Assembly: GCA_905182335.1 (NCBI GenBank)
Contig: CAJJBE010000001.1
Coordinates: forward strand, 186,001 to 250,000
Origin: Flavobacteriales bacterium UBA4466
GTDB taxonomy: Bacteria > Bacteroidota > Bacteroidia > Flavobacteriales_D > Crocinitomicaceae
Direction: 5' to 3'
DNA length: 64,000 nt
Positions 1-64,000 of this stretch are shown piece after piece. The position numbers and the translations under genes are program-made. The notes beneath the pieces were generated by a model. That model did no database searches, was not told the DNA's origin, and was given only the letters and a program-made list of their open reading frames with translations. The first letter of the stretch is position 1. Every line of letters starts with the position of its first letter.

Positions 1-2468
1 CAGTGCAAATACAACCGGATATTATTCTTTCGACACCAAGTAACATAGAAATATGTAGTGGTAGCCCTGTTAATGCTATTTTAGCGTCTAATGTTGCGTC
101 TAATTTTAACTGGTTTGCTTCTGTAGACAATCCAAATGTTATAGGGGAATCATTTATTCAAACAAGTGACAATTTGATAACAGATATTTTAATAAATAAT
201 ACATCAGTTAATCAAGTTGTAGTTTATTCTATTTTCCCTACTTCAATTTTAGGTGATTGTATTGGTGAAGTTCAAACAGTAACAGTTACTGTCAAACCTC
301 CTCTATCACTTTTGAATGAAGATACATTGACAATTTGTAGTGGTAATAGTGTTAATTTGTCTTTAATTGCAAATACTAATGTTATTTTTAATTGGTATGC
401 AGACCAATCTGTAAATATTTTAAATGAAACAACGAGTATTATATCTTCATCATTGATTAATGATACTTTACAAAATTTAACTAATACTGTCCAAGAGGTA
501 ACTTATAACGTTATTGGAACGTCAATAGGTAATGGCTGTTCTAGTCCAACAATTCCAATTACTGTTTTTGTAAATCCCCTTCCATCTGTCACTTTGTTTA
601 ATGATACTATTTTATGTAATGAATCAAATGTTAGTCCAATTGTATTTAATGGCCCAGTATTGGGATCTATTTATGATTGGAATTCTTCTAATTCTCTTGT
701 TGGGATAACTCAACAATCAGGTCAAACTTTTATTCCCGGGTTTATTGCATCTAATAATTCAAATAATACGCAATCAACAATAATAACAGTTGTTCCTACA
801 TATGAAAATAATAATGTTCCTTGTATCGGTTCAAATGATACATTTAGCATCTCTGTAATACCAACTCCTAGTGTTAATCAATTATCAAATATTTCAGTAT
901 GTGATGGTGACCAAGTTCCAGAATTAATTCTTAGTGGTCAAATTATTGGAACAATATTTAATTGGACAAATTCTAATACATCTATTTCCTTAAATTCTAG
1001 TGGAGCAGGGAATTTACCTTCATTTATAGCAGAAAACTCAACAGAAATCCCTTTAATTAGTAATATAACTGTAGTACCTTCAATTCAGTCGGGTAATTTA
1101 CAATGTTTAGGTTTAGAAGAAGACTATTCTATTACTGTTAATCCGTCTCCAAATATTTTAAACTCTGATGTTGAAATTTGTACTGGCGAAAACACAAATA
1201 TACTATTGAATGCAAACATCCCGAGTACTTTTGAGTGGCAAGCAACACCAACCATAACAGTATTTAATGAAACCTCATTCCCGGTTCAATCAAGCGGTCT
1301 AATAAATGATATTCTAACAATAAACTCTAGTTCTGCTCAAACTGTAGACTATAATATAACAGCTACATCACTAATAAATGGTTGTATTGGACCTATCTCA
1401 ATTATTGAAGTTCTCCTTAATCCACTACCAATCGTAGATTTTATCCCTTTAAACACATCGCTATGTGATTTGCAGCCTGTTAATTTCCAGAACAACTCCC
1501 CGGGAATCTTAGATGTAAGCTGGGAGTTTGGAGATGGAAACACCTCTAACCTATACAATCCAAGCCATACTTATAACTCAATAGGAAGTTACACTGTAGA
1601 ATTGACGGCAACTAATCCATTTACCGGATGTACAAATTCAAGCTCTTTACCTGTTGTAGTTTCAGAGACTCCTAATGCCCTTTTTACTTATTCGGATAGT
1701 CTAGGGTGTGGTGTTTTAGACGTGGTGTTTTCTGCAGATGTTATCGATCCAAATTTAACTTATTTGTGGGATTTCGGTAACGGTCAAGGCTCTCAACAAT
1801 TAGGTGTTTCAGGTGAACAATTCACAGAAGCTGGCTGTTATGACATATCTCTAGAAGTAACTTCAAATACAGGATGCGCTTCAACATTTATTGACGTAGA
1901 TGCTATTTGTATTTTCGAGAATCCAATTGCTCAATTTTCTACTGAAAATCAAGTTTTTTCAACATTAGAAGACGTTATTATACAATTTAATAATGAGTCT
2001 CTTTATGCGACAGATTGTTTCTGGGATTTTGGAGACTATCAAACAAGTATTGTTGAGAATCCATCTCATGATTATCCTAATAATTCAGATGAGTATATAG
2101 TTACATTAATTGCAAGTAATGAGATAGGCTGTCTAGACACAGCTTCACTATTGATTTCAGTTATTCAAGACATATCAGTCTTTGTCCCAAACGCTTTCAC
2201 TCCTGATAATGATGAGTTTAATCAGTATTTTAACCCTATTCTATCAAAGGGATTTAAACTTGGAACATATCATTTAACAATTTTCAATCGCTGGGGACAG
2301 ATTGTTTTTGAATCTTTTAATTCTTCTTTTGGATGGGATGGAACTTATAACGGTGAATATTGCCAAGATGGTACATATATTTGGAAAATATCAGTTGATG
2401 AAGAGAGAACAGGTGAAAATAGATTATATCATGGGCATGTTAACCTAATAAAAGGCAGAGCGGAATAA
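1..2468 (+). CDS. PKD-domain secreted protein with T9SS type B (CHU_C) sorting domain, 5' partial
   Basis: This is the C-terminal 820 or so residues of a large secreted protein; the frame is open to the window edge, so the true start lies upstream and the GTG at position 3 is only the first codon seen. The N-terminal two-thirds consists of beta-rich Ig/PKD-like repeats of about 100 residues, rich in Asn, Ser and Thr, with regularly spaced cysteines and a recurring N-P-L-P linker. Residues about 490-740 hold PKD domains with the motifs WEFGDGNTS, YLWDFGNGQ and CFWDFGDY. The last 90 residues form a gliding-motility-type C-terminal domain (VFVPNAFTPDNDEFN, FNRWGQIVFES, GWDGTYNGE, DGTYIWKI). In Bacteroidota that domain directs export by the type IX secretion system (type B signal), so the product is probably a surface adhesin. 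The domain calls are strong; the ligand is unknown. Confidence 0.88.
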   Translation, partial: VQIQPDIILSTPSNIEICSGSPVNAILASNVASNFNWFASVDNPNVIGESFIQTSDNLITDILINNTSVNQVVVYSIFPTSILGDCIGEVQTVTVTVKPPLSLLNEDTLTICSGNSVNLSLIANTNVIFNWYADQSVNILNETTSIISSSLINDTLQNLTNTVQEVTYNVIGTSIGNGCSSPTIPITVFVNPLPSVTLFNDTILCNESNVSPIVFNGPVLGSIYDWNSSNSLVGITQQSGQTFIPGFIASNNSNNTQSTIITVVPTYENNNVPCIGSNDTFSISVIPTPSVNQLSNISVCDGDQVPELILSGQIIGTIFNWTNSNTSISLNSSGAGNLPSFIAENSTEIPLISNITVVPSIQSGNLQCLGLEEDYSITVNPSPNILNSDVEICTGENTNILLNANIPSTFEWQATPTITVFNETSFPVQSSGLINDILTINSSSAQTVDYNITATSLINGCIGPISIIEVLLNPLPIVDFIPLNTSLCDLQPVNFQNNSPGILDVSWEFGDGNTSNLYNPSHTYNSIGSYTVELTATNPFTGCTNSSSLPVVVSETPNALFTYSDSLGCGVLDVVFSADVIDPNLTYLWDFGNGQGSQQLGVSGEQFTEAGCYDISLEVTSNTGCASTFIDVDAICIFENPIAQFSTENQVFSTLEDVIIQFNNESLYATDCFWDFGDYQTSIVENPSHDYPNNSDEYIVTLIASNEIGCLDTASLLISVIQDISVFVPNAFTPDNDEFNQYFNPILSKGFKLGTYHLTIFNRWGQIVFESFNSSFGWDGTYNGEYCQDGTYIWKISVDEERTGENRLYHGHVNLIKGRAE

Positions 2469-2489
2469 AGCGTTAATTAGCTGTTATAC

Positions 2490-2775
2490 AGCGTATTGAG
2501 TCGTATGCCCCGAACTACTTTAATCCAAATGATGACGAATACAATCAATCTTTTTTACCCATTTTGACCGATGGGTTTAAAAAAAACTTGTCATTTTACC
2601 ATGTTTAATAGATGGTAAGAAATTGTTTTTGAGCCTTGTTATAAACTCTATGGACGGAGTGAGAGGCACTACAAAAAATGTCAGTCTGGAACTTATATTT
2701 AGAAAATTTCGGTTGAAGAATTAAGAATAGGTTAGTACAAGCTCTATCATGGGTATATGAGCCTAGTAAAATACT
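2490..2775 (+). pseudogene. Decayed second copy of a T9SS type B sorting domain
   Basis: Translating this stretch across frames gives a recognisable but broken copy of the sorting domain that ends the preceding gene. It reads APNYFNPNDDEYNQ, then PILTDGF, then FNRW followed by a stop and EIVFEP, then CQSGTYI followed by a stop and KISVEE, then LYHGY. At least three in-frame stops and two frameshifts prevent expression. It begins about 20 bases after the upstream stop codon and keeps the same order and spacing as the intact domain. This suggests the relic of a tandemly duplicated neighbour gene whose 5' portion was deleted. No other feature was seen in 2469-2839. Confidence 0.7.
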
Positions 2776-2839
2776 ATATAAGACTAATTCAGTAGGTTAA
2801 ATTCACTTCGCCTTGGCATATTTTTACTCTAAGAGTCTG

Positions 2840-3757
2840 TTATTTTGTAAATCCAACCTTTAAATCGTCATTGAATATTTCCTTGATGATTAACTCCCCT
2901 ATTGAATCATTATAATGCACCGGATCCAAAAAATTAGATTTGTCCCGAGTCACCTCATTCTTAAAATCATAATCATAGACTTTTGCGTTTAAATTAAACA
3001 TTGTTTTTTTGAACATTTGTTCTTCTTCTTCCAGCCCAAAATGAGCTATCCTCTCATGAAAATCTTGGTGATGAGGCGTAATAATAAAGATCACATTTAT
3101 ATTATTCTTTTTTGTGAATTTATCAAACTCAATTAGTTCCGATTTTAAAGTATTTGGGAACTTATACCTACCATACCAATGAGTAGCTTTAGTTGATATG
3201 TTCCATTCCCAAAACTCATCTTTAGATTTTGACGGTGTTGATTTAAGCTCTTTTCTAAAAATTAAATCTTTTATTGTATAGTAAGTAGCTTCCGCCACAT
3301 CTTTGTTATAAACATACATTAAAGGATTATTTTGCATTTTTTTTAAGCCTGAAACTCTATCCATGTATCCGTATTCATTGAACATGTTAAAGTTAATTCC
3401 TATTATAACATTTTTTAGTTTTAGCTTTTCATTCGCCATGTAAAACAAATCAAATATCTCATTCAGTTTAGCGGCATTGGTATTTAGTTTTCTCCACTTT
3501 TTGTTTGTCAATTGACTCACTAACTCTATAGGTAGAGCATTCGTTCGTGAGTCTCCGAGAATCATGTTTTCACTTGGGTCCTTCATATAATCAAGAGTCC
3601 TAAACATTAGCGTGTTTAATGATTCAGCAGAACTTTTCGCCTCTTTATTTATCCGACTATAATTAAAATAACAGAACGGGTCTACTAGAACAACTATTAG
3701 CCCCCACAATAGAACAGGAGAAACAATTAACGCTATTTTTAGTATAAATTTTCTCAT
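2840..3757 (-). CDS. SGNH-hydrolase-like membrane-anchored protein, partner of the MBOAT acyltransferase
   Basis: The 305-residue protein starts with one hydrophobic segment (residues about 5-27), suggesting inner-membrane anchoring with a periplasmic body. ILGDSRTN (about residues 66-73) resembles the SGNH block I GDS nucleophile motif, and DPVHYND near the C-terminus resembles the block V Asp-x-x-His pair. Such proteins (AlgJ/AlgX/DltD-like) commonly pair with MBOAT O-acyltransferases and transfer acyl groups to extracellular polysaccharide or cell-wall polymers. The gene lies 18 bp downstream of the MBOAT gene on the same strand, so the two probably form an operon. The substrate cannot be read from sequence. 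The family call is moderate because overall similarity to named members is only at motif level. Confidence 0.6.
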   Translation of the reverse strand: MRKFILKIALIVSPVLLWGLIVVLVDPFCYFNYSRINKEAKSSAESLNTLMFRTLDYMKDPSENMILGDSRTNALPIELVSQLTNKKWRKLNTNAAKLNEIFDLFYMANEKLKLKNVIIGINFNMFNEYGYMDRVSGLKKMQNNPLMYVYNKDVAEATYYTIKDLIFRKELKSTPSKSKDEFWEWNISTKATHWYGRYKFPNTLKSELIEFDKFTKKNNINVIFIITPHHQDFHERIAHFGLEEEEQMFKKTMFNLNAKVYDYDFKNEVTRDKSNFLDPVHYNDSIGELIIKEIFNDDLKVGFTK

Positions 3758-3775
3758 ATAAAATAGGTTGGTTTT

Positions 3776-5227
3776 CTAAAATTGGAAATAGATGAAGTTT
3801 GCCGCACTGTTTTTTGTAAAGCTGAAGATTATTAAAAATAACATAGATAGATAGATGGCCCATCGGAGAGTGTTATAGTCTCCTATTAACTTTTTGATTT
3901 TTAAAGATTTGATGCCTATTTCTATTGTAATTAGCATAAATATAAATACAACCGAATAAACCAGATCCAATATAGTAAGTCCCATCCCTCTGAACTTTAA
4001 GGAAATTGCCAAGAAATCGGACCATTGTGCGCTATCAGAAAACATGTTATTTATAATATAAAATGCGTCTGATATTGAATTGCTTCTGAAAAATATCCAG
4101 GCAAAACATACTATTAAGAATGTGTAAATCATGGATATAGCCCTAGTAAATAGATTGCTTTTTCTGTTCACGCTCTTACTAAAATGTTTTTCAATGATTA
4201 GGATAATGCCATGAATCGCACCCCAAGCAACAAACGTCCAGTTAGCCCCATGCCACAGGCCACTAACAAGAAAGGTTATAAATAGGTTCATGCCGACCCT
4301 AAAAGACGTCCCTCTGCTTCCCCCTAACGGTATGTATACATAGTCTTTAAACCAGGTAGAAAGAGAGATGTGCCACCTTCTCCAAAAATCAGTTAAGCTT
4401 TTTGAAAAATACGGCGTCCTAAAATTTGTCATTAAGTTGAACCCTAAAAATCTAGAAATTCCTATTGCAATATCTGAGTACCCTGAAAAGTCACAGTAAA
4501 TTTGAAATGCAAAGAAGACAGTAGCAACAATCATTGGAATTCCAGCGTACCCTTCAGGGTCATTGTAAACAGCGTTTACAAGTACCGCCAAGCTGTCTGC
4601 AACAACTATCTTTTTAAAGAAGCCTAGCAAAACCAATCTACCCCCACTTCGCGCAAGTTGATAATTAAATTCTCGTTTCTTAGAAAATTGAGGCAACAAA
4701 TTTTTGGCTCTTTCAATTGGGCCGGCAACTAGCTGTGGAAAGAACGCCACGAAAGTAAAGAAACTGATGGCATCCCTAGTAGGCTCCATCTTTCTTTTAT
4801 AAATGTCAATCGAATAACTTAGTGTTTGGAATGTATAAAAACTAATGCCAACAGGTAAAATTATATTTAACGTGTATGTATCTATATTAAAGTTGAACTG
4901 GGCTAATAGATTAACAAAACTGTCAATAAAGAAGTTGCAGTATTTGAAGAAGCCCAAAAATCCAAGATTCACAGCAAGACTTATGAACAAGAGCTTCTTC
5001 CTTATTTTGTCATTATTTGATTGAAAAATTTTTATCCCAAGATAATAATCTACAACTGAACTTATGATGATCAAAGATAGAAACCGCCAATCCCACCATC
5101 CATAAAATAGATAACTACTAGCAAGTAGTAGAAGGTTTTGATGTTTTAGCTTTTTATGTAAAACAAACCAATATAATATGAATACAATTAGAAAAAAAAG
5201 AATAAATTCTAATGAGTTAAACAACAT
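3776..5227 (-). CDS. MBOAT family O-acyltransferase (AlgI-like)
   Basis: A 483-residue polytopic membrane protein with about 10-12 hydrophobic segments. It carries the MBOAT core: DFWRRWHISLSTWFKDYVYIPLGGS (split here as DFWRRWHISLS, then WFKDYVYIPLGG) around residues 290-315, and SGLWHGANWTFVAWG around 335-350, where the His of LWHGAN is the family's proposed catalytic residue. AlgI-like enzymes move an acyl group, usually acetyl, across the inner membrane for delivery to an exported polymer. Length is typical (AlgI is about 500 residues). The SGNH-like gene follows directly, supporting a two-gene acylation module. The start gives a clean N-terminal hydrophobic helix. Confidence 0.88.
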   Translation of the reverse strand: MLFNSLEFILFFLIVFILYWFVLHKKLKHQNLLLLASSYLFYGWWDWRFLSLIIISSVVDYYLGIKIFQSNNDKIRKKLLFISLAVNLGFLGFFKYCNFFIDSFVNLLAQFNFNIDTYTLNIILPVGISFYTFQTLSYSIDIYKRKMEPTRDAISFFTFVAFFPQLVAGPIERAKNLLPQFSKKREFNYQLARSGGRLVLLGFFKKIVVADSLAVLVNAVYNDPEGYAGIPMIVATVFFAFQIYCDFSGYSDIAIGISRFLGFNLMTNFRTPYFSKSLTDFWRRWHISLSTWFKDYVYIPLGGSRGTSFRVGMNLFITFLVSGLWHGANWTFVAWGAIHGIILIIEKHFSKSVNRKSNLFTRAISMIYTFLIVCFAWIFFRSNSISDAFYIINNMFSDSAQWSDFLAISLKFRGMGLTILDLVYSVVFIFMLITIEIGIKSLKIKKLIGDYNTLRWAIYLSMLFLIIFSFTKNSAANFIYFQF

Positions 5228-5423
5228 AAGTTTGAATTGAAATTAAATTATTTAGCATAAGGAGGAGCAATGATTAATTTGAGTTTTGTTTCAATCATTT
5301 TCTCTTTTACCACTTTGCAATAAATTAAGTTTGTAATCATAAAAATAGTAAATAAAAAATAATCAAATCGCCAAATAAAAAATCGCTTGAATCCTTTTTC
5401 TGTTCCCTAAATAGTTAACAAAA

Positions 5424-5453
5424 AAATCTCCCAGCATAAATGCTAGGAGATTT
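5424..5453 (-). terminator. Rho-independent terminator of the first T9SS paralog
   Basis: Nearly complementary arms (AAATCTCCCAGCAT and ATGCTAGGAGATTT on the + strand, loop AA) form a strong hairpin. Read on the minus strand, the stem is followed by a run of T residues (complement of 5420-5426). It lies 36 bp past the stop codon of the 5489-6967 gene. The same hairpin, with small changes, follows the other two members of this family. Confidence 0.85.
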
Positions 5454-5488
5454 CAAAAAGTCACTAAAGACTTCTATGAATATAAAAC

Positions 5489-6967
5489 TTATTGTTTTAC
5501 AATTCTAGCTGTTTTCTTGTTACTATCTTGAATGATGATTGCTTGATAGAAACCAGGATTGTAATCCGTTCCAATTCTAACATCTGTTTCTTGACGTAGG
5601 TCAACTAATCGTGTTTCGATTAATCTTCCTGTTCCGTCGTATACAGAAACTGATACTGGTGAACTTCTATCTTCAGAAGCGATGTGAAGCGTTGTTGCAT
5701 CACTGAATGGATTCGGAGACAACGTTGTCGAGAATTCGATTCCTTCTTCTTGTGCTAGGTCTTTCTGGATATAGTTTAGTATCATAGCCGAAGCAACAGG
5801 AGTAGTGACTGTGCAAACCGTACCATAAGCCCCTGTCCCTATGGCTGTCGTAACCTGAATGTCAATATCATATGTTATCCCTGGATTTAAATTAAGTATA
5901 CTTAATTGTAGTGATCTATAAGGCCTATCGACAATCAGCGTGTCCGTTCTATCAATAAATCTAAACCTATAGTTTGTTGCGTTTTCAGCATAGACGGCAA
6001 AGATCTGAGCGCTCATCGTTTGAACTGTGACATCGCAATAAGGTGTCGCCAACTGTGTAATTGGAAAGTCAGGTGTTGTGAATTGGCACACAGGACCAAA
6101 ATCACTCGTAATACCTCCAGTTAATGATACTTGAACATCAACATCATATGTTGTAATGTATGCTAAAGCAACTTGAGATAATGGTAAAGATCTAAATGGA
6201 CGATCGCTAATAATTGTATCTACTCCATTAATTAATCTAAATCTGTAATTAGTCGCTCCAATAACAGCATCTGCTTTTATATTGTTAAACATTGAATTAC
6301 CCGTGCTACCACAATAAGAGCTTGATAGTTGTGTAGTAGAGCTTGGTGTTTCAATAGCACAAGCAAGGCCAAAGCTACCTACAATACCATTGACAAGTAT
6401 TGTAACATCAACACTGTATATTTTATCGTAGTCTAATGCAAAATTAGACAAGGATACTGTTCTAAAAGGAGCATCATATATAATTGTATCTATCCCGTTA
6501 ATAAAACGAAACCTATAACTAGTTGCGCCAATAACAGCATCTGCTTTAATGCTACTAGTTAAAGAGCTAAGTGCAATGCCACAATAGATAGCCTCAACTT
6601 TTGTTGCAAAAAAAGGTTCTGTTGCTATCACACAGACTGATCCATAGTCTCCTGCTATGCCATTTATTGTAACTGCAACATCAACATTATATGCTTGATC
6701 CCCAGATAAAGGAAGATTGTATAGGGGCAACGATTTAAATGGTCGTTCGGCGATTAGAGTATCTGACCCGTATCCGACCTTAATAAACCGAAACCTATAA
6801 TTAGTTGCACCTGCAACAGGGTTTGCTTTAATAATAGTTGATAAAACAGTAACTGTTGAGTTACAATCTGCCGAATTTAATTGTGTTGTTGGCAAGTTAA
6901 CCCCCTGCGCCCTTGTTTCAAGTACGAATAGAGCAAAAAATCCAATTAAAAATGTAAAATGTTTCAT
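5489..6967 (-). CDS. T9SS type A secreted protein with four Fn3-like repeats
   Basis: The 492-residue product starts with a signal peptide (MKHFTFLIGFFALFVLETRAQ, cut here after AQ). Four beta-sandwich repeats of about 90-100 residues follow, each with the signature ATNYRFRF/L, then DTLI.DRPFRSL.LS and YDVDVQV, ending in a Cys-containing strand (VC.VTTP) and beginning at TQL....C. The repeats resemble Fn3 modules, but I do not recognise a named family. The last 80 residues are a T9SS type A sorting domain (LSPNPFSDATTLHI, VSVYDGTGRLIETRL, GFYQAIIIQDSNKKTARIVKQ cut). Such proteins cross the outer membrane by type IX secretion and are usually anchored to the surface. It is the shortest relative of the giant gene at 9049-25201, whose C-terminal six repeats are homologous. 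Function probably adhesive or structural. Confidence 0.85.
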   Translation of the reverse strand: MKHFTFLIGFFALFVLETRAQGVNLPTTQLNSADCNSTVTVLSTIIKANPVAGATNYRFRFIKVGYGSDTLIAERPFKSLPLYNLPLSGDQAYNVDVAVTINGIAGDYGSVCVIATEPFFATKVEAIYCGIALSSLTSSIKADAVIGATSYRFRFINGIDTIIYDAPFRTVSLSNFALDYDKIYSVDVTILVNGIVGSFGLACAIETPSSTTQLSSSYCGSTGNSMFNNIKADAVIGATNYRFRLINGVDTIISDRPFRSLPLSQVALAYITTYDVDVQVSLTGGITSDFGPVCQFTTPDFPITQLATPYCDVTVQTMSAQIFAVYAENATNYRFRFIDRTDTLIVDRPYRSLQLSILNLNPGITYDIDIQVTTAIGTGAYGTVCTVTTPVASAMILNYIQKDLAQEEGIEFSTTLSPNPFSDATTLHIASEDRSSPVSVSVYDGTGRLIETRLVDLRQETDVRIGTDYNPGFYQAIIIQDSNKKTARIVKQ

Positions 6968-7052
6968 AAGTAAAGTATTAATTAATAAGTAGCTAACAGA
7001 TAGTTACGACAAAACCAACTATTTAAAACGATTTACAAAACCCTAATCTCTC

Positions 7053-7116
7053 GATTTTAGTATATGCACATAGTATGAAAGACAATAATTACATAAATGG
7101 AATACGTATTAATACG
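7053..7116 (-). promoter_or_regulatory. Shared upstream block with palindrome CGTATTAATACG
   Basis: About 90-145 bp upstream of the 6967 start there is a block ATTTTAGTATATGCACATAGT reduced here to its core TATGCACATAGT (7063-7074) and a perfect 12-bp palindrome CGTATTAATACG (7105-7116). Both elements recur at nearly the same distance upstream of the 7253-8725 gene (8812-8823 and 8853-8864); the palindrome recurs upstream of the giant gene (25340-25351). The conservation between otherwise diverged intergenic regions suggests a common regulator. The identity of that regulator is not visible. Confidence 0.55.
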
Positions 7117-7186
7117 GGAAAAAGTAGAAACGGCATATTTAAGAGGTCTAAAAAGTGCTTAGAATAATAGTGCCATTTTAACTTAA

Positions 7187-7217
7187 AAAAAGCTCCCAGA
7201 AATAATCTGGGAGCTTT
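7187..7217 (-). terminator. Rho-independent terminator of the second T9SS paralog
   Basis: Arms AAAGCTCCCAGA and TCTGGGAGCTTT around the loop AATAA (+ strand), followed on the minus strand by a T-tract. It sits 36 bp downstream of the stop of the 7253-8725 gene, the same place as in its two paralogs. Confidence 0.85.
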
Positions 7218-7252
7218 CAAAAAGACACTAGGAGCTACTCTGAATACTAGAC

Positions 7253-8725
7253 TTATTGTTTTACAATTCTAGCTGTCTTTTTGTTACCATTTTGAATTAT
7301 TATAGCCTGATAGAACCCAGAATTATACTCTGTTCCAATTCTGATGTCTGTTTCTTGAGTTAGGTCAACCAATCGAGATTCAATTAACCTCCCTGTTCCG
7401 TCATATACAAAAACTGATACTGGTGCGTTTGTATCATCAGAGTTGATATTAAGCACTGCTACGTCATTGAATGGGTTAGGCGCCAATGTCGTCTCAAAAA
7501 CAATTCCTTCTTCTTGAGCTAGCCCTTTTTGAATATTACTTATTACAAAGGAGGATTGTGGAGTTGTCACTGTACAAACTGGACCATAATCTCCTACTAC
7601 TCCTCCTGCGGTCACCTGAATATCAATACTATATATTGTTCCGCCAAGAATACCAGGTTCTGATAAAGCCAAAGATCTATAGGGTCTATCTATTATCAAT
7701 GTATCAGTGCCGCTAATCAATCTAAACCTATAGTTTGTTGCGCCTGCTGCAAACATTGCAAACAACTGGCTATTCATTGAGCCTGGTGAACTACCACAAT
7801 AAAGAGGTGCTAACTGAGTGATTGGGAAATCTGTTGTTAATGTGCAAACTTCTCCATACTCACAAACTAAACCTTGAACTGTTGCTGCAACATCAACATT
7901 GTATACCTTATTAAACTCGAGTGGAACTTGACTAAATGGTAAAGCTCTAAAAGGACGATCAACTATTAATGTATCATTTCCATTTATTAACCTAAACCTG
8001 TAGTTTGTTGCCCCGCTGACTTGTGCTGCTTTGACAAGTCCGGATGAAATTGACTGTGTAACATAACCGCAATACTGACCTGCCAACTGCGTTTTTGGTA
8101 AAAAAATTCTTATTGTGCATGCATCGCCGAAATCGCCTGTTACTCCGCTAGATGTCACCTGAATATCAACTTTGTATGTTAAGCCGTATGTTATTCCTGG
8201 AACTGTATTCAGATATAAAGATCTGTAAGGGCGATCCTTAATAAGGGTATCACTTCCATTAATAAACCTAAATCTAAAGTTAGTGGCGCCTATGACATTG
8301 ACTGCAAACACCTGGCTAGCTAAATTACTCGTTGACATACTACAATACAATGGAGCTAATAGTGTTACAGGAATGATTGTTGTTACTGTACAAACACCTC
8401 CATACTCCCCTATAATTCCATTTAATGTTACTGCAATATCAACACTGTATGTCTGATTGTAGTCTAGGGCAATTAGTGTCAATTGTAAATTTCTAAATGG
8501 GCGGTCCACTATAACTGTATCTGACCCTAATCCAGGCTTAATAAAGCGAAATCTATAATTAGTTGCTCCTGCAACAAGATCTGCTTTAACCCAACCTGTT
8601 AAAGAAGTTATTGCTGAATTGCAGTTTGCAGCCTCTAATTGTGTTGTTTCTAAATTTAAGCTCTGCGCCTTTCCTTCGACTGTGAACAGAGCCAAGGCTC
8701 CAATCAGAAATATAAAATGTTTCAT
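7253..8725 (-). CDS. T9SS type A secreted protein with four Fn3-like repeats (paralog 2)
   Basis: At 490 residues, it is a full-length paralog of the neighbouring 5489-6967 product. It has the same signal peptide type (MKHFIFLIGALALFTVEGKAQ cut after AQ), four repeats with ATNYRFRF, DTLI.DRPFRSL and a closing VCT.TT strand, and a T9SS type A sorting domain (LAPNPFNDVAVLNI, VFVYDGTGRLIESRL, KKTARIVKQ). Its third and fourth repeats (with SGLVKAA.VSGATNYRF and CGSSPGSMNSQLFA) match closely two of the C-terminal repeats of the giant gene, so modules have been shared or exchanged among the three genes. It has its own terminator and its own copy of the upstream palindrome, so it is probably a separate transcript. 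Surface exposure is inferred; the ligand is unknown. Confidence 0.85.
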   Translation of the reverse strand: MKHFIFLIGALALFTVEGKAQSLNLETTQLEAANCNSAITSLTGWVKADLVAGATNYRFRFIKPGLGSDTVIVDRPFRNLQLTLIALDYNQTYSVDIAVTLNGIIGEYGGVCTVTTIIPVTLLAPLYCSMSTSNLASQVFAVNVIGATNFRFRFINGSDTLIKDRPYRSLYLNTVPGITYGLTYKVDIQVTSSGVTGDFGDACTIRIFLPKTQLAGQYCGYVTQSISSGLVKAAQVSGATNYRFRLINGNDTLIVDRPFRALPFSQVPLEFNKVYNVDVAATVQGLVCEYGEVCTLTTDFPITQLAPLYCGSSPGSMNSQLFAMFAAGATNYRFRLISGTDTLIIDRPYRSLALSEPGILGGTIYSIDIQVTAGGVVGDYGPVCTVTTPQSSFVISNIQKGLAQEEGIVFETTLAPNPFNDVAVLNINSDDTNAPVSVFVYDGTGRLIESRLVDLTQETDIRIGTEYNSGFYQAIIIQNGNKKTARIVKQ

Positions 8726-8801
8726 AGATAGAATATTTGTTTACGGATAAAAAAAGCACAAAACATACTTATCAGAACATTATATAGGTACTTGATTTCT
8801 A

Positions 8802-8864
8802 AATTTTAGTGTATGCACATAGTCAAAAGGGAATTAATCTACTTCTAGTCTACGTATTAATACA
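8802..8864 (-). promoter_or_regulatory. Shared upstream block with palindrome, copy 2
   Basis: TATGCACATAGT (8812-8823) is identical to the copy upstream of the first paralog, and CGTATTAATACA (8853-8864) matches the palindrome at 11 of 12 positions. The elements lie about 87 and 133 bp upstream of the start at 8725, the same order and nearly the same spacing as at 7063-7116. The rest of 8726-9048 holds only the terminator of the giant gene. Confidence 0.55.
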
Positions 8865-8983
8865 TAAAATAAGGAATATGTTAAAATATAGCGCCTAAGA
8901 TACAGGAGCTAAGAATAAATCAAAAAGATACGTTTAAAGCTTTTGCTGAAGAGGTAAACCTGATGAGATTTTTAATAAATAAA

Positions 8984-9013
8984 AAAGCTCCCAGCATAAA
9001 TGCTGGGAGCTTT
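8984..9013 (-). terminator. Rho-independent terminator of the giant T9SS gene
   Basis: A perfect hairpin with 14-base arms (AAAGCTCCCAGCAT and its complement) around the 2-base loop AA, followed on the minus strand by a run of T. It lies 36 bp beyond the stop codon at 9049. It is the most perfect of the three related terminators. Confidence 0.88.
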
Positions 9014-9048
9014 CAAAAAGTCACTAAAGACTTCTCTGAATATAAAAC

Positions 9049-12000
9049 TTATTGTTTTACAATTCTAGCTGTTTTCTTGTTACCATCTTGAATGATGATT
9101 ACTTGATAGAAACCAGGATTGTAATCCGTTCCAATTCTAACATCTGTTTCTTGACGTAGGTCAACTAATCGTGTTTCGATTAATCTTCCTGTTCCGTCGT
9201 ATACAGAAACTGATACTGGTGAACTTGCATCTTCAGAAGCGATGTGAAGCGTTGTTGCATCACTGAATGGATTAGGAGACAATGTTGTCTCGAACTCGAT
9301 TCCCTCTTCCTGTGCTAGGTCTTTTTGGTTGTCGTTTATTACAATAGTCGACGACCCATCTGGCGTAGTTACTGTACAAACTGGACCAAAGTCTCCTGTC
9401 ATTCCACCTGCTGTTACTTGAATGTCAACATTATATGTTACACCCGTAAGTATACCTGGCTCTGATAAAGATAGAGATCTAAATGGTCTATCTATTAACA
9501 ATGTATCAGTACCGTTAATCAGTCTAAATCTATAGTTCGTTGCGCCATCAGCAAACAGTGCAAACACTTGACTACTCATTGACCCTGGTGAGCTACCACA
9601 ATAAAGAGGTGCTAACTGTGTCGTTGGGAAGTCTACTTGAACTGTACAAACATCTCCATAGTCTCCTACCACTCCACCAGCTGTTACCTGAACATCAACA
9701 TTATATGTCTTATCCAATGTAATTCCTGGTACTGTATTCAGAGTTAAAGATCTAAATGGACGATCAAGGATTAACGTGTCGTTTCCACTTATGAATCTAA
9801 ATCTATAGTTCGTTGCACCTGCAGCAAACATTGCGAAGATTTGACTATTCAACGATTGAGTTGTCATACCACAATATGCATCAGCTAACTTAGTTGTTGG
9901 GAAGTCGGTTGTTACTGTACAAACTGCACCGTAATCACAAACCTGTCCTTGAACTGTTGCTGCAACATCTACGTTGTAGACTTTGTTAAACTCAACGGCA
10001 ACTTGACTAAATGGTAGAGCTCTAAACGGACGGTCAACAATCAGTGTATCATTTCCATTTATTAATCTAAACCTGTAGTTCGTTGCTCCATCAACAGCCG
10101 CTGCTTTGATTAGACCTGATGTAACTGATTGTGTTACGTAACCACAGTACTGACCTGCCAACTGTGTTGTTGGTAGAACTGTTGTTATTGTACAAACATC
10201 TCCGAAGTCTCCTGTAACACCATAACATGTTGCTTGAACATCTACGTTGTATACTACACCGTATGTTATCTCTGGAACTGTATTCAGATATAGAGATCTA
10301 AATGGACGATCCTTAATAAGGGTGTCGTTTCCATTTATGAATCTAAATCTAAAGTTTGTTGCTCCCTCAGAGTTCATAGCAAACACTTGACTAACTAAGT
10401 TGTTAGTTGTAATGCCACAATACGCTGGTGCTAACTGTGTCGTTGGGAATGTTGTCGTTACCGTACAAACATCTCCAAAGTCTCCTGTAGCTCCTGCTAC
10501 TGTAACCTGAACGTCTACATTGTATGTTTTATCATACTCTACTGCAATACTGTTCAATGGTATATTTCTAAACGGACGATCTGCTATAAGCGTATCATTT
10601 CCATTGATAAATCTAAACCTAAAGTTAGATGCGTTGTCAACAATCTCTGCATAAATTAGTGCAGATAAGTTATCCGTAACATATCCACAGTACTGACCTG
10701 CAAGTTTTGTTTGAGGTCCTGGTGTCGTGATAGTACAAACTGTACCAAAGTCTCCCATTGATCCACTTAGAGTTACAGCAACATCTACACTGTATGTTGT
10801 AAGGTAATCTAACGAAACAAGACTCAATGGTAATGATCTAAATGTACGATCAACAATCAGTGTATCTGTACCGTCAATCAATCTAAATCTATAACTCTCT
10901 GACCCTGGAACAGCGTCTGCTTTGATAAGGTCAGTCATTGTAATAAGTGTTGAATTACAATCTGTAGCTTGTAGCTGTGTCGTTGGTAGAATAATACAAG
11001 AACCATCGTCATCTGTAGCAGTAGCATCATAGTTAGTAGCTAATGCATCAGTACAACCAGCTATCTCATCGTCATCACATATACCGTCACCGTCAGCATC
11101 AGCTAAACAAGCACCAGCACAGTCAAGACCTGCATCAGCATAAGTACAAGATAAATCATCATCTGTTGCTGTTGCATCGTAGTTACATGCAGATACATCA
11201 GTACAACCAACTACCTCATCGTCATCACATACACCGTCACCGTCAGCATCAGCTAAACAAGCGCCAGCACAGTCATAACCATCAGCAGGATAAATACAAG
11301 AAGCATTATCTGTTGCTGTTGCATCGTAGTTACATGCAGATGCATCAGTACAACCAACTACCTCATCGTCATCACATATACCGTCACCGTCAGCGTCAGC
11401 TAAACAAGCGCCAGCACAGTCATAACCTGCAGCAGCATAAGTACAAGATAAATCATCATCTGTTGCTGTTGCATCGTAGTTACATGCAGATACATCAGTA
11501 CAACCAACTACCTCATCGTCATCACATACACCGTCACTGTCAGCATCAGCTAAACAAGCGCCAGCACAGTCATAACCTGCAGCAGCATAAGTACAAGAAC
11601 CATCATCATCTGTAGCAGCAACAACATAGTTACATGCTAATGCATCAGTACAACCAACTACCTCATCGTCATCACAGATACCGTCACCGTCAGCATCAGC
11701 TAAACAAGCGCCAGCACAGTCATAACCTGCAGCAGGATAAATACAAGATAAATCATCATCTGTAGCAGCAACATCATAGTTACATGCTGTTGCATCTATA
11801 CAACCAGGCACTACAACACTACACGATGCAGTAAATGTAGCTAATACATCTCCTTGAACAGGCATTACAGTTCCTCCAGCATAAAGGTCAATCCACTCAG
11901 ACACAACGTTACCGGTAGGGTCATACAATGTAAATCCTAATTCATCTGGGTATACTCCTTCGTTGGCAAGTACAATCTCAGTAGCTAAGTTGTCACAAAG

Positions 12001-15000
12001 AGCTATGTTAACAGTAGCAAAACCACCAGAAGTTAACTCTTGTGTAGAAACAACTTGTCCACCTTGAACAAAATTAACACTTGCTCCATCCCATCCATCA
12101 CCAGCAGCATCTGTCATATCAAACACGAAGTCACATTGTTCAGAAGATTGACAAATAGGATAAAGACAAGAGCCATCATCTGTATCAGCAGCTGAGTCGT
12201 AGTTGGTAGCAAGAGGATCTATACATCCAAAGATCGCACAAGTACCAATTGTTCCTGAAGCATCAGCTCCTGAAGCGATAACAGCACCTGAAGCGTCTGT
12301 TACATCCCATGAGTTCTCAGATGGATAACCATCTGTATTTAAATATGTAAGGTCAATACATCCTGTAAGGTCTAGACATAATGTAAATGCATCCTGCGTT
12401 CCAGCAGTCATTACATAGTCAACACCCTCTACAGTCATTGTCTGACCACCGTCTCCGTATGAATCATATAGATTTAACGTTACAGCTGTTCCACCATTTG
12501 CACAGTTACCTGCACAATCTAAAGGAGCTGCAGCGAAAGTACAAGTACCATCGTCAGCAGTTGCTGCAGCGTCATAGTTACATGCTGTTGCATCTGTACA
12601 TCCAGGTACTCCATAAGTACATGAACCATCGTCTACTGTAGCAGTAGCGTCATAGTTAGCAGCTGTTGCATCCATACATCCAGGTATTGGACACGTTCCA
12701 ACCTGAACACTAGCAGAAGAACCATCATCATTTATTCCATCAATAGTGTAAACTACACCATCAATTGATAATGTACCTCCATTCCAACTATCTCCGTATA
12801 TATCAACAAGATTCACACTGTAAGCTGAACCTAGGTCGATACAGCCATCAAAGCCTGTAACACCTGAAGTCATCTCAGCTAAAACGTTTCCATCACAATC
12901 CGTGATAGTGAAACTATTCTCACTAGGATAAGAACCTGCAGTATATAGTATAGCGTTATCCAAACAAGGATAAACACATGAACCATCATCAATCGTTGCG
13001 GCTGCATCATAGTTAGTTGCTGTTGCGTCCATACATCCTTGTACAGCACAAGTACCAACTTGACCTGAAGCATCAGCTCCTGAAGCGATAACAGCACCTG
13101 AAGCGTCTGTTACATCCCATGAGTTCTCACTTGGATAACCATCTGTGTTTAAATAAGCAAGGTCAATACATCCTGTAAGGTCTAGACATAATGTAAATGC
13201 ATCCTGCGTTCCAGCAGTCATTACATAGTCAACACCCTCTACAGTCATTGTCTGACCACCATCTCCGTATGAATCATATAGATTCAACGTTACAGCAGTA
13301 CCTCCATTTGCACAAGCTCCAGCACAATCTAAAGGAGCTGCAGCGAAAGTACAAGTACCATCGTCAGCAGTTGCTGCCGCGTCGTAGTTACATGCTGTTG
13401 CATCTGTACATCCAGGTACTCCATAAGTACATGAACCGTCGTCTACTGTAGCAGTAGCATCGTAGTTGGCAGCAGTAGCATCCATACATCCAGGTATTGG
13501 ACATGCTCCAACTTGAACGCTAGAAGCAGTACCGTCATCATTTACTCCATCAAGAGTGTAAACTACACCATCTATTGATAATGTACCTCCATTCCAGTTA
13601 TCACCGTATGAATCAACAAGATTCACACTGTAAGCTGAACCTAGGTCGATACAGCCATCAAAGCCTGTAACACCTGAAGTCATCTCAGCTAAAACGTTTC
13701 CATCACAATCCGTGATAGTGAAACTGTTTTCACCTGCATAAGAACCTGCAGTATATAGTATAGCGTTATCCAAACAAGGATAAACACATGAACCATCATC
13801 AATCGTTGCGGCTGCATCATAGTTAGTTGCTGTTGCGTCCATACATCCTTGTACAGCACAAGTACCAACTTGACCTGAAGCATTACCTCCTGAAGCGATA
13901 ACAGTACCTGAAGCATCTGTTACATCCCATGAGTTCTCTGTATCCCATCCATTTGCAGGAGTAAATATTGCATCTGTACAAGCAGTAAGGTCTAAACATA
14001 ATGTGAATGACTCTGTCCCTCCAGTAATAGTGTAATCTACACCATCAACCGTTAAGATAGACTGAGAACCATCGGAGTAGCCCCATCCATCATTGTATTG
14101 ATCATAAAGACTTAACGTTACAGCTGAGCCTCCATTTGCACAGTTACCTGCACAGTCTAAAGGAGCGGCAGCATATGTACAGTTACCATCGTCAGCAGTT
14201 GCTGCCGCGTCGTAGTTACATGCTGTTGCGTCTGTACATCCAGGTACTCCATAAGTACATGAACCGTCGTCTACTGTAGCAGTAGCATCGTAGTTAGCAG
14301 CAGTAGCATCCATACATCCAGGTATTGGACACGTTCCAACCTGAACACTAGCAGAAGAACCATCATCATTTATTCCATCAAGAGTGTAAACTACACCATC
14401 AATTGATAATGTACCTCCATTCCAGCTATCACCGTATGAATCATCAAGATTTACACTGTAAGTTGAACCTAGATCGATACAACCATCAAAGAAAGCCACT
14501 CCAAATGCCATATCAGCTAAAACGTTTCCATCACAATCCGTGATAGTGAAACCATTCTCACCTGCATAAGAACCTGCAGTATATAGTATAGCGTTATCCA
14601 AACAAGGATAAACACATGAACCATCATCAATCGTTGCGGCTGCATCATAGTTAGTTGCTGTTGCGTCCATACATCCTTGTACAGCACAAGCACCAACTTG
14701 ACCTGAAGCATCAGCTCCTGAAGCGATAACAGCACCTGAAGCGTCTGTTACATCCCATGAGTTCTCACTTGGATAACCATCTGTGTTTAAATAAGCAAGG
14801 TCAATACATCCTGTAAGGTCTAGACATAATGTAAATGCATCCTGCGTTCCAGCAGTCATTACATAGTCAACACCCTCTACAGTCATTGTCTGACCACCAT
14901 CTCCGTATGAATCATATAGATTTAACGTTACCTCGTCGAATAAACAAGAAGGAGGAGTAGCAGAACAGTTTGTTGTAAATGTAGCTAACACATCTCCAGC

Positions 15001-18000
15001 AGCACCAGCTAATGAGCCTGTAGCCATAGAAGCGACAGTCGAACCACTTGGATCTACTAAATCAAACGATACTTCAATGGCATAAGAACCAACTGTTGCA
15101 TAAACAACGTCAGTTGCAACACCATCACATAATGAGATAGTAGCAGTTCCTGAAGCACCTGTAGTAATTGTCTGAGTAGAAACTACGATTCCGTTTTGTA
15201 CGAAACTAATTTCATTGCCGTTCCAACCATCACCCCAATCATCTGTCATATTGAACGTGTAGTCACATTGACTAGCAGCATCACAATTATCAGTTGAGAA
15301 TGAAATTGGTCCAACCCAAGTACTTTGATCAGTACCACAATCAGACTGTACATAAACATCATATGAAGTTCCAGCAGTTAATCCAGAGATAGGCTCTGTT
15401 GTGTTTGCTGATCCTACTATTTGCGTTCCAGCACCTAATACAAATCCGGCAACACCGTATTCAATATTAGATAACCCTGATCCAGCAGCGTCAGTCCAAG
15501 AGACATCAGCAGAAACATCAGTTATGTTTGATGCAGCTAAAGCTAAAGGATCTAAACAATTAGGTGTTTCTTCGAAAGTAACATCATCAATTGCGATGTC
15601 ATCATAGAAGCCTGCAGAATTTGGCTCAGAGAATGTAAACCTAACTTGAGCAGGACCTGTAAAAGTCAATGCTGATAAGCCAATTGTTTTCTCTTCCCAT
15701 CCTGCAGTATTTGTATTATAAGTACCAACAGCATTCCAAGCAGCACCATCCCAAACTTCAACGTCTAGTTGAGAGTTAGAGTTTCCTTCATTATCACTAA
15801 GCTCGTAGAATGAAAGCTGAGGAACCGCTAAGGAGTTAATATCTACCATAGGACTTGTCAAAGTTGCTGGTGCATCTGTACCAGAAGCATCAACCCATGC
15901 AAAGTATCCGTCAGTATCAGTATTACCTGTTATAGTTCCATTGTTACCGATATGGTTAAACCCTGGAGTATTACTAAACTGCCAGTTTTCTCCACCAGCC
16001 ATAGACCAACAATTTGGAATAGCACCTGCATTATCCATTCCTTCTGACCAAGGCATTGCTAAAATACCACAGTCCGTTGTGAATGAATAAGGTCCAACCC
16101 AGTTACTTTGGAAATCTCCACAGTCTGTTTGTACGTAGAAATCATATGTAGTATTGGCAGTTAATCCAGAAATAGATTCTGGATTATTCGTTGTTCCAAA
16201 AACTTGAGTTCCTGTACCTAACGTATATCCAGCAATACCATATTCAACATTAGACGAACCTGAAGCAGCATTATCACTCCATCCTAAGTCAGCAGAACTA
16301 ACTGTTATGTTAGATGCTGTTAGAGCAGTTGGGTCTAAACATGCTGGAGCAGTACAATCAGTTGTAAATGTAGCTATTACATCTCCAGCTGAAGCTAATA
16401 ATGAGCCTTGAGCTAAAGTAGCAACTGTAACTCCGAAAGGATCTACTACTGTAAACGATACCTCAGAAGCAAAAGAACCAGCGGCTGATAAAACAATATC
16501 AGTTGCAACGCCATCACACAATGGTATAGTTACAGAACTTCCTGAACCAGTAACAACTGTCTGAGTAGAGACTACGTAACCATTTTGTACGAAGCTCATT
16601 TCATTACCATTCCAACCGTCACCATAGCTATCAACCATATTGAATGTGTAGTCACATTGACTAGCAGCATTACAAAGACCAGTTGTAAATGATATTGGTC
16701 CAACCCAAGCACTTTGAATAGAACCACAATCAGACTGTACGTAGAACTCGTATGTAGTTACAGGAGTCAATCCAGAAATAGATTCTGGGTTGTTCGCTGT
16801 TCCTAAAACTTGTGTTCCAGTTCCTAATGTAAATCCGGCAACACCGTATTCAATATTAGAAAGACCTGAAGCAGCATTATCTGTCCAACCTAAATCAGCT
16901 GTAGAAACGCCAACATTTGTAGCTGTTAAAGCTGATGGGTCTTGACATGCTGGAGGAGTACAGTTAGTTGTAAATGTAGCTATTACTGTTCCAGCTGTAA
17001 GAGGCAAGCCTCCTGTAGCTAAAGTAGAAACAGTAGCCCCATAAGGATCTACTAAATTAAATGATACCTCAGAAGCATAAGAACCAGCTGTTGATAAAAC
17101 AATATCAGTTGCAACGCCATCACATAATGCGATAGCAGCAGTTCCTAAAAATCCAGTAGCGATTGTGTTACTAGAAACAACAACTCCATTCTGTACGAAG
17201 CTAATTTCATTTCCATTCCATCCATCACCGAAGCTATCTATCATATTAAATGTGTAATCACATTGACTAGCAGCATCACAAAGATTCGTTGTAAATGTAA
17301 TTGGTCCAACCCAAGTACTTTGATCAGTACCACAATCAGACTGTACATAAACGTCATATGAAGTACCAGCAGTTAATCCAGAGATAGACTCTGTTGTATT
17401 TGCAGTACCAATTTGAGTTCCAGCACCTAACACAAATCCGGTAACACCGTATTCAACATTAGATAACCCTGATCCAGCAGCGTCAGTCCAAGAGACATCA
17501 GCAGAAACATCAGTTATGTTTGATGAAGCTAAAGCTAAAGGCTCAATACAACTAGGAGCTTCTGTAAAAGTAACATCGTCAATTGCGATGTCATCGTAGA
17601 AAGCTAAAACGTCTGGTTCAGAGAATGTAAATCTAACTTGAGCAGCACCAGTGAAAATTATTCCTGGCATGTCAATATTTTTCTGTTCCCATCCTGCAGT
17701 ATTTGTATTATAAGTACCAACAGCATTCCAAGCAGCACCATCCCAAACTTCAACGTCTAGTTGAGAGTTAGAGTTTCCTTCATTATCACTAAGCTCGTAG
17801 AATGATAAACGAGGCGTAGTTAAAGAACTGATATCTATCAATGGACTTGTCAAAGTCACTGCATCACCAGCAACACCGCCAGAGGCATCAACCCATGCAA
17901 AGTATCCATCAGTAGCACTGTTGCCAGTTATAGCTCCATTATTACCAATATGGCTAAACCCTGGAGTATTACTAAACAACCAGTTCTCAGCACCTCCCAT

Positions 18001-21000
18001 AGACCAACAATTTGGAATAGCACCCGCGTTTTCCATTCCTTCTGACCAAGGCATTGCTAAAATACCACAATCCGTTGTGAATGTATAAGGTCCAACCCAT
18101 GTAGCTAAAGCACTACCACAATCAACCTGAATATAGAAATCATATGTTGTATTGGATGGTAATCCAGCAAAAACGAAGAAAGTGTCAGCTACTGGTATAA
18201 CAAAAGCACCCGCACCTGTATTTCCTTGAGCAATACCAGTTGGCATAAATTCAAGGTTGTATGAACCTGTAAGAGCATCATCCCAAACTAAATCAACAGA
18301 AGAAGCAGTAATATTAACCGCACCTAAACCAGTAGCAGCATCACAAAGAGGAGCTGTACAATTTGCTACAAATGTAGCTAAGACATCTCCAGTAGCACCA
18401 GCTAATGTTCCTGTAACTAAAGTTCCAACGTTAACCCCGAATGGATCAATTACATTAAATGAAATCTCACCTTCATAAGTTCCCACATTTTCAATAACAA
18501 GTTCAGTCCCGAAATCAGTACAAAGAGCAACACTCGCTGTAGCTGAAGAACCTGATGCTAAAGTTTGAGTAGAAACCGTTATTCCATTCTGAACAAAGCT
18601 AAAGCTCCATCCATTCCATCCATCACCGTAGCTATCTACCATCTCAAATGTGTAATCACATTGATCAGCAGCTCCACAAAGATTTGTTGAGAAAGAATAA
18701 GGTCCAGCCCAAAGACTTTGACCAGTTCCACAATCAGACTGTACATAGAAATCATATGTAGTCCCTGAAGCTAACCCAGAGATTGACTCTGTAGTATTTA
18801 CTGAACCTAATATTTGTGTTCCAGAACCTAAAGTGAATCCAGCAACGCCGTACTCAACATTAGATAGCCCTGAAGCAGCAACATCATTCCAGCCTAAGTC
18901 AGCAGCATCTGTTGTAATATTTGAAGCCATTAAATTATCTGGCTCTAAGCAATTTGGTGTTTCTTCAAAAGAAACATCATCAATTGCGATGTCATCATAG
19001 AAGTCGCCAGAAACTGGCTCAGAGAAAGTAAATCTAACTTGAGCAGGACCTGTAAAAGTCAATGCTGATAAGTCAATTATTTTCTCTTCCCATCCTCCTG
19101 ATGAATTTGTATTATATGTAGCTACAGAATCCCAAGAAGAACCGGTATAAACCTCTACAAATAAATTCGAGTTAGAGAATCCTTCGTTATGGCTAAGCTC
19201 ATAAAAAGAAAGTTGAGGAACTGATAATGAACTAATATCAATAGCAGGACTTGTTAAAGTCGCAGAATCACCAGCAACACCACCAGAGGCATCAACCCAT
19301 GCAAAATAGCTATCAGTATCAGTGTTACCTGTTATAGCTCCATTATTACCAATATGGTTAAACCCTGGAGTATTACTAAATAACCAGTTCTCTGTACCTG
19401 TCATGCTCCAACAGCCTGGCATAACACCTGCATTGTCCATTCCTTCTGACCAAGGCAAAGCAAGGATATCACAAGGAGTTGTAAATGCAATTGGCCCAAC
19501 CCAGTTACTTTGGAAATCTCCACAGTCTGTTTGTACATAGAACTCATACGCAGTATTAGCCGTTAATCCAGATATAGATTCTGGATTATTCGCTGTTCCT
19601 ACAATCTGTGTCCCTGCTCCTAATGTGAATCCAGCATCGCCGTACTCAACATTAGCAGATCCTGAAGAAGCAGCATCTGTCCAGCTTAAGTCAGCTGAAG
19701 ATGCCGTGATGTTAGATGCTGACAAAGCAGCTGGATCTAAACATGCCGGTGGAGTACAATTTGTTGTAAACGTAGCTAATACTTGACCCGGTGCTCCAAA
19801 TAGAGCGCCTGCAGCTAATGTTGCAACATTAATACCGTAAGGATCTACTACATCGAATGAAACTTCACCTCCCCATGAACCAACTGTTGAATAAACAACG
19901 TCAGTTGCAACACCATCACACAATGATATGGATGCAGTAGCAGAAGAGCCAGTAGCAATTGTGTTTGTAGAAACTACAACTCCATTTTGTACGAAGCTAA
20001 TTTCATTTCCATTCCAACCATCACCGTAAGAATCTACCATGTTAAATGTGTAAACACATTGACTAGCAGGATCACATAAAGGTGTCGTAAATGATATTGG
20101 TCCAACCCAAGAACTTTGGTTAACGCCACAGTCAGACTGTACGTAAAACTCGTAAGTAACTCCAGTTGATAATCCAGAAATAGACTCTGAAACATTTGCA
20201 GTTCCTAAAATTTGAGCCCCTGTACCTAATGTAAATCCAGAAACGCCGTATTCAACATTAGATAACCCTGAAGCAGAAACATCGGTCCAACTTAAGTCAG
20301 CAGAAGTTTCTGTAACATTGGACGCCGTTAAAGCAGTTGGGTCTAAACAAGGAGGTGTACAATCACCAATCGTTCCTGAAGCATCTGCTCCTGAAGCGAT
20401 AACAGCACCTGAAGCGTCTGTTACATCCCATGAGTTCTCAGATGGATAACCATCTGTATTTAAATATGTAAGGTCAATACATCCTGTAAGGTCTAGACAT
20501 AATGTAAATGCATCCTGCGTTCCAGCAGTCATTACATAGTCAACACCCTCTACAGTCATTGTCTGACCACCGTCTCCGTATGAATCATATAGATTTAACG
20601 TTACCTCGTCTCCAGTACATGGAGCAGTACAACTTGTTGCAAATGTTATTAAGATATCTCCTGCAACTGCAGCTAATGAACCAACTGTTAAACTTGCAAC
20701 AGTAGTTCCAAAAGGATCTACAACATCAAATCCGATCTCAGATGGGTACGAACTTTCTGTTGTATAAACCAAGTCAGTTGCAACACCATCACATAATGGA
20801 ATTGTTGCCGTACCTGCGGCTAATGATGCTAGTGTTTCAGTAGAAACTACAGATCCATTTTGCACGAAGCTAATTTCACCACCGTTCCATCCGTCACCGA
20901 ACGCATCTATCATGTTAAATGTGTAATCACATGTAACGCAAGCAGGAGCACAAACACCAACTTGAGCGCTAGCAGAAGAACCATCATCATTTACTCCATC

Positions 21001-21762
21001 AAGAGTGTAAACTACACCATCTATTGATAATGTACCTCCATTCCAGCTATCACCGTATGAATCAACAAGATTTACATCATAGTCTGAACCTAGGTCGATA
21101 CAGCCATCAAAGCCTGTAACACCTGAAGTCATCTCAGCTAAAACGTTTCCATCACAATCCGTGATAGTGAAACTGTTTTCACCTGCATAAGAACCTGCAG
21201 TATATAGTATAGCGTTATCCAAACAAGGATAAACACATGAACCATCATCAATCGTTGCGGCTGCATCATAGTTAGTTGCTGTTGCGTCCATACATCCTTG
21301 TACAGCACAAGTACCAACTTGACCTGAAGCATTACCTCCTGAAGCGATAACAGTACCTGAAGCATCTGTTACATCCCATGAGTTCTCTGTATCCCATCCA
21401 TTTGCAGGAGTAAATATTGCATCTGTACAAGCAGTAAGGTCTAAACATAATGTGAATGACTCTGTCCCTCCAGTAATAGTGTAATCTACACCATCAACCG
21501 TTAAGATAGACTGAGAACCATCGGAGTAGCCCCATCCATCATTGTATTGATCATAAAGACTTAACGTTACAGCTGAGCCTCCATTTGCACAGTTACCTGC
21601 ACAGTCTAAAGGAGCGGCAGCATATGTACAGTTACCATCGTCAGCAGTTGCTGCCGCGTCGTAGTTACATGCTGTTGCGTCTGTACATCCAGGTACTCCA
21701 TAAGTACATGAACCGTCGTCTACTGTAGCAGTAGCATCGTAGTTAGCAGCAGTAGCATCCAT
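9049..21762 (-). CDS. Giant T9SS type A repeat protein, main C-terminal part (4237 codons)
   Basis: This frame continues the gene that starts at 25201; the two are split by a frame change at about 21911, so the ATG at 21762 is probably not a real start. In order: cysteine-rich units (CMDATATNYDAAATIDDGSC type) alternating with beta-rich units (NLYDSYGDGG and CLDNAILYTAGSY types); then Fn3-like domains (SGL..GT.Y.FYVQSDCG) alternating with NMVDSYGDGWNGNE units, and three MAM-like domains at about residues 763-938, 1232-1405 and 1897-2068 (PWSEGM, NCWSM, FYDDIAIDDV). More cysteine-rich units follow, then about five thrombospondin-type-3-like repeats (LADADGDGICDDDE) at 3318-3592. The C-terminus has six Fn3-like repeats (ATNYRFRF...DRPFRSL) and a type A sorting domain. 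Asp/Asn-rich loops suggest calcium binding. It is likely a very large surface adhesin or filament; the role is inferred. Confidence 0.82.
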   Translation of the reverse strand: MDATAANYDATATVDDGSCTYGVPGCTDATACNYDAAATADDGNCTYAAAPLDCAGNCANGGSAVTLSLYDQYNDGWGYSDGSQSILTVDGVDYTITGGTESFTLCLDLTACTDAIFTPANGWDTENSWDVTDASGTVIASGGNASGQVGTCAVQGCMDATATNYDAAATIDDGSCVYPCLDNAILYTAGSYAGENSFTITDCDGNVLAEMTSGVTGFDGCIDLGSDYDVNLVDSYGDSWNGGTLSIDGVVYTLDGVNDDGSSASAQVGVCAPACVTCDYTFNMIDAFGDGWNGGEISFVQNGSVVSTETLASLAAGTATIPLCDGVATDLVYTTESSYPSEIGFDVVDPFGTTVASLTVGSLAAVAGDILITFATSCTAPCTGDEVTLNLYDSYGDGGQTMTVEGVDYVMTAGTQDAFTLCLDLTGCIDLTYLNTDGYPSENSWDVTDASGAVIASGADASGTIGDCTPPCLDPTALTASNVTETSADLSWTDVSASGLSNVEYGVSGFTLGTGAQILGTANVSESISGLSTGVTYEFYVQSDCGVNQSSWVGPISFTTPLCDPASQCVYTFNMVDSYGDGWNGNEISFVQNGVVVSTNTIATGSSATASISLCDGVATDVVYSTVGSWGGEVSFDVVDPYGINVATLAAGALFGAPGQVLATFTTNCTPPACLDPAALSASNITASSADLSWTDAASSGSANVEYGDAGFTLGAGTQIVGTANNPESISGLTANTAYEFYVQTDCGDFQSNWVGPIAFTTPCDILALPWSEGMDNAGVMPGCWSMTGTENWLFSNTPGFNHIGNNGAITGNTDTDSYFAWVDASGGVAGDSATLTSPAIDISSLSVPQLSFYELSHNEGFSNSNLFVEVYTGSSWDSVATYNTNSSGGWEEKIIDLSALTFTGPAQVRFTFSEPVSGDFYDDIAIDDVSFEETPNCLEPDNLMASNITTDAADLGWNDVAASGLSNVEYGVAGFTLGSGTQILGSVNTTESISGLASGTTYDFYVQSDCGTGQSLWAGPYSFSTNLCGAADQCDYTFEMVDSYGDGWNGWSFSFVQNGITVSTQTLASGSSATASVALCTDFGTELVIENVGTYEGEISFNVIDPFGVNVGTLVTGTLAGATGDVLATFVANCTAPLCDAATGLGAVNITASSVDLVWDDALTGSYNLEFMPTGIAQGNTGAGAFVIPVADTFFVFAGLPSNTTYDFYIQVDCGSALATWVGPYTFTTDCGILAMPWSEGMENAGAIPNCWSMGGAENWLFSNTPGFSHIGNNGAITGNSATDGYFAWVDASGGVAGDAVTLTSPLIDISSLTTPRLSFYELSDNEGNSNSQLDVEVWDGAAWNAVGTYNTNTAGWEQKNIDMPGIIFTGAAQVRFTFSEPDVLAFYDDIAIDDVTFTEAPSCIEPLALASSNITDVSADVSWTDAAGSGLSNVEYGVTGFVLGAGTQIGTANTTESISGLTAGTSYDVYVQSDCGTDQSTWVGPITFTTNLCDAASQCDYTFNMIDSFGDGWNGNEISFVQNGVVVSSNTIATGFLGTAAIALCDGVATDIVLSTAGSYASEVSFNLVDPYGATVSTLATGGLPLTAGTVIATFTTNCTPPACQDPSALTATNVGVSTADLGWTDNAASGLSNIEYGVAGFTLGTGTQVLGTANNPESISGLTPVTTYEFYVQSDCGSIQSAWVGPISFTTGLCNAASQCDYTFNMVDSYGDGWNGNEMSFVQNGYVVSTQTVVTGSGSSVTIPLCDGVATDIVLSAAGSFASEVSFTVVDPFGVTVATLAQGSLLASAGDVIATFTTDCTAPACLDPTALTASNITVSSADLGWSDNAASGSSNVEYGIAGYTLGTGTQVFGTTNNPESISGLTANTTYDFYVQTDCGDFQSNWVGPYSFTTDCGILAMPWSEGMDNAGAIPNCWSMAGGENWQFSNTPGFNHIGNNGTITGNTDTDGYFAWVDASGTDAPATLTSPMVDINSLAVPQLSFYELSDNEGNSNSQLDVEVWDGAAWNAVGTYNTNTAGWEEKTIGLSALTFTGPAQVRFTFSEPNSAGFYDDIAIDDVTFEETPNCLDPLALAASNITDVSADVSWTDAAGSGLSNIEYGVAGFVLGAGTQIVGSANTTEPISGLTAGTSYDVYVQSDCGTDQSTWVGPISFSTDNCDAASQCDYTFNMTDDWGDGWNGNEISFVQNGIVVSTQTITTGASGTATISLCDGVATDVVYATVGSYAIEVSFDLVDPSGSTVASMATGSLAGAAGDVLATFTTNCSATPPSCLFDEVTLNLYDSYGDGGQTMTVEGVDYVMTAGTQDAFTLCLDLTGCIDLAYLNTDGYPSENSWDVTDASGAVIASGADASGQVGACAVQGCMDATATNYDAAATIDDGSCVYPCLDNAILYTAGSYAGENGFTITDCDGNVLADMAFGVAFFDGCIDLGSTYSVNLDDSYGDSWNGGTLSIDGVVYTLDGINDDGSSASVQVGTCPIPGCMDATAANYDATATVDDGSCTYGVPGCTDATACNYDAAATADDGNCTYAAAPLDCAGNCANGGSAVTLSLYDQYNDGWGYSDGSQSILTVDGVDYTITGGTESFTLCLDLTACTDAIFTPANGWDTENSWDVTDASGTVIASGGNASGQVGTCAVQGCMDATATNYDAAATIDDGSCVYPCLDNAILYTAGSYAGENSFTITDCDGNVLAEMTSGVTGFDGCIDLGSAYSVNLVDSYGDNWNGGTLSIDGVVYTLDGVNDDGTASSVQVGACPIPGCMDATAANYDATATVDDGSCTYGVPGCTDATACNYDAAATADDGTCTFAAAPLDCAGACANGGTAVTLNLYDSYGDGGQTMTVEGVDYVMTAGTQDAFTLCLDLTGCIDLAYLNTDGYPSENSWDVTDASGAVIASGADASGQVGTCAVQGCMDATATNYDAAATIDDGSCVYPCLDNAILYTAGSYPSENSFTITDCDGNVLAEMTSGVTGFDGCIDLGSAYSVNLVDIYGDSWNGGTLSIDGVVYTIDGINDDGSSASVQVGTCPIPGCMDATAANYDATATVDDGSCTYGVPGCTDATACNYDAAATADDGTCTFAAAPLDCAGNCANGGTAVTLNLYDSYGDGGQTMTVEGVDYVMTAGTQDAFTLCLDLTGCIDLTYLNTDGYPSENSWDVTDASGAVIASGADASGTIGTCAIFGCIDPLATNYDSAADTDDGSCLYPICQSSEQCDFVFDMTDAAGDGWDGASVNFVQGGQVVSTQELTSGGFATVNIALCDNLATEIVLANEGVYPDELGFTLYDPTGNVVSEWIDLYAGGTVMPVQGDVLATFTASCSVVVPGCIDATACNYDVAATDDDLSCIYPAAGYDCAGACLADADGDGICDDDEVVGCTDALACNYVVAATDDDGSCTYAAAGYDCAGACLADADSDGVCDDDEVVGCTDVSACNYDATATDDDLSCTYAAAGYDCAGACLADADGDGICDDDEVVGCTDASACNYDATATDNASCIYPADGYDCAGACLADADGDGVCDDDEVVGCTDVSACNYDATATDDDLSCTYADAGLDCAGACLADADGDGICDDDEIAGCTDALATNYDATATDDDGSCIILPTTQLQATDCNSTLITMTDLIKADAVPGSESYRFRLIDGTDTLIVDRTFRSLPLSLVSLDYLTTYSVDVAVTLSGSMGDFGTVCTITTPGPQTKLAGQYCGYVTDNLSALIYAEIVDNASNFRFRFINGNDTLIADRPFRNIPLNSIAVEYDKTYNVDVQVTVAGATGDFGDVCTVTTTFPTTQLAPAYCGITTNNLVSQVFAMNSEGATNFRFRFINGNDTLIKDRPFRSLYLNTVPEITYGVVYNVDVQATCYGVTGDFGDVCTITTVLPTTQLAGQYCGYVTQSVTSGLIKAAAVDGATNYRFRLINGNDTLIVDRPFRALPFSQVAVEFNKVYNVDVAATVQGQVCDYGAVCTVTTDFPTTKLADAYCGMTTQSLNSQIFAMFAAGATNYRFRFISGNDTLILDRPFRSLTLNTVPGITLDKTYNVDVQVTAGGVVGDYGDVCTVQVDFPTTQLAPLYCGSSPGSMSSQVFALFADGATNYRFRLINGTDTLLIDRPFRSLSLSEPGILTGVTYNVDIQVTAGGMTGDFGPVCTVTTPDGSSTIVINDNQKDLAQEEGIEFETTLSPNPFSDATTLHIASEDASSPVSVSVYDGTGRLIETRLVDLRQETDVRIGTDYNPGFYQVIIIQDGNKKTARIVKQ
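9370..10990 (-). repeat. Six Fn3-like C-terminal repeats of the giant protein
   Basis: Six repeats of about 90 codons share the pattern TQLA..YCG, ATNYRFRFI.GNDTLI.DRPFRSL and Y.VDVQVTV.G..GDFGDVCT. They are homologous to the four repeats in each of the two smaller neighbouring proteins. The immediately following sorting-domain DNA (about 9049-9330) is almost identical to that of the 5489-6967 gene but clearly diverged from that of 7253-8725. Confidence 0.75.
10990..11810 (-). repeat. Thrombospondin-type-3-like Asp-rich repeats
   Basis: About five tandem units of roughly 47 codons, each pairing a GCTDASACNYDATATDDD-type motif with C.GACLADADGDGICDDDE-type Asp loops (shown shortened). The DxDxDG spacing matches calcium-binding thrombospondin type 3 repeats. 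Such segments are often rigid, calcium-stiffened stalks placed between adhesive and anchoring parts, which fits their position just before the Fn3-like and sorting regions. Confidence 0.75.
12160..14940 (-). repeat. 810/828-bp higher-order repeat block, C-terminal set
   Basis: Units starting at equivalent points near 12879, 13689 and 14517 are spaced 810 and 828 bp apart. Each encodes a CLDNAILYTAGSY unit, two or three CMDATA/CTDATA cysteine units and a YDSYGDGG or YDQYNDGW unit. They are nearly identical in DNA to units near 21138-25130, with stretches of hundreds of bases that I read as the same. Both periods are multiples of three, so frame is kept. Confidence 0.8.
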
Positions 21763-24700
21763 ACATCCAGGTATTGGACACGTTCCAACCTGAACACTAG
21801 CAGAAGAACCATCATCATTTATTCCATCAAGAGTGTAAACTACACCATCAATTGATAATGTACCTCCATTCCAGCTATCACCGTATGAATCAACAAGATT
21901 TACACTGTAAGTCTGAACCTAGGTCGATACAGCCATCAAAGCCTGTAACACCTGAAGTCATCTCAGCTAAAACGTTTCCATCACAATCCGTGATAGTGAA
22001 ACTGTTTTCACCTGCATAAGAACCTGCAGTATATAGTATAGCGTTATCCAAACAAGGATAAACACATGAACCATCATCAATCGTTGCGGCTGCATCATAG
22101 TTAGTTGCTGTTGCGTCCATACATCCTTGTACAGCACAAGTACCAACTTGACCTGAAGCATTACCTCCTGAAGCGATAACAGTACCTGAAGCATCTGTTA
22201 CATCCCATGAGTTCTCTGTATCCCATCCATTTGCAGGAGTAAATATTGCATCTGTACAAGCAGTAAGGTCTAAACATAATGTGAATGACTCTGTCCCTCC
22301 AGTAATAGTGTAATCTACACCATCAACCGTTAAGATAGACTGAGAACCATCGGAGTAGCCCCATCCATCATTGTATTGATCATAAAGACTTAACGTTACA
22401 GCTGAGCCTCCATTTGCACAGTTACCTGCACAGTCTAAAGGAGCGGCAGCATATGTACAGTTACCATCGTCAGCAGTTGCTGCCGCGTCGTAGTTACATG
22501 CTGTTGCGTCTGTACATCCAGGTACTCCATAAGTACATGAACCGTCGTCTACTGTAGCAGTAGCATCGTAGTTAGCAGCAGTAGCATCCATACATCCAGG
22601 TATTGGACACGTTCCAACCTGAACACTAGCAGAAGAACCATCATCATTTATTCCATCAAGAGTGTAAACTACACCATCAATTGATAATGTACCTCCATTC
22701 CAGCTATCACCGTATGAATCATCAAGATTTACACTGTAAGTTGAACCTAGATCGATACAACCATCAAAGAAAGCCACTCCAAATGCCATATCAGCTAAAA
22801 CGTTTCCATCACAATCCGTGATAGTGAAACCATTCTCACCTGCATAAGAACCTGCAGTATATAGTATAGCGTTATCCAAACAAGGATAAACACATGAACC
22901 ATCATCAATCGTTGCGGCTGCATCATAGTTAGTTGCTGTTGCGTCCATACATCCTTGTACAGCACAAGTACCAACTTGACCTGAAGCATCAGCTCCTGAA
23001 GCGATAACAGCACCTGAAGCGTCTGTTACATCCCATGAGTTCTCACTTGGATAACCATCTGTGTTTAAATAAGCAAGGTCAATACATCCTGTAAGGTCTA
23101 GACATAATGTAAATGCATCCTGCGTTCCAGCAGTCATTACATAGTCAACACCCTCTACAGTCATTGTCTGACCACCATCTCCGTATGAATCATATAGATT
23201 CAACGTTACAGCAGTACCTCCATTTGCACAAGCTCCAGCACAATCTAAAGGAGCTGCAGCGAAAGTACAAGTACCATCGTCAGCAGTTGCTGCCGCGTCG
23301 TAGTTACATGCTGTTGCATCTGTACATCCAGGTACTCCATAAGTACATGAACCGTCGTCTACTGTAGCAGTAGCATCGTAGTTGGCAGCAGTAGCATCCA
23401 TACATCCAGGTATTGGACATGCTCCAACTTGAACGCTAGAAGCAGTACCGTCATCATTTACTCCATCAAGAGTGTAAACTACACCATCTATTGATAATGT
23501 ACCTCCATTCCAGTTATCACCGTATGAATCAACAAGATTCACACTGTAAGCTGAACCTAGGTCGATACAGCCATCAAAGCCTGTAACACCTGAAGTCATC
23601 TCAGCTAAAACGTTTCCATCACAATCCGTGATAGTGAAACTGTTTTCACCTGCATAAGAACCTGCAGTATATAGTATAGCGTTATCCAAACAAGGATAAA
23701 CACATGAACCATCATCAATCGTTGCGGCTGCATCATAGTTAGTTGCTGTTGCGTCCATACATCCTTGTACAGCACAAGTACCAACTTGACCTGAAGCATT
23801 ACCTCCTGAAGCGATAACAGTACCTGAAGCATCTGTTACATCCCATGAGTTCTCTGTATCCCATCCATTTGCAGGAGTAAATATTGCATCTGTACAAGCA
23901 GTAAGGTCTAAACATAATGTGAATGACTCTGTCCCTCCAGTAATAGTGTAATCTACACCATCAACCGTTAAGATAGACTGAGAACCATCGGAGTAGCCCC
24001 ATCCATCATTGTATTGATCATAAAGACTTAACGTTACAGCTGAGCCTCCATTTGCACAGTTACCTGCACAGTCTAAAGGAGCGGCAGCATATGTACAGTT
24101 ACCATCGTCAGCAGTTGCTGCCGCGTCGTAGTTACATGCTGTTGCGTCTGTACATCCAGGTACTCCATAAGTACATGAACCGTCGTCTACTGTAGCAGTA
24201 GCATCGTAGTTAGCAGCAGTAGCATCCATACATCCAGGTATTGGACACGTTCCAACCTGAACACTAGCAGAAGAACCATCATCATTTATTCCATCAAGAG
24301 TGTAAACTACACCATCAATTGATAATGTACCTCCATTCCAGCTATCACCGTATGAATCATCAAGATTTACACTGTAAGTTGAACCTAGATCGATACAACC
24401 ATCAAAGAAAGCCACTCCAAATGCCATATCAGCTAAAACGTTTCCATCACAATCCGTGATAGTGAAACCATTCTCACCTGCATAAGAACCTGCAGTATAT
24501 AGTATAGCGTTATCCAAACAAGGATAAACACATGAACCATCATCAATCGTTGCGGCTGCATCATAGTTAGTTGCTGTTGCGTCCATACATCCTTGTACAG
24601 CACAAGCACCAACTTGACCTGAAGCAGAACCACCTGAAGCGATAACAACACCTGAAGCGTCTGTTACATCCCATGAGTTCTCACTTGGATAACCATCTGT

Positions 24701-25130
24701 ATTTAAATATGTAAGATCAATACAAGATGTAAGGTCTAGACATAATGTAAATGCATCCTGCGTTCCAGCAGTCATTGCATAGTCAACACCCTCTACAGTC
24801 ATTGTCTGACCACCATCTCCGTATGAATCATATAGATTCAACGTTACAGCATCGAATAGACAAGGAGTAGCACACGTACCAACGGTACCTGAAGCACTGC
24901 CTCCTGAAGCGATAACAGCACCTGAAGCGTCTGTTACATCCCATGAGTTCTCACTTGGATAACCATCTGTGTTTAAATAAGCAAGGTCAATACATCCTGT
25001 AAGGTCTAGACATAATGTAAATGCATCCTGCGTTCCAGCAGTCATTACATAGTCAACACCCTCTACAGTCATTGTCTGACCACCATCTCCGTATGAATCA
25101 TATAGATTCAACGTTACCTCATCGAACGAG
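20360..25130 (-). repeat. 810/828-bp higher-order repeat block, N-terminal set
   Basis: Equivalent points recur near 21138, 21967, 22795, 23605 and 24433: spacings 829, 828, 810 and 828 bp. The units alternate between a GENGFTITDCDGNVLADM variant and a GENSFTITDCDGNVLAEM variant. All spacings are multiples of three except the 829-bp one, which coincides exactly with the frame break between the two long reading frames. Confidence 0.85.
21082..22739 (-). repeat. 829-bp tandem duplication that breaks the reading frame
   Basis: 21082-21910 and 21911-22739 align base for base with a single mismatch that I can see (A at 21893 versus T at 22722). The junction at about 21911 joins the left side of one repeat variant (GTCTGAACCT, also at 21082) to the end of another (ACACTGTAA), adding one base relative to all other copies. 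Because 829 is not divisible by three, the upstream frame stops at 21890. Removing one copy makes the frame continuous from 25201 to 9049. It may be a real unequal crossover or an assembly error. Confidence 0.8.
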
Positions 25131-25201
25131 CACGGTGATTGAGCGCTGGCCTGCCATGGCAACATGGTAAAGAAAGCAATCAAAAGCGTAAAAAATTTCA
25201 T
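21890..25201 (-). CDS. Giant T9SS type A repeat protein, N-terminal part
   Basis: This is the start of the giant secreted protein. The frame is open from 25258, but the ATG at 25201 is preferred because it begins a clean signal peptide (MKFFTLLIAFFTMLPWQASAQ, cut after AQ) like those of the two paralogs. Two YDSYGDGG units (DEVTLNLYDSYGDGGQTM, then a conserved SENSWDVTDASG) follow. Then come alternating CLDNAILYTAGSY units, cysteine-rich CMDATATNYDAA units and YDQYNDGWGY units. The frame ends prematurely in GCIDLGSDLQCKSC at 21890, where the 829-bp duplication shifts frame; the continuation is the 9049-21762 entry. If the duplication is artificial or excised, the product is about 5,107 residues. 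If it is real and uncorrected, this part would be secreted to the periplasm without a T9SS signal. Confidence 0.82.
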   Translation of the reverse strand: MKFFTLLIAFFTMLPWQASAQSPCSFDEVTLNLYDSYGDGGQTMTVEGVDYVMTAGTQDAFTLCLDLTGCIDLAYLNTDGYPSENSWDVTDASGAVIASGGSASGTVGTCATPCLFDAVTLNLYDSYGDGGQTMTVEGVDYAMTAGTQDAFTLCLDLTSCIDLTYLNTDGYPSENSWDVTDASGVVIASGGSASGQVGACAVQGCMDATATNYDAAATIDDGSCVYPCLDNAILYTAGSYAGENGFTITDCDGNVLADMAFGVAFFDGCIDLGSTYSVNLDDSYGDSWNGGTLSIDGVVYTLDGINDDGSSASVQVGTCPIPGCMDATAANYDATATVDDGSCTYGVPGCTDATACNYDAAATADDGNCTYAAAPLDCAGNCANGGSAVTLSLYDQYNDGWGYSDGSQSILTVDGVDYTITGGTESFTLCLDLTACTDAIFTPANGWDTENSWDVTDASGTVIASGGNASGQVGTCAVQGCMDATATNYDAAATIDDGSCVYPCLDNAILYTAGSYAGENSFTITDCDGNVLAEMTSGVTGFDGCIDLGSAYSVNLVDSYGDNWNGGTLSIDGVVYTLDGVNDDGTASSVQVGACPIPGCMDATAANYDATATVDDGSCTYGVPGCTDATACNYDAAATADDGTCTFAAAPLDCAGACANGGTAVTLNLYDSYGDGGQTMTVEGVDYVMTAGTQDAFTLCLDLTGCIDLAYLNTDGYPSENSWDVTDASGAVIASGADASGQVGTCAVQGCMDATATNYDAAATIDDGSCVYPCLDNAILYTAGSYAGENGFTITDCDGNVLADMAFGVAFFDGCIDLGSTYSVNLDDSYGDSWNGGTLSIDGVVYTLDGINDDGSSASVQVGTCPIPGCMDATAANYDATATVDDGSCTYGVPGCTDATACNYDAAATADDGNCTYAAAPLDCAGNCANGGSAVTLSLYDQYNDGWGYSDGSQSILTVDGVDYTITGGTESFTLCLDLTACTDAIFTPANGWDTENSWDVTDASGTVIASGGNASGQVGTCAVQGCMDATATNYDAAATIDDGSCVYPCLDNAILYTAGSYAGENSFTITDCDGNVLAEMTSGVTGFDGCIDLGSDLQCKSC

Positions 25202-25336
25202 AAATAAAGAATTAGTTAATAATAACCCAAAGCTAGCGAGATTTGAGCCGTAGTACACCGTTTAGGCATGGCAAATGAATATTTAGGCGGTTACAGTGAA
25301 TATACACAAGTGTCTAGTTATTAACAATAAGCCAAG

Positions 25337-25354
25337 CTACGTGTTAATACGTAG
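25337..25354. promoter_or_regulatory. Shared upstream palindrome, copy 3 (giant gene)
   Basis: CTACGTGTTAATACGTAG is a near-perfect 18-bp palindrome (one mismatched pair) centred about 144 bp upstream of the start at 25201. The equivalent palindromes of the two paralogs are centred 144 and 134 bp upstream of their starts. The rest of 25202-25691 shows no convincing gene: a 61-codon frame at 25296-25481 on the + strand runs through the palindrome and has no recognisable features. Confidence 0.55.
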
Positions 25355-25691
25355 TCAAACTAGTGCGGTTAAACATCAAATTGTTGATAACTTTTTAAAA
25401 GTAACCCGAGAAAGGGTAAACAAGCCCAAGAGGAAGGGGCTAGCAGAGAATGAAGAGAAAGAGTTAAATAACACCATGTAAATAACCCAGCATCCTTTAA
25501 GAAGCTGAAACAGGCGCTTTTATAGCGATACCTTCCGGATAAAGGACATTTTCAGAAAAAAGAAGGTGCGCATAAAACAAGGAGAAAATAGCCCGTTTTT
25601 ATAACAGTATCTTGGTGGTTTATCCCCTATTTAAGCCCATCGTAAAACCTAGGTTAAACACGTTGGTTTTTATGCTGAAAAGCATGCAGCG

Positions 25692-26480
25692 TCATCGGTT
25701 TTCTTGTGCTTCTAAAAACAACAGAACCTCTCTGTTAAACTCTGCTGGCTGCTCGACGTTTACTACATGACCACAATTTTTAATAACATGTAATTGTGCA
25801 CTTAAATGGCCGACCATAACCTTCTTAATAGAAGGCAAGAACAAATGATCTTGCTCTCCCATTATATATAGTGTAGGAATGTCTATATCATTTAATCTGA
25901 AAGCCCGAAGGAGGGAGGGCAACTCTGCAGTTAATTTATACCACCTTATAAATTCTTTTTGATACAGTTTTTTAGCTTCTTCAACAAACAGCAAGCGGGA
26001 CTCCTTGTGGTTTTTTTTAGGCATGCCTATGAAAGCGACCAACTTGTACAAAAAGATATAGGGGACGACCGACTTAAATAAGTTGACGAAGCGGATTAGC
26101 AGCTTTGAGCGAACATTCAGCTTTAGAATCGCACCCGCCATGGTCATACTCTCCACCAGCTCCGGCTTTCTTTCTGCCAAGTCTCTTATTAAAATAGTCC
26201 CTAATGAAATTCCAATGAAATGGGCCCGCTCTATTTTGAGATAGCTTAACACCTCTACTATGTCATTTGTGATTACTTCAAAAGTATATTTAGTGGCGCG
26301 AACATTCTTAATAAGAGACTTGCTGCTTCCGTGTCCTCGTAAATCAATCAACAAGATGTTAAAATTCTTTTTGAAACTCCGGATTTGGCGGAACCAAATG
26401 GAACTGCTGCCTCCAGCGCCATGAACAAATGTCACCCACTTTTCAGTATTTTTATTTCGATAAACGGTGTAACTTAACAT
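25692..26480 (-). CDS. Alpha/beta hydrolase
   Basis: A 262-residue alpha/beta hydrolase of typical length. Visible elements are the oxyanion-hole motif FVHGAGGSS (about residues 18-26), DLRGHGSS, the nucleophile elbow GISLGT (Ser about 97) followed by ILIRDLAERKPELV, the acid MGEQDHLF, and the catalytic histidine in NCGHVVNVEQP. This arrangement fits small-molecule esterases, lactonases or related hydrolases; the substrate cannot be inferred. No signal peptide, so it is probably cytoplasmic. It stands alone, with flanking gaps of about 490 and 200 bp. Confidence 0.88.
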   Translation of the reverse strand: MLSYTVYRNKNTEKWVTFVHGAGGSSSIWFRQIRSFKKNFNILLIDLRGHGSSKSLIKNVRATKYTFEVITNDIVEVLSYLKIERAHFIGISLGTILIRDLAERKPELVESMTMAGAILKLNVRSKLLIRFVNLFKSVVPYIFLYKLVAFIGMPKKNHKESRLLFVEEAKKLYQKEFIRWYKLTAELPSLLRAFRLNDIDIPTLYIMGEQDHLFLPSIKKVMVGHLSAQLHVIKNCGHVVNVEQPAEFNREVLLFLEAQENR

Positions 26481-26687
26481 GTCTCATCAAAAGTCGCTCA
26501 TCTAACAAGTACATAGCATGCTAAATGACTATAAATTTTATTTTCAATAAAAATACTCAGAAAAATTGAGACCTGAGACCTGTAGTTCTTTTGTTTTTCA
26601 CTATTAGATGAGGTTATTATACCATGACATTGAATATGACCTGTTTTCATATCGAGACTATTGAACTAGTTTTCATATTTTTGTTGT

Positions 26688-27143
26688 ATGTCGAATAAAC
26701 AGCGTTTTTTATTCTCGTTCTCTTTGTTGTTCACTTTTACAATAACGAGCTCAATCAGCTTAGTGAATGATTACAAACACTGTATTACAATTAACTTTGA
26801 AAATGTCCGTAATAAAAAAGGGCGTATACAGCTACAGGTTTACAAAGACAGCGAGTCTTTCAGAGCAGAGGTTCCATGGACTACTCGGTATGTTTCAAAA
26901 ACAGACATTACAGATGGAAAAGCCAGTTTCAAAATATATAATATGCCTTCCGGCACCTACGGCCTTGTACTTTTAGACGATGAAAATAGAAACACTAAAA
27001 TTGACTACAACTGGTTAGTCCCGAAAGAAGGCTTTGGTTTTTCCGATTATTATCACACCGCATGGAGCAAGCCCAAGTTTGATGATTTTAAGTTTAACCT
27101 TACTGCCGCCAAAACGGTAACGATGAAAGTTCGCTACCTATAA
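26688..27143 (+). CDS. DUF2141 domain protein, exported
   Basis: A 151-residue protein with an N-terminal hydrophobic signal (residues about 8-27) and a DUF2141-type body. Features are INFENVRNKKGRIQLQVYKD, a KIYNMPSGTYGLVLLDDENRN segment (cut) and a C-terminal GFGFSDYY-type motif. DUF2141 proteins are small beta-rich periplasmic or surface proteins found widely in Bacteroidota; their function is unknown. The next gene starts 12 bp downstream on the same strand, suggesting co-transcription with the epimerase. Confidence 0.82.
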   Translation: MSNKQRFLFSFSLLFTFTITSSISLVNDYKHCITINFENVRNKKGRIQLQVYKDSESFRAEVPWTTRYVSKTDITDGKASFKIYNMPSGTYGLVLLDDENRNTKIDYNWLVPKEGFGFSDYYHTAWSKPKFDDFKFNLTAAKTVTMKVRYL

Positions 27144-27155
27144 TACTGCTATTAA

Positions 27156-28181
27156 ATGAATATATTAATTACTGGTGCTACTGGTAACATTGGTCTTGAA
27201 GTTTTAAAGCAACTAGCCTCAAAAAACCATCGCATCACAGTGCTCGCGCGAAACTCAAAGAAAAACATCAAACTGCTACGTCAATTTGAAGGGGTAAAAG
27301 TTATTTATGGTGACATAACCTCTCCGAACGCAGTCAATAAAGCGTGTAAAAATCAAGATTATGCTATTCACCTAGCTGCTATAATACCCCCTTTTGATAG
27401 TAAAAATCAAGTGTTAGCGAAGAAAGTAAATTTAGAAGGCACTCGAAATATTATTCGGGGGCTAGAAAAGCTCTCCCCGAATTGTTTTCTAATTTTCAGC
27501 TCTTCGGTTACGGTCTATGGCGATCGTTTGAAAACACCTCGTATTTCTGTAAATGACCCTATTCAAACTACAAAATGGGATAAATACGGACAGGCAAAAA
27601 TTGATTCTGAAAACCTAATCAAAAACTCAACCCTCAACTGGACAATATATCGATTAAACGCAATCATGGGAATTGGGAACCATAAATTATCTAAAATCCT
27701 TTTTCATGTTCCGCTAAACACCCTCATGGAAATTGCCACAGTAGATGACACTGCACGCGCTTTTGTAAATAGTATTGGCAAGAAAAAAGAACTTTCAAAG
27801 CATATTTTCAATTTAGGGGGAGGTGAGCTATGCGTGATTACTTACCAAGACTTTCTTAACCGTGCCTTCCGAGCATTTGGCCTAGGTTCAGCAAGTTTTC
27901 CCTATAAAACCTTTGCTGAGGCAAATTTTCATTGCGGTATTTATGCCGACGGGAATGACCTTGAAGAGATCTTAAGTTTTAGAGCTGACACCATCGAGAC
28001 CTACTTCGATCAATTTAACGGGTCAGTACCTAAATTTCAGCGGGCCATCACAAGGCCCTTTGGACCATTGGCAAAAAAACTACTCTGCCTAATGTCGGAG
28101 CCGCGCAAAGCATTCAAAACAAAAAACAAGGATTTAGTCCTTCGCTTTTTTGGCGAACACAATAAAGACCTGTTTTTTTAG
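27156..28181 (+). CDS. NAD(P)-dependent epimerase/dehydratase (extended SDR)
   Basis: The 341-residue product opens with the extended-SDR nucleotide-binding motif GATGNIGLEVL (residues about 7-17), followed by DITSPNAV, HLAAIIPP, SSSVTVYGD and the catalytic YGQAK (Tyr-x-x-x-Lys) near residue 148. It probably acts on a nucleotide sugar, sterol-like or other ketone/alcohol substrate; the sequence does not tell which. Length is typical. It follows the DUF2141 gene by 12 bp. The C-terminal third (from about residue 240) is less conserved and could define substrate choice. Confidence 0.85.
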   Translation: MNILITGATGNIGLEVLKQLASKNHRITVLARNSKKNIKLLRQFEGVKVIYGDITSPNAVNKACKNQDYAIHLAAIIPPFDSKNQVLAKKVNLEGTRNIIRGLEKLSPNCFLIFSSSVTVYGDRLKTPRISVNDPIQTTKWDKYGQAKIDSENLIKNSTLNWTIYRLNAIMGIGNHKLSKILFHVPLNTLMEIATVDDTARAFVNSIGKKKELSKHIFNLGGGELCVITYQDFLNRAFRAFGLGSASFPYKTFAEANFHCGIYADGNDLEEILSFRADTIETYFDQFNGSVPKFQRAITRPFGPLAKKLLCLMSEPRKAFKTKNKDLVLRFFGEHNKDLFF

Positions 28182-28207
28182 TTATAAATAGTACAAATCA
28201 AATTATC

Positions 28208-28414
28208 ATGAAACTTATTCTCCTTTTATCTATTTTCTTTTTATCGTTTATCTCTTCAGCCGCTATTCTGGTTTCAAGTGAAGAAAAACAGGCTGTTATT
28301 ATCGAACATTCGATAAGTGACGATCGCGGCAAAAAAGCGAGACGTGCGAAACGTAAAAACAAAAAGCGTAAGCGTAAGTGCAAGCAATTTGGGCGTAAAA
28401 TCTATGCTGGATAG
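28208..28414 (+). CDS. Small exported lysine/arginine-rich protein
   Basis: A 68-codon gene whose N-terminus is a clear signal peptide (MKLILLLSIFFLSFISSAA). After an acidic-to-neutral stretch (EEKQAVIIEHSISDD) comes a strongly basic tail, in which most residues of GKKARRAKRKNKKRKRKCKQ (about 42-61) are Lys or Arg, with one Cys. I recognise no family. It starts 26 bp after the epimerase gene and may be the last gene of that transcript. Its polycationic mature form could bind polyanions such as LPS, DNA or acidic polysaccharide; that is inference. A frame of similar length on the other strand is taken as a shadow. Confidence 0.6.
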   Translation: MKLILLLSIFFLSFISSAAILVSSEEKQAVIIEHSISDDRGKKARRAKRKNKKRKRKCKQFGRKIYAG

Positions 28415-28441
28415 TTATCTCCAAATTACTTTGTTTATTTC

Positions 28442-28473
28442 TTGAAATAATACGTCGCGATTAATTAACTTTA
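28442..28473 (+). promoter_or_regulatory. Possible Bacteroidetes-type promoter of radA
   Basis: TTG at 28442-28444 and TAACTTTA at 28466-28473, separated by 21 bp, match the Bacteroidetes sigma-A pattern TTG-N(17-23)-TAnnTTTG with one mismatch. The radA ATG follows 22 bp later. Confidence 0.4.
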
Positions 28474-28495
28474 GTTTTTAAATCAAAACTGTCTA

Positions 28496-29857
28496 ATGGC
28501 GAAGGTTAAGTCGGCATATTTTTGCCAAAAGTGCGGTCACGAAGCACCCAAGTGGCTAGGTAAATGTCCCTCTTGTAATGAGTGGAACACCTTTATTGAA
28601 GAGATTGTTCAAAAGCAGGAGCCGCAAGTTGTTGCCTTCTCGAAGTCTGGAGAAGCTGCCAAATCAAAGCCACTAGATGAAATAAAACATCAAGAACATC
28701 AGCGGATTATGCTGAGTGATTCGGAATTAAACCGTGTCCTTGGTGGCGGCCTTGTTTATGGTTCTCTTGTGCTTTTTGGTGGAGAACCAGGAATTGGTAA
28801 ATCAACATTGCTTCTTCAGCTTGCCGTTACAACACCAAACTTAAAGTTACTTTATGTTTCTGGTGAAGAAAGCGATCAGCAAATCAAAATGCGTTCTGAA
28901 CGCATTGGGGTAACAAACAAGGGCTGCTATATTTTAACAGAAACAAACATTCAAAATATTTTCAAACAAGCCGAGGTCGTTCTGCCCGAGGTTCTTGTTA
29001 TAGACTCCATTCAGACATTATACTCCTCTCAGATTGAGAGTTCTCCGGGGAGCATTTCACAGGTGCGTGAATGCACAGCTCAACTGCTACGATATGCCAA
29101 GCAAAGCAACGTCCCTGTCTTTTTAATTGGGCACATCACAAAAGAAGGGTCTTTGGCAGGGCCAAAGGTTTTGGAGCATATGGTAGATGCTGTACTTCAA
29201 TTTGAAGGCGATCGAAACCATGTTTACCGCCTACTACGCTCCATTAAAAATCGCTTTGGAAGCACTAACGAACTGGGTATATATGAGATGGTTGGAACGG
29301 GTCTAAGGCAAGTCGAAAACCCATCGGAAATTCTAATTACAAATAACGACAATTCACTGAGCGGAATATCAATTGCAGCAACAATGGAAGGAATGCGTCC
29401 GATGTTGATTGAAGTTCAAGCGCTAGTTAGCACAGCGGCATATGGAACCCCACAGCGCTCTTCAACTGGCTTCGATAGCAAACGATTAAATATGCTGTTA
29501 GCCGTTATGGAGAAACGATGTGGATTCAAGCTTGGTGCTAAAGATGTATTCTTAAACATTGCTGGAGGAATTAAAGTTGATGACCCTGCTATTGATCTCG
29601 CCGTTGTAGCAGCAGTACTTTCTTCAAACGCTGATATTGCAATTGACAAAAATATTGCGCTTTCTGCAGAAGTAGGCTTGTCTGGTGAGGTAAGGCCAGT
29701 AAACCGAGTAGATCAGCGCATTTATGAGGCAGAAAAACTTGGGTTTGATAAGATCATTATTTCGAAGTATAACAAAGGAATAGAGCAAAAAAACTTCAAA
29801 ATTGAACTCATTCAGTGTTCTAAAATAACCGAAGTTGTAAAAGCACTTTTTACATAA
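28496..29857 (+). CDS. radA: DNA repair protein RadA (Sms)
   Basis: A 453-residue RadA with all expected parts. An N-terminal zinc ribbon has Cys 10, 13, 24 and 27 (CQKCG and CPSC). A RecA-like ATPase core carries Walker A GGEPGIGKST near residue 97 and the RadA-specific KNRFG motif (SIKNRFGSTNELG, about 254). A C-terminal Lon-protease-like domain includes AAYGTPQRSSTGFD. RadA is a DNA-dependent ATPase/helicase that drives branch migration in recombinational repair. Length is normal. The start gives the usual MAKVKSAYFC opening. It is the last rightward gene before a convergent UbiA-like gene 24 bp away. Confidence 0.96.
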   Translation: MAKVKSAYFCQKCGHEAPKWLGKCPSCNEWNTFIEEIVQKQEPQVVAFSKSGEAAKSKPLDEIKHQEHQRIMLSDSELNRVLGGGLVYGSLVLFGGEPGIGKSTLLLQLAVTTPNLKLLYVSGEESDQQIKMRSERIGVTNKGCYILTETNIQNIFKQAEVVLPEVLVIDSIQTLYSSQIESSPGSISQVRECTAQLLRYAKQSNVPVFLIGHITKEGSLAGPKVLEHMVDAVLQFEGDRNHVYRLLRSIKNRFGSTNELGIYEMVGTGLRQVENPSEILITNNDNSLSGISIAATMEGMRPMLIEVQALVSTAAYGTPQRSSTGFDSKRLNMLLAVMEKRCGFKLGAKDVFLNIAGGIKVDDPAIDLAVVAAVLSSNADIAIDKNIALSAEVGLSGEVRPVNRVDQRIYEAEKLGFDKIIISKYNKGIEQKNFKIELIQCSKITEVVKALFT

Positions 29858-29881
29858 TGGCGCACTAGGCGTTAAGTCAGT

Positions 29882-30634
29882 TTAACTTATAAAATAGCTA
29901 AACCCTAAAATAGCTATGGCCCCGTCAACTAATCCCGCACAATAAATGTCAGAGCGCCTTTCACTCGTCAATGAAAGAAGCACTATCTGACTAGTTACCG
30001 CAATAAAGAATAGTGGGTTTAGAAGAAAAGAACGATTAGTTAGCGCGATCAGGACAGCAAAAATAAAAATAGATAGGGTTCCAATAGCTTTTGCGTTAGT
30101 AACACCGCCAACCTGAGGGATTGTCTTGTGCTTTGTGCTATCATGCTTTAAATCACGAATGTCAAACGGGATTGTTACTCCTATAACGAATAGATAATGT
30201 GCAAACCCATAATACAACGCTGAAGCATCAATAGACTCATTAGCAATTGGAAAAACAATAAGAACAAGTGTCCAAGAAATGGCGATCAAATGGATCTTCA
30301 AATAAGGAATTTCACGCATATTTACCCCACGAACTTTTATTACGTATAACACTGAGATCATCCCTGAAATAGCCAAGATAGGAATCGTGCTCCAATTAAA
30401 GGTTAAGACTGAAATCAAGCAAGCTAACGCTGCAATACTTGAGGTTATCACGACAAAAATTAATGCCCGCCTATTTTGCTTTACCCAGTCTAGCCAAGGA
30501 GTTTTATTGAGCTGCTCTGTTTTAAATATGCGCTGACCATTATATACGGCTAAGGTTGAAAAGAATGCGAAAAACCCGTAGTTTATCCAATTTCCTATAC
30601 CCAAATGGAATGTAAATCCAGCACTTAAAATCAT
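29882..30634 (-). CDS. UbiA-like membrane protein
   Basis: A 250-residue polytopic membrane protein with about seven hydrophobic helices. The pattern resembles UbiA-superfamily prenyltransferases: an early YNGQRIF motif sits where the first Asp-rich motif would be, and DIRDLKHD (about residue 158) matches the second Asp-rich motif. The first motif lacks its usual aspartates, so the protein may be a divergent or non-canonical member. The frame stays open for about 26 codons upstream of the chosen ATG, with a predicted helix (KKLVLNIVYSNIIVSFSA) but no ATG, GTG or TTG, back into the preceding stop codon. The real start may therefore be unusual. It follows the GT9 gene closely. Confidence 0.6.
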   Translation of the reverse strand: MILSAGFTFHLGIGNWINYGFFAFFSTLAVYNGQRIFKTEQLNKTPWLDWVKQNRRALIFVVITSSIAALACLISVLTFNWSTIPILAISGMISVLYVIKVRGVNMREIPYLKIHLIAISWTLVLIVFPIANESIDASALYYGFAHYLFVIGVTIPFDIRDLKHDSTKHKTIPQVGGVTNAKAIGTLSIFIFAVLIALTNRSFLLNPLFFIAVTSQIVLLSLTSERRSDIYCAGLVDGAIAILGFSYFIS

Positions 30635-30707
30635 TGCAGAAAATGAAACGATAATATTCGAATAGACGATATTGAGGACAAGTTTTTTGATAACGTAAAT
30701 TACGTAA

Positions 30708-31703
30708 TTAAACCAGTTTTGCCTCTACCCGGCCAACTGAAATCTCTTCAATACAAAAACAATCTTGTTTAACCGCGCACAATTGACAATTTTCATCATT
30801 TACAAAAATAGACACGTTAACGCCCAGTGCTTTCCATCTTCCCGGGTGAATAGGTCGTTTCGGAGAATATAAGCCTATCGTGTTTGTACCAACATACCCT
30901 GCAATATGCAAGGGGCCTGTTGAACACGCAACTAAATTATCTGACTTCCCAATCAAAACAATTAATTGATCCAGAGTTAGCATTCCCGTTGAATCAATGA
31001 TGTTCTTGTGTTTAGGTATTTTCTCTCTGAACAAGTCTCCTTCTTTTTTTGTGCCGGTGAACACCACTGTTTTTCCCTGATCTGCTAATTTAGTGGCAAG
31101 TTGGTAATACTTCTCAATTGGCCACTCTTTCGCGCTTCCCTGTGATTTAGGGTGAAGTATTGTAATCTCTGATAAACTCATGAACTCAGACGGCAAAGTG
31201 ACCTTTGGTAATTTAAAGAACCGTGTCGTTTCAATTATTCGCTCTAAAGAGGGCAGCTCTGTTAAGCCGAAAGGCCGAAGTAACTCATGATTCAACTGCG
31301 ACTCGTGCAACTCTGACTTTTTGCGCGTAAAGCTCACCCTCCTATTGCACGTCCAGTTGTGGTGTAGACGACGAGATGTGCCAACACGCACGCTTATTTT
31401 GGCTATTCTAGCCGCTCTAGCTATTGCTTTATCAGGAAACACGTGGATGATCGCGTCTATTTTTAAACTTTTAAACTTTTGAGCCTGCTCAGATTTCGAT
31501 AAATCCGAATAAGTATTCCAGTCCTCATAGTGATCTACGAAGGAATATGCTTCAGCGATTGGCCTTGTATACCCCTTGCCTAGAAAGATTATATAAACTG
31601 TTGGATATTTAGATTTTAGCCAGGCGCAAAGCGGTAATGTTAGCATAACATCCCCAATGCTGTCCGTGCGACTAATTACGATCTTTTTTCCGTCTAAATT
31701 CAT
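30708..31703 (-). CDS. Glycosyltransferase family 9 (heptosyltransferase-like)
   Basis: The 331-residue protein has the GT9 layout: an N-terminal Rossmann domain starting KKIVISRTDSIGDVMLTLPL, and a C-terminal donor-binding domain with ILHPKSQGSAKEWP, VFTGTKKEGD, ACSTGPLHIAGYVGTNTIGL and the PGRW motif. Family members add heptose or related sugars to LPS core. Its start overlaps the end of the GT2 gene by four bases (ATGA), so the two are translationally coupled. The position behind an envelope gene set supports a role in LPS or lipid A-core assembly. The exact sugar is not deducible. Confidence 0.88.
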   Translation of the reverse strand: MNLDGKKIVISRTDSIGDVMLTLPLCAWLKSKYPTVYIIFLGKGYTRPIAEAYSFVDHYEDWNTYSDLSKSEQAQKFKSLKIDAIIHVFPDKAIARAARIAKISVRVGTSRRLHHNWTCNRRVSFTRKKSELHESQLNHELLRPFGLTELPSLERIIETTRFFKLPKVTLPSEFMSLSEITILHPKSQGSAKEWPIEKYYQLATKLADQGKTVVFTGTKKEGDLFREKIPKHKNIIDSTGMLTLDQLIVLIGKSDNLVACSTGPLHIAGYVGTNTIGLYSPKRPIHPGRWKALGVNVSIFVNDENCQLCAVKQDCFCIEEISVGRVEAKLV

Positions 31704-32452
31704 TGCTCTTTATTAAGCCGCCTTAACTCTTTATACTTAAAAACGTTTGATTGGGCGCTAATTTGAGCAATCTTAAACCCCATCCTTCCATCCAAAAACC
31801 CCGCTTTTATAACATACATGGTTAGAAATCGAGCGAAACCGCTTAGAAATGGCTTTAAGGTGGAGGCCGTCTTTCCTGCTTTACTCATCTTTTGAGCTGT
31901 TAATATCGAATATTTGTCGGCACGTTCACGATGATCTTTGAGTGAATAATAAGAATAATGTGCTAAGTGCCCATTCAATTGAACAATTTTTGATCCTTTG
32001 GGGTAAGACAGCTCTTCATGAACAAACTCACCATCCCAGAAACATCCGTCTTTTGGGAAAAGACGCGTTTTCACGTCTGGATACCACCCGGAATGCTTAA
32101 TCCACCTGCCACAGTAATTAGTTCTCCGGTTTAGGCTGTATAACTCAGGCCTGTCAAACACTTTCACTTTTAATATCTCTTGTTCTAGCTCTTTGTCCAC
32201 AGCCTCGTCAGCATCCATCGAAAGAATGTAATCGTGAATTACTAAGCTGTTTAGGTAATTCTTGCTGGCAGAGTAGCCTTCCCAATCACGCTTTACAAAC
32301 CTAACATTATGCCCAAGGCAAATTTCTTCGGTTCGGTCTGTTGAATTAGAATCAAGAACAATTATTTCATCTGCGACGTTTTTCAACGAACGAAGACACC
32401 GTTCAATATTACGCTCTTCGTTCAGCGTTATTATGGTCGCAGAGATTTTCAT
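31700..32452 (-). CDS. Glycosyltransferase family 2 (LPS core type)
   Basis: A 250-residue GT-A fold transferase with the typical start MKISATIITLNEERNIERCL, then IIVLDSNSTDRTEEIC and the metal-binding LSMDADEAVD segment (D-x-D type). HSGWYPDVKTRLFPK is a motif common in WaaE/KdtX-like LPS core glucosyltransferases. It overlaps the preceding DUF4837 gene and the following GT9 gene by four bases each, indicating a tight operon. It probably adds a core sugar to LPS; donor and acceptor are inferred only by family. Confidence 0.88.
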   Translation of the reverse strand: MKISATIITLNEERNIERCLRSLKNVADEIIVLDSNSTDRTEEICLGHNVRFVKRDWEGYSASKNYLNSLVIHDYILSMDADEAVDKELEQEILKVKVFDRPELYSLNRRTNYCGRWIKHSGWYPDVKTRLFPKDGCFWDGEFVHEELSYPKGSKIVQLNGHLAHYSYYSLKDHRERADKYSILTAQKMSKAGKTASTLKPFLSGFARFLTMYVIKAGFLDGRMGFKIAQISAQSNVFKYKELRRLNKEQ

Positions 32453-33522
32453 TTTACAACATTAACACTTTTTAATATTGCTTGAATTTCACGCAAAGGA
32501 TGCGTCCAACTCGTCGTTGCCGGGGCATCAACGTAACCGCTTACACAAACCATTTTATTGGTCGCTTCATTCTTAAAATGATATGCCCAAAAGGCGCCTC
32601 CTGTGCTATGAAGGGGAAGCCCCTTAAACATAAACATACCTCGCATCTCAAACCCATTAAGTTTTCGATCTGCAGTTGTTGCGGAATTTCCTTCAGGGTA
32701 AACAAACTCACTATATTGAGTCCCCATATACATTCCCTCTATTTCGTGCGGCATATTATATTTCAACATTGTGTCTCTAGCGGCAAGCAAAGCGCTAAGC
32801 TGAAACTGGGATGAGTCAATATAGTCATATTGATAAATCATTATTCCCGAAAAGATAGCCCCAATGTCTTCGGTCCCTGTTCCAACAAATTCAATTGGCC
32901 TAGACGCAGCAGGAAACTCAATTCTGTAAAAGTTTTTTCGCCTCGAAACTAATTTTGAAGAAGCCGGTAACACCAAGTCTATTCCAAAGTTTTGCTTGAC
33001 TTCTTTGCGTATTTTCGCGTTTTTATTTAGGGTAAATTTCGATTTAATTCGAGCCCATTCCTTCGTGTCAAACTCATTATGAACCTCTGAAAGACCAAGC
33101 TTACAAGCTTCTAACACTTGGTTATAATCTTTCCCTGTGATGTCGAAGACAATTTGCCCTATTGCCCATACATCGTTTCTCTTAACGATTGAGCCAGCCT
33201 CACCTTCGTAGGTAGGGTCAATATTAATAAATAATGTGTTTCTATAGCGTTTCACTCCTTGAGTAAAGTGCCTTGGGGTTTTATGAACAAGCTGAAATGT
33301 TGCCACATCTGGAAAATAAGGCATAATCCACTGCGTTAAACCAGTGTCTAAGTAATTCTTAATTTCAGAATTCCATACTCCTTGATCACAAATAACTAAA
33401 ATGTCTCCAACTTTTCCTGTGACGCTTAAACCACGCGTAACATTAGAGTTGTGTGAAGACTCACATCCGAAGGAGCCAAACAGCGCCAATAGTCCTAAAA
33501 TTGAAAGTGCTCTTATTGCCAT
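32449..33522 (-). CDS. DUF4837 family lipoprotein
   Basis: The frame is open from 33549, but the ATG at 33522 (residue 10) is preferred because it starts a compact lipoprotein signal, MAIRALSILGLLALFGSFGC, with the lipobox Cys at its end. The body has the Bacteroidota DUF4837 pattern: GKVGDILVICDQGVWN, then a repeated half with VWAIGQIVFDI and GYVDAPATTSW near the C-terminus (residues about 345-355). Its function is unknown. It is probably anchored in the outer or inner membrane facing the periplasm. It sits between the lytic transglycosylase and the GT2 gene in an envelope operon and overlaps the GT2 start by four bases. Confidence 0.8.
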   Translation of the reverse strand: MAIRALSILGLLALFGSFGCESSHNSNVTRGLSVTGKVGDILVICDQGVWNSEIKNYLDTGLTQWIMPYFPDVATFQLVHKTPRHFTQGVKRYRNTLFINIDPTYEGEAGSIVKRNDVWAIGQIVFDITGKDYNQVLEACKLGLSEVHNEFDTKEWARIKSKFTLNKNAKIRKEVKQNFGIDLVLPASSKLVSRRKNFYRIEFPAASRPIEFVGTGTEDIGAIFSGIMIYQYDYIDSSQFQLSALLAARDTMLKYNMPHEIEGMYMGTQYSEFVYPEGNSATTADRKLNGFEMRGMFMFKGLPLHSTGGAFWAYHFKNEATNKMVCVSGYVDAPATTSWTHPLREIQAILKSVNVVK

Positions 33523-33563
33523 AGTGTACTTTTTAAGCAAGGGCAACAAAAATCAGGCTGGGG

Positions 33564-34997
33564 TTATTTAACCCTGATTTTTTGACCAATACTCAGTCTG
33601 CTAATGTTTGTTCTAGGGTTCAATCTTTTCAGTTGAGACTGAGATAGCCGGTTCCTTTGGGCAATTGCGCCAAAAGTATCTCCAGACCGAACTGTATAAT
33701 ATTTCTTACTTGCTGTTGGGCGAGACTTTGGGGCGCTCTTTGCCCCACCTTTAACCTTCAAGCGTTGGCCTACATAAATTTTTGTAGAGCGCAAGCTATT
33801 TATACGCTGAACCTCAGCCACCGAGGACCCATACTTCGAAGCAATCGCCCCTAATGTTTCGCCCCTTCTCACCTTATGATAAGCATAGGTCTCTACATTT
33901 TCACTAGGTTTCTTTGCTACAGCAGGAGTTGGCAGCATAGAATACCTTAATACCTCTAACCTATAAAGGCTGTCTTCAAGCGCTAGTAATTGTCCAACTT
34001 TAGGAGCAGGAAGCGTTACGCATTCACCTTCCAATGTTTGAGGAATATAATCGCGTTTATAAATTGGGTTTAATCGTTTAATTTCTTCCTCTTCAATTGA
34101 CAATAGCTCACTGATTGAAGACATGTGAACCCCTTTTTTTAAGCAAATAGTGTCAAGCTGAGGATAACGCACTTTGGCCTCCTGTGGAATGATGTTGTGC
34201 TCTGCGTGATAAGTCAACAAATATGCTGCCGCAATAAAGTTAGGCACATACCCCTGTGTCTCCTTTGGCAAGAATGGTCTGACCTCCCAATAGGTTGACT
34301 TGTTCCCTGAACGACGGATTGCTTTATTCACATTTCCTGGGCCTGCATTATACGAAGCCAGCGCTAAATTCCAATCATCATAGATTCCGTAAAGTTTCTT
34401 TAAGTATTTGCACGCGGCATCCGTAGCCAATTCAGGGTCCATCCGCTCATCGATATATGAGTTTTCTGTAAGCCCGAACATTCTCCCCGTACCATACATG
34501 AATTGCCAAAGACCAAGCGCACCAGCTCTTGATTTTACTTGCGGGCGCAATCCACTTTCAATAACTGCTAAATATTTTAGTTCAAGAGGAAGGTCGTGCT
34601 CAGCAAGTTTCGCCTCAAACATATCAAAATATAACTTAGAGCGCCCTAAAACAACGCGCGCAAAACCACGCCTCTTTCTTGTAAAGAATTTTATCGTACT
34701 TAGCGTTTGTTTATTGCAGTCTAAATGAAATGGGCTCATCTCATTCATAACATTTAGTCGGTCGCAATAGACTTCATCCGAAAACTCTGGCACAGAATCT
34801 TGCTCGTAGTTTAGAGCGTCAATGATTGAATCATAATTCCCCTCAGGAGTATACTCCGCATAGAACATGTCTAGGCTTTGTTCAATTGTGTTAATGGTTT
34901 GCGCACCTTTTAAACTGTCTTCTTTTGTCCAATTATAATTTTGAGCAAAAGAGCTGCTCACCATTAACATTACAAGTACCACAGAAAATCCTCTCAT
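33564..34997 (-). CDS. Membrane-bound lytic murein transglycosylase (MltD-like) with two LysM domains
   Basis: The 477-residue protein has a signal peptide (MRGFSVVLVMLMVSSSFAQ). An SLT domain follows at about residues 135-270, with the catalytic glutamate in AVIESGLRPQ, and ALGLWQFM, LALASYNAGPGNVNKA and ETQGYVPNF motifs. Two C-terminal LysM domains start at YHKVRRGETLGAIASKYGSS and YYTVRSGDTFGAIAQRN. It cleaves peptidoglycan glycan strands with formation of 1,6-anhydroMurNAc ends, in the periplasm. It shares one base with the stop of gatA (34997), so it is probably co-transcribed, and the DUF4837 gene follows. Confidence 0.92.
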   Translation of the reverse strand: MRGFSVVLVMLMVSSSFAQNYNWTKEDSLKGAQTINTIEQSLDMFYAEYTPEGNYDSIIDALNYEQDSVPEFSDEVYCDRLNVMNEMSPFHLDCNKQTLSTIKFFTRKRRGFARVVLGRSKLYFDMFEAKLAEHDLPLELKYLAVIESGLRPQVKSRAGALGLWQFMYGTGRMFGLTENSYIDERMDPELATDAACKYLKKLYGIYDDWNLALASYNAGPGNVNKAIRRSGNKSTYWEVRPFLPKETQGYVPNFIAAAYLLTYHAEHNIIPQEAKVRYPQLDTICLKKGVHMSSISELLSIEEEEIKRLNPIYKRDYIPQTLEGECVTLPAPKVGQLLALEDSLYRLEVLRYSMLPTPAVAKKPSENVETYAYHKVRRGETLGAIASKYGSSVAEVQRINSLRSTKIYVGQRLKVKGGAKSAPKSRPTASKKYYTVRSGDTFGAIAQRNRLSQSQLKRLNPRTNISRLSIGQKIRVK

Positions 34998-36412
34998 TAA
35001 TTCACTTTTATTTTTTCCAGTTCCCTAGAAAAGTTCAACATCTCTTTCTCCTTGAAGAAGTCTCCTATCACCTGAATTCCAAAAGGTAGCCCGTTACTAT
35101 GTTTTCCCATAGGAAGAGAAATTGCAGGGTTCCCTGAAAGGTTAGCATGAACGGTATAAATATCTTGTAAATACATTGAAATTGGATCACTCAGCGCGCC
35201 CAGATCAAATGCTGTTGTCGGTGTTGTTGGCAATATAATAGCATCATAATTTTTAAAAATCTCAATCGTTTTGTCTTGTATGACACGCCGGACCTTCTGG
35301 CCCTTTGTATAATACGCATCGTAATAACCATGTGACAATACAAATGTTCCAGCCATAATTCTTCTTTGTGCCTCAGGCCCAAAGCCTTCGCTACGTGATT
35401 TTTTATATGTCTCTTCAACCCCATTCGCTTTGTCACTACGATGCCCAAAGTGAACGCCATCAAACCGCGACAAGTTAGAAGAAGCTTCAGCTGTTGTTAG
35501 CACATAATAAGTGGGAACCATATAATCCAAGTAAGGGAAAGAGACCAAATCAACTGTGTGGCCTTGTTCTTTCAATCCGTCAATCACTTTCCCCATGGCG
35601 TTTTTGATTTCAGGATCGTTTCCCTCCATCTCATAACCTTCCTTGATAATAGCAATCCGTTGATTTTTAACCTCAGAAATCTCCCCGTAGTTTTCAACTG
35701 GTTTACTAGAAACAGTAGCATCGTATTCATCTTCTCCAGCCATTACTTCTAACAGTAAAGTAGAATCATGAATATTACTCGTAAATGTGCCTATTTGATC
35801 AAACGAAGAAGCATATGCAATTAAGCCATGCCGTGAAATACGTCCATAAGTGGGCTTCAAGCCATAAGTTCCCGTGAAACTTGCGGGCTGCCTAATTGAC
35901 CCACCCGTATCGCTTCCTAGAGCCGCGGTACAAAGCCCTGCAGCAACTGCTGCAGCTGAGCCTCCCGACGACCCTCCTGGAACCATTTTCTTGTTTACAG
36001 GATTTAAAACTGGACCAAACGCTGAGTTTTCATTTGAACTGCCCATAGCAAATTCATCGCAATTAAGCCGTCCAATAATGATTGCATCTTCTTTTAAAAG
36101 TCGCTCTAAAGCTGTTCCAGTAAACAAAGATTCAAAGCCCTCTAATATTTTGGATGACGCCGAAACGACATGTCCTTTATAGCATAGGTTGTCTTTAATT
36201 CCTATAACCATTCCGGCCAAACACCCTGCGGTTCCTTTTTTAATTTTTTCGTCTACTAGTTCTGCCTTTTCTCTGGCAGAGCCCTCGAATACTTCTAGAA
36301 AAGCATTCAAATCTTTGTTCTTTTCAATTGCCGACAAGTACACATCAAGGATACTCATAACTGTATCGCCTGAGGAAATTGCATTTCTTACATCAGCATA
36401 CGATCGCAACAT
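34997..36412 (-). CDS. gatA: Asp-tRNA(Asn)/Glu-tRNA(Gln) amidotransferase subunit A
   Basis: A 471-residue amidase with the full Lys-cisSer-Ser catalytic set of GatA: Lys in VIGIKDNLCYKG (about 73), the pair in VPGGSSGGSAAAVAAG, and the nucleophile in GSDTGGSIRQPASF. The GatA-specific YGLKPTYGRISRHGLIAYAS segment confirms the subunit rather than a general amidase. With GatB and GatC it releases ammonia from glutamine and converts misacylated Glu-tRNA(Gln) or Asp-tRNA(Asn). gatB and gatC are not in this window. It follows tatA by 11 bp and overlaps the next gene by one base. Confidence 0.95.
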   Translation of the reverse strand: MLRSYADVRNAISSGDTVMSILDVYLSAIEKNKDLNAFLEVFEGSAREKAELVDEKIKKGTAGCLAGMVIGIKDNLCYKGHVVSASSKILEGFESLFTGTALERLLKEDAIIIGRLNCDEFAMGSSNENSAFGPVLNPVNKKMVPGGSSGGSAAAVAAGLCTAALGSDTGGSIRQPASFTGTYGLKPTYGRISRHGLIAYASSFDQIGTFTSNIHDSTLLLEVMAGEDEYDATVSSKPVENYGEISEVKNQRIAIIKEGYEMEGNDPEIKNAMGKVIDGLKEQGHTVDLVSFPYLDYMVPTYYVLTTAEASSNLSRFDGVHFGHRSDKANGVEETYKKSRSEGFGPEAQRRIMAGTFVLSHGYYDAYYTKGQKVRRVIQDKTIEIFKNYDAIILPTTPTTAFDLGALSDPISMYLQDIYTVHANLSGNPAISLPMGKHSNGLPFGIQVIGDFFKEKEMLNFSRELEKIKVN

Positions 36413-36423
36413 TGTAAAAGTGT

Positions 36424-36618
36424 TTATGATTTTTTCTCTTTAGACTCTTCAGTCTCCTCTTCGGGTTTAGCAGAAGCATCTTTAAATTCTTTTATCCCTT
36501 TTCCAAGCCCCTTCATTAATTCTGGAATTTTTTTTCCTCCAAACAACAACAACACTGCTACTAATATTAGAATCATTGATGTCATTCCCGGCATTCCTGC
36601 CTCTACAACTCTATCCAT
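36424..36618 (-). CDS. tatA: Twin-arginine translocase subunit TatA/TatE
   Basis: A 64-residue protein with one N-terminal transmembrane helix ([17 protein letters not shown], about residues 12-28), followed by the TatA hinge and amphipathic helix [22 protein letters not shown] and a charged, Glu/Lys-rich tail. The FG motif at the hinge is intact. TatA oligomerises to move folded proteins across the inner membrane with TatC, which is not in this window. It lies between infB (89 bp upstream) and gatA (11 bp downstream). Confidence 0.93.
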
Positions 36619-36707
36619 TTTTTTCTATTTTAATATTATTATAAAAATAACAAATAAGGTTCTATGTTTTTATTGATTAACATGCAAAAGATGTTAAAGC
36701 AGCAAAA

Positions 36708-39443
36708 TTATAATTTCCTAGCGACCTCCACCTGTTCGTATGCCTCAAGAACATCCCCTGATTTAATGTCGTTATATTTCTCAATGTTAAGACCACACTC
36801 GTAGTTGTTCTTCACTTCTTTAACGTCGTCTTTGAATCGTTTCAATGACCCTAATCCGCCTTCGTGAACAACAATGCCGTCTCTAATAATACGAATCTTA
36901 GAATTACGCTTGATGACTCCTTCTGTGACAAAACAACCCGCAATCGTCCCCACCTTAGAGATATCAAATGTTTCTCTAATTTCAGCTGTACCAAGCACCT
37001 TCTCTTCAATGTCTGGAGAAAGCATTCCTTCCATTGCAGCTTTGATTTCATCAATTGCTTTGTAGATTATAGAATATAATCGTATGTCAATTTGTTCAAG
37101 CTCAGCCATTTTTCTTGCTTGCATCGATGGTCTTACTTGGAACCCCATAATGATTGCGTCAGAAGCAGAAGCTAAATTAACATCTGCCTCAGAAATAGCA
37201 CCAACACCTTTGTGAATAATGTTCACTTGAATTTCTTCAGTAGAAAGTCTTAACAATGAATCAGAAAGCGCCTCAATAGAACCATCAACATCTCCTTTCA
37301 CAATTAAGTTCAACTCTTTAAAGTCTCCAATTGCAAGACGACGTCCGATCTCATCAAGTGTAATATGTTTCGTGGTACGCAACCCTTGCTCACGATATAA
37401 TTGTTCCCTTTTAATAGATATAGCTTTCGCTTCTTTTTCGTCATCTAAAACGTGGAAGGTGTCTCCCGCAGACGGAGCTCCATTCACCCCCAATACTGAA
37501 ACTGGTCGAGACGGCCCTACCTCCGTAAGACTCGTGCCGTGCTCATCCTGCATTGCTTTAACCTTACCGTAATTTCTCCCTACTAATATTGTATCACCAA
37601 CACGCAATGTTCCCGTTTCAACTAACATGTTTGTTACATAACCTTTACCAATATCTAATGAAGATTCAATTACAGTACCTTTTGCATTTCTATCTGGATT
37701 CGCTTTAAGGTCTAATAATTCCGCTTCAAGAAGTATTTTCTCTAGTAATTCCTCAATGTTCAAGTTCATCTTCGCCGAGATCTCTTGACATTGATATTTC
37801 CCTCCCCACTCCTCAATAAGTATATTCATTTGGGAAAGTTGTTCTTTAACTTTATCCGGGTTTGCTCCTGGTCTATCTATTTTATTAATTGCAAACACCA
37901 TTGGCACCTCTGCCGCTTGAGCATGAGAAATAGCCTCTTTTGTTTGTGGCATCACGTCATCATCAGCTGCAATAATAATAACTGCAACATCGGTTACCTG
38001 TGCACCACGAGCACGCATCGCAGTAAAGGCTTCGTGACCAGGAGTGTCCAAGAACGTCATGACCTTACCATCATTCAGCGTAACGCTGTATGCGCCAATG
38101 TGCTGAGTAATCCCTCCGGCCTCACCGTCTACAACGTCAGCATTCCTAATTCTATCCAACAAGGAGGTCTTACCATGGTCAACGTGGCCCATTACCGTAA
38201 TAATTGGTGGTCGTGGTTTAAGGTCTTCTTCTTTGTCTTCAATTACTGGAATTGCCTCCTGCACTTCAGCGCTAACGAATTCAGCTTCAAAACCGAACTC
38301 TTCTGCAATAATCAGAATTGTTTCGGCATCTAACCTCTGATTAATCGAAGCAAAAATACCAAGAGACATACAAGCCGAAATAACCTCCGTTGAACCAACA
38401 CTCATCATTGTGGCCAATTCGGATACCGTAACGAACTCGGTTAGTTTTAAAACCTTCTCTTGTAGTTCTGCGTGGGCCTCCTCTTCTAATCTTAAAGCGG
38501 CAACGTTGTCACGTTTTGCTCTTCTATTTTTAGCTCCTTTAGACTTTCCTCCTTTATTAGAAAGACGCGCTAAAGTATCTTTGATCTCTTTTTGAATGTC
38601 CCTTTCTGTGATTTCCGGCTTAGGTGTTTTTACAACTCCCTTTTTATAACCGCCACGGCTGTTTCCCGCTGGAGGCCTTTTAACTGGAACACCTTTAGCT
38701 GCCGTCTGCTGGGACTGTTGCTTTGTAACATCAACCTTACGAACACGCTTACGTTTTCTCCGTTCCGCTTGAGTTGGTCCTTTTGGCTTTTCAACAGGAA
38801 GCACAATTTTTCCTACAACATTCGGGCCTGTCAATTTCGTTCTTTGAACACGAATTGTCTCCGTCTCTTTTGTTTGAACAGCCTCTACTGGTTTTTCTTT
38901 TAGCTCAGCTGGTTTATTAGCCTTAACTTCCTTTAAAGGTTTTTTGATTTTATCTGGCCGTGTCTTTGAATTGATTTTGTCAAGATCAATTTTCCCTAAA
39001 ACTTGAATTTTCCCGGCAGAATTAATTTCTTTTGAAATTTCTTTATTCTCTTCGGGTTTTTTTTCCTCTATCTCTTCCGGCTTAGCTTCCGCTTTTACCT
39101 CCTCTATCACTTCCTGGGTTGGCTCAACAACCTTAACTTCTTCTGAAACAGGCTCTGGTTTTGGCTCAACAACCGGCTCTTTTTCAGGTGCAGGCGCTTC
39201 TTTTTTGTCTCTTAACGATATTGTTTCTCTCTTTTCGTGAGGAACACTCGTCTTTTTAGACTGTTCTTTCAAACTTTGATCCGCAGCAAATTCTGTAAGC
39301 AACATTTCGTACTGTTCCGATGCAAGCTTCGCGTTTGGGCTTGCATCTATCGATACCCCTTTACCATCAAGGAATTCAACTAGGGTTGACATCCCTACGT
39401 TTAATTCTCCCGCTGCTTTTCCTAATCTAATTGGTTTGGCCAT
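36708..39443 (-). CDS. infB: Translation initiation factor IF-2
   Basis: The 911-residue IF-2 has an IF2_N start ([20 protein letters not shown]), a long Lys/Glu/Pro-rich linker to about residue 300, and the GTPase domain with G1 [14 protein letters not shown] (about 420), [17 protein letters not shown] and NKIDRP. C-terminal IF-2 domains 2-4 follow, including [15 protein letters not shown] and [19 protein letters not shown]. It places fMet-tRNA on the 30S subunit. The long linker is usual for Bacteroidota. It is the third gene of rimP-nusA-infB, 93 bp after nusA. Confidence 0.97.
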
Positions 39444-39536
39444 AAAATTATGCGTCCTTAGTTTACTTTTATTCTACGTATTGTTTTCCCAGACACGTAG
39501 CATCTTGTGCTATAAATATACCGTTTTGAGTCGAGT

Positions 39537-40772
39537 CTACTCGAACTCAGCATTAAGAATTTTAAACACTTCTTGTATTGTTTCGTCTTCTAGGTCCGTT
39601 CTTTTAATAAGATCTTCAACTCCAAGGTCTAAAACAGACTTCGCTGTATCACAGCCAATAGCTTTCAATTCATCAAGAATCCAGCTATCTATTTCATCAG
39701 CAAACTCTTCTAAATCTACATCTTCAACATCAACTTCACCCTCTCTGTAGACGTCTAACTCATACCCTGTTAGTTTCCCGCCAAGCTTAATGTTGTGCCC
39801 ACCCCTACCAATTGCTAAAGAAACTTGGTCCGGTTTTAAATAAACCTTTGCTCGCCCTGTTTCTTCATTAATCTCAACTGAAGTTATTTTTGCAGGAGAC
39901 AGTGCTCTTTGTATAAACAACTGGGGGTTACTTGTATAGTTAATTACGTCAATATTTTCATTTTTCAACTCACGAACAATTCCATGAATACGGGACCCTT
40001 TCATTCCAACACAGGCTCCAACAGGATCTACTCTGTCATCGTAAGACTCAACTGCAACTTTGGCTCTTTCTCCTGGCTCACGAACAATGCGTTTAATTGT
40101 AATTAAGCCATCAAAAACCTCGGGAACTTCAAGTTCGAATAAACGCTCTAAGAATTCAGGTGCTGTCCTTGACAATATGATAACAGGGTTACTGTTTCTC
40201 ATATCAACTTTTGCAACAACCGCTCTAATCGACTCCCCTTTCTTAAAGTAATCAGAAGGTATTTGTTCTGATTTAGGAAGCAACAGCTCATTTCCTTCAT
40301 CATCAAGAACCATAATCTCTTTCTTCCACACTTGGTAAACCTCACCTGTAACAATGTCACCGATACGTTCTTTGTATAACTTGTATAGATAGTCTTTTTC
40401 AAGCTCCATAATACGAGAAATCAAATTCTGGCGTAAAGAAAGTATATTTCTTCGTCCAAAATCAGCAAACTTAAACTCTTCAGTCACCTCTTCCCCAATT
40501 TCAAAATCAGGCTCAATTTTAATGGCTTCAGAGTATGGGATTTCGATGTTAGCATCTTCCACCTCACCATCATCAACAATTTCCTTATTGATGAAAACCT
40601 GAACATCTCCCTTGTCGATGTTTACAATGACATCAATATGCTCGTCCGTATTAAACTTCTTTTTAAGCATTGCACGAAACACGTCCTCTAAGACGTGTTG
40701 CATTGTTTGCTTATCGATGTTCTTTAACTCTTTAAATTCCGAAAACGAATCAACTAATTCTAAGCTATCCAT
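39537..40772 (-). CDS. nusA: Transcription termination/antitermination protein NusA
   Basis: A 411-residue NusA with the N-terminal RNA polymerase-binding domain, an S1 domain (GDIVTGEVYQVWKKEIMV, about residues 137-200) and KH domains with VDPVGACVGMKGSRIHGIV and VSLAIGRGGHNIKLGGKL. It lacks the acidic C-terminal repeats of the Escherichia coli protein (495 residues), which is common in this phylum. It modulates pausing, termination and antitermination. It lies 45 bp after rimP and before infB, the classic order. Confidence 0.96.
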   Translation of the reverse strand: MDSLELVDSFSEFKELKNIDKQTMQHVLEDVFRAMLKKKFNTDEHIDVIVNIDKGDVQVFINKEIVDDGEVEDANIEIPYSEAIKIEPDFEIGEEVTEEFKFADFGRRNILSLRQNLISRIMELEKDYLYKLYKERIGDIVTGEVYQVWKKEIMVLDDEGNELLLPKSEQIPSDYFKKGESIRAVVAKVDMRNSNPVIILSRTAPEFLERLFELEVPEVFDGLITIKRIVREPGERAKVAVESYDDRVDPVGACVGMKGSRIHGIVRELKNENIDVINYTSNPQLFIQRALSPAKITSVEINEETGRAKVYLKPDQVSLAIGRGGHNIKLGGKLTGYELDVYREGEVDVEDVDLEEFADEIDSWILDELKAIGCDTAKSVLDLGVEDLIKRTDLEDETIQEVFKILNAEFE

Positions 40773-40817
40773 AATTTTACTAATTATTATTTTCTAGATG
40801 CGCTTGCATCGCCTCTA

Positions 40818-41294
40818 TTATTTAAATGAAATCACAATTTTTGTCTCTTCAACATCTTCCATTTTCAACGCGTGGTCTTCAATGATTGTTTCTTTCTTCT
40901 TTTTTCCTTCAATTCTCTCTCTGCGCGAAGTTTGAATGGTGATTTCCTCCGGAGTTGCAGCAATCATCTTTCCTTCAATTTTTGCACCTTCTTTTAGTTT
41001 TACCTTCACATCTCTGCCAACGTTTTTCTTGTATTGAGGAAAAACCCTCAAGCCTTGATCTAACCCTGCAGAAGAAACACTTATTTCAAAATCTGCTTCT
41101 TCACGGTCCAAATTATGCTCAACATTTCTAGAAACAGACATGCAGTCAAGAACCGAAACGTTACCCTCATACTTGTCTAGTTCAACCCGTATAACATTTG
41201 ATGATGAGATGGTTAAGCTCACAACAAAGAGCCCGTTGTCCAACTCCGAAATACGCTCATCTATTAATTCTAATATCGTTTTTTTACTAATCAT
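40818..41294 (-). CDS. rimP: Ribosome maturation factor RimP
   Basis: A 158-residue protein with RimP features: an N-terminal alpha/beta domain with VVSLTISSSNVIRVELDK, the conserved SVLDCMSVSRNVEHNLD, FEISVSSAGLDQGLRV (the family's SPGLD-like motif) and an SH3-like C-terminal domain. It assists 30S subunit maturation. It is the first gene of the rimP-nusA-infB transcript; a 150-bp gap to the divergent DUF3109 gene holds the promoters. Confidence 0.92.
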   Translation of the reverse strand: MISKKTILELIDERISELDNGLFVVSLTISSSNVIRVELDKYEGNVSVLDCMSVSRNVEHNLDREEADFEISVSSAGLDQGLRVFPQYKKNVGRDVKVKLKEGAKIEGKMIAATPEEITIQTSRRERIEGKKKKETIIEDHALKMEDVEETKIVISFK

Positions 41295-41450
41295 CGGCTA
41301 TAAAAAGAGGGGACATCGTCCCCTCATTTATTGTAATTCTGTAAATTCTACGGCTCAAATATAGTCCTATATTTGGGAAAATCAAGTTTATACAAGCAAA
41401 TACTTTTGTATTACACTTTGAATTAAGACCTTTACCAAAAGTAAACGTCC

Positions 41451-42044
41451 ATGTTATTAGAAATTGAAGACAAAGTAGTTTCCACTCAAATTTTTGAGCG
41501 CAAGTTCGTTTGTGACCTCCAGGCCTGTAAAGGCGCGTGTTGTGTTGCGGGTGATTCTGGCGCACCATTAACTCTCGAGGAAATATCAATTCTCGAAGAC
41601 GACATTGAGGTAATAAGGCCATATATGAGGCAAGAAGGCATCGATGTAATCGAAAAACAGGGTGTTTTTTATATGGACCAAGAAAATGATTCGGTAACAT
41701 CTTTGGTTAACGAGAAGGAGTGTGCATTTGTTTATTTTGACGATAAAGGAATCACCAAATGCTCAATTGAGCGGGCTCATAAAGAAGGGAAAACAACGTT
41801 TAAAAAACCTATCAGCTGCCACTTGTACCCTATTCGGGTTAAAGAATTTGAAGACTTCACCGCATTGAACTATAGCTCCTGGGACATCTGTGCCCCGGCT
41901 TGTGCTTGTGGAGATCAATTAAATGTTCCTGTCTTTAGATTCTTAAAAGAGCCTCTTATCAGAGCCTTTGGGCCTTTATTTTTCGAAGAATTGCTGGTTG
42001 TTGAGAAAGAGCTTAAAAAACAAACGGGCTCTATCCGTGAATAG
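41451..42044 (+). CDS. DUF3109 family cysteine-cluster protein
   Basis: A 197-residue DUF3109 protein with a distinctive cysteine cluster: CDLQACKGACC near the N-terminus (residues about 24-34), then ECAFVYFDDKGITKCSIE, CHLYPIRV and CAPACACGD. The pattern resembles the YkgJ zinc/iron-sulfur cysteine-cluster family and suggests metal binding. No function is established. Its 3' end overlaps the convergent miaE gene by 14 bp. Confidence 0.85.
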   Translation: MLLEIEDKVVSTQIFERKFVCDLQACKGACCVAGDSGAPLTLEEISILEDDIEVIRPYMRQEGIDVIEKQGVFYMDQENDSVTSLVNEKECAFVYFDDKGITKCSIERAHKEGKTTFKKPISCHLYPIRVKEFEDFTALNYSSWDICAPACACGDQLNVPVFRFLKEPLIRAFGPLFFEELLVVEKELKKQTGSIRE

Positions 42045-42612
42045 TTTCTTCTTTTCCGTAATTAGCGATAACACTAGACTCGTGGGCCAACCATTCTTTC
42101 CATCGTTTTTCCACTCCCACAGCTTCTCCGTACTTACGTGCATATTTAAGAAAAAGCGTATAGTGTCCTGCTTCGCTAATCATTAGCCCTCGATAAAACT
42201 CTGCCAAGGACTTGTCTTCTATGTTTTCGGACAAGACTTTAAACCGTTCACAACTGCGTGCTTCAATCATAGCGGAGAACAACAGCCTATCTATTAACGA
42301 CTCTATCCTCCCTGAACCTTTTTTCATGAACCTTGCAAGCTCGTTTACATAACTGTCTTTGCGCTCTCTCCCTAATTTAAGCCCGCGGTCTTTAATTATG
42401 TCGTGTACCTGCTCAAAATGCTCCAGCTCTTCTTTTGCCAAAATCAACATATCTGTAACAAGGTCTTGGCGTTCAGAATTGTGAACCACAATAGAAATAG
42501 CATTTGTAGCTGCCTTTTGTTCGCACCAAGCATGGTCGGTCAAAATTTCCGATATGTTTGACTCGACTATATTTACCCATCGTGGGTCTGTTGGAAGTTT
42601 TAACCCTAGCAT
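42031..42612 (-). CDS. miaE: tRNA-(ms2io6A)-hydroxylase MiaE
   Basis: The 193-residue product is a ferritin-like diiron protein. The iron-binding glutamate/histidine motifs are EELEHFEQVH (about residue 79) and SEAGHYTLF (about 148), with IEARSCERF between. MiaE hydroxylates the isopentenyl group of the modified adenosine at tRNA position 37, using oxygen. Length and motif spacing are typical. It is convergent with the DUF3109 gene (14-bp overlap) and separated from nrdA by a bidirectional-type terminator. Confidence 0.9.
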   Translation of the reverse strand: MLGLKLPTDPRWVNIVESNISEILTDHAWCEQKAATNAISIVVHNSERQDLVTDMLILAKEELEHFEQVHDIIKDRGLKLGRERKDSYVNELARFMKKGSGRIESLIDRLLFSAMIEARSCERFKVLSENIEDKSLAEFYRGLMISEAGHYTLFLKYARKYGEAVGVEKRWKEWLAHESSVIANYGKEETIHG

Positions 42613-42641
42613 TACTTTTTTTTACAAATATACATATAAGA

Positions 42642-42673
42642 AAAAAGCCTCTCAATAAAATGAAAGGCTTTTC
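42642..42673 (-). terminator. Terminator between nrdA and miaE
   Basis: Arms AAAAAGCCT and AGGCTTTT flank a loop of about 14 bases; the minus strand continues into a T-tract. It lies 56 bp after the nrdA stop codon, and would end the nrdB-nrdA transcript before miaE. Confidence 0.65.
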
Positions 42674-42728
42674 CTCTTGTGATTAATTATTCCGGCACAA
42701 TTATTAACCTAAACATTTATGTTTTTGC

Positions 42729-45095
42729 TTAACTTCCGCACGCTTCACAATCATCTGGATTGTCAATAGAGCATGCAACTTCTGCTTGAGCGGCTTCAAT
42801 TGATTTAACCGTTGGTTCATGAACCGCTGATTTATCAATTGTAAACTTAATTGCATCGGTAGCTGCCTTAGTACGTAAGTAATACATTCCTGTTTTTAAC
42901 CCCTTTTCCCATCCGTAGAAATGCATAGAAGTAAGCTTACCAAAGTTTGCGTTTTCCATGAAGATATTCAATGACTGAGACTGACAAATATATGCACCTC
43001 TATCTGCTGAAAGATCAATAAGTGCTTTTTGAGAAATTTCCCAAGCTGTTTTATAAAGATCTTTAAGTTTTTGTGGAACCTCCTCAATATTTTGAACAGA
43101 CCCATTCGCTATCATAATTTTTTGACGCATATCTTTTGTCCAAAGACCTTCCTTTACGAGGTCTTTCAATAAGTGCTTGTTCACGATAATAAACTCCCCT
43201 GACAATACTCTTCTTGTATAAATATTCGATGTATAAGGCTCGAAACACTCATTGTTTCCTAAGATTTGAGCTGTAGAAGCTGTTGGCATTGGCGCTAATA
43301 AAAGCGAGTTACGAACGCCGTATTCTTTCACTTCTCCTCTTAAAACATCCCACTCCCATCTACTTGACGGCTTAACACCCCAAAGGTCATGCTGAAACTT
43401 CCCTTTAGATATTGGAGATCCTTTTATTGACTCATAAGGGCCATCAACTTTCGCTAAATCCTTAGACGCCGTCATAGACGCATAATGAATCGTTTCGAAA
43501 ATCTCTTTGTTTAATGCTTTTGCACCTTCTGACTCAAACGGTAAACCCATAAGGATAAAGGCATCCGCTAGCCCTTGAACGCCTAGTCCAATTGGGCGAT
43601 GGCGCATATTTGAGTTTTCAGCCTCTTGAACAGGGTAGTAATTTCCATCAATAATCTTGTTCAAGTTTAATGTTGCTTGATACGTTACTTCAAAGAGTTT
43701 TTCGTGATCAAAAGTTCCTTTATCAGTTACATATTTTGGAAGTGCTAATGAGGCTAGATTGCAAACTGCAACTTCATCTGGAGCAGTATACTCAATGATT
43801 TCCGTACACAAGTTAGAAGACTTGATTGTCCCTAAGTTTTGTTGGTTCGATTTTGAATTTGCAGCATCTTTATACAACATGTATGGTGTTCCCGTTTCAA
43901 TTTGAGATTCGAGAATTTTAAACCATAAGTCTTGTGCCTTTATTGTTTTTCTTCCTTTTCCTTCAGACTCATATTTTGTATACAAAGCCTCAAACTCTCC
44001 GCTATGCGTGTCAGATAAGCCTGGGCATTCATGCGGGCACATTAATGTCCAGTCTCCGTTTTCTTTTACACGTTTCATAAATAAGTCTGGAACCCATAGT
44101 GCATAGAACAAATCTCTTGCGCGTTGCTCTTCTTTACCATGATTCTTTTTCAAATCTAAAAAGTCAAATACATCTGCATGCCAAGGCTCAATGTACATTG
44201 CGAAAGAACCCTTCCGCTTTCCTCCACCTTGATCTACATAACGTGCAGTGTCGTTAAACACACGCAACATTGGTACAATCCCGTTTGACTGTCCGTTTGT
44301 CCCTTTAATGTAAGAGCCGGTCGCTCTAATGTTATGGATAGCTAAACCAATCCCTCCCGCAGATTGAGAAATTTTAGCACACGATGTTAACGTGTCGTAA
44401 ATCCCTTCAATACTATCTTCTTTCATTGTTAACAAGAAACAAGAGGACATTTGTGGCTTCGGGGTTCCCGAATTAAACAAGGTAGGCGTAGCATGTGTAA
44501 ACCAACCTTCCGACATTAGGTTATAGGTTTTTATTGCTGAATCGATGTCCTTTTTGTGAATCCCTATAGAAACCCGCATCAGCATTTGCTGAGGTCGCTC
44601 AGCAATCGCACCGTTTAGCTTAAATAAATAAGAGCGCGTTAATGTTTTAAAGCCAAAGTAATCATATCTAAAATCTCTATCGTAAATGATGCTAGAATCG
44701 ATGCGGTCTTTGTTTTCTTGAATAATCTGATACACATCGTCAGCTAATAATGATGCATTTTCGCCCGTTTTAGGGTCTATATAAGTGTACAAATCTGTCA
44801 TTACATCAGAAAACGTTTTTTTCGTTTCCTTGTGTAAATTAGAAACAGCGATCCGTGACGCTAACAATGCATAATCTGGATGATCAATTGTTTTTGCTGC
44901 CGCTACCTCCGCAGCTAAGTTGTCTAATTGTGTTGTTGTGACACCATCAAAAAGCCCCTCAATAACCTTCATGGCTACTGCTTCTGGTGATACTAACGAG
45001 TCAAGCCCGTAACACATTTTTACTGTTCTTGCTGTGATTTTATCGAATTTCACAGCCTCCTTCCTTCCGTCTCTCTTTACAACATACATGGGCAA
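42729..45095 (-). CDS. nrdA: Ribonucleoside-diphosphate reductase class I, alpha subunit
   Basis: A 788-residue class I large subunit. An N-terminal ATP-cone ([19 protein letters not shown]) suggests dATP/ATP overall activity control. Core motifs are [58 protein letters not shown] and the [18 protein letters not shown] signature with [14 protein letters not shown]. The C-terminal tail ends in CEACGS, giving the redox-active Cys pair. It reduces ribonucleotides to deoxyribonucleotides using the radical supplied by NrdB. It follows nrdB by 51 bp. Confidence 0.96.
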
Positions 45096-45146
45096 TCCTT
45101 GTTTTCGTTTTGTTAATATTGTTCTCGGTGTACCGCACCGTATTAA

Positions 45147-46121
45147 TTAAAAATCCTCTTCTAAGCTAAAGGTCTGGTCAGCATCGTTATTTAAAACTCC
45201 TGCTTTTTGGTATTCAGCTACGCGTTTTTCAAAGAAATTTGTTTTTCCTTGAATTGAAATCATTTCCATGAAATCAAATGGATTTGTTGCATTGTATACT
45301 TTAGCACACCCTAATTCCATCAACAATCTATCTGCAACAAACTCGATATATTGCGACATCAAATCACTATTCATTCCGATTAGCCTCACAGGTAAAGCAT
45401 CTAAAATGAATTCTTTTTCAATTTCTACGGCATCCAAAATAATTTTCTGAACCTGCTCTATTGGTAGTTTATTAACGATGTGATTGTTGTATAATAAACA
45501 CGCAAAATCACAGTGCAACCCTTCGTCTCGAGAAATCAACTCGTTTGAAAATGCTAATCCTGGCATAAGTCCTCTTTTCTTCAGCCAAAAAATAGAACAA
45601 AATGAGCCTGAGAAAAAGATTCCTTCTACTGCCGCGAAAGCCACTAGGCGTTCTGCAAAAGAACCCTCATCAATCCACCTTAATGCCCAGTCTGCCTTTT
45701 TACGAACACAGTCAATTGTATCTAAAGCATTAAACAGGCCGTTTTTCTCAGCTGTGTCTTTAATATAAGAATCAATTAATAGCGAATATGTTTCAGAGTG
45801 AATGTTTTCAATTGCCACCTGGAAACCATAGAAGAACTTTGCCTCAGTGTATTGAACTTCAGATAAAAAGTTCTCAGCTAAGTTTTCGTTTACGATTCCA
45901 TCAGAAGCAGCAAAAAAAGCCAATACATGCTTGATAAAATGGCGCTCATTATCATTCAGCTTAGTCTCCCAGTCTACAAGGTCTGCAGCCAAATCAATTT
46001 CCTCTGCGGTCCAAAAACTAGCCTCAGCTCTTTTGTAAAAAGACCAGATGTCGTCATGTTCGATTGGAAACAGAACAAACCTGCTGTTGTTCTCCTGTAA
46101 AATTGGTTCTACTTGTGTCAT
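45147..46121 (-). CDS. nrdB: Ribonucleoside-diphosphate reductase class I, beta subunit
   Basis: A 324-residue R2 subunit. The dinuclear metal site is visible: [11 protein letters not shown] supplies Glu 105, His 108 and the candidate radical tyrosine 112, and DEGLHCDFA supplies the second Glu-x-x-His. [12 protein letters not shown] carries the first acidic ligand. The pattern is nearest to the eukaryote-like group of class I R2 proteins in which the radical tyrosine lies four residues after the first histidine. First gene of the nrdB-nrdA transcript; a palindrome lies about 250 bp upstream. Confidence 0.95.
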
Positions 46122-46371
46122 TTTTTATAAAGTTTTAACATATATATATCTGTGTGAAAAACTCATTTTTCACTGTTTTTTTTCTTTAAAATTTATGTTT
46201 TCTCTTGTTTAAATCGGACTAGCGAATTCTGGTTAGGTTCCTTAATTACATGAGACACACAAAAATTGTCATTTTTACACCTTAAAACAATTAAAGAAGT
46301 TCACAATTCAGCAACATTATCAACATTCATATTCTACATCCCTTTCGTGGTAGTCACTAACAGATTTATCA

Positions 46372-46399
46372 ACACTGTGAATAAAGATATTCACAGTGT
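46372..46399. promoter_or_regulatory. 28-bp inverted repeat upstream of nrdB
   Basis: Two perfect 12-bp arms (ACACTGTGAATA and TATTCACAGTGT) separated by AAGA. It lies about 250 bp upstream of nrdB and about 210 bp before the comF relic, in a 486-bp stretch without genes. Two copies of TTATCAACA (46317-46325, 46366-46374), similar to but not identical with DnaA boxes, lie next to it. It could be an operator for the reductase genes; it does not match the usual 16-bp NrdR box closely. Confidence 0.5.
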
Positions 46400-46607
46400 A
46401 TAAAAGCATTTTTGTTGAAAAATTAGCCTATTTGTATCACGCCCTTTAGCATCAGGTGTTTATAATAGTGTTCCTTAAATCTACATCCTTTTTAGTCCAA
46501 AATCAAGGTTTTTTCTTGAAAGTTTAAACATTAAATTGTGAATAATAATCTTAGTTGTGTTAAGCCTTAATGATGACAGCTAAAGCAACTCGTATCCTTC
46601 AAAAATT

Positions 46608-46992
46608 TTGGGCAAATATTGCCTCCCCATTTTTCCGAGCGAGTGTTTGGCATGCAAAAAAGAACCTGCCCCAGCCGAAGGACAGATTTGCACATTTTGT
46701 ACGGAGGGGGGGTCAATTACTCACTACCAGAACTGCACCGGCCCATCAACAATGAAAAAGTTATTTTGTGACCGAGCATGGGCCACAAACATGTCCGCTC
46801 CTTTTTCTTTTGAAAAAACAAGGCCTCACAAGAAATCCTGTTTGGTCTAAAGTCTAAAGTCAACAAACAAGTCGGGGTTCATTTTAGGAAAGAGATTGGG
46901 GCTGTAATTGCTGAGAGTCCTTCCTTTCATACAACAAACATAATTACACCTGGGTCAACAATGGAGTCTATATATTCGCGCGATGCACCTTA
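46608..46992 (+). pseudogene. comF remnant (phosphoribosyltransferase family), frameshifted and truncated
   Basis: The first frame (46608-46850) reads LPIFPSECLACKKEP, GQICTFCTEGG and TMKKLFCDRAW, matching the N-terminal Cys4 zinc region of ComF. After a frameshift near 46845 the match resumes as KSKVNKQVGVHFRKEIGAV and IAESPSF, then degrades where the conserved PRPP-binding part (IIPVPL-type) should be and stops at 46992. The C-terminal catalytic half is missing. ComF proteins act in DNA uptake competence and have a PRTase fold, so this copy is inactive. Confidence 0.7.
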
Positions 46993-47035
46993 AAAACCCC
47001 TCGCTTTCAGTTAGTGTTGTTACCTTAGCAATTGC

Positions 47036-48091
47036 ATGATCAAAGACAAGAAAAAAATACTAATTATAGGTGCCGGATTATCTGGGATTTCTGTTGCTAC
47101 TCATCTGATTAAAAAAGGTGCTGAGCCCACGCTCATTGATAACGGCATAAATTTTAGCTCTCGCGTTGCCGCAGGAATGATTAACCCGCTTGTTTTTCGA
47201 CGTATGACAAAAAGTTGGCGTGTGGATGAATTTATCCCTTTCTTAAAAGACTTTTACGGAGAGCTTGAGGTAATTACTGATTCCAAATTCTTCTTCGAAG
47301 TCCCCATTCGTCGCTTATTTTCTTCCGAACAAGAGCGTGCCTTTTGGTTGGAAAAAGAGACCCTCTCAGGCTTTAAGCCTTATATGCAGAAGGTTACTGC
47401 TGCTGACATGCAATATAGTAGAGCAAAAAATCCGTTCGGCTCAGGGCGCCTGAAAGAAACGTATTACGTAGAAGTAAACTCGTTCTTAATAAACATGAAA
47501 CGGTGGATAAAAGGGCAAGGAAGGGTCATTTGTGAGCAATTCGACTATGACTCACTTATAGAAAACACCTACAAGGGGGAGTTTTATGATGAGGTCATAT
47601 TCTGCATTGGCTACCTGAATAAAGATTGCCCGTTTTTTGGCGAGCTTCCTCTAGATCAGACTAAGGGACAAACACTAACAATTAAATCAATGACATTGCC
47701 TGAAGATTTATCGCTTAACAGGAAGTGCTTCATGCTACCTAAAGGCAATCACACTTTTAAAATTGGTTCCACTTATGAATGGAGTGACCCCACTACACAT
47801 ATTACTGAAGAGGCAAAAAAAGAGTTATTAAAAAAGCTGTCTTATGTTGTTGATGAAACGGTTGGCGTTATAGACCAAGAGGCGGGAATTCGAGCGACAA
47901 CAAGGGATAGGCGTCCGCTTATCGGGACACATAGAACACATAGAAACTATCATATTTTTAATGGCCTTGGTGCAAAAGGATATATGCTAGCGCCCCTTAT
48001 TGCAAAAGAATTTGTCGATTACCTGTTAAATGATAGCGCTCTTAACCCAGAAGTTAACATAAATCGCTACTACAGAAAAAATAATCAGTAA
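47036..48091 (+). CDS. FAD-dependent oxidoreductase (DAO family)
   Basis: A 351-residue flavoprotein beginning with the dinucleotide-binding motif ILIIGAGLSGISVA (residues about 8-21). Further motifs are RVAAGMINPLVFRR, a conserved C-terminal GIRATTRDRRPLIG and NGLGAKGYMLAPL. This pattern is the D-amino-acid-oxidase/glycine-oxidase superfamily; Bacteroidota homologues are often annotated only as FAD-dependent oxidoreductases. It probably oxidises a small amine or amino acid in the cytoplasm, but the substrate is unknown. It lies between the comF remnant and the bacilliredoxin gene (29-bp gap). Confidence 0.85.
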   Translation: MIKDKKKILIIGAGLSGISVATHLIKKGAEPTLIDNGINFSSRVAAGMINPLVFRRMTKSWRVDEFIPFLKDFYGELEVITDSKFFFEVPIRRLFSSEQERAFWLEKETLSGFKPYMQKVTAADMQYSRAKNPFGSGRLKETYYVEVNSFLINMKRWIKGQGRVICEQFDYDSLIENTYKGEFYDEVIFCIGYLNKDCPFFGELPLDQTKGQTLTIKSMTLPEDLSLNRKCFMLPKGNHTFKIGSTYEWSDPTTHITEEAKKELLKKLSYVVDETVGVIDQEAGIRATTRDRRPLIGTHRTHRNYHIFNGLGAKGYMLAPLIAKEFVDYLLNDSALNPEVNINRYYRKNNQ

Positions 48092-48120
48092 CTTTGTTTC
48101 AATTATTTAAATAAACAATT

Positions 48121-48537
48121 ATGTACCCACCAGAATTAGTACAACCAATGAAGGATGACCTTACGAACGTAGGGTTTAACCAATTAACTTCAACTACTGA
48201 GGTTGATGACATGGTTCAAAATAGCGAAGGAGAAACTTTATTAATGGTCGTTAACTCAGTATGCGGGTGCGCAGCTAGAAACATGCGCCCAGGAGTTAAG
48301 CTTTCTTTAAATAATGATCAAACACCTACAACATTAGCAACTGTTTTTGCTGGGGTTGATGGAGAAGCAACAAATCAAGCACGTAAGTACTTTTTACCTT
48401 ACCCTCCATCCTCACCGTCAATTGCACTATTTAAGGATGGTAAATTAGTTCACTTTTTAGAACGCCACCATATTGAGGGAGGAACAACAGAGATGATTGC
48501 TGAAAACCTTGCACAGGCCTATAAGCAGTTTTGCTAA
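48121..48537 (+). CDS. BrxA/BrxB family bacilliredoxin
   Basis: The 138-residue thioredoxin-like protein carries the family signature NSVCGCAARNMRPG, with the CGC active site at about residue 52-54, and the C-terminal FLERHHIEG segment. Bacilliredoxins remove bacillithiol from mixed disulfides in Firmicutes; members in Bacteroidota are widely found and assumed to act in thiol redox repair. A TAACTTTG box at 48089-48096, overlapping the stop of the previous gene, could be a -7 element, but no convincing upstream TTG was found. A terminator follows. Confidence 0.9.
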   Translation: MYPPELVQPMKDDLTNVGFNQLTSTTEVDDMVQNSEGETLLMVVNSVCGCAARNMRPGVKLSLNNDQTPTTLATVFAGVDGEATNQARKYFLPYPPSSPSIALFKDGKLVHFLERHHIEGGTTEMIAENLAQAYKQFC

Positions 48538-48550
48538 AACACTAAGCTGT

Positions 48551-48586
48551 CCTACCCCCCGCTCATTGGGTGGGGTTTTTTGTTTA
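48551..48586 (+). terminator. Rho-independent terminator after the bacilliredoxin gene
   Basis: CTACCCCCCGCTCATTGGG pairs with GGGTGGGGT to form a GC-rich hairpin that is followed by six T residues. It lies just after the stop codon at 48537 and just before the convergent outer-membrane gene. Confidence 0.75.
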
Positions 48587-48598
48587 TATCCTTTTTGA

Positions 48599-49378
48599 CT
48601 AGAGCTTGAGTACATACCCTGTACTCAAATAAAAGGCTTGGCCTATATTTCTTCCCGAAAAAATATAGCTCCCGTTAAAAAAAACACCTGAGCTATCGCC
48701 TATATTTCTGTAAATAACCCCGCCCAACTTGGCGTAGGAAACCCCTAGCTCACGAAAACTAAGGGCCCCTTCGTAATCCTCCCCGCCAATTCCGTATTGG
48801 TAATCAGCCCAAATGTCAAAATACCATTTTTCATAAATATATCCGACTTTTGTAGAGGCCACAAAGGCGGACGGGACAGGATCAATTGCATAGTTATACC
48901 CTCCCTGCGCTTGAATAAACCAGTTTTTCAAGTGCTTATACTGCAGAAGGAGCTTCGGTTGAACTACCGTAGCTCGTTGACCTATTGCTTGTGGTGTTTC
49001 TGTGTCATATTTAGACATTGGAAAGGAGATTCCGACAGCAGGGACTAATGTAAGCTCTCCATTTTTCGACGTACAATGAGCGAGCTTATATTTTGTGAAA
49101 ACAGAGGCGTCCTGAAGCTCAAGGTTAATAAGTGGGAGGCTGACGATCACGCTCCAGTTGTCCGTTAGGCCATAAATGCCAAAAGTACTAACAATTGCTT
49201 GAGACCTCGAAATCTTTGTTTCACTCTCTTGAATTAATAGATAGCGTTTTGAGGCGCTGAAGCTAGCTGAAAATGCCAAATCTAATTGACCTTTTGATTT
49301 AAAAAAACCATCGATATTCCCTTGGGAAAAAGTATATGTTGTAGAGAGGAAAATGTACAGTAAAACCGAAGGTTTCAT
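48599..49378 (-). CDS. Probable outer-membrane beta-barrel protein
   Basis: The 259-residue protein has a signal peptide (MKPSVLLYIFLSTTYTFSQG). Its body shows alternating hydrophobic/polar strands ending in aromatic residues, such as NWSVIVSLPLINLEL, KLLLQYKHLKNWFIQAQGGYNY and IWADYQYGIGGEDYEGA (parts), and it finishes in an aromatic-rich strand (FYLSTGYVLKL). This is characteristic of small Bacteroidota outer-membrane barrels. No family name is assigned. It starts one base after the glutathione peroxidase stop and is the last gene of a three-gene leftward operon. Confidence 0.6.
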   Translation of the reverse strand: MKPSVLLYIFLSTTYTFSQGNIDGFFKSKGQLDLAFSASFSASKRYLLIQESETKISRSQAIVSTFGIYGLTDNWSVIVSLPLINLELQDASVFTKYKLAHCTSKNGELTLVPAVGISFPMSKYDTETPQAIGQRATVVQPKLLLQYKHLKNWFIQAQGGYNYAIDPVPSAFVASTKVGYIYEKWYFDIWADYQYGIGGEDYEGALSFRELGVSYAKLGGVIYRNIGDSSGVFFNGSYIFSGRNIGQAFYLSTGYVLKL

Positions 49379-49379
49379 G

Positions 49380-49907
49380 TTACTTTAACTGATTTGTAAT
49401 CTCTTCAGAAAGAGGATTAACTCGGGAGCTATATTGTGAAATAAATGTTCCGTTTTCGCCCACTAAATACTTTGTGAAATTCCAAGCCACCTTGCTGTCA
49501 CCAACCTTGTTTAGCTCAGAATGGGTTAGCCACTTATATATTGGATGTTGTCCTCCTCCTTTAACATCTATCTTAGACGCCATTAAAAACTCTACGCCAT
49601 AGTTTTTCTGACAGAACGCTTTAATCTCACTTTCTGAGCCAGGTTCTTGTCTTCCAAATTGATCGCATGGAAACCCTATTAATGTTACCTTCTCTCCAAA
49701 TTGCTCGTGAAGATCTTGAAGTTGCTCGTATTGACCTGTAAAGCCACACTTAGAGGCAACATTTACAAACAAGATTTTTTTCCCTTTAAACTGTTTAAGA
49801 GAGATGTTTTCTCCGTCAATACTTTTAAATGAGTAATCATAAATAGAGGAAGACTGGGACATAGCTGTAAAGGTTAAAATAGAGAATATTATTACAAATG
49901 CTTTCAT
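49380..49907 (-). CDS. Glutathione peroxidase family protein, cysteine type
   Basis: A 175-residue peroxidase with an apparent signal peptide (MKAFVIIFSILTFTAMSQS), so it is probably periplasmic. The catalytic cysteine is in NVASKCGFTGQYEQLQ (about residue 54), with the partner residues in IGFPCDQFGRQEP and WNFTKYLVG. It reduces peroxides with thioredoxin-like donors; the active site is Cys, not selenocysteine. It lies 12 bp after the thioesterase-like gene and one base before the outer-membrane gene. Confidence 0.9.
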   Translation of the reverse strand: MKAFVIIFSILTFTAMSQSSSIYDYSFKSIDGENISLKQFKGKKILFVNVASKCGFTGQYEQLQDLHEQFGEKVTLIGFPCDQFGRQEPGSESEIKAFCQKNYGVEFLMASKIDVKGGGQHPIYKWLTHSELNKVGDSKVAWNFTKYLVGENGTFISQYSSRVNPLSEEITNQLK

Positions 49908-49919
49908 AGTGTAAATATA

Positions 49920-50483
49920 TTAAGTTTTTTCATTCTTTGTAACACTTCTCAATGCAGAAATTTCTTTTTTAAAAACCTGATGCTTTCCTATTTCAGTGAC
50001 CCATTTGGGTAATTCACTAGGGTCATAATTTTCCCCCATTGCAGCAACCACTTCTTTAGGCTTTACTATTCCGTTTTTTGAGGTAAATGCATACTTGACA
50101 ATAGAGGCCATGTGTGTTTTTCCTTTTCGCTCTATTTTTTGAAAGAAATAAAACCAGTCTGCATCGTATCCAATGATTTTTGTTTTCAATTCGAACTTTT
50201 GAAACAAACGCAAGCGATGACGGTATTCATTGTAAGTTCCGGCAATCGTAAGTGACCACCGATTCTTTTTTAAGAAACTATTGATACCTACCCGAGCACC
50301 GTAGCCATAGCGCCCTAAATCAAGTAAGGTGACATAGCGCCCATTATTTAGCTCTAAAAAGGGATCTAGATCTTGAGGTAAAACCATCAAGGAGATCGTG
50401 TCGCTATCGCGACTATAAAAATCTAGTTTAGACTGGGATCTTTTAATAATTAAAACCTTTGCGAGCCTGAGATATGGATACAT
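49920..50483 (-). CDS. Thioesterase-like hot-dog fold protein (THEM6-like)
   Basis: A 187-residue protein with the acyl-CoA thioesterase-like motif DLDPFLELNNGRYVTLLDLGR (shown shortened: DLDPFLELNNGRY, residues about 37-49), followed by hot-dog-fold strands and TKIIGYDADWFYFFQ. It resembles 4-hydroxybenzoyl-CoA thioesterase relatives. A substrate cannot be given, and catalytic activity is only assumed. It is the first gene of the operon with the peroxidase and the outer-membrane protein. It is divergent from the metallothionein-like gene at 50581. Confidence 0.7.
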   Translation of the reverse strand: MYPYLRLAKVLIIKRSQSKLDFYSRDSDTISLMVLPQDLDPFLELNNGRYVTLLDLGRYGYGARVGINSFLKKNRWSLTIAGTYNEYRHRLRLFQKFELKTKIIGYDADWFYFFQKIERKGKTHMASIVKYAFTSKNGIVKPKEVVAAMGENYDPSELPKWVTEIGKHQVFKKEISALRSVTKNEKT

Positions 50484-50580
50484 ATTTTTTTCTTTTTAAC
50501 AATGCAATAGTAGCTGTTTTTTACGAGCTCTATAGTTTTTATGCGAATGATTTTTTATCTTTAGATAAACCTTTATACTT

Positions 50581-50685
50581 ATGGAACAATCAAAATGTAC
50601 TTGTGGTTGCGCAAGCTGTAAAAGCGGAAATTGTAAAGGCTGTACTTGTGAGAACTGCTCCAGTCCAAATTGTGGAAAGCGTTAA
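50581..50685 (+). CDS. Small cysteine-rich metallothionein-like protein
   Basis: A 34-codon gene with nine cysteines. The order is KCTCGCASC at residues 5-13, then NCKGCTC at 17-23, then ENC and NCGKR near the end, with Lys, Ser, Gly and Asn between and no aromatic residues. Cys-x-Cys and Cys-x-x-Cys spacing over 27% of residues is typical of metallothioneins and other small metal-chelating proteins. It is followed by its own strong terminator 115 bp later. It lies about 700 bp from the Fur-family/MerC pair, which suggests metal homeostasis. A longer frame spanning 50474-50743 reads the same DNA in another phase and looks like a shadow. Translation is not proven; the composition argues against chance. 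Confidence 0.65.
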   Translation: MEQSKCTCGCASCKSGNCKGCTCENCSSPNCGKR

Positions 50686-50800
50686 AACACATAATTTCTC
50701 TAACTGCCTGTACTTCTTTCTTTTCGTTGGCTTTCCGGCATAAGTCTTTTTAAAGTGCTTTTGGTATAATTGGCTGTAAAGGTCATCTGTTTTGAAAATT

Positions 50801-50836
50801 AAAGCTCCTCAACACAAATTGAGGAGCTTTTTTATG
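50801..50836 (+). terminator. Rho-independent terminator after the metallothionein-like gene
   Basis: Perfect 12-base arms AAAGCTCCTCAA and TTGAGGAGCTTT around the loop CACAAA, followed by TTTT. It sits 115 bp after the stop of the 34-codon gene and before a dispersed repeat. It supports that a rightward transcript crosses this region. Confidence 0.8.
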
Positions 50837-50852
50837 TTTGAAAATAAATGGC

Positions 50853-50971
50853 TATAACATAACCTACACACCATGCGGGTTTTTGCTTCGGAAAATCAAT
50901 TTCAGATTAACAAATCTATTCTTACCTTCGAGAAAACAACCTTGGTAAAAAGCCGCACGTTGCGTAGCTTC
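50853..50971 (+). repeat. Dispersed repeat of about 110 bp, copy 1
   Basis: This sequence matches 55743-55851 with shared blocks such as TTCGGAAAATCA, TTAACAAATCTATTCT, ACCTTCG, ACCTTGG and CCGCACGTT, at roughly 75-80% identity by eye. Both copies lie just downstream of a rightward short gene in this accessory region. No coding capacity is apparent. The stretch 50686-50991 otherwise holds only the terminator. Confidence 0.65.
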
Positions 50972-50991
50972 AGCCGTTGTAGCCAATTGTA

Positions 50992-51369
50992 TCATAGACA
51001 ATCTGCACAGTGGCCCATCAATAAAAGCTCTGCAGAGTCCACTTTATGATTCGAAATCGCAGGTACCTGCACATCTATCGATAAACATTCCGACTTACCA
51101 CATTCACGACATTGAAAATGAGGGTGTGAATCAACGTGATTTGAAGAAGTACAGCCCTTACACTTGGCATACCAAGTTAATCCGTCCTTTCCTGCGAAAG
51201 AATGCAATATACCCTCATCTTTCAATCGCTCGACAATTCTGTATACTGTTGTCTTGTTCATTTTTTTATTAAGAAGTTCCACTAGCCTAACCGCTGATAG
51301 AGAATAGTCACTTTCTTCAAAAAGGTTAAGTACTGTAACTACTGATTTTGTCTTTCTTACAACTCCCAT
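50992..51369 (-). CDS. Fur-family transcriptional regulator
   Basis: The 125-residue protein has an N-terminal winged-helix domain (DYSLSAVRLVELLNKKMNKTTVYRIVERLKDEG shown shortened: NKTTVYRIVERL) and a C-terminal dimerisation/metal domain with HPHFQCRECGKSECLS and GHCADCL. The paired Cys-x-x-Cys motifs (CREC and CADC) match the structural zinc site of Fur/Zur proteins. The protein is short for the family and lacks an extra N-terminal helix. The divergent MerC gene shares its promoter region, where two palindromes overlap both promoters, so autoregulation and control of merC are likely. The sensed metal is not certain; Zur or Fur roles are both possible. Confidence 0.88.
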   Translation of the reverse strand: MGVVRKTKSVVTVLNLFEESDYSLSAVRLVELLNKKMNKTTVYRIVERLKDEGILHSFAGKDGLTWYAKCKGCTSSNHVDSHPHFQCRECGKSECLSIDVQVPAISNHKVDSAELLLMGHCADCL

Positions 51370-51381
51370 ACAGTAAATTTA

Positions 51382-51438
51382 ATGCAACTAAGTTGCATAA
51401 GCAAATGTTTTTTTCATAGTTTTGCAATTCAGTTGCAT
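51382..51438. promoter_or_regulatory. Two palindromic operators and divergent promoters of fur-like/merC
   Basis: Operator 1, ATGCAACTAAGTTGCAT (51382-51398), is a perfect 8-1-8 palindrome. Operator 2 (51422-51438), TTGCAATTCAGTTGCAT, is the same motif with two half-site changes. For merC, TTG (51393-51395) and TAGTTTTG (51417-51424), 21 bp apart, fit the Bacteroidetes promoter pattern, so operator 1 covers -33 and operator 2 covers -7. On the minus strand, TTG and TAAATTTA (complement of 51373-51380) flank operator 1 with a spacing of 20 bp, giving a candidate promoter for the regulator. The 7-1-7 architecture is that of Fur boxes. Confidence 0.7.
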
Positions 51439-51451
51439 TAACGATTCAAAA

Positions 51452-51829
51452 ATGAAAACAATCACATTAAAATCAGATACGCTAGGAATAATCTCCAGTA
51501 CTTTATGTATGATTCATTGTATCATTACTCCATTCCTGTTTATAGCCCAAACATGCTCAGATGTTTGCTGTACAACAGCCCCAACTTGGTGGCTGTGGAT
51601 CGACGTTTCGTTTCTAACAATCTCCCTGTTTGCTATAAGCCATGCTGTAAAACACACCTCAAAGCAATGGGTAAAGTACGCCATGTGGACGAGTTGGTCT
51701 TTTCTACTACTCGTAATTACAAACGAACAGTTAGAATTATTTTCAATTTTTGAAAATGCAATTTACATCCCCGGCCTATCTTTAGTAGCCCTCCATTTTT
51801 ACAACTTAAAATATTGTACATGCCCATAA
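51452..51829 (+). CDS. MerC domain membrane protein
   Basis: A 125-residue protein (start chosen at MKTITLKSDTLG, residue 11 of the open frame, since the upstream codons lie inside operator 2). Four hydrophobic helices are visible, with cysteines in STLCMIHCIITPF, TCSDVCC and KYCTCP. This is the MerC-like family, of which the founding members import mercuric ion. Bacteroidota homologues next to Fur-type regulators are thought to carry other metals. Its promoter is overlapped by two palindromes, and it faces the Fur-family gene; regulation by that protein is inferred. Confidence 0.82.
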   Translation: MKTITLKSDTLGIISSTLCMIHCIITPFLFIAQTCSDVCCTTAPTWWLWIDVSFLTISLFAISHAVKHTSKQWVKYAMWTSWSFLLLVITNEQLELFSIFENAIYIPGLSLVALHFYNLKYCTCP

Positions 51830-51991
51830 TATTCTTGCTGTACTACTCAAAAATAGACCTATGATACCAAAAACCTTTGATGAATGGCAAAAATGCATCA
51901 TTAATGATTGCAAAAGCACCTAACACGATGTATATTGCATACCCTACGAGTTACGCACCATACACATACCGTTGTATGATATTATTTGAAA

Positions 51992-52690
51992 ATGAAAAAG
52001 AACGTATACTTATTGATAATTAGCATTTGCTTATTAGTAGCCAAGAAAGGAAATGCTCAGTTAAATGAAGACCAAATGGGTGCATGGTATATGTACTTCT
52101 TCAATACAACATTTAACGAAAGCCCATGGGGTGTGCAAGGAGATGTTCAATTCCGTAATTGGAACATTGCTGGAGACCTTGAACAATTATTATTACGCGG
52201 AGGAATAACCTACAAACCTAAAAAGGCCGACATCAAACTAACTTTGGGTTATGGAAATATTACTACGGGAAGCTATGGGTCTGATAAATCAACAAGTGCT
52301 GAGAGTAGAATTTATCAAGAAGCATTATTCTCAGTTCAATTTGGCAATCGCCTGTACACTAACCATCGATTCCGCTATGAGCAAAGGTTTGTAGAAGGTC
52401 AAGATTTAAGAACGCGCTACAGATATAATCTATTTCTAAATATAGCCTTGAACAAGGCGGAAATGAACAAAAAAACATTATATCTAGCATTTTACAATGA
52501 GTTATTCATCAATGGTCAACGAAGCACAGGTAATGGAAATACTGTGGAAATTTTTGATCGGAATCGATTCTATGCAGGTTTGGGTTACATAATAAAAGAA
52601 GGACTTAAAATTCAGTTTGGTGTAATGAACCAAACAACAGATAATTGGAGTAAAAATCAATTACAATTAAGCTTTCATCAAAAATTTTAA
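51992..52690 (+). CDS. DUF2490 outer-membrane protein
   Basis: Starting at the ATG at 51992 (an upstream TTG is less likely), the product is 232 residues with a signal peptide (MKKNVYLLIISICLLVAKKGNAQ, cut after AQ). The body consists of regularly alternating strands with the DUF2490 pattern: DQMGAWYMYFFN, VQGDVQFRNWNI, LEQLLLRGGITYKP, RLYTNHRFRYEQRF, LRTRYRYNL and a C-terminal aromatic strand (LQLSFHQKF). DUF2490 proteins are predicted outer-membrane barrels of unknown function. It lies downstream of MerC with a 160-bp gap, so it could be co-regulated, but the link is inference. Confidence 0.82.
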   Translation: MKKNVYLLIISICLLVAKKGNAQLNEDQMGAWYMYFFNTTFNESPWGVQGDVQFRNWNIAGDLEQLLLRGGITYKPKKADIKLTLGYGNITTGSYGSDKSTSAESRIYQEALFSVQFGNRLYTNHRFRYEQRFVEGQDLRTRYRYNLFLNIALNKAEMNKKTLYLAFYNELFINGQRSTGNGNTVEIFDRNRFYAGLGYIIKEGLKIQFGVMNQTTDNWSKNQLQLSFHQKF

Positions 52691-52704
52691 CATCATACAA
52701 CACT

Positions 52705-52877
52705 GTATATAGCAAATAGGGCGTTCGGTAGTTTACGAAAGTTAAGTGCTATTTACCAACACCGCCAAATCGTTGATTTGGCCTTTAAGAATGAATAAAT
52801 TAAAAACGAAATACAACGATTTGGCTCAGTACAAACTTGAAAGTTTATCGCTTTCTACTGCCCTACTTGCCATATAC
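52705..52877. repeat. Nested inverted-repeat element
   Basis: Outer arms GTATATAGCAAATAGGGC (52705-52722) and GCCCTACTTGCCATATAC (52860-52877) are complementary at 16 of 18 positions. Inside, GAAAGTTAAGT pairs approximately with ACTTGAAAGTTT. GCCAAATCGTT (52764-52774) can pair with either the adjacent GATTTGGC or the more distant AACGATTTGGC (52815-52825). A 173-bp structure with imperfect nested arms could be an integron attC-like site or a miniature inverted-repeat element. No integrase or transposase is nearby. The remaining part of 52691-53329 shows no gene; a 53-codon frame at 53191-53352 is doubtful. Confidence 0.65.
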
Positions 52878-53329
52878 TAAACGTTATAAAACAACCTTTT
52901 TAAATCCTTCAAAAAGATTTTACTAACTGTGCTTTATCTTGATTATACTAATTGATAATCAAATGTTTAATTCTATTTTCCGATACAGAATCTAAAATCC
53001 TGTTATTTATAAGCTATTGAATGCCATAAACACAAATGTGACACAATAACAACTGAAATTTAAAATCCCGTTACAATTAATAATACAAAATCCATTTGAT
53101 TCTTTAAATTTAGACACACCATAAAACAAATAAACCCTATAGCGTTTAGCGAATTGTTGCCTTTCATTATACATTTTGATAAATTAAAATATGAGTAAAG
53201 TTATAGATAATACCGAAATCTTAAAAAACACCGAATCAATTAGTGATAAATCCTACGAATTCAATCCCAAACTGATTTTTATACAAACCGTTGTACAATG
53301 TTTTACAACACAACGAATAGAATTATCAA

Positions 53330-54958
53330 ATGACAAGAGTGAAAACCATTAAGAATAAAACAATCCTACTATTCTTAATAATTATTAATACTAGTTACGC
53401 TCAGGTTAGCGGGGATTCTTTAAGATTGATTTGGGAAAACGAAAACCAATTAGATTCTATTAGATTCAATGCTTTAGAAGAATATTACGAAATTAACAAT
53501 CAAATAAAACCAGATTCTACACTTACATCTCTAAACTATCATTTTGAATTAGCAAATGAAAAAAATGCAACATTACAACTGTATCGCGCAACTAAAAGAA
53601 AAGGTAATATCCATAGACTAAAAGGAAACTATGATCTTGCTATGGAAGCTTACACCGAAGCTGAAAGTTTAGCGAAACGACTAAATGACCCAATATTACA
53701 AGCTAAAATAATGGGTAATATGGGAAATGTTTTTATTTACAGACAAGATTATAAACAAGCAACAGAACATTTTTCCAAGGCATTAAAGCTATACCAAGAA
53801 TTAAACAATTCGGATGGAGAATCCCATATGTTAACTAGCTTAGGAAGTGTTTTTCTAATCCTTAACAATTATGATTTGGCCTTAGAGTATTATGAAAAAT
53901 CGCTTTCTACTTTAAATAAAAGAGGGCTTGAAGATAGAAGTACTGCTATTATATTTATTAACATGGGCTGGACTAATTTTGAAAAGGAATTATACCAAGA
54001 TGCTAAGACCTATTATGAAAAAGGCCTAAAAATACTTCAAGTAAAAAATGAAAAATTTTTTATAGCTGGTTGTTATTCTGTGCTTGCTCATATACACCTT
54101 AAACTAAATCAACTGGAAAAAGCGAATGACTATGCTAATAAAAACCTAGCCCTAAATAAAGAACTTGATATAAAAAGTGGAATTGTTAATGCTGAAATTA
54201 CTATTGCAAAAATTTATTTTGAAACAGATGTAGATGAAGCATTAAAGAGAGGGGAGTCAATATTAATAAATCTTCCTGCAGACACCTTTAAAGAATTTAA
54301 AAGAGATTTATATGAGCTGCTATACAAGTGTTACAAATCTCAAAACAAGTATGATTTATCACTTAAAATGTATGAAAATTATACTGTTTACAATGACAGT
54401 ATTCAACAAGAAAAAAATAATTTTGCTGTAGTAAGTGAAGCGGTGAAAAATGATTTTGAACTTAAAGTTTATGAAAATAAACTTGAAAATGAAAATGAAA
54501 AAACAGCTCTTAAAGTCTCGCAACTTAAAAGAACGTTTGCCATAACAATAGCATCTACTCTATTAATTTTTTGTGTCGTATTCTATTTTAGATCTAAAAT
54601 GAAAAAAGATCAAGCAAAACGAGATGTACTATTAGATGAAATAGAGAAGCTTAAAAACAATGCAAATAAGGAATTAATAGTAGATTCTAATAAGTTTGAA
54701 TTGGTTAGAGAAAACATTGAGCATTCTATTAACAGAAATTTAAATGAAACGGATTGGAAGGTCCTAAACATACTGCTTGATGACCCTGTAATTACAAATA
54801 AAGAAATAGCTGAAAAAGCTTTTATGAGTGTTGATGGAATAGGCTCCTCATTACGAAGAATGTATGAATACTTCGAAATAAAAGAATCTAAGTACAAGAA
54901 AACTTCATTATTGTTAGAAGCAATTAAGACATCAAATGCCCCTATTGTAAGCGTTTAA
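53330..54958 (+). CDS. TPR-containing membrane protein with C-terminal HTH domain
   Basis: The 542-residue protein begins with a signal or anchor helix (KTILLFLIIINTSYAQ). Several tetratricopeptide repeats follow over about residues 60-330 (for example GNYDLAMEAYTEAESLAKRL, QDYKQATEHFSKALKLYQEL, NNYDLALEYYEKSLSTL; cut). A coiled segment and a transmembrane helix (FAITIASTLLIFCVVFYF, about 400-417) precede a cytoplasmic part. The C-terminal 70 residues form a HTH: DWKVLNILLDDPVITNKEIA and MSVDGIGSSLRRMYEYFEI. In Bacteroidota such TPR-TM-HTH proteins resemble LuxR-type regulators that sense through the periplasmic part. It may control the two downstream T9SS genes; that is inference. Confidence 0.75.
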   Translation: MTRVKTIKNKTILLFLIIINTSYAQVSGDSLRLIWENENQLDSIRFNALEEYYEINNQIKPDSTLTSLNYHFELANEKNATLQLYRATKRKGNIHRLKGNYDLAMEAYTEAESLAKRLNDPILQAKIMGNMGNVFIYRQDYKQATEHFSKALKLYQELNNSDGESHMLTSLGSVFLILNNYDLALEYYEKSLSTLNKRGLEDRSTAIIFINMGWTNFEKELYQDAKTYYEKGLKILQVKNEKFFIAGCYSVLAHIHLKLNQLEKANDYANKNLALNKELDIKSGIVNAEITIAKIYFETDVDEALKRGESILINLPADTFKEFKRDLYELLYKCYKSQNKYDLSLKMYENYTVYNDSIQQEKNNFAVVSEAVKNDFELKVYENKLENENEKTALKVSQLKRTFAITIASTLLIFCVVFYFRSKMKKDQAKRDVLLDEIEKLKNNANKELIVDSNKFELVRENIEHSINRNLNETDWKVLNILLDDPVITNKEIAEKAFMSVDGIGSSLRRMYEYFEIKESKYKKTSLLLEAIKTSNAPIVSV

Positions 54959-55050
54959 AATTCACTTGCGCGCGTGATAATAGCGATTTCACGGCTAAGC
55001 GTGAATATAGAAATAAGCTACTCTGGTATATTTGAAAAAAAACTAATGTT

Positions 55051-55737
55051 ATGAAGAAATTTTTATTTACACTAATTGCCGGCTTAGGGCTAATTCAATC
55101 AACTCAAGCACAAGTCGGTTGTGATATGATGAACTTAATAGTTAATGTGTCTGATACTAGTTTAGTTAAATTATATCATCCCGGCCACTATTTAACTTCG
55201 CCCCAAAATGAAAATATTATTGTTTGGGAGATTACAGATTCTCAAGGTATTATTATTGCTGACGACACATTAATTGATAACAGTGATTTTTTGTTTTATC
55301 ATAACATTCCTATTAACGACACAATGAATGTTACTGCACTTTTATCAAATGACTCAGCTGGAGTTGCATGTTTGATAGAAGACCAATTATATTGGGAGGT
55401 AACAGAAGTTATTCCAGGTGTTTTTACAGGAAGGTGGGAGTTTCTTCATGGCAATACAGGTGCAGATGTAACAAATACAGCAGGTATTGATGATATCGAG
55501 CCTGCCACTGCAAGTGTATATCCAAATCCGTCAAGTGATGTAATAAATATAAGCATTGATAAAGGTCAACTTCAGGCAATCGAAATATATAGTTTAACAG
55601 GAAATCTTGTTTTTAAAACAAATTTAAATTCAAATAACTTCAAACTGAAAATTGACAACTATGTATCTGGAACATATTTGCTGAGAATTATTGATGAAAA
55701 AAATGAGGTCACTAATTCAATTATTATAAAAGACTAA
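55051..55737 (+). CDS. Small T9SS type A secreted protein
   Basis: A 228-residue protein with a signal peptide (MKKFLFTLIAGLGLIQSTQA, cut after QA). The central part (about 25-150) has no recognised family. The C-terminal 75 residues form a type A sorting domain: ASVYPNPSSDVINISI, IEIYSLTGNLVFKTNL and YVSGTYLLRIIDEKNEVTN. It is probably a surface protein exported by type IX secretion. It is 92 bp after the TPR-HTH gene, and a dispersed repeat follows its stop codon. Confidence 0.78.
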   Translation: MKKFLFTLIAGLGLIQSTQAQVGCDMMNLIVNVSDTSLVKLYHPGHYLTSPQNENIIVWEITDSQGIIIADDTLIDNSDFLFYHNIPINDTMNVTALLSNDSAGVACLIEDQLYWEVTEVIPGVFTGRWEFLHGNTGADVTNTAGIDDIEPATASVYPNPSSDVINISIDKGQLQAIEIYSLTGNLVFKTNLNSNNFKLKIDNYVSGTYLLRIIDEKNEVTNSIIIKD

Positions 55738-55742
55738 CGTTT

Positions 55743-55851
55743 GCTAACATAGCATACAAACCATGAGAAATTTTCGTTTCGGAAAATCATTTTTGGTTAA
55801 CAAATCTATTCTGACCTTCGGGGAAATAACCTTGGAAGAGACCGCACGTTC
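55743..55851 (+). repeat. Dispersed repeat of about 110 bp, copy 2
   Basis: This matches 50853-50971 over its whole length (shared blocks TTCGGAAAATCA, GTTAACAAATCTATTCT, CTTCGGG/CTTCGAG, CCGCACGTT). It starts five bases after the stop codon of the upstream T9SS gene and ends 40 bases before the next start. Its placement between two cargo genes is consistent with cassette-like insertion, but no mobility gene is seen. Confidence 0.65.
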
Positions 55852-55890
55852 TCAGCCTAGCACCTTTAACAAACATAAAATACAAATATT

Positions 55891-57027
55891 ATGAAAACCT
55901 TACTATCATTTTTATTGACCATTGCACTATCTAATCTGGTCATTGGTCAAACAACCGCCGTGCCTGATGTCAATTTTGAGCAAGCATTAATCAATTTAGG
56001 ATACGACTTCGGAACTCCTGATGGAAGTGTTATTACTGCGAATATTGACACGGTCGCCACACTTAACATTATGAATAATAACATTAGTGATTTAACAGGA
56101 ATAGAAGATTTTGCAGCATTAAATCACCTAAATTGTTATGGAAATTTACTTACAAGCATAAACGTTACCCAAAATAGCGCTTTAAATATATTGCAGTGTA
56201 CATATAATCAGCTGACCAGCTTAAATGTTACTCAAAATGTTGACTTAACTGAATTATCGTGTGCCGCTAATCAATTAACAAGTTTAGATGTAACTCAAAA
56301 TTCAGATCTGACTTTCTTAAGTTGTGCAAATAATTCACTGACAAGTTTAGATGTAACCCAAAATAACCTCATTGACACATTATTTTGTGAACTTAATCAA
56401 CTAACTAGTTTAAATGTCACCCAAAATACTGATTTAATTCTCCTGTCCTGTTTTACAAACGTTCTTTCTAGCCTAGATGTATCTCAAAATATTCTACTTA
56501 CGAAACTATATTGCGAGGAAAATGCACTAACTGAACTAGATGTTTCACAGAGTGTTGAGTTGATCCGTTTGAATTGCAGCAACAATCCACTGACTTGTCT
56601 AAATGTAAAAAATGGAAATAATATCAATTTTCTTCCAAATGGACTGAGTTTCTCGAATAATCCAGGATTGACATGTATTGAAGTTGACGACCCAATATGG
56701 TCAGCTGCTAATTGGAATAATGTTGACTCCCCATCTTTATTTAGCCTAAACTGTGTCCCTTGCGCTTTGGGCATTAATGAAAACAATTTGTCAAACTTTA
56801 TTTGCTACCCCAATCCAACTACAGGAAACATTACTATTAATCTTGGTGAGGTTAAAACTTCTGTTAAAGTAAAATTAACCAATAGTTTAGGGCAAGTTTT
56901 TCTACACAAGCAATTTGGAGCAACTAACCATTTCAACATTGATGTAGATGTTCCAACAGGAGTATACATTTTACTAGTTGAAACTGGAAAAGGGGAATCT
57001 ATTGCCATAAAGGTTATAAAAAAGTAA
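55891..57027 (+). CDS. Leucine-rich-repeat T9SS secreted protein
   Basis: A 378-residue protein with a signal peptide (MKTLLSFLLTIALSNLVIG). A cap region (FEQALINLGYDFGTPDG) leads into about nine leucine-rich repeats of 21 residues with the consensus LTSLDVTQNSDLT.LSCA.NQ (about residues 65-250). A C-terminal type A sorting domain follows (ICYPNPTTGNITINL, VKLTNSLGQVF, VPTGVYILLVETG). The repeats suit protein-protein or glycan binding at the cell surface. The repeats are regular, with only slight degeneration. It is the last gene before the convergent mnmE. Confidence 0.8.
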   Translation: MKTLLSFLLTIALSNLVIGQTTAVPDVNFEQALINLGYDFGTPDGSVITANIDTVATLNIMNNNISDLTGIEDFAALNHLNCYGNLLTSINVTQNSALNILQCTYNQLTSLNVTQNVDLTELSCAANQLTSLDVTQNSDLTFLSCANNSLTSLDVTQNNLIDTLFCELNQLTSLNVTQNTDLILLSCFTNVLSSLDVSQNILLTKLYCEENALTELDVSQSVELIRLNCSNNPLTCLNVKNGNNINFLPNGLSFSNNPGLTCIEVDDPIWSAANWNNVDSPSLFSLNCVPCALGINENNLSNFICYPNPTTGNITINLGEVKTSVKVKLTNSLGQVFLHKQFGATNHFNIDVDVPTGVYILLVETGKGESIAIKVIKK

Positions 57028-57169
57028 CGATTTGCCAACATTGGTTAAGATGTCGTTGTGCTTCATAAATTGAAGCATATAACCGGAGAATTACTATTAT
57101 TCTCTACTAATCGAAAAAGAATGAAATTAACATCGAAAACTCATATGATGCCTTTGTAAGGCTCCATCA

Positions 57170-58525
57170 TTACTTTCCGATACAGAATTTACTAAAGATG
57201 TTCCCCAATAAATCGTCGGTTGAAATATCTCCCGTAATGCTCCCTAGGTGGAACATTGCTTGACGGATATCCATCGCAACAAAGTCGCCTGTAATTCCAG
57301 AGTCTAGCCCAAGACCTGCCTTTTCAAGGGCCTCTGCTGTTTTTATTAAGGCTTCATAGTGTCTTGCGTTTGAAACAATGGTTTCGTTGCCAAGGTTAAA
57401 GTCTCCCTGAACTTCTGAAACCAATCGTTGTTCTAAGAGTTTAATGTTCTCGCCTTGTTTTGCGCTAATATGAATTGCCTTTTCTACTTCTACGAGGGCA
57501 ATATCAATTTTGTTTAAAACCATTAGCACCTTTTTTTCTGGGTACCTTTCTTTTAACTCTTTTGTCCAGCTAGAGACGTGTTGAATATTTTCCTCTTTAG
57601 ACCCGTCAGCTAAACACAAAACAATGGTTGCTTGTTTTATTTTCTCTAAAGAGCGCTCTATTCCCATTGCCTCAACCTCTTCTGCCCCCTCTCGAATTCC
57701 TGCAGTGTCAATTAGCCTAAAAAGAATTCCTTCTATATTAAGCGTCTCTTCTATAACGTCTCTAGTTGTTCCTTCTATGTTGCTTACAATTGCTCTGTCG
57801 TCACCTAAAAGCTGATTTAGCAAGGTGCTTTTCCCTGTGTTTGGTGCACCAACAATTGCAACCGGAACCCCATTTTTAATGGCGTTTCCTAGCTCAAATG
57901 ATTTGGCTAGGCGTTTAATGTATGCTAAAACGTCTGTTACCAATTTTTTCAATTCTGCTCGGTCCGCAAACTCAACATCTTCTTCTGCAAAATCTAGCTC
58001 TAGCTCTACTAAAGAGGCAAAGTTGATTAGCTTTTCACGTAATTCTCTTAGTTCACTGGAGAACTTACCACGAAGTTGTTTTAAAGCTATGTCATGTGCG
58101 CTTTTCGATTCTGACGCTATTAAATCTGCAACCGCTTCAGCTTGCGAAAGGTCCATTTTTCCGTTCAAAAAAGCACGTTGCGTAAACTCTCCCGGGTTGG
58201 CCATTCTACAACCACTCTCAATCAAAGAAGTAATTATTTTTTGTTGAATATAAGAAGACCCGTGACAAGAAATTTCAACACTTTCTTCTCCGGTAAAACT
58301 CTTGCCATCTTGGAAAACCGCCACCAATACTTCGTCAATCAATTCTCCTTCTTTCGACGAAATCGTTCCAAAGTGTGTTGTGTGGGAGTTGAGCCCAGCT
58401 AGCTTCTTAGAAAAAACGGCTGAAACGGTCTCAAAGGCATTGCTTCCCGAGAGTCGAATAACACCAATAGCGCCAACACCGTTTGGTGTAGCTAAAGCAC
58501 AGATTGTATCTTGATTTTGAAACAT
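57170..58525 (-). CDS. mnmE: tRNA modification GTPase MnmE
   Basis: A 451-residue MnmE with an N-terminal formyl-tetrahydrofolate-binding domain (CALATPNGVGAIGVIRLSGS), then G1 GAPNTGKSTLLNQL, G2 region EGTTRDVIEE, G3 DTAGIREGAEEVE and NKID, and the C-terminal FCIGK motif that carries the catalytic cysteine. With MnmG it installs the carboxymethylaminomethyl group on wobble uridine of tRNAs. Length is standard. The G domain lies at about residues 215-375. tadA lies 16 bp upstream on the same strand, which may form a tRNA-modification operon. Confidence 0.96.
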   Translation of the reverse strand: MFQNQDTICALATPNGVGAIGVIRLSGSNAFETVSAVFSKKLAGLNSHTTHFGTISSKEGELIDEVLVAVFQDGKSFTGEESVEISCHGSSYIQQKIITSLIESGCRMANPGEFTQRAFLNGKMDLSQAEAVADLIASESKSAHDIALKQLRGKFSSELRELREKLINFASLVELELDFAEEDVEFADRAELKKLVTDVLAYIKRLAKSFELGNAIKNGVPVAIVGAPNTGKSTLLNQLLGDDRAIVSNIEGTTRDVIEETLNIEGILFRLIDTAGIREGAEEVEAMGIERSLEKIKQATIVLCLADGSKEENIQHVSSWTKELKERYPEKKVLMVLNKIDIALVEVEKAIHISAKQGENIKLLEQRLVSEVQGDFNLGNETIVSNARHYEALIKTAEALEKAGLGLDSGITGDFVAMDIRQAMFHLGSITGDISTDDLLGNIFSKFCIGK

Positions 58526-58541
58526 AATACAAAAGTAATGC

Positions 58542-58985
58542 TTATTTCCGCTTAGACTGAAAAAATGCTTTCATCAATTCAGCGCATTCACTTTCCATTA
58601 TTCCAGAAACAACCTCTGTTTTTGGGTGATAGACCTCGAAGTGCCGGCCCGCGCCTCTTTTTTGATCAGAAGCGCCAAAAACAACCTTGTCAATTTGCGC
58701 CCAATAAAGCGCCCCACCACACATTGTGCAAGGCTCAAGTGTTACATAAAGCGTACAACCCTTAAGGTACTTGCCCCCCAGGTGGTTTGCTGCGGCAGTA
58801 ATAGCCTGTGTTTCAGCGTGTGCCGTGACGTCTGTTAAGCGCTCTGTTAAATTGTGGGAACGAGCTATAACCTGGTTTTTGGCAACAACAACAGCGCCTA
58901 CAGGCACCTCTCCCGCTTCTAGCGCTTTTTCCGCTTCATGAAAAGCTTGCTTCATAAAATACTCGTCGTTATAGGGAGAAATCAC
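58542..58985 (-). CDS. tadA: tRNA-specific adenosine deaminase TadA-like nucleoside deaminase
   Basis: A 147-residue cytidine-deaminase-fold protein with the zinc-binding motifs HAETQAI (His-Ala-Glu) and PCTMCGGAL (Pro-Cys-x-x-Cys), and the GEVPVGAVVV core. TadA converts A34 of tRNA(Arg) to inosine. The family also has guanine/cytosine deaminases, so specificity is inferred from size and the FGASDQKRGAG segment. The gene is directly upstream of mnmE. Confidence 0.9.
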   Translation of the reverse strand: MISPYNDEYFMKQAFHEAEKALEAGEVPVGAVVVAKNQVIARSHNLTERLTDVTAHAETQAITAAANHLGGKYLKGCTLYVTLEPCTMCGGALYWAQIDKVVFGASDQKRGAGRHFEVYHPKTEVVSGIMESECAELMKAFFQSKRK

Positions 58986-59035
58986 TTCAATGTTTTTTTC
59001 AATTCAAAATTAACCAAATTTCCTACATTTACATT

Positions 59036-59935
59036 ATGAACCTATCTGTTGATAAGCTTAATCCGGGAGACCTTATTGAAATCTTAGCGCCCGCGAAGTC
59101 TATTGAAAAGATTCGTGTTGATGCCGCTGTTAAAACACTGAAAGCAATGGGGTTCCGTGTTCGTGTTTCTAAATACTGCTTAGGGAGTTACAACTACTTC
59201 TCTGGAACAATTTCAGAACGCTTGTCGGACTTTCAAAATGCGGTTGATGACGATGAGGTAAAGGCAATACTATGTGCTAGAGGTGGTTATGGGTGTGTTC
59301 AAATTGTAGACAAAATACAATGGGCTAACATGCTACGTAATCCAAAATGGATTATTGGTTTTAGCGATGTTAGTGTTTTCCATCAAAAACTATGGGGAAT
59401 GGGGATAAAGAGTATTCATGGAACAATGCCTTTAAACTTTTCTGATAATTCAGTAGAGTCATTATTAACATTAAAAAGTGCATTAACAACAAATTCATAT
59501 TCCATCAAATCAAAGCAGACGAAACATAACAAAGCGGGGGCTGCAAAGGCCATTCTTATTGGTGGCAACTTATCTATACTGTATAGCCTTCTTGGCACGG
59601 ACGATCATGTTGATTATAATAACTCGATCTTGTTTATTGAAGATCTCTCTGAGCCCATTTATCACCTAGACCGTATGCTTTATGCGCTTTCAAAAGCCGG
59701 CGTTTTAGCCCGTATCAAGGGGTTGGTGGTTGGCGGCATGACAGACATGACAGACACTGCCGTTCCTTTTGGAATGGTTTATGAAGAGGTGATTCTGTCG
59801 CATTTTGAATACCGAAACATTCCTATTTGCTTTAATTTTCCTGCCGGGCACATAAATGATAACCGGGCAATAATTATAGGCTCAGAAGCAGAATTAAATG
59901 TCTCCTCAACAGGGTCAGAACTAAGCTTTTTTTAA
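59036..59935 (+). CDS. LD-carboxypeptidase (S66 family)
   Basis: The 299-residue protein matches S66 peptidases such as LdcA/MccF. The N-terminus has GDLIEILAPAKSIEK; ILCARGGYGCVQIVDKI and the nucleophile serine in WIIGFSDVSVFHQKL (about residue 107) follow. The catalytic Glu lies in LFIEDLSEPIYHLDRML, and the His in FPAGHINDNRAI. The family cuts L,D-peptide bonds in murein tetrapeptides for recycling or, as MccF, immunity. The absence of a signal peptide favours cytoplasmic recycling. Confidence 0.92.
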   Translation: MNLSVDKLNPGDLIEILAPAKSIEKIRVDAAVKTLKAMGFRVRVSKYCLGSYNYFSGTISERLSDFQNAVDDDEVKAILCARGGYGCVQIVDKIQWANMLRNPKWIIGFSDVSVFHQKLWGMGIKSIHGTMPLNFSDNSVESLLTLKSALTTNSYSIKSKQTKHNKAGAAKAILIGGNLSILYSLLGTDDHVDYNNSILFIEDLSEPIYHLDRMLYALSKAGVLARIKGLVVGGMTDMTDTAVPFGMVYEEVILSHFEYRNIPICFNFPAGHINDNRAIIIGSEAELNVSSTGSELSFF

Positions 59936-60069
59936 TCCTCCCTAGAGAGATTCGCTATTAATTCCGTTTTTTCGTCGCGCATGCCCACGAAACGATGAAA
60001 AATAGCCCCCCCCCCTTTTTTGCTCCCTTTTATAAGCACTTTATTTAAAACTATTATAAATAAGCTTTA

Positions 60070-60103
60070 TTGGTGAAAAAATGATTAGTAAGCACTAAAT
60101 TTG
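60070..60103 (+). promoter_or_regulatory. Candidate Bacteroidetes promoter of sdhCAB
   Basis: TTG at 60070-60072 and TAAATTTG at 60096-60103, separated by 23 bp, match the Bacteroidetes TTG-N(17-23)-TAnnTTTG pattern exactly. The sdhC ATG follows 37 bp later. Confidence 0.5.
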
Positions 60104-60140
60104 TAGAATAAGTTATGTTATCAATCTATAACAATAATAA

Positions 60141-60829
60141 ATGAGTAAGTCTACTATATTATCATCATCAATAGGTAGAAAGTTTGCCATGGCCTTATCG
60201 GCACTCTTTCTTATGGTTTTTCTTTTACAACACTTTTCTATTAACATTCTCTCTGTTTTTAGTCCTGATACTTTTAATGAAGTTTCTCATTTCATGGGTA
60301 CTTTCTGGGTGGTTCAATACGCATTACAACCTGTATTAATTCTTGGTGTCATTTTTCATTTTGTTATGGGTTTTATTTTAGAGATAAAAAACAACAAGGC
60401 GCGTGAAATAAAATATGCGAAGAACAAAGGGGGCGCAAACTCATCATGGATGAGCAGAAACATGATTTGGAGCGGGCTTAGCTATTTTATCCTTTATGGC
60501 GCTTCACTTTGTCGACTTTTGGTTTCCAGAAATTAATATAAAATACATTCAGGGGGACATGAGCGGAATGCATAATGGTGAGTTTCGATACTTTCACGAG
60601 TTAGCAGAAAAGTTTCACAACCCAGCCCGCGTGGTCGCTTACTGCTCTGGGTTTTGTCTTTTTGTCACTCCATCTATTACACGGCTTTAATTCGGCGTTT
60701 CAGTCCGTTGGAGCAAACAACAAGTATACACAAAGGGATTAAAGACAATTTTCCAAAATATATGCTGTAGGAATTCCTTTGGGGTTTATTTTTATTGCGT
60801 TGTTTCATCACCTACAATCGATTTTATAG
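60141..60829 (+). pseudogene. sdhC: Succinate dehydrogenase cytochrome b subunit SdhC, frameshifted
   Basis: The DNA encodes a Bacteroidota-type SdhC, but not in one frame. The first frame ends at 60536 after NMIWSGLSYFIL. The sequence then resumes as MALHFVDFWFPEI in another frame, resumes again as FLSLHLLHGFNSAFQSVGAN from about 60665, and finally as [18 protein letters not shown] ending with TAG at 60827-60829. At least four small shifts (near 60495, 60655, 60735 and 60765) account for this. Remote heme-b and quinone-binding helices are still recognisable. The intact sdhB and the position suggest an active complex II in reality, so sequencing error is more likely than decay. Confidence 0.75.
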
Positions 60830-60830
60830 G

Positions 60831-61877
60831 ATGGCTTTAAATTCAAAAATTCCGGAGGGACCACTAGAAGACAAGTGGACAAAACATAAAAACGAAATTA
60901 ACCTCGTTAATCCTGCAAATAAGCGTCTAATAGATGTTATTGTTGTTGGAACCGGACTAGCTGGGGGATCTGCTTCTGCTACTCTGGCAGAGCTTGGCTA
61001 TAACGTAAAGGCTTTTTGCTTTCAGGATTCGCCACGTCGAGCACACTCAATTGCAGCTCAGGGGGGAATTAATGCCGCTAAAAACTACCAAGGAGATGGA
61101 GACTCTACGTACAGGCTGTTTTATGATACAGTAAAAGGAGGTGATTATCGATCTCGTGAAGCTAACGTCTATAGATTAGCTGAGGTGTCGGCCAATATAA
61201 TTGATCAGTGTGTAGCTCAGGGTGTTCCTTTTGCGCGAGACTATGGTGGTCTTTTAGATAACAGATCGTTTGGTGGCGTATTGGTTTCGCGAACATTTTA
61301 TGCCAAAGGACAAACGGGACAACAGCTGCTCCTTGGTGCTTATTCAGCAATGAATCGACAAATTGGGCGTGGGAAAATTAAAATGTACAACAGGCATGAA
61401 ATGCTAGATGTTGTTCTGGTTGAGGGAAAAGCTCGAGGCATTATAGCTCGAAACTTAGTAACAGGAGAAATTGAAAGACATTCCGCGCATGCTGTAGTAT
61501 TGGGAACAGGTGGTTATGGAAACGTATTCTTTTTATCCACAAACGCAATGGGAAGCAATGTTACCGCCGCATGGAGAGCTCACAAAAAAGGCGCATACTT
61601 TGCAAACCCTTGTTATACACAAATTCACCCAACCTGTATTCCCGTGTCCGGAGATCATCAGTCAAAATTAACGCTGATGTCAGAGTCTTTAAGAAATGAC
61701 GGTAGAATCTGGGTTCCTAAACACAAAAAAGATGCTGAAGCAATTAAGGAAGGCAAGTTAAAGCCTACTCAGCTTGCTGAAGAAGATAGAGATTATTACT
61801 TAGAAAGACGGTACCCTGCCTTTGGAAATTTAGTTCCCAAGAGATGTTGCGTCAAGAGCAGCAAAAGAGCGATGTGA
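60831..61877 (+). CDS. sdhA: Succinate dehydrogenase flavoprotein SdhA, N-terminal frame (frameshifted gene)
   Basis: The gene starts at the ATG at 60831 ([16 protein letters not shown]), two bases after the sdhC stop. This frame covers the FAD-binding region ([20 protein letters not shown]), the covalent-flavin segment with [16 protein letters not shown] and the catalytic-domain segments up to [14 protein letters not shown] and YPAFGNLVP. Then an extra base in CCC near 61840 shifts frame (real continuation [17 protein letters not shown]), another extra base in GGG near 61891 shifts it again (VNATGEAVYLDFAAAI), and one near 62020 returns it. The C-terminal frame is the next entry. Together they encode a normal-sized SdhA of about 666 residues. 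Confidence 0.9.
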
Positions 61878-62024
61878 CGCTGGCTATGGGAGTTAACGCA
61901 ACAGGCGAGGCTGTTTATTTAGATTTTGCCGCGGCCATTGTTCGTTACGGCAAAGAGCAGGCCTTCGTAAAAGGGCATGATGAAAATGATGATGCGGTTG
62001 TAAGAAGCTCTGGGAAAAGATATT

Positions 62025-62831
62025 GTGAAGGCGAAATATGGTAACTTATTTCAAATGTATGAGAAAATTGTAGATGAAAACCCTTATGAAACGCCTATGA
62101 TGATTTATCCTGCTGTTCACTACACAATGGGAGGAATCTGGGTTGATTACAACCTGCAAACCACTGTTCCCGGGCTCTACGCAATAGGTGAAGCCAACTT
62201 TTCTGACCACGGGGCGAATAGGCTTGGGGCCTCTGCTTTAATGCAGGGCTTGGCTGACGGTTATTTTGTTCTGCCCTACACAATTGGCGACTACCTTTCT
62301 CACGATATTAGGACAGGTCCAATCCCTACAGACACAAAGGAGTTTGATGAGGCAGAGAAAAACATTCAAAAAAATATTGATCATTTCATAAAAAACAAGG
62401 GCACTAAGTCCGTTGACCATTTCCACAGAAGGCTCGGTAAGATTATGTGGGATAAGTGTGGGATGTCTAGAAATGAAAACGACTTAAAAATTGCTATTGA
62501 AGAGATCGCTTCTCTACGAAAAGAGTTCTACAAAGAAGTAATGGTTCCGGGTTCTGCTGATGAATTTAATGAGCAGCTTGCAAAAGCAGAGCGCGTTGCA
62601 GACTTTTTGGAGCTAGGAGAATTGTTTGCTAAAGACGCTTTAATAAGAGAAGAGTCTGCAGGAGGTCATTTTAGGGATGAGTATCAAACACCTGAAGGAG
62701 AAGCGATGAGGCGAAAAGAATTTCAGTTTGTTTCTGCTTGGGAGTATAAAGGAGAGCCTAAAGATGCTGTTTTACATAAGGAAGATTTACTTTATAATAA
62801 CATTGAAGTAAAAGAACGATCATACAAATAA
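62025..62831 (+). CDS. sdhA: Succinate dehydrogenase flavoprotein SdhA, C-terminal frame
   Basis: This is the last 268 codons of sdhA in its restored frame. Motifs are [50 protein letters not shown] (cut), and the C-terminal [18 protein letters not shown]. The middle segment (about 61890-62044, VNATGEAVYLDFAAAIVRYG) is in yet another frame, so the ATG at 62025 is unlikely to be a start. It forms complex II with SdhC and SdhB and oxidises succinate to fumarate. Stop at 62829-62831; sdhB starts 5 bp later. Confidence 0.88.
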
Positions 62832-62836
62832 TAGGA

Positions 62837-63586
62837 ATGATGAATTTAACCTTAAAAATCTGGCGTCAGAAAAACGCAAAAGATAAAGGAAGCATGGTAG
62901 ACTATCAGGTCTCAGGAATATCTCCGGACATGTCTTTTCTTGAAATGCTAGATATATTAAACAATCAATTAATAGAAAAAGGAGAGTCTCCCGTTGCATT
63001 TGACCATGATTGTAGAGAGGGGATATGCGGAATGTGTTCTCTTTATATTAATGGTGAGGCCCATGGTCCAGACAGAAGAGTTACTACATGTCAGCTACAC
63101 ATGCGTAAATTTAAAGATGGAGACACTATTTATATAGAGCCGTTTAGGGCTAAGGGATTTCCGATAATAAAAGATTTAGTCGTTGATAGGGGTGCGTTTG
63201 ATCGAATTCAACATTCAGGGGGCTTTATATCAGTTAACACCTCTGGTAATACACAAGATGCGAACTCCATTCCTATTTCAAAACATGATGCTGATAAGGC
63301 AATGGATGCCGCTACCTGTATTGGCTGTGGGGCCTGTGTTGCTTCGTGTAAAAACTCGAGCGCAATGCTTTTTGTCTCAGCGAAAGTCTCTCAATACGCA
63401 CTACTTCCTCAGGGCAAGGTAGAAGCGACAGAGAGAGTTTTAAATATGGTTCAGCAAATGGACGAGGAAGGGTTTGGTAACTGTACCAATACCGGAGCCT
63501 GTGAAGTAGAGTGTCCAAAAGGAATTTCACTAGAAAACATTGCTCGTATGAACCGTGAGTTTTTAAAAGCTTCGTTAAAACCGTAA
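62837..63586 (+). CDS. sdhB: Succinate dehydrogenase iron-sulfur subunit SdhB
   Basis: A 249-residue intact iron-sulfur subunit. The [2Fe-2S] domain has [16 protein letters not shown] with the later C in TCQLHM; the C-terminal domain has [12 protein letters not shown] and [15 protein letters not shown] for the [4Fe-4S] and [3Fe-4S] clusters. It links flavin electrons to the quinone site. It follows sdhA by 5 bp. The alternative start is at 62840. Confidence 0.95.
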
Positions 63587-63610
63587 GTAAAAATCTAATA
63601 TTCTAATAAT

Positions 63611-63642
63611 AAAAGGGTTAAATTTATTTTTAGCCTTTTTTT
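63611..63642 (+). terminator. Weak hairpin and T-tract after sdhB
   Basis: AAAGGGTTAAA pairs imperfectly with TTTTAGCCTTT around TTTAT, and seven T residues follow. It lies 25 bp after the sdhB stop codon. Confidence 0.45.
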
Positions 63643-63713
63643 GTGTTTAAAACACTAGCTTCAGAACAATGAAATTATTAGTATTTTAGCAACAACTTAA
63701 AAACACTTTTTAT

Positions 63714-64000
63714 ATGAAAAAAATTATACTATCAATTGCCCTGATTGCGTCAAGCTTTCTAGGGTACTCGCAAGTTGTTTGTGCGGGAGTTTCCCCAGCA
63801 TCAATTACCGGAAACTATTTCTTTGAATGGGCAGACCCGGCAGGATTAGACTGGGCAACACCCGATTTTTTAGTTACAGGGGTATTCGTTCAAGATACAT
63901 TAATGATGATTAACGACGGGTCGCCGGGAATTAACCTACAAGGTAATCCTGTTTCTGCAGAAGGATGTGCAGGGTCTGGAGATGTTGGAGCTCCTCCAGC
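63714..64000 (+). CDS. Secreted protein, 3' partial (possible PA-domain protein)
   Basis: The first 95 codons of a gene cut by the window end. It begins with a signal peptide (MKKIILSIALIASSFLGYSQ), followed by VVCAGVSPASITGNYFFEW, then WATPDFLVTGVFVQDTLMM and NLQGNPVSAEGCAGSG. This opening resembles PA-domain-containing secreted proteins of Bacteroidota, in which protease-associated modules follow, but the diagnostic region is outside the window. The start has an ATG after a T/A-rich leader. Function is therefore not assigned. Confidence 0.6.
   Translation, partial: MKKIILSIALIASSFLGYSQVVCAGVSPASITGNYFFEWADPAGLDWATPDFLVTGVFVQDTLMMINDGSPGINLQGNPVSAEGCAGSGDVGAPP

Follow-up and report, generated by a model that had tools for sequence, protein, structure and literature searches.

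Large surface proteins built from tandem, nearly identical units, as at the locus described here, are known as Periscope Proteins (SasG, Rib, Sgo0707 and others). The high DNA identity of their units likely permits intragenic recombination and a change in unit number, as that paper holds (PMC8201768). In Limosilactobacillus reuteri, the cmbA macrosatellite consists of identical intragenic repeats in the longest predicted gene of its genomes, and two strains carry 11 and 8 copies, respectively; the region holding cmbA was truly deleted in one stock, while the absence of another region was an assembly artefact (PMC13339910). Since the loss of the cmbA region was a true deletion, it provides no precedent for a misassembled repeat joint.

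The window analysed here is a stretch of 64,000 nucleotides (C1:186001-250000, C1 being its contig) from a Flavobacteriales genome of 2.36 Mb in 7 contigs, which is 92% complete. Its RadA shares up to 89% identity with the RadA of Crocinitomicaceae or Flavobacteriales MAGs, which suggests an environmental member of the Bacteroidota. None of the seven contigs gave a 16S rRNA match; 9 of 14 control genomes did. The locus is most likely a single giant gene whose repeat-built product is exported by the T9SS. Annotation of the assembly as it stands splits it into two proteins, of which one lacks an export signal and the other a start.

A giant gene assembled as two reading frames

The gene lies on the minus strand and is assembled as two ORFs (Table 1). 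Its true start is likely the ATG at 25201, where the protein has a hydrophobic start, judged by eye to be a putative signal peptide. As assembled, the length of 9049-25201 is not divisible by three. When either copy of an 829-bp tandem pair is removed, 25201-9049 becomes a single frame, free of internal stops, of 5,108 codons when the terminal stop is counted, in agreement with the one frame of about 5,107 codons that an earlier sequence-only reading of this DNA had proposed. The ATG at 21762 was considered as an independent start of the 3' ORF and rejected: it encodes the Met of a recurrent unit motif, GCMDATAANYD, and is therefore not evidence for a start. Outside the joint the gene is open throughout, and a comparison of the T unit R3 with the first A unit gives a pS of 0.28 and a pN of 0.10; the gene looks maintained on both of these grounds.

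The 4,237-aa ORF has fn3 and MAM-like modules (PF00041 and PF00629 matches) and a C-terminal T9SS type A sorting domain in residues 4162-4237 (TIGR04183, 31.6 bits against a cut-off of 23); the Pfam model PF18962 gives 24.3 bits on this ORF, below its cut-off of 27. The genome also encodes SprA, a part of the T9SS, in an open frame of 2,449 aa (SprA_N, PF14349, 515 bits). The giant protein may act as a surface stalk. The structure model of one unit is weak, with a mean pLDDT of 51 and a strand-rich portion at residues 121-210 whose block means are 64-80.

Further repeats are present in the gene. A 120-bp exact repeat (15694-15813 and 17686-17805) is shared between two modules of its middle part, and the translated C-terminal part has six diverged module copies with a motif like FRFRFINGNDTLI (about 9400-10700, minus strand). 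Downstream, on the same strand, are two adjoining ORFs, 5489-6967 (492 aa) and 7253-8725 (490 aa), each with a T9SS sorting-domain match slightly below the Pfam cut-off.

Table 1. Positions of the giant gene, its repeat units and the joint in the window
Feature	Position	Strand	Observation
5' part, 1,122 aa	21890..25258	-	stop just past the joint ends the ORF
3' part, 4,237 aa	9049..21762	-	holds the other units, fn3 and MAM-like modules, the second repeat array and a T9SS type A sorting domain
R4, T unit	23551..24377	-	no difference from R3
A unit between R4 and R3	22766..23575	-	810 bp counted head to head; sequence comparison
R3, T unit forming the second tandem copy	21911..22739	-	sequence comparison
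R2, T unit with hybrid head, 829-bp copy	21082..21910	-	one mismatch to R3
Hybrid joint	21850..21913	-	D-type (also A-type) to 21913, extra base, T-type 21911-21905, D-type 21893, T-type from 21850
R1, T unit of the second array	13635..14461	-	no difference from R3 and R4
A-type units of the second array, last one partial	12148..13659	-	sequence comparison

The array was found in no other genome among the 34 of the genus and the 240 of the family, nor in the genome and viral contigs searched with short peptide patterns. Within the genus, DNA matches were obtained in 10 of the 34 genomes and protein matches in 32, the own genome included in both counts; the best outside it were 72 bp at 78% identity and 58 bits, respectively. 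In the family, 28 of the 240 genomes matched, again including the own, and the best of the others reached 54 bits over 68 residues. The peptide patterns matched two stretches in the genome contigs, neither of them a relative, and none in the viral contigs. Two of the three sibling genomes that have the neighbouring hydrolase were inspected, and no match to either part of the giant gene was seen in the 19.4 and 12 kb taken around it; the giant gene was also found at none of 80 RadA loci (kept from 573, with flanks of at most 8 kb and many shorter).

The 829-bp tandem pair and its hybrid joint

The arrays are made of two unit types, T (276 residues, 828 bp) and A (270 residues, 810 bp), which are the spacings that had been given for the surrounding repeats. 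The T unit occurs four times in the gene (R1 to R4), and the order along the gene is T (R4), A, T (R3), hybrid head, T body (R2), D exit. R1, R3 and R4 show no differences over 1,056 bp (from 21913 and equivalents), and the two arrays, 9.9 kb apart, share an exact match of 1,783 bp (12928-14710 and 22844-24626). Units as alike as these have either been traded within the gene or been made alike by consensus.

The near-identical tandem copies described by the sequence-only reading, 21082-21910 and 21911-22739, hold to the base: each is 829 bp long, and they have one mismatch (A at 21893, T at 22722), a likeness that rules out a chance repeat. Extended into the flanks, the match covers 832 bp, again with one mismatch (21081-21912 and 21910-22741). 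The anomaly in length is one base over the 828-bp unit. R2 has 8 mismatches to R1 over 929 bp, seven of them at 21047-21083, at and just past the copy's exit-side end, and the eighth at 21893. Because R1, R3 and R4 are free of differences and up to 10 kb apart, the identity of the tandem pair is silent on its age. The proposal of a fresh unequal crossover therefore keeps its geometry, which fits an unequal exchange, and loses its freshness, T units up to 10 kb off being equally identical.

One extra base at the joint breaks the frame, and another D-type base follows 18 bp on. We compared the joint (hybrid head at 21937) with a D head (21108) and a T head (22765). As far as 21913 the hybrid carries the D state at 17 informative sites, at all of which A and D agree; after that the T head takes over, so the junction does combine two repeat variants as had been suggested. 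The states read, in order, D, T, D, T, as expected from a mixing of two templates. The 26-base sequence of the joint has a single place in the genome even when up to 3 mismatches are tolerated. Set against the remaining T units, the 829-bp copy departs at two points, the extra base and 21893, and is otherwise a perfect match; both departures lie less than 20 bp from the switch and are thus probably part of the joining event or of its base calling. The extra base is not within a run, and a homopolymer slip was rejected. An A-type head is less favoured as the donor: the joint is the A head with one base inserted, and it then differs from A at two nearby sites, with the inserted base left without explanation.

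The D and T heads are of equal length, so an ordinary homologous exchange should yield 828 bp, in frame. Under two of four scoring schemes, minimap2-like and racon-like, the two heads align with two compensating one-base gaps that are two or three bases apart (three equal optima); a bwa-like score does not prefer gaps there, and an edit-like score places further ones. The joint keeps both inserted bases, hence 829 rather than 828 bp, and a single switch between the two gaps gives the same extra base. This switch sits in an identical tract of 2-3 bp, with tracts of 42 and 40 bp less than 100 bp away, which is an odd site for homologous exchange. An unequal exchange involving the D head (21108) and the T head (22765) produces this overall geometry; an over-counted unit would give the same succession of T unit, hybrid D/T head, T body and D exit.

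Origin of the frame break

The frame break is probably an assembly or consensus flaw at the joint, which is more likely than a real break. We infer that the gene is intact in the cell and that its units recombine. The near-identical units of about 276 residues would exchange through recombination, the assembly or consensus would have blended D and T unit heads at the joint, and the break would not belong to the living gene. As to the form of the flaw, blending around an over-counted unit and blending around a real extra in-frame 828-bp unit with miscalled joint bases are almost equally probable, each at less than even odds and the former slightly ahead. As to the assembly mis-join offered as the second option of the sequence-only reading, an over-counted unit would look alike, and a segment present twice in the assembly adds some weight to the artefact side.

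A toy simulation gauged how readily blending produces such a joint: five D-to-T ratios were each run with two drafts, using 16 reads at 2% error and 150 trials per setting. At equal shares, up to 39 of 150 outcomes matched neither head type, and the exact observed joint appeared in 25 of 1,500 trials. With this yield, and with two of the four scoring schemes lacking the two-gap form, blending permits the joint and does not strongly predict it; by our estimate, a genuine clean switch confined to 2-3 bp out of the 223 bp tabulated is about equally improbable. In a benchmark of bacterial long-read assembly, most errors left after short-read polishing were in repeats, and without polishing both repeat and non-repeat sequence contained errors (PMC8442456). 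Counted against a flaw is that the assembled 1.78-kb exact repeats and a 13-kb contig overlap suggest long reads, which could span the tandem and support both copies.

That overlap served as a control. The last 12,987 bases of another contig, C7 (C7:70855-83841), and the first 12,986 of the window's own contig (C1:1-12986) are one segment present twice, an unmerged end-to-end overlap that is 99.7% identical. Its alignment has 12,992 columns, of which 38 differ, 11 of these being indel columns. Nearly all of the differences (34 of 38) fall in and between two tandem-repeat ORFs, where indels of 1-3 bp break the frames. Of these, 25 are between two tandem arrays (C1 5639-6570) and 9 within a 159-bp array (C1 7299-7774); the remaining 4 of the 38 are elsewhere, at C1 2242-3415. 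Over the differing stretch, the reading frames are 411 and 959 aa in the C7 version and 305, 146 and 363 aa in the C1 version. The assembly thus has, in genes with repeats, either base errors that disrupt frames or differences between strains, and this gives the artefact side some weight; the control segment is a contig tip, and the 829-bp joint is not at one. A test for unit blending was negative in the 159-bp array, where the C1 21-mer was found in other units for only one of the nine differing sites, and the local sequence around a one-base insertion is absent from all other units in both versions; for the other differing stretch, the nearest paralogues as a blending source are only 71-76% alike. 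Among the 14 contig tips compared (2 kb each) for signs of the sequencing method, there was one 69-bp exact overlap and no common length, the 2-kb limit being the reason why the 13-kb overlap did not show as a tip overlap.

A coding-potential scan covered 464 kb of the genome, including 10 kb of N, and flagged 37 candidate frame breaks, one of them in the giant gene. Ten of the 36 other candidate pairs were taken to Pfam, and no further break was established among them: eight have different families on the two sides and are therefore ordinary neighbours, and two were without clear outcome. The C7 gene of the 13-kb segment is among the other 26 candidates. Tandem arrays with a period of at least 60 lie within one stop-to-stop frame in 18 of 20 rows (4 of the 20 duplicate others, through overlapping loci or the twice-held segment), a lax test that also passed the C1 array with the inserted base; the exceptions are the giant-gene array and one 62-bp array.

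That the break is real is unlikely, although it has points in its favour. A D-head/T-head exchange, or a template switch over 2-3 bp, would have made a tandem copy with one extra base and turned the gene off in the sampled cells. A single clean switch from D to T, within the short match that separates the compensating gaps, gives exactly this base and needs no other event, and the arrays show other signs of exchange in the difference-free T units and the exact inter-array stretch. However, 21893 would require a second event, the switch would have occurred in one of the shortest identical tracts, both stretches are open outside the joint, and a MAG consensus would presumably show the break only if most molecules carried it. 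If the break were real, the N-terminal piece would be without the T9SS signal and the C-terminal piece without the signal peptide.

It is quite improbable that two alleles with different unit numbers in one population were merged by the assembler into a hybrid joint. Near-identical repeat surface proteins do vary in unit number among strains (PMC8201768; PMC13339910), and the twice-held segment could likewise represent two strains, but searches with 20500-21000 and 21082-21910 matched only the giant gene, apart from short matches of about 78% identity, and revealed no second allele. A built-in switch, in which the paired compensating gaps let unit number and on/off state vary together and reversibly, would be a very long shot, as would its corollary that a D/T exchange resolved between the gaps adds a unit out of frame and other exchanges add one in frame.

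Comparison with known repeat proteins

The giant protein resembles the Periscope kind by its near-identical units, and its length may vary. Unlike Periscope Proteins, it has a T9SS sorting domain, two separate arrays and two unit types, an N-terminal binding domain is not recognised in it, and among the genomes searched its units were found in one. The units of cmbA are 288 bp long (PMC13339910), compared with 828 and 810 bp in the giant gene. One base at a repeat joint can break the repeat-rich secreted giants of uncultured Bacteroidota on paper, and a contig overlap inside an assembly can act as a rough control. With T9SS type A cargo, the giant protein shares the C-terminal domain of TIGR04183 and a genome that encodes SprA; it differs from such cargo in its size of about 5,100 residues as one frame, and in units with only short, weak matches in the genomes searched. 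If the copy is real, the locus would be a candidate T9SS gene with a variable number of units.
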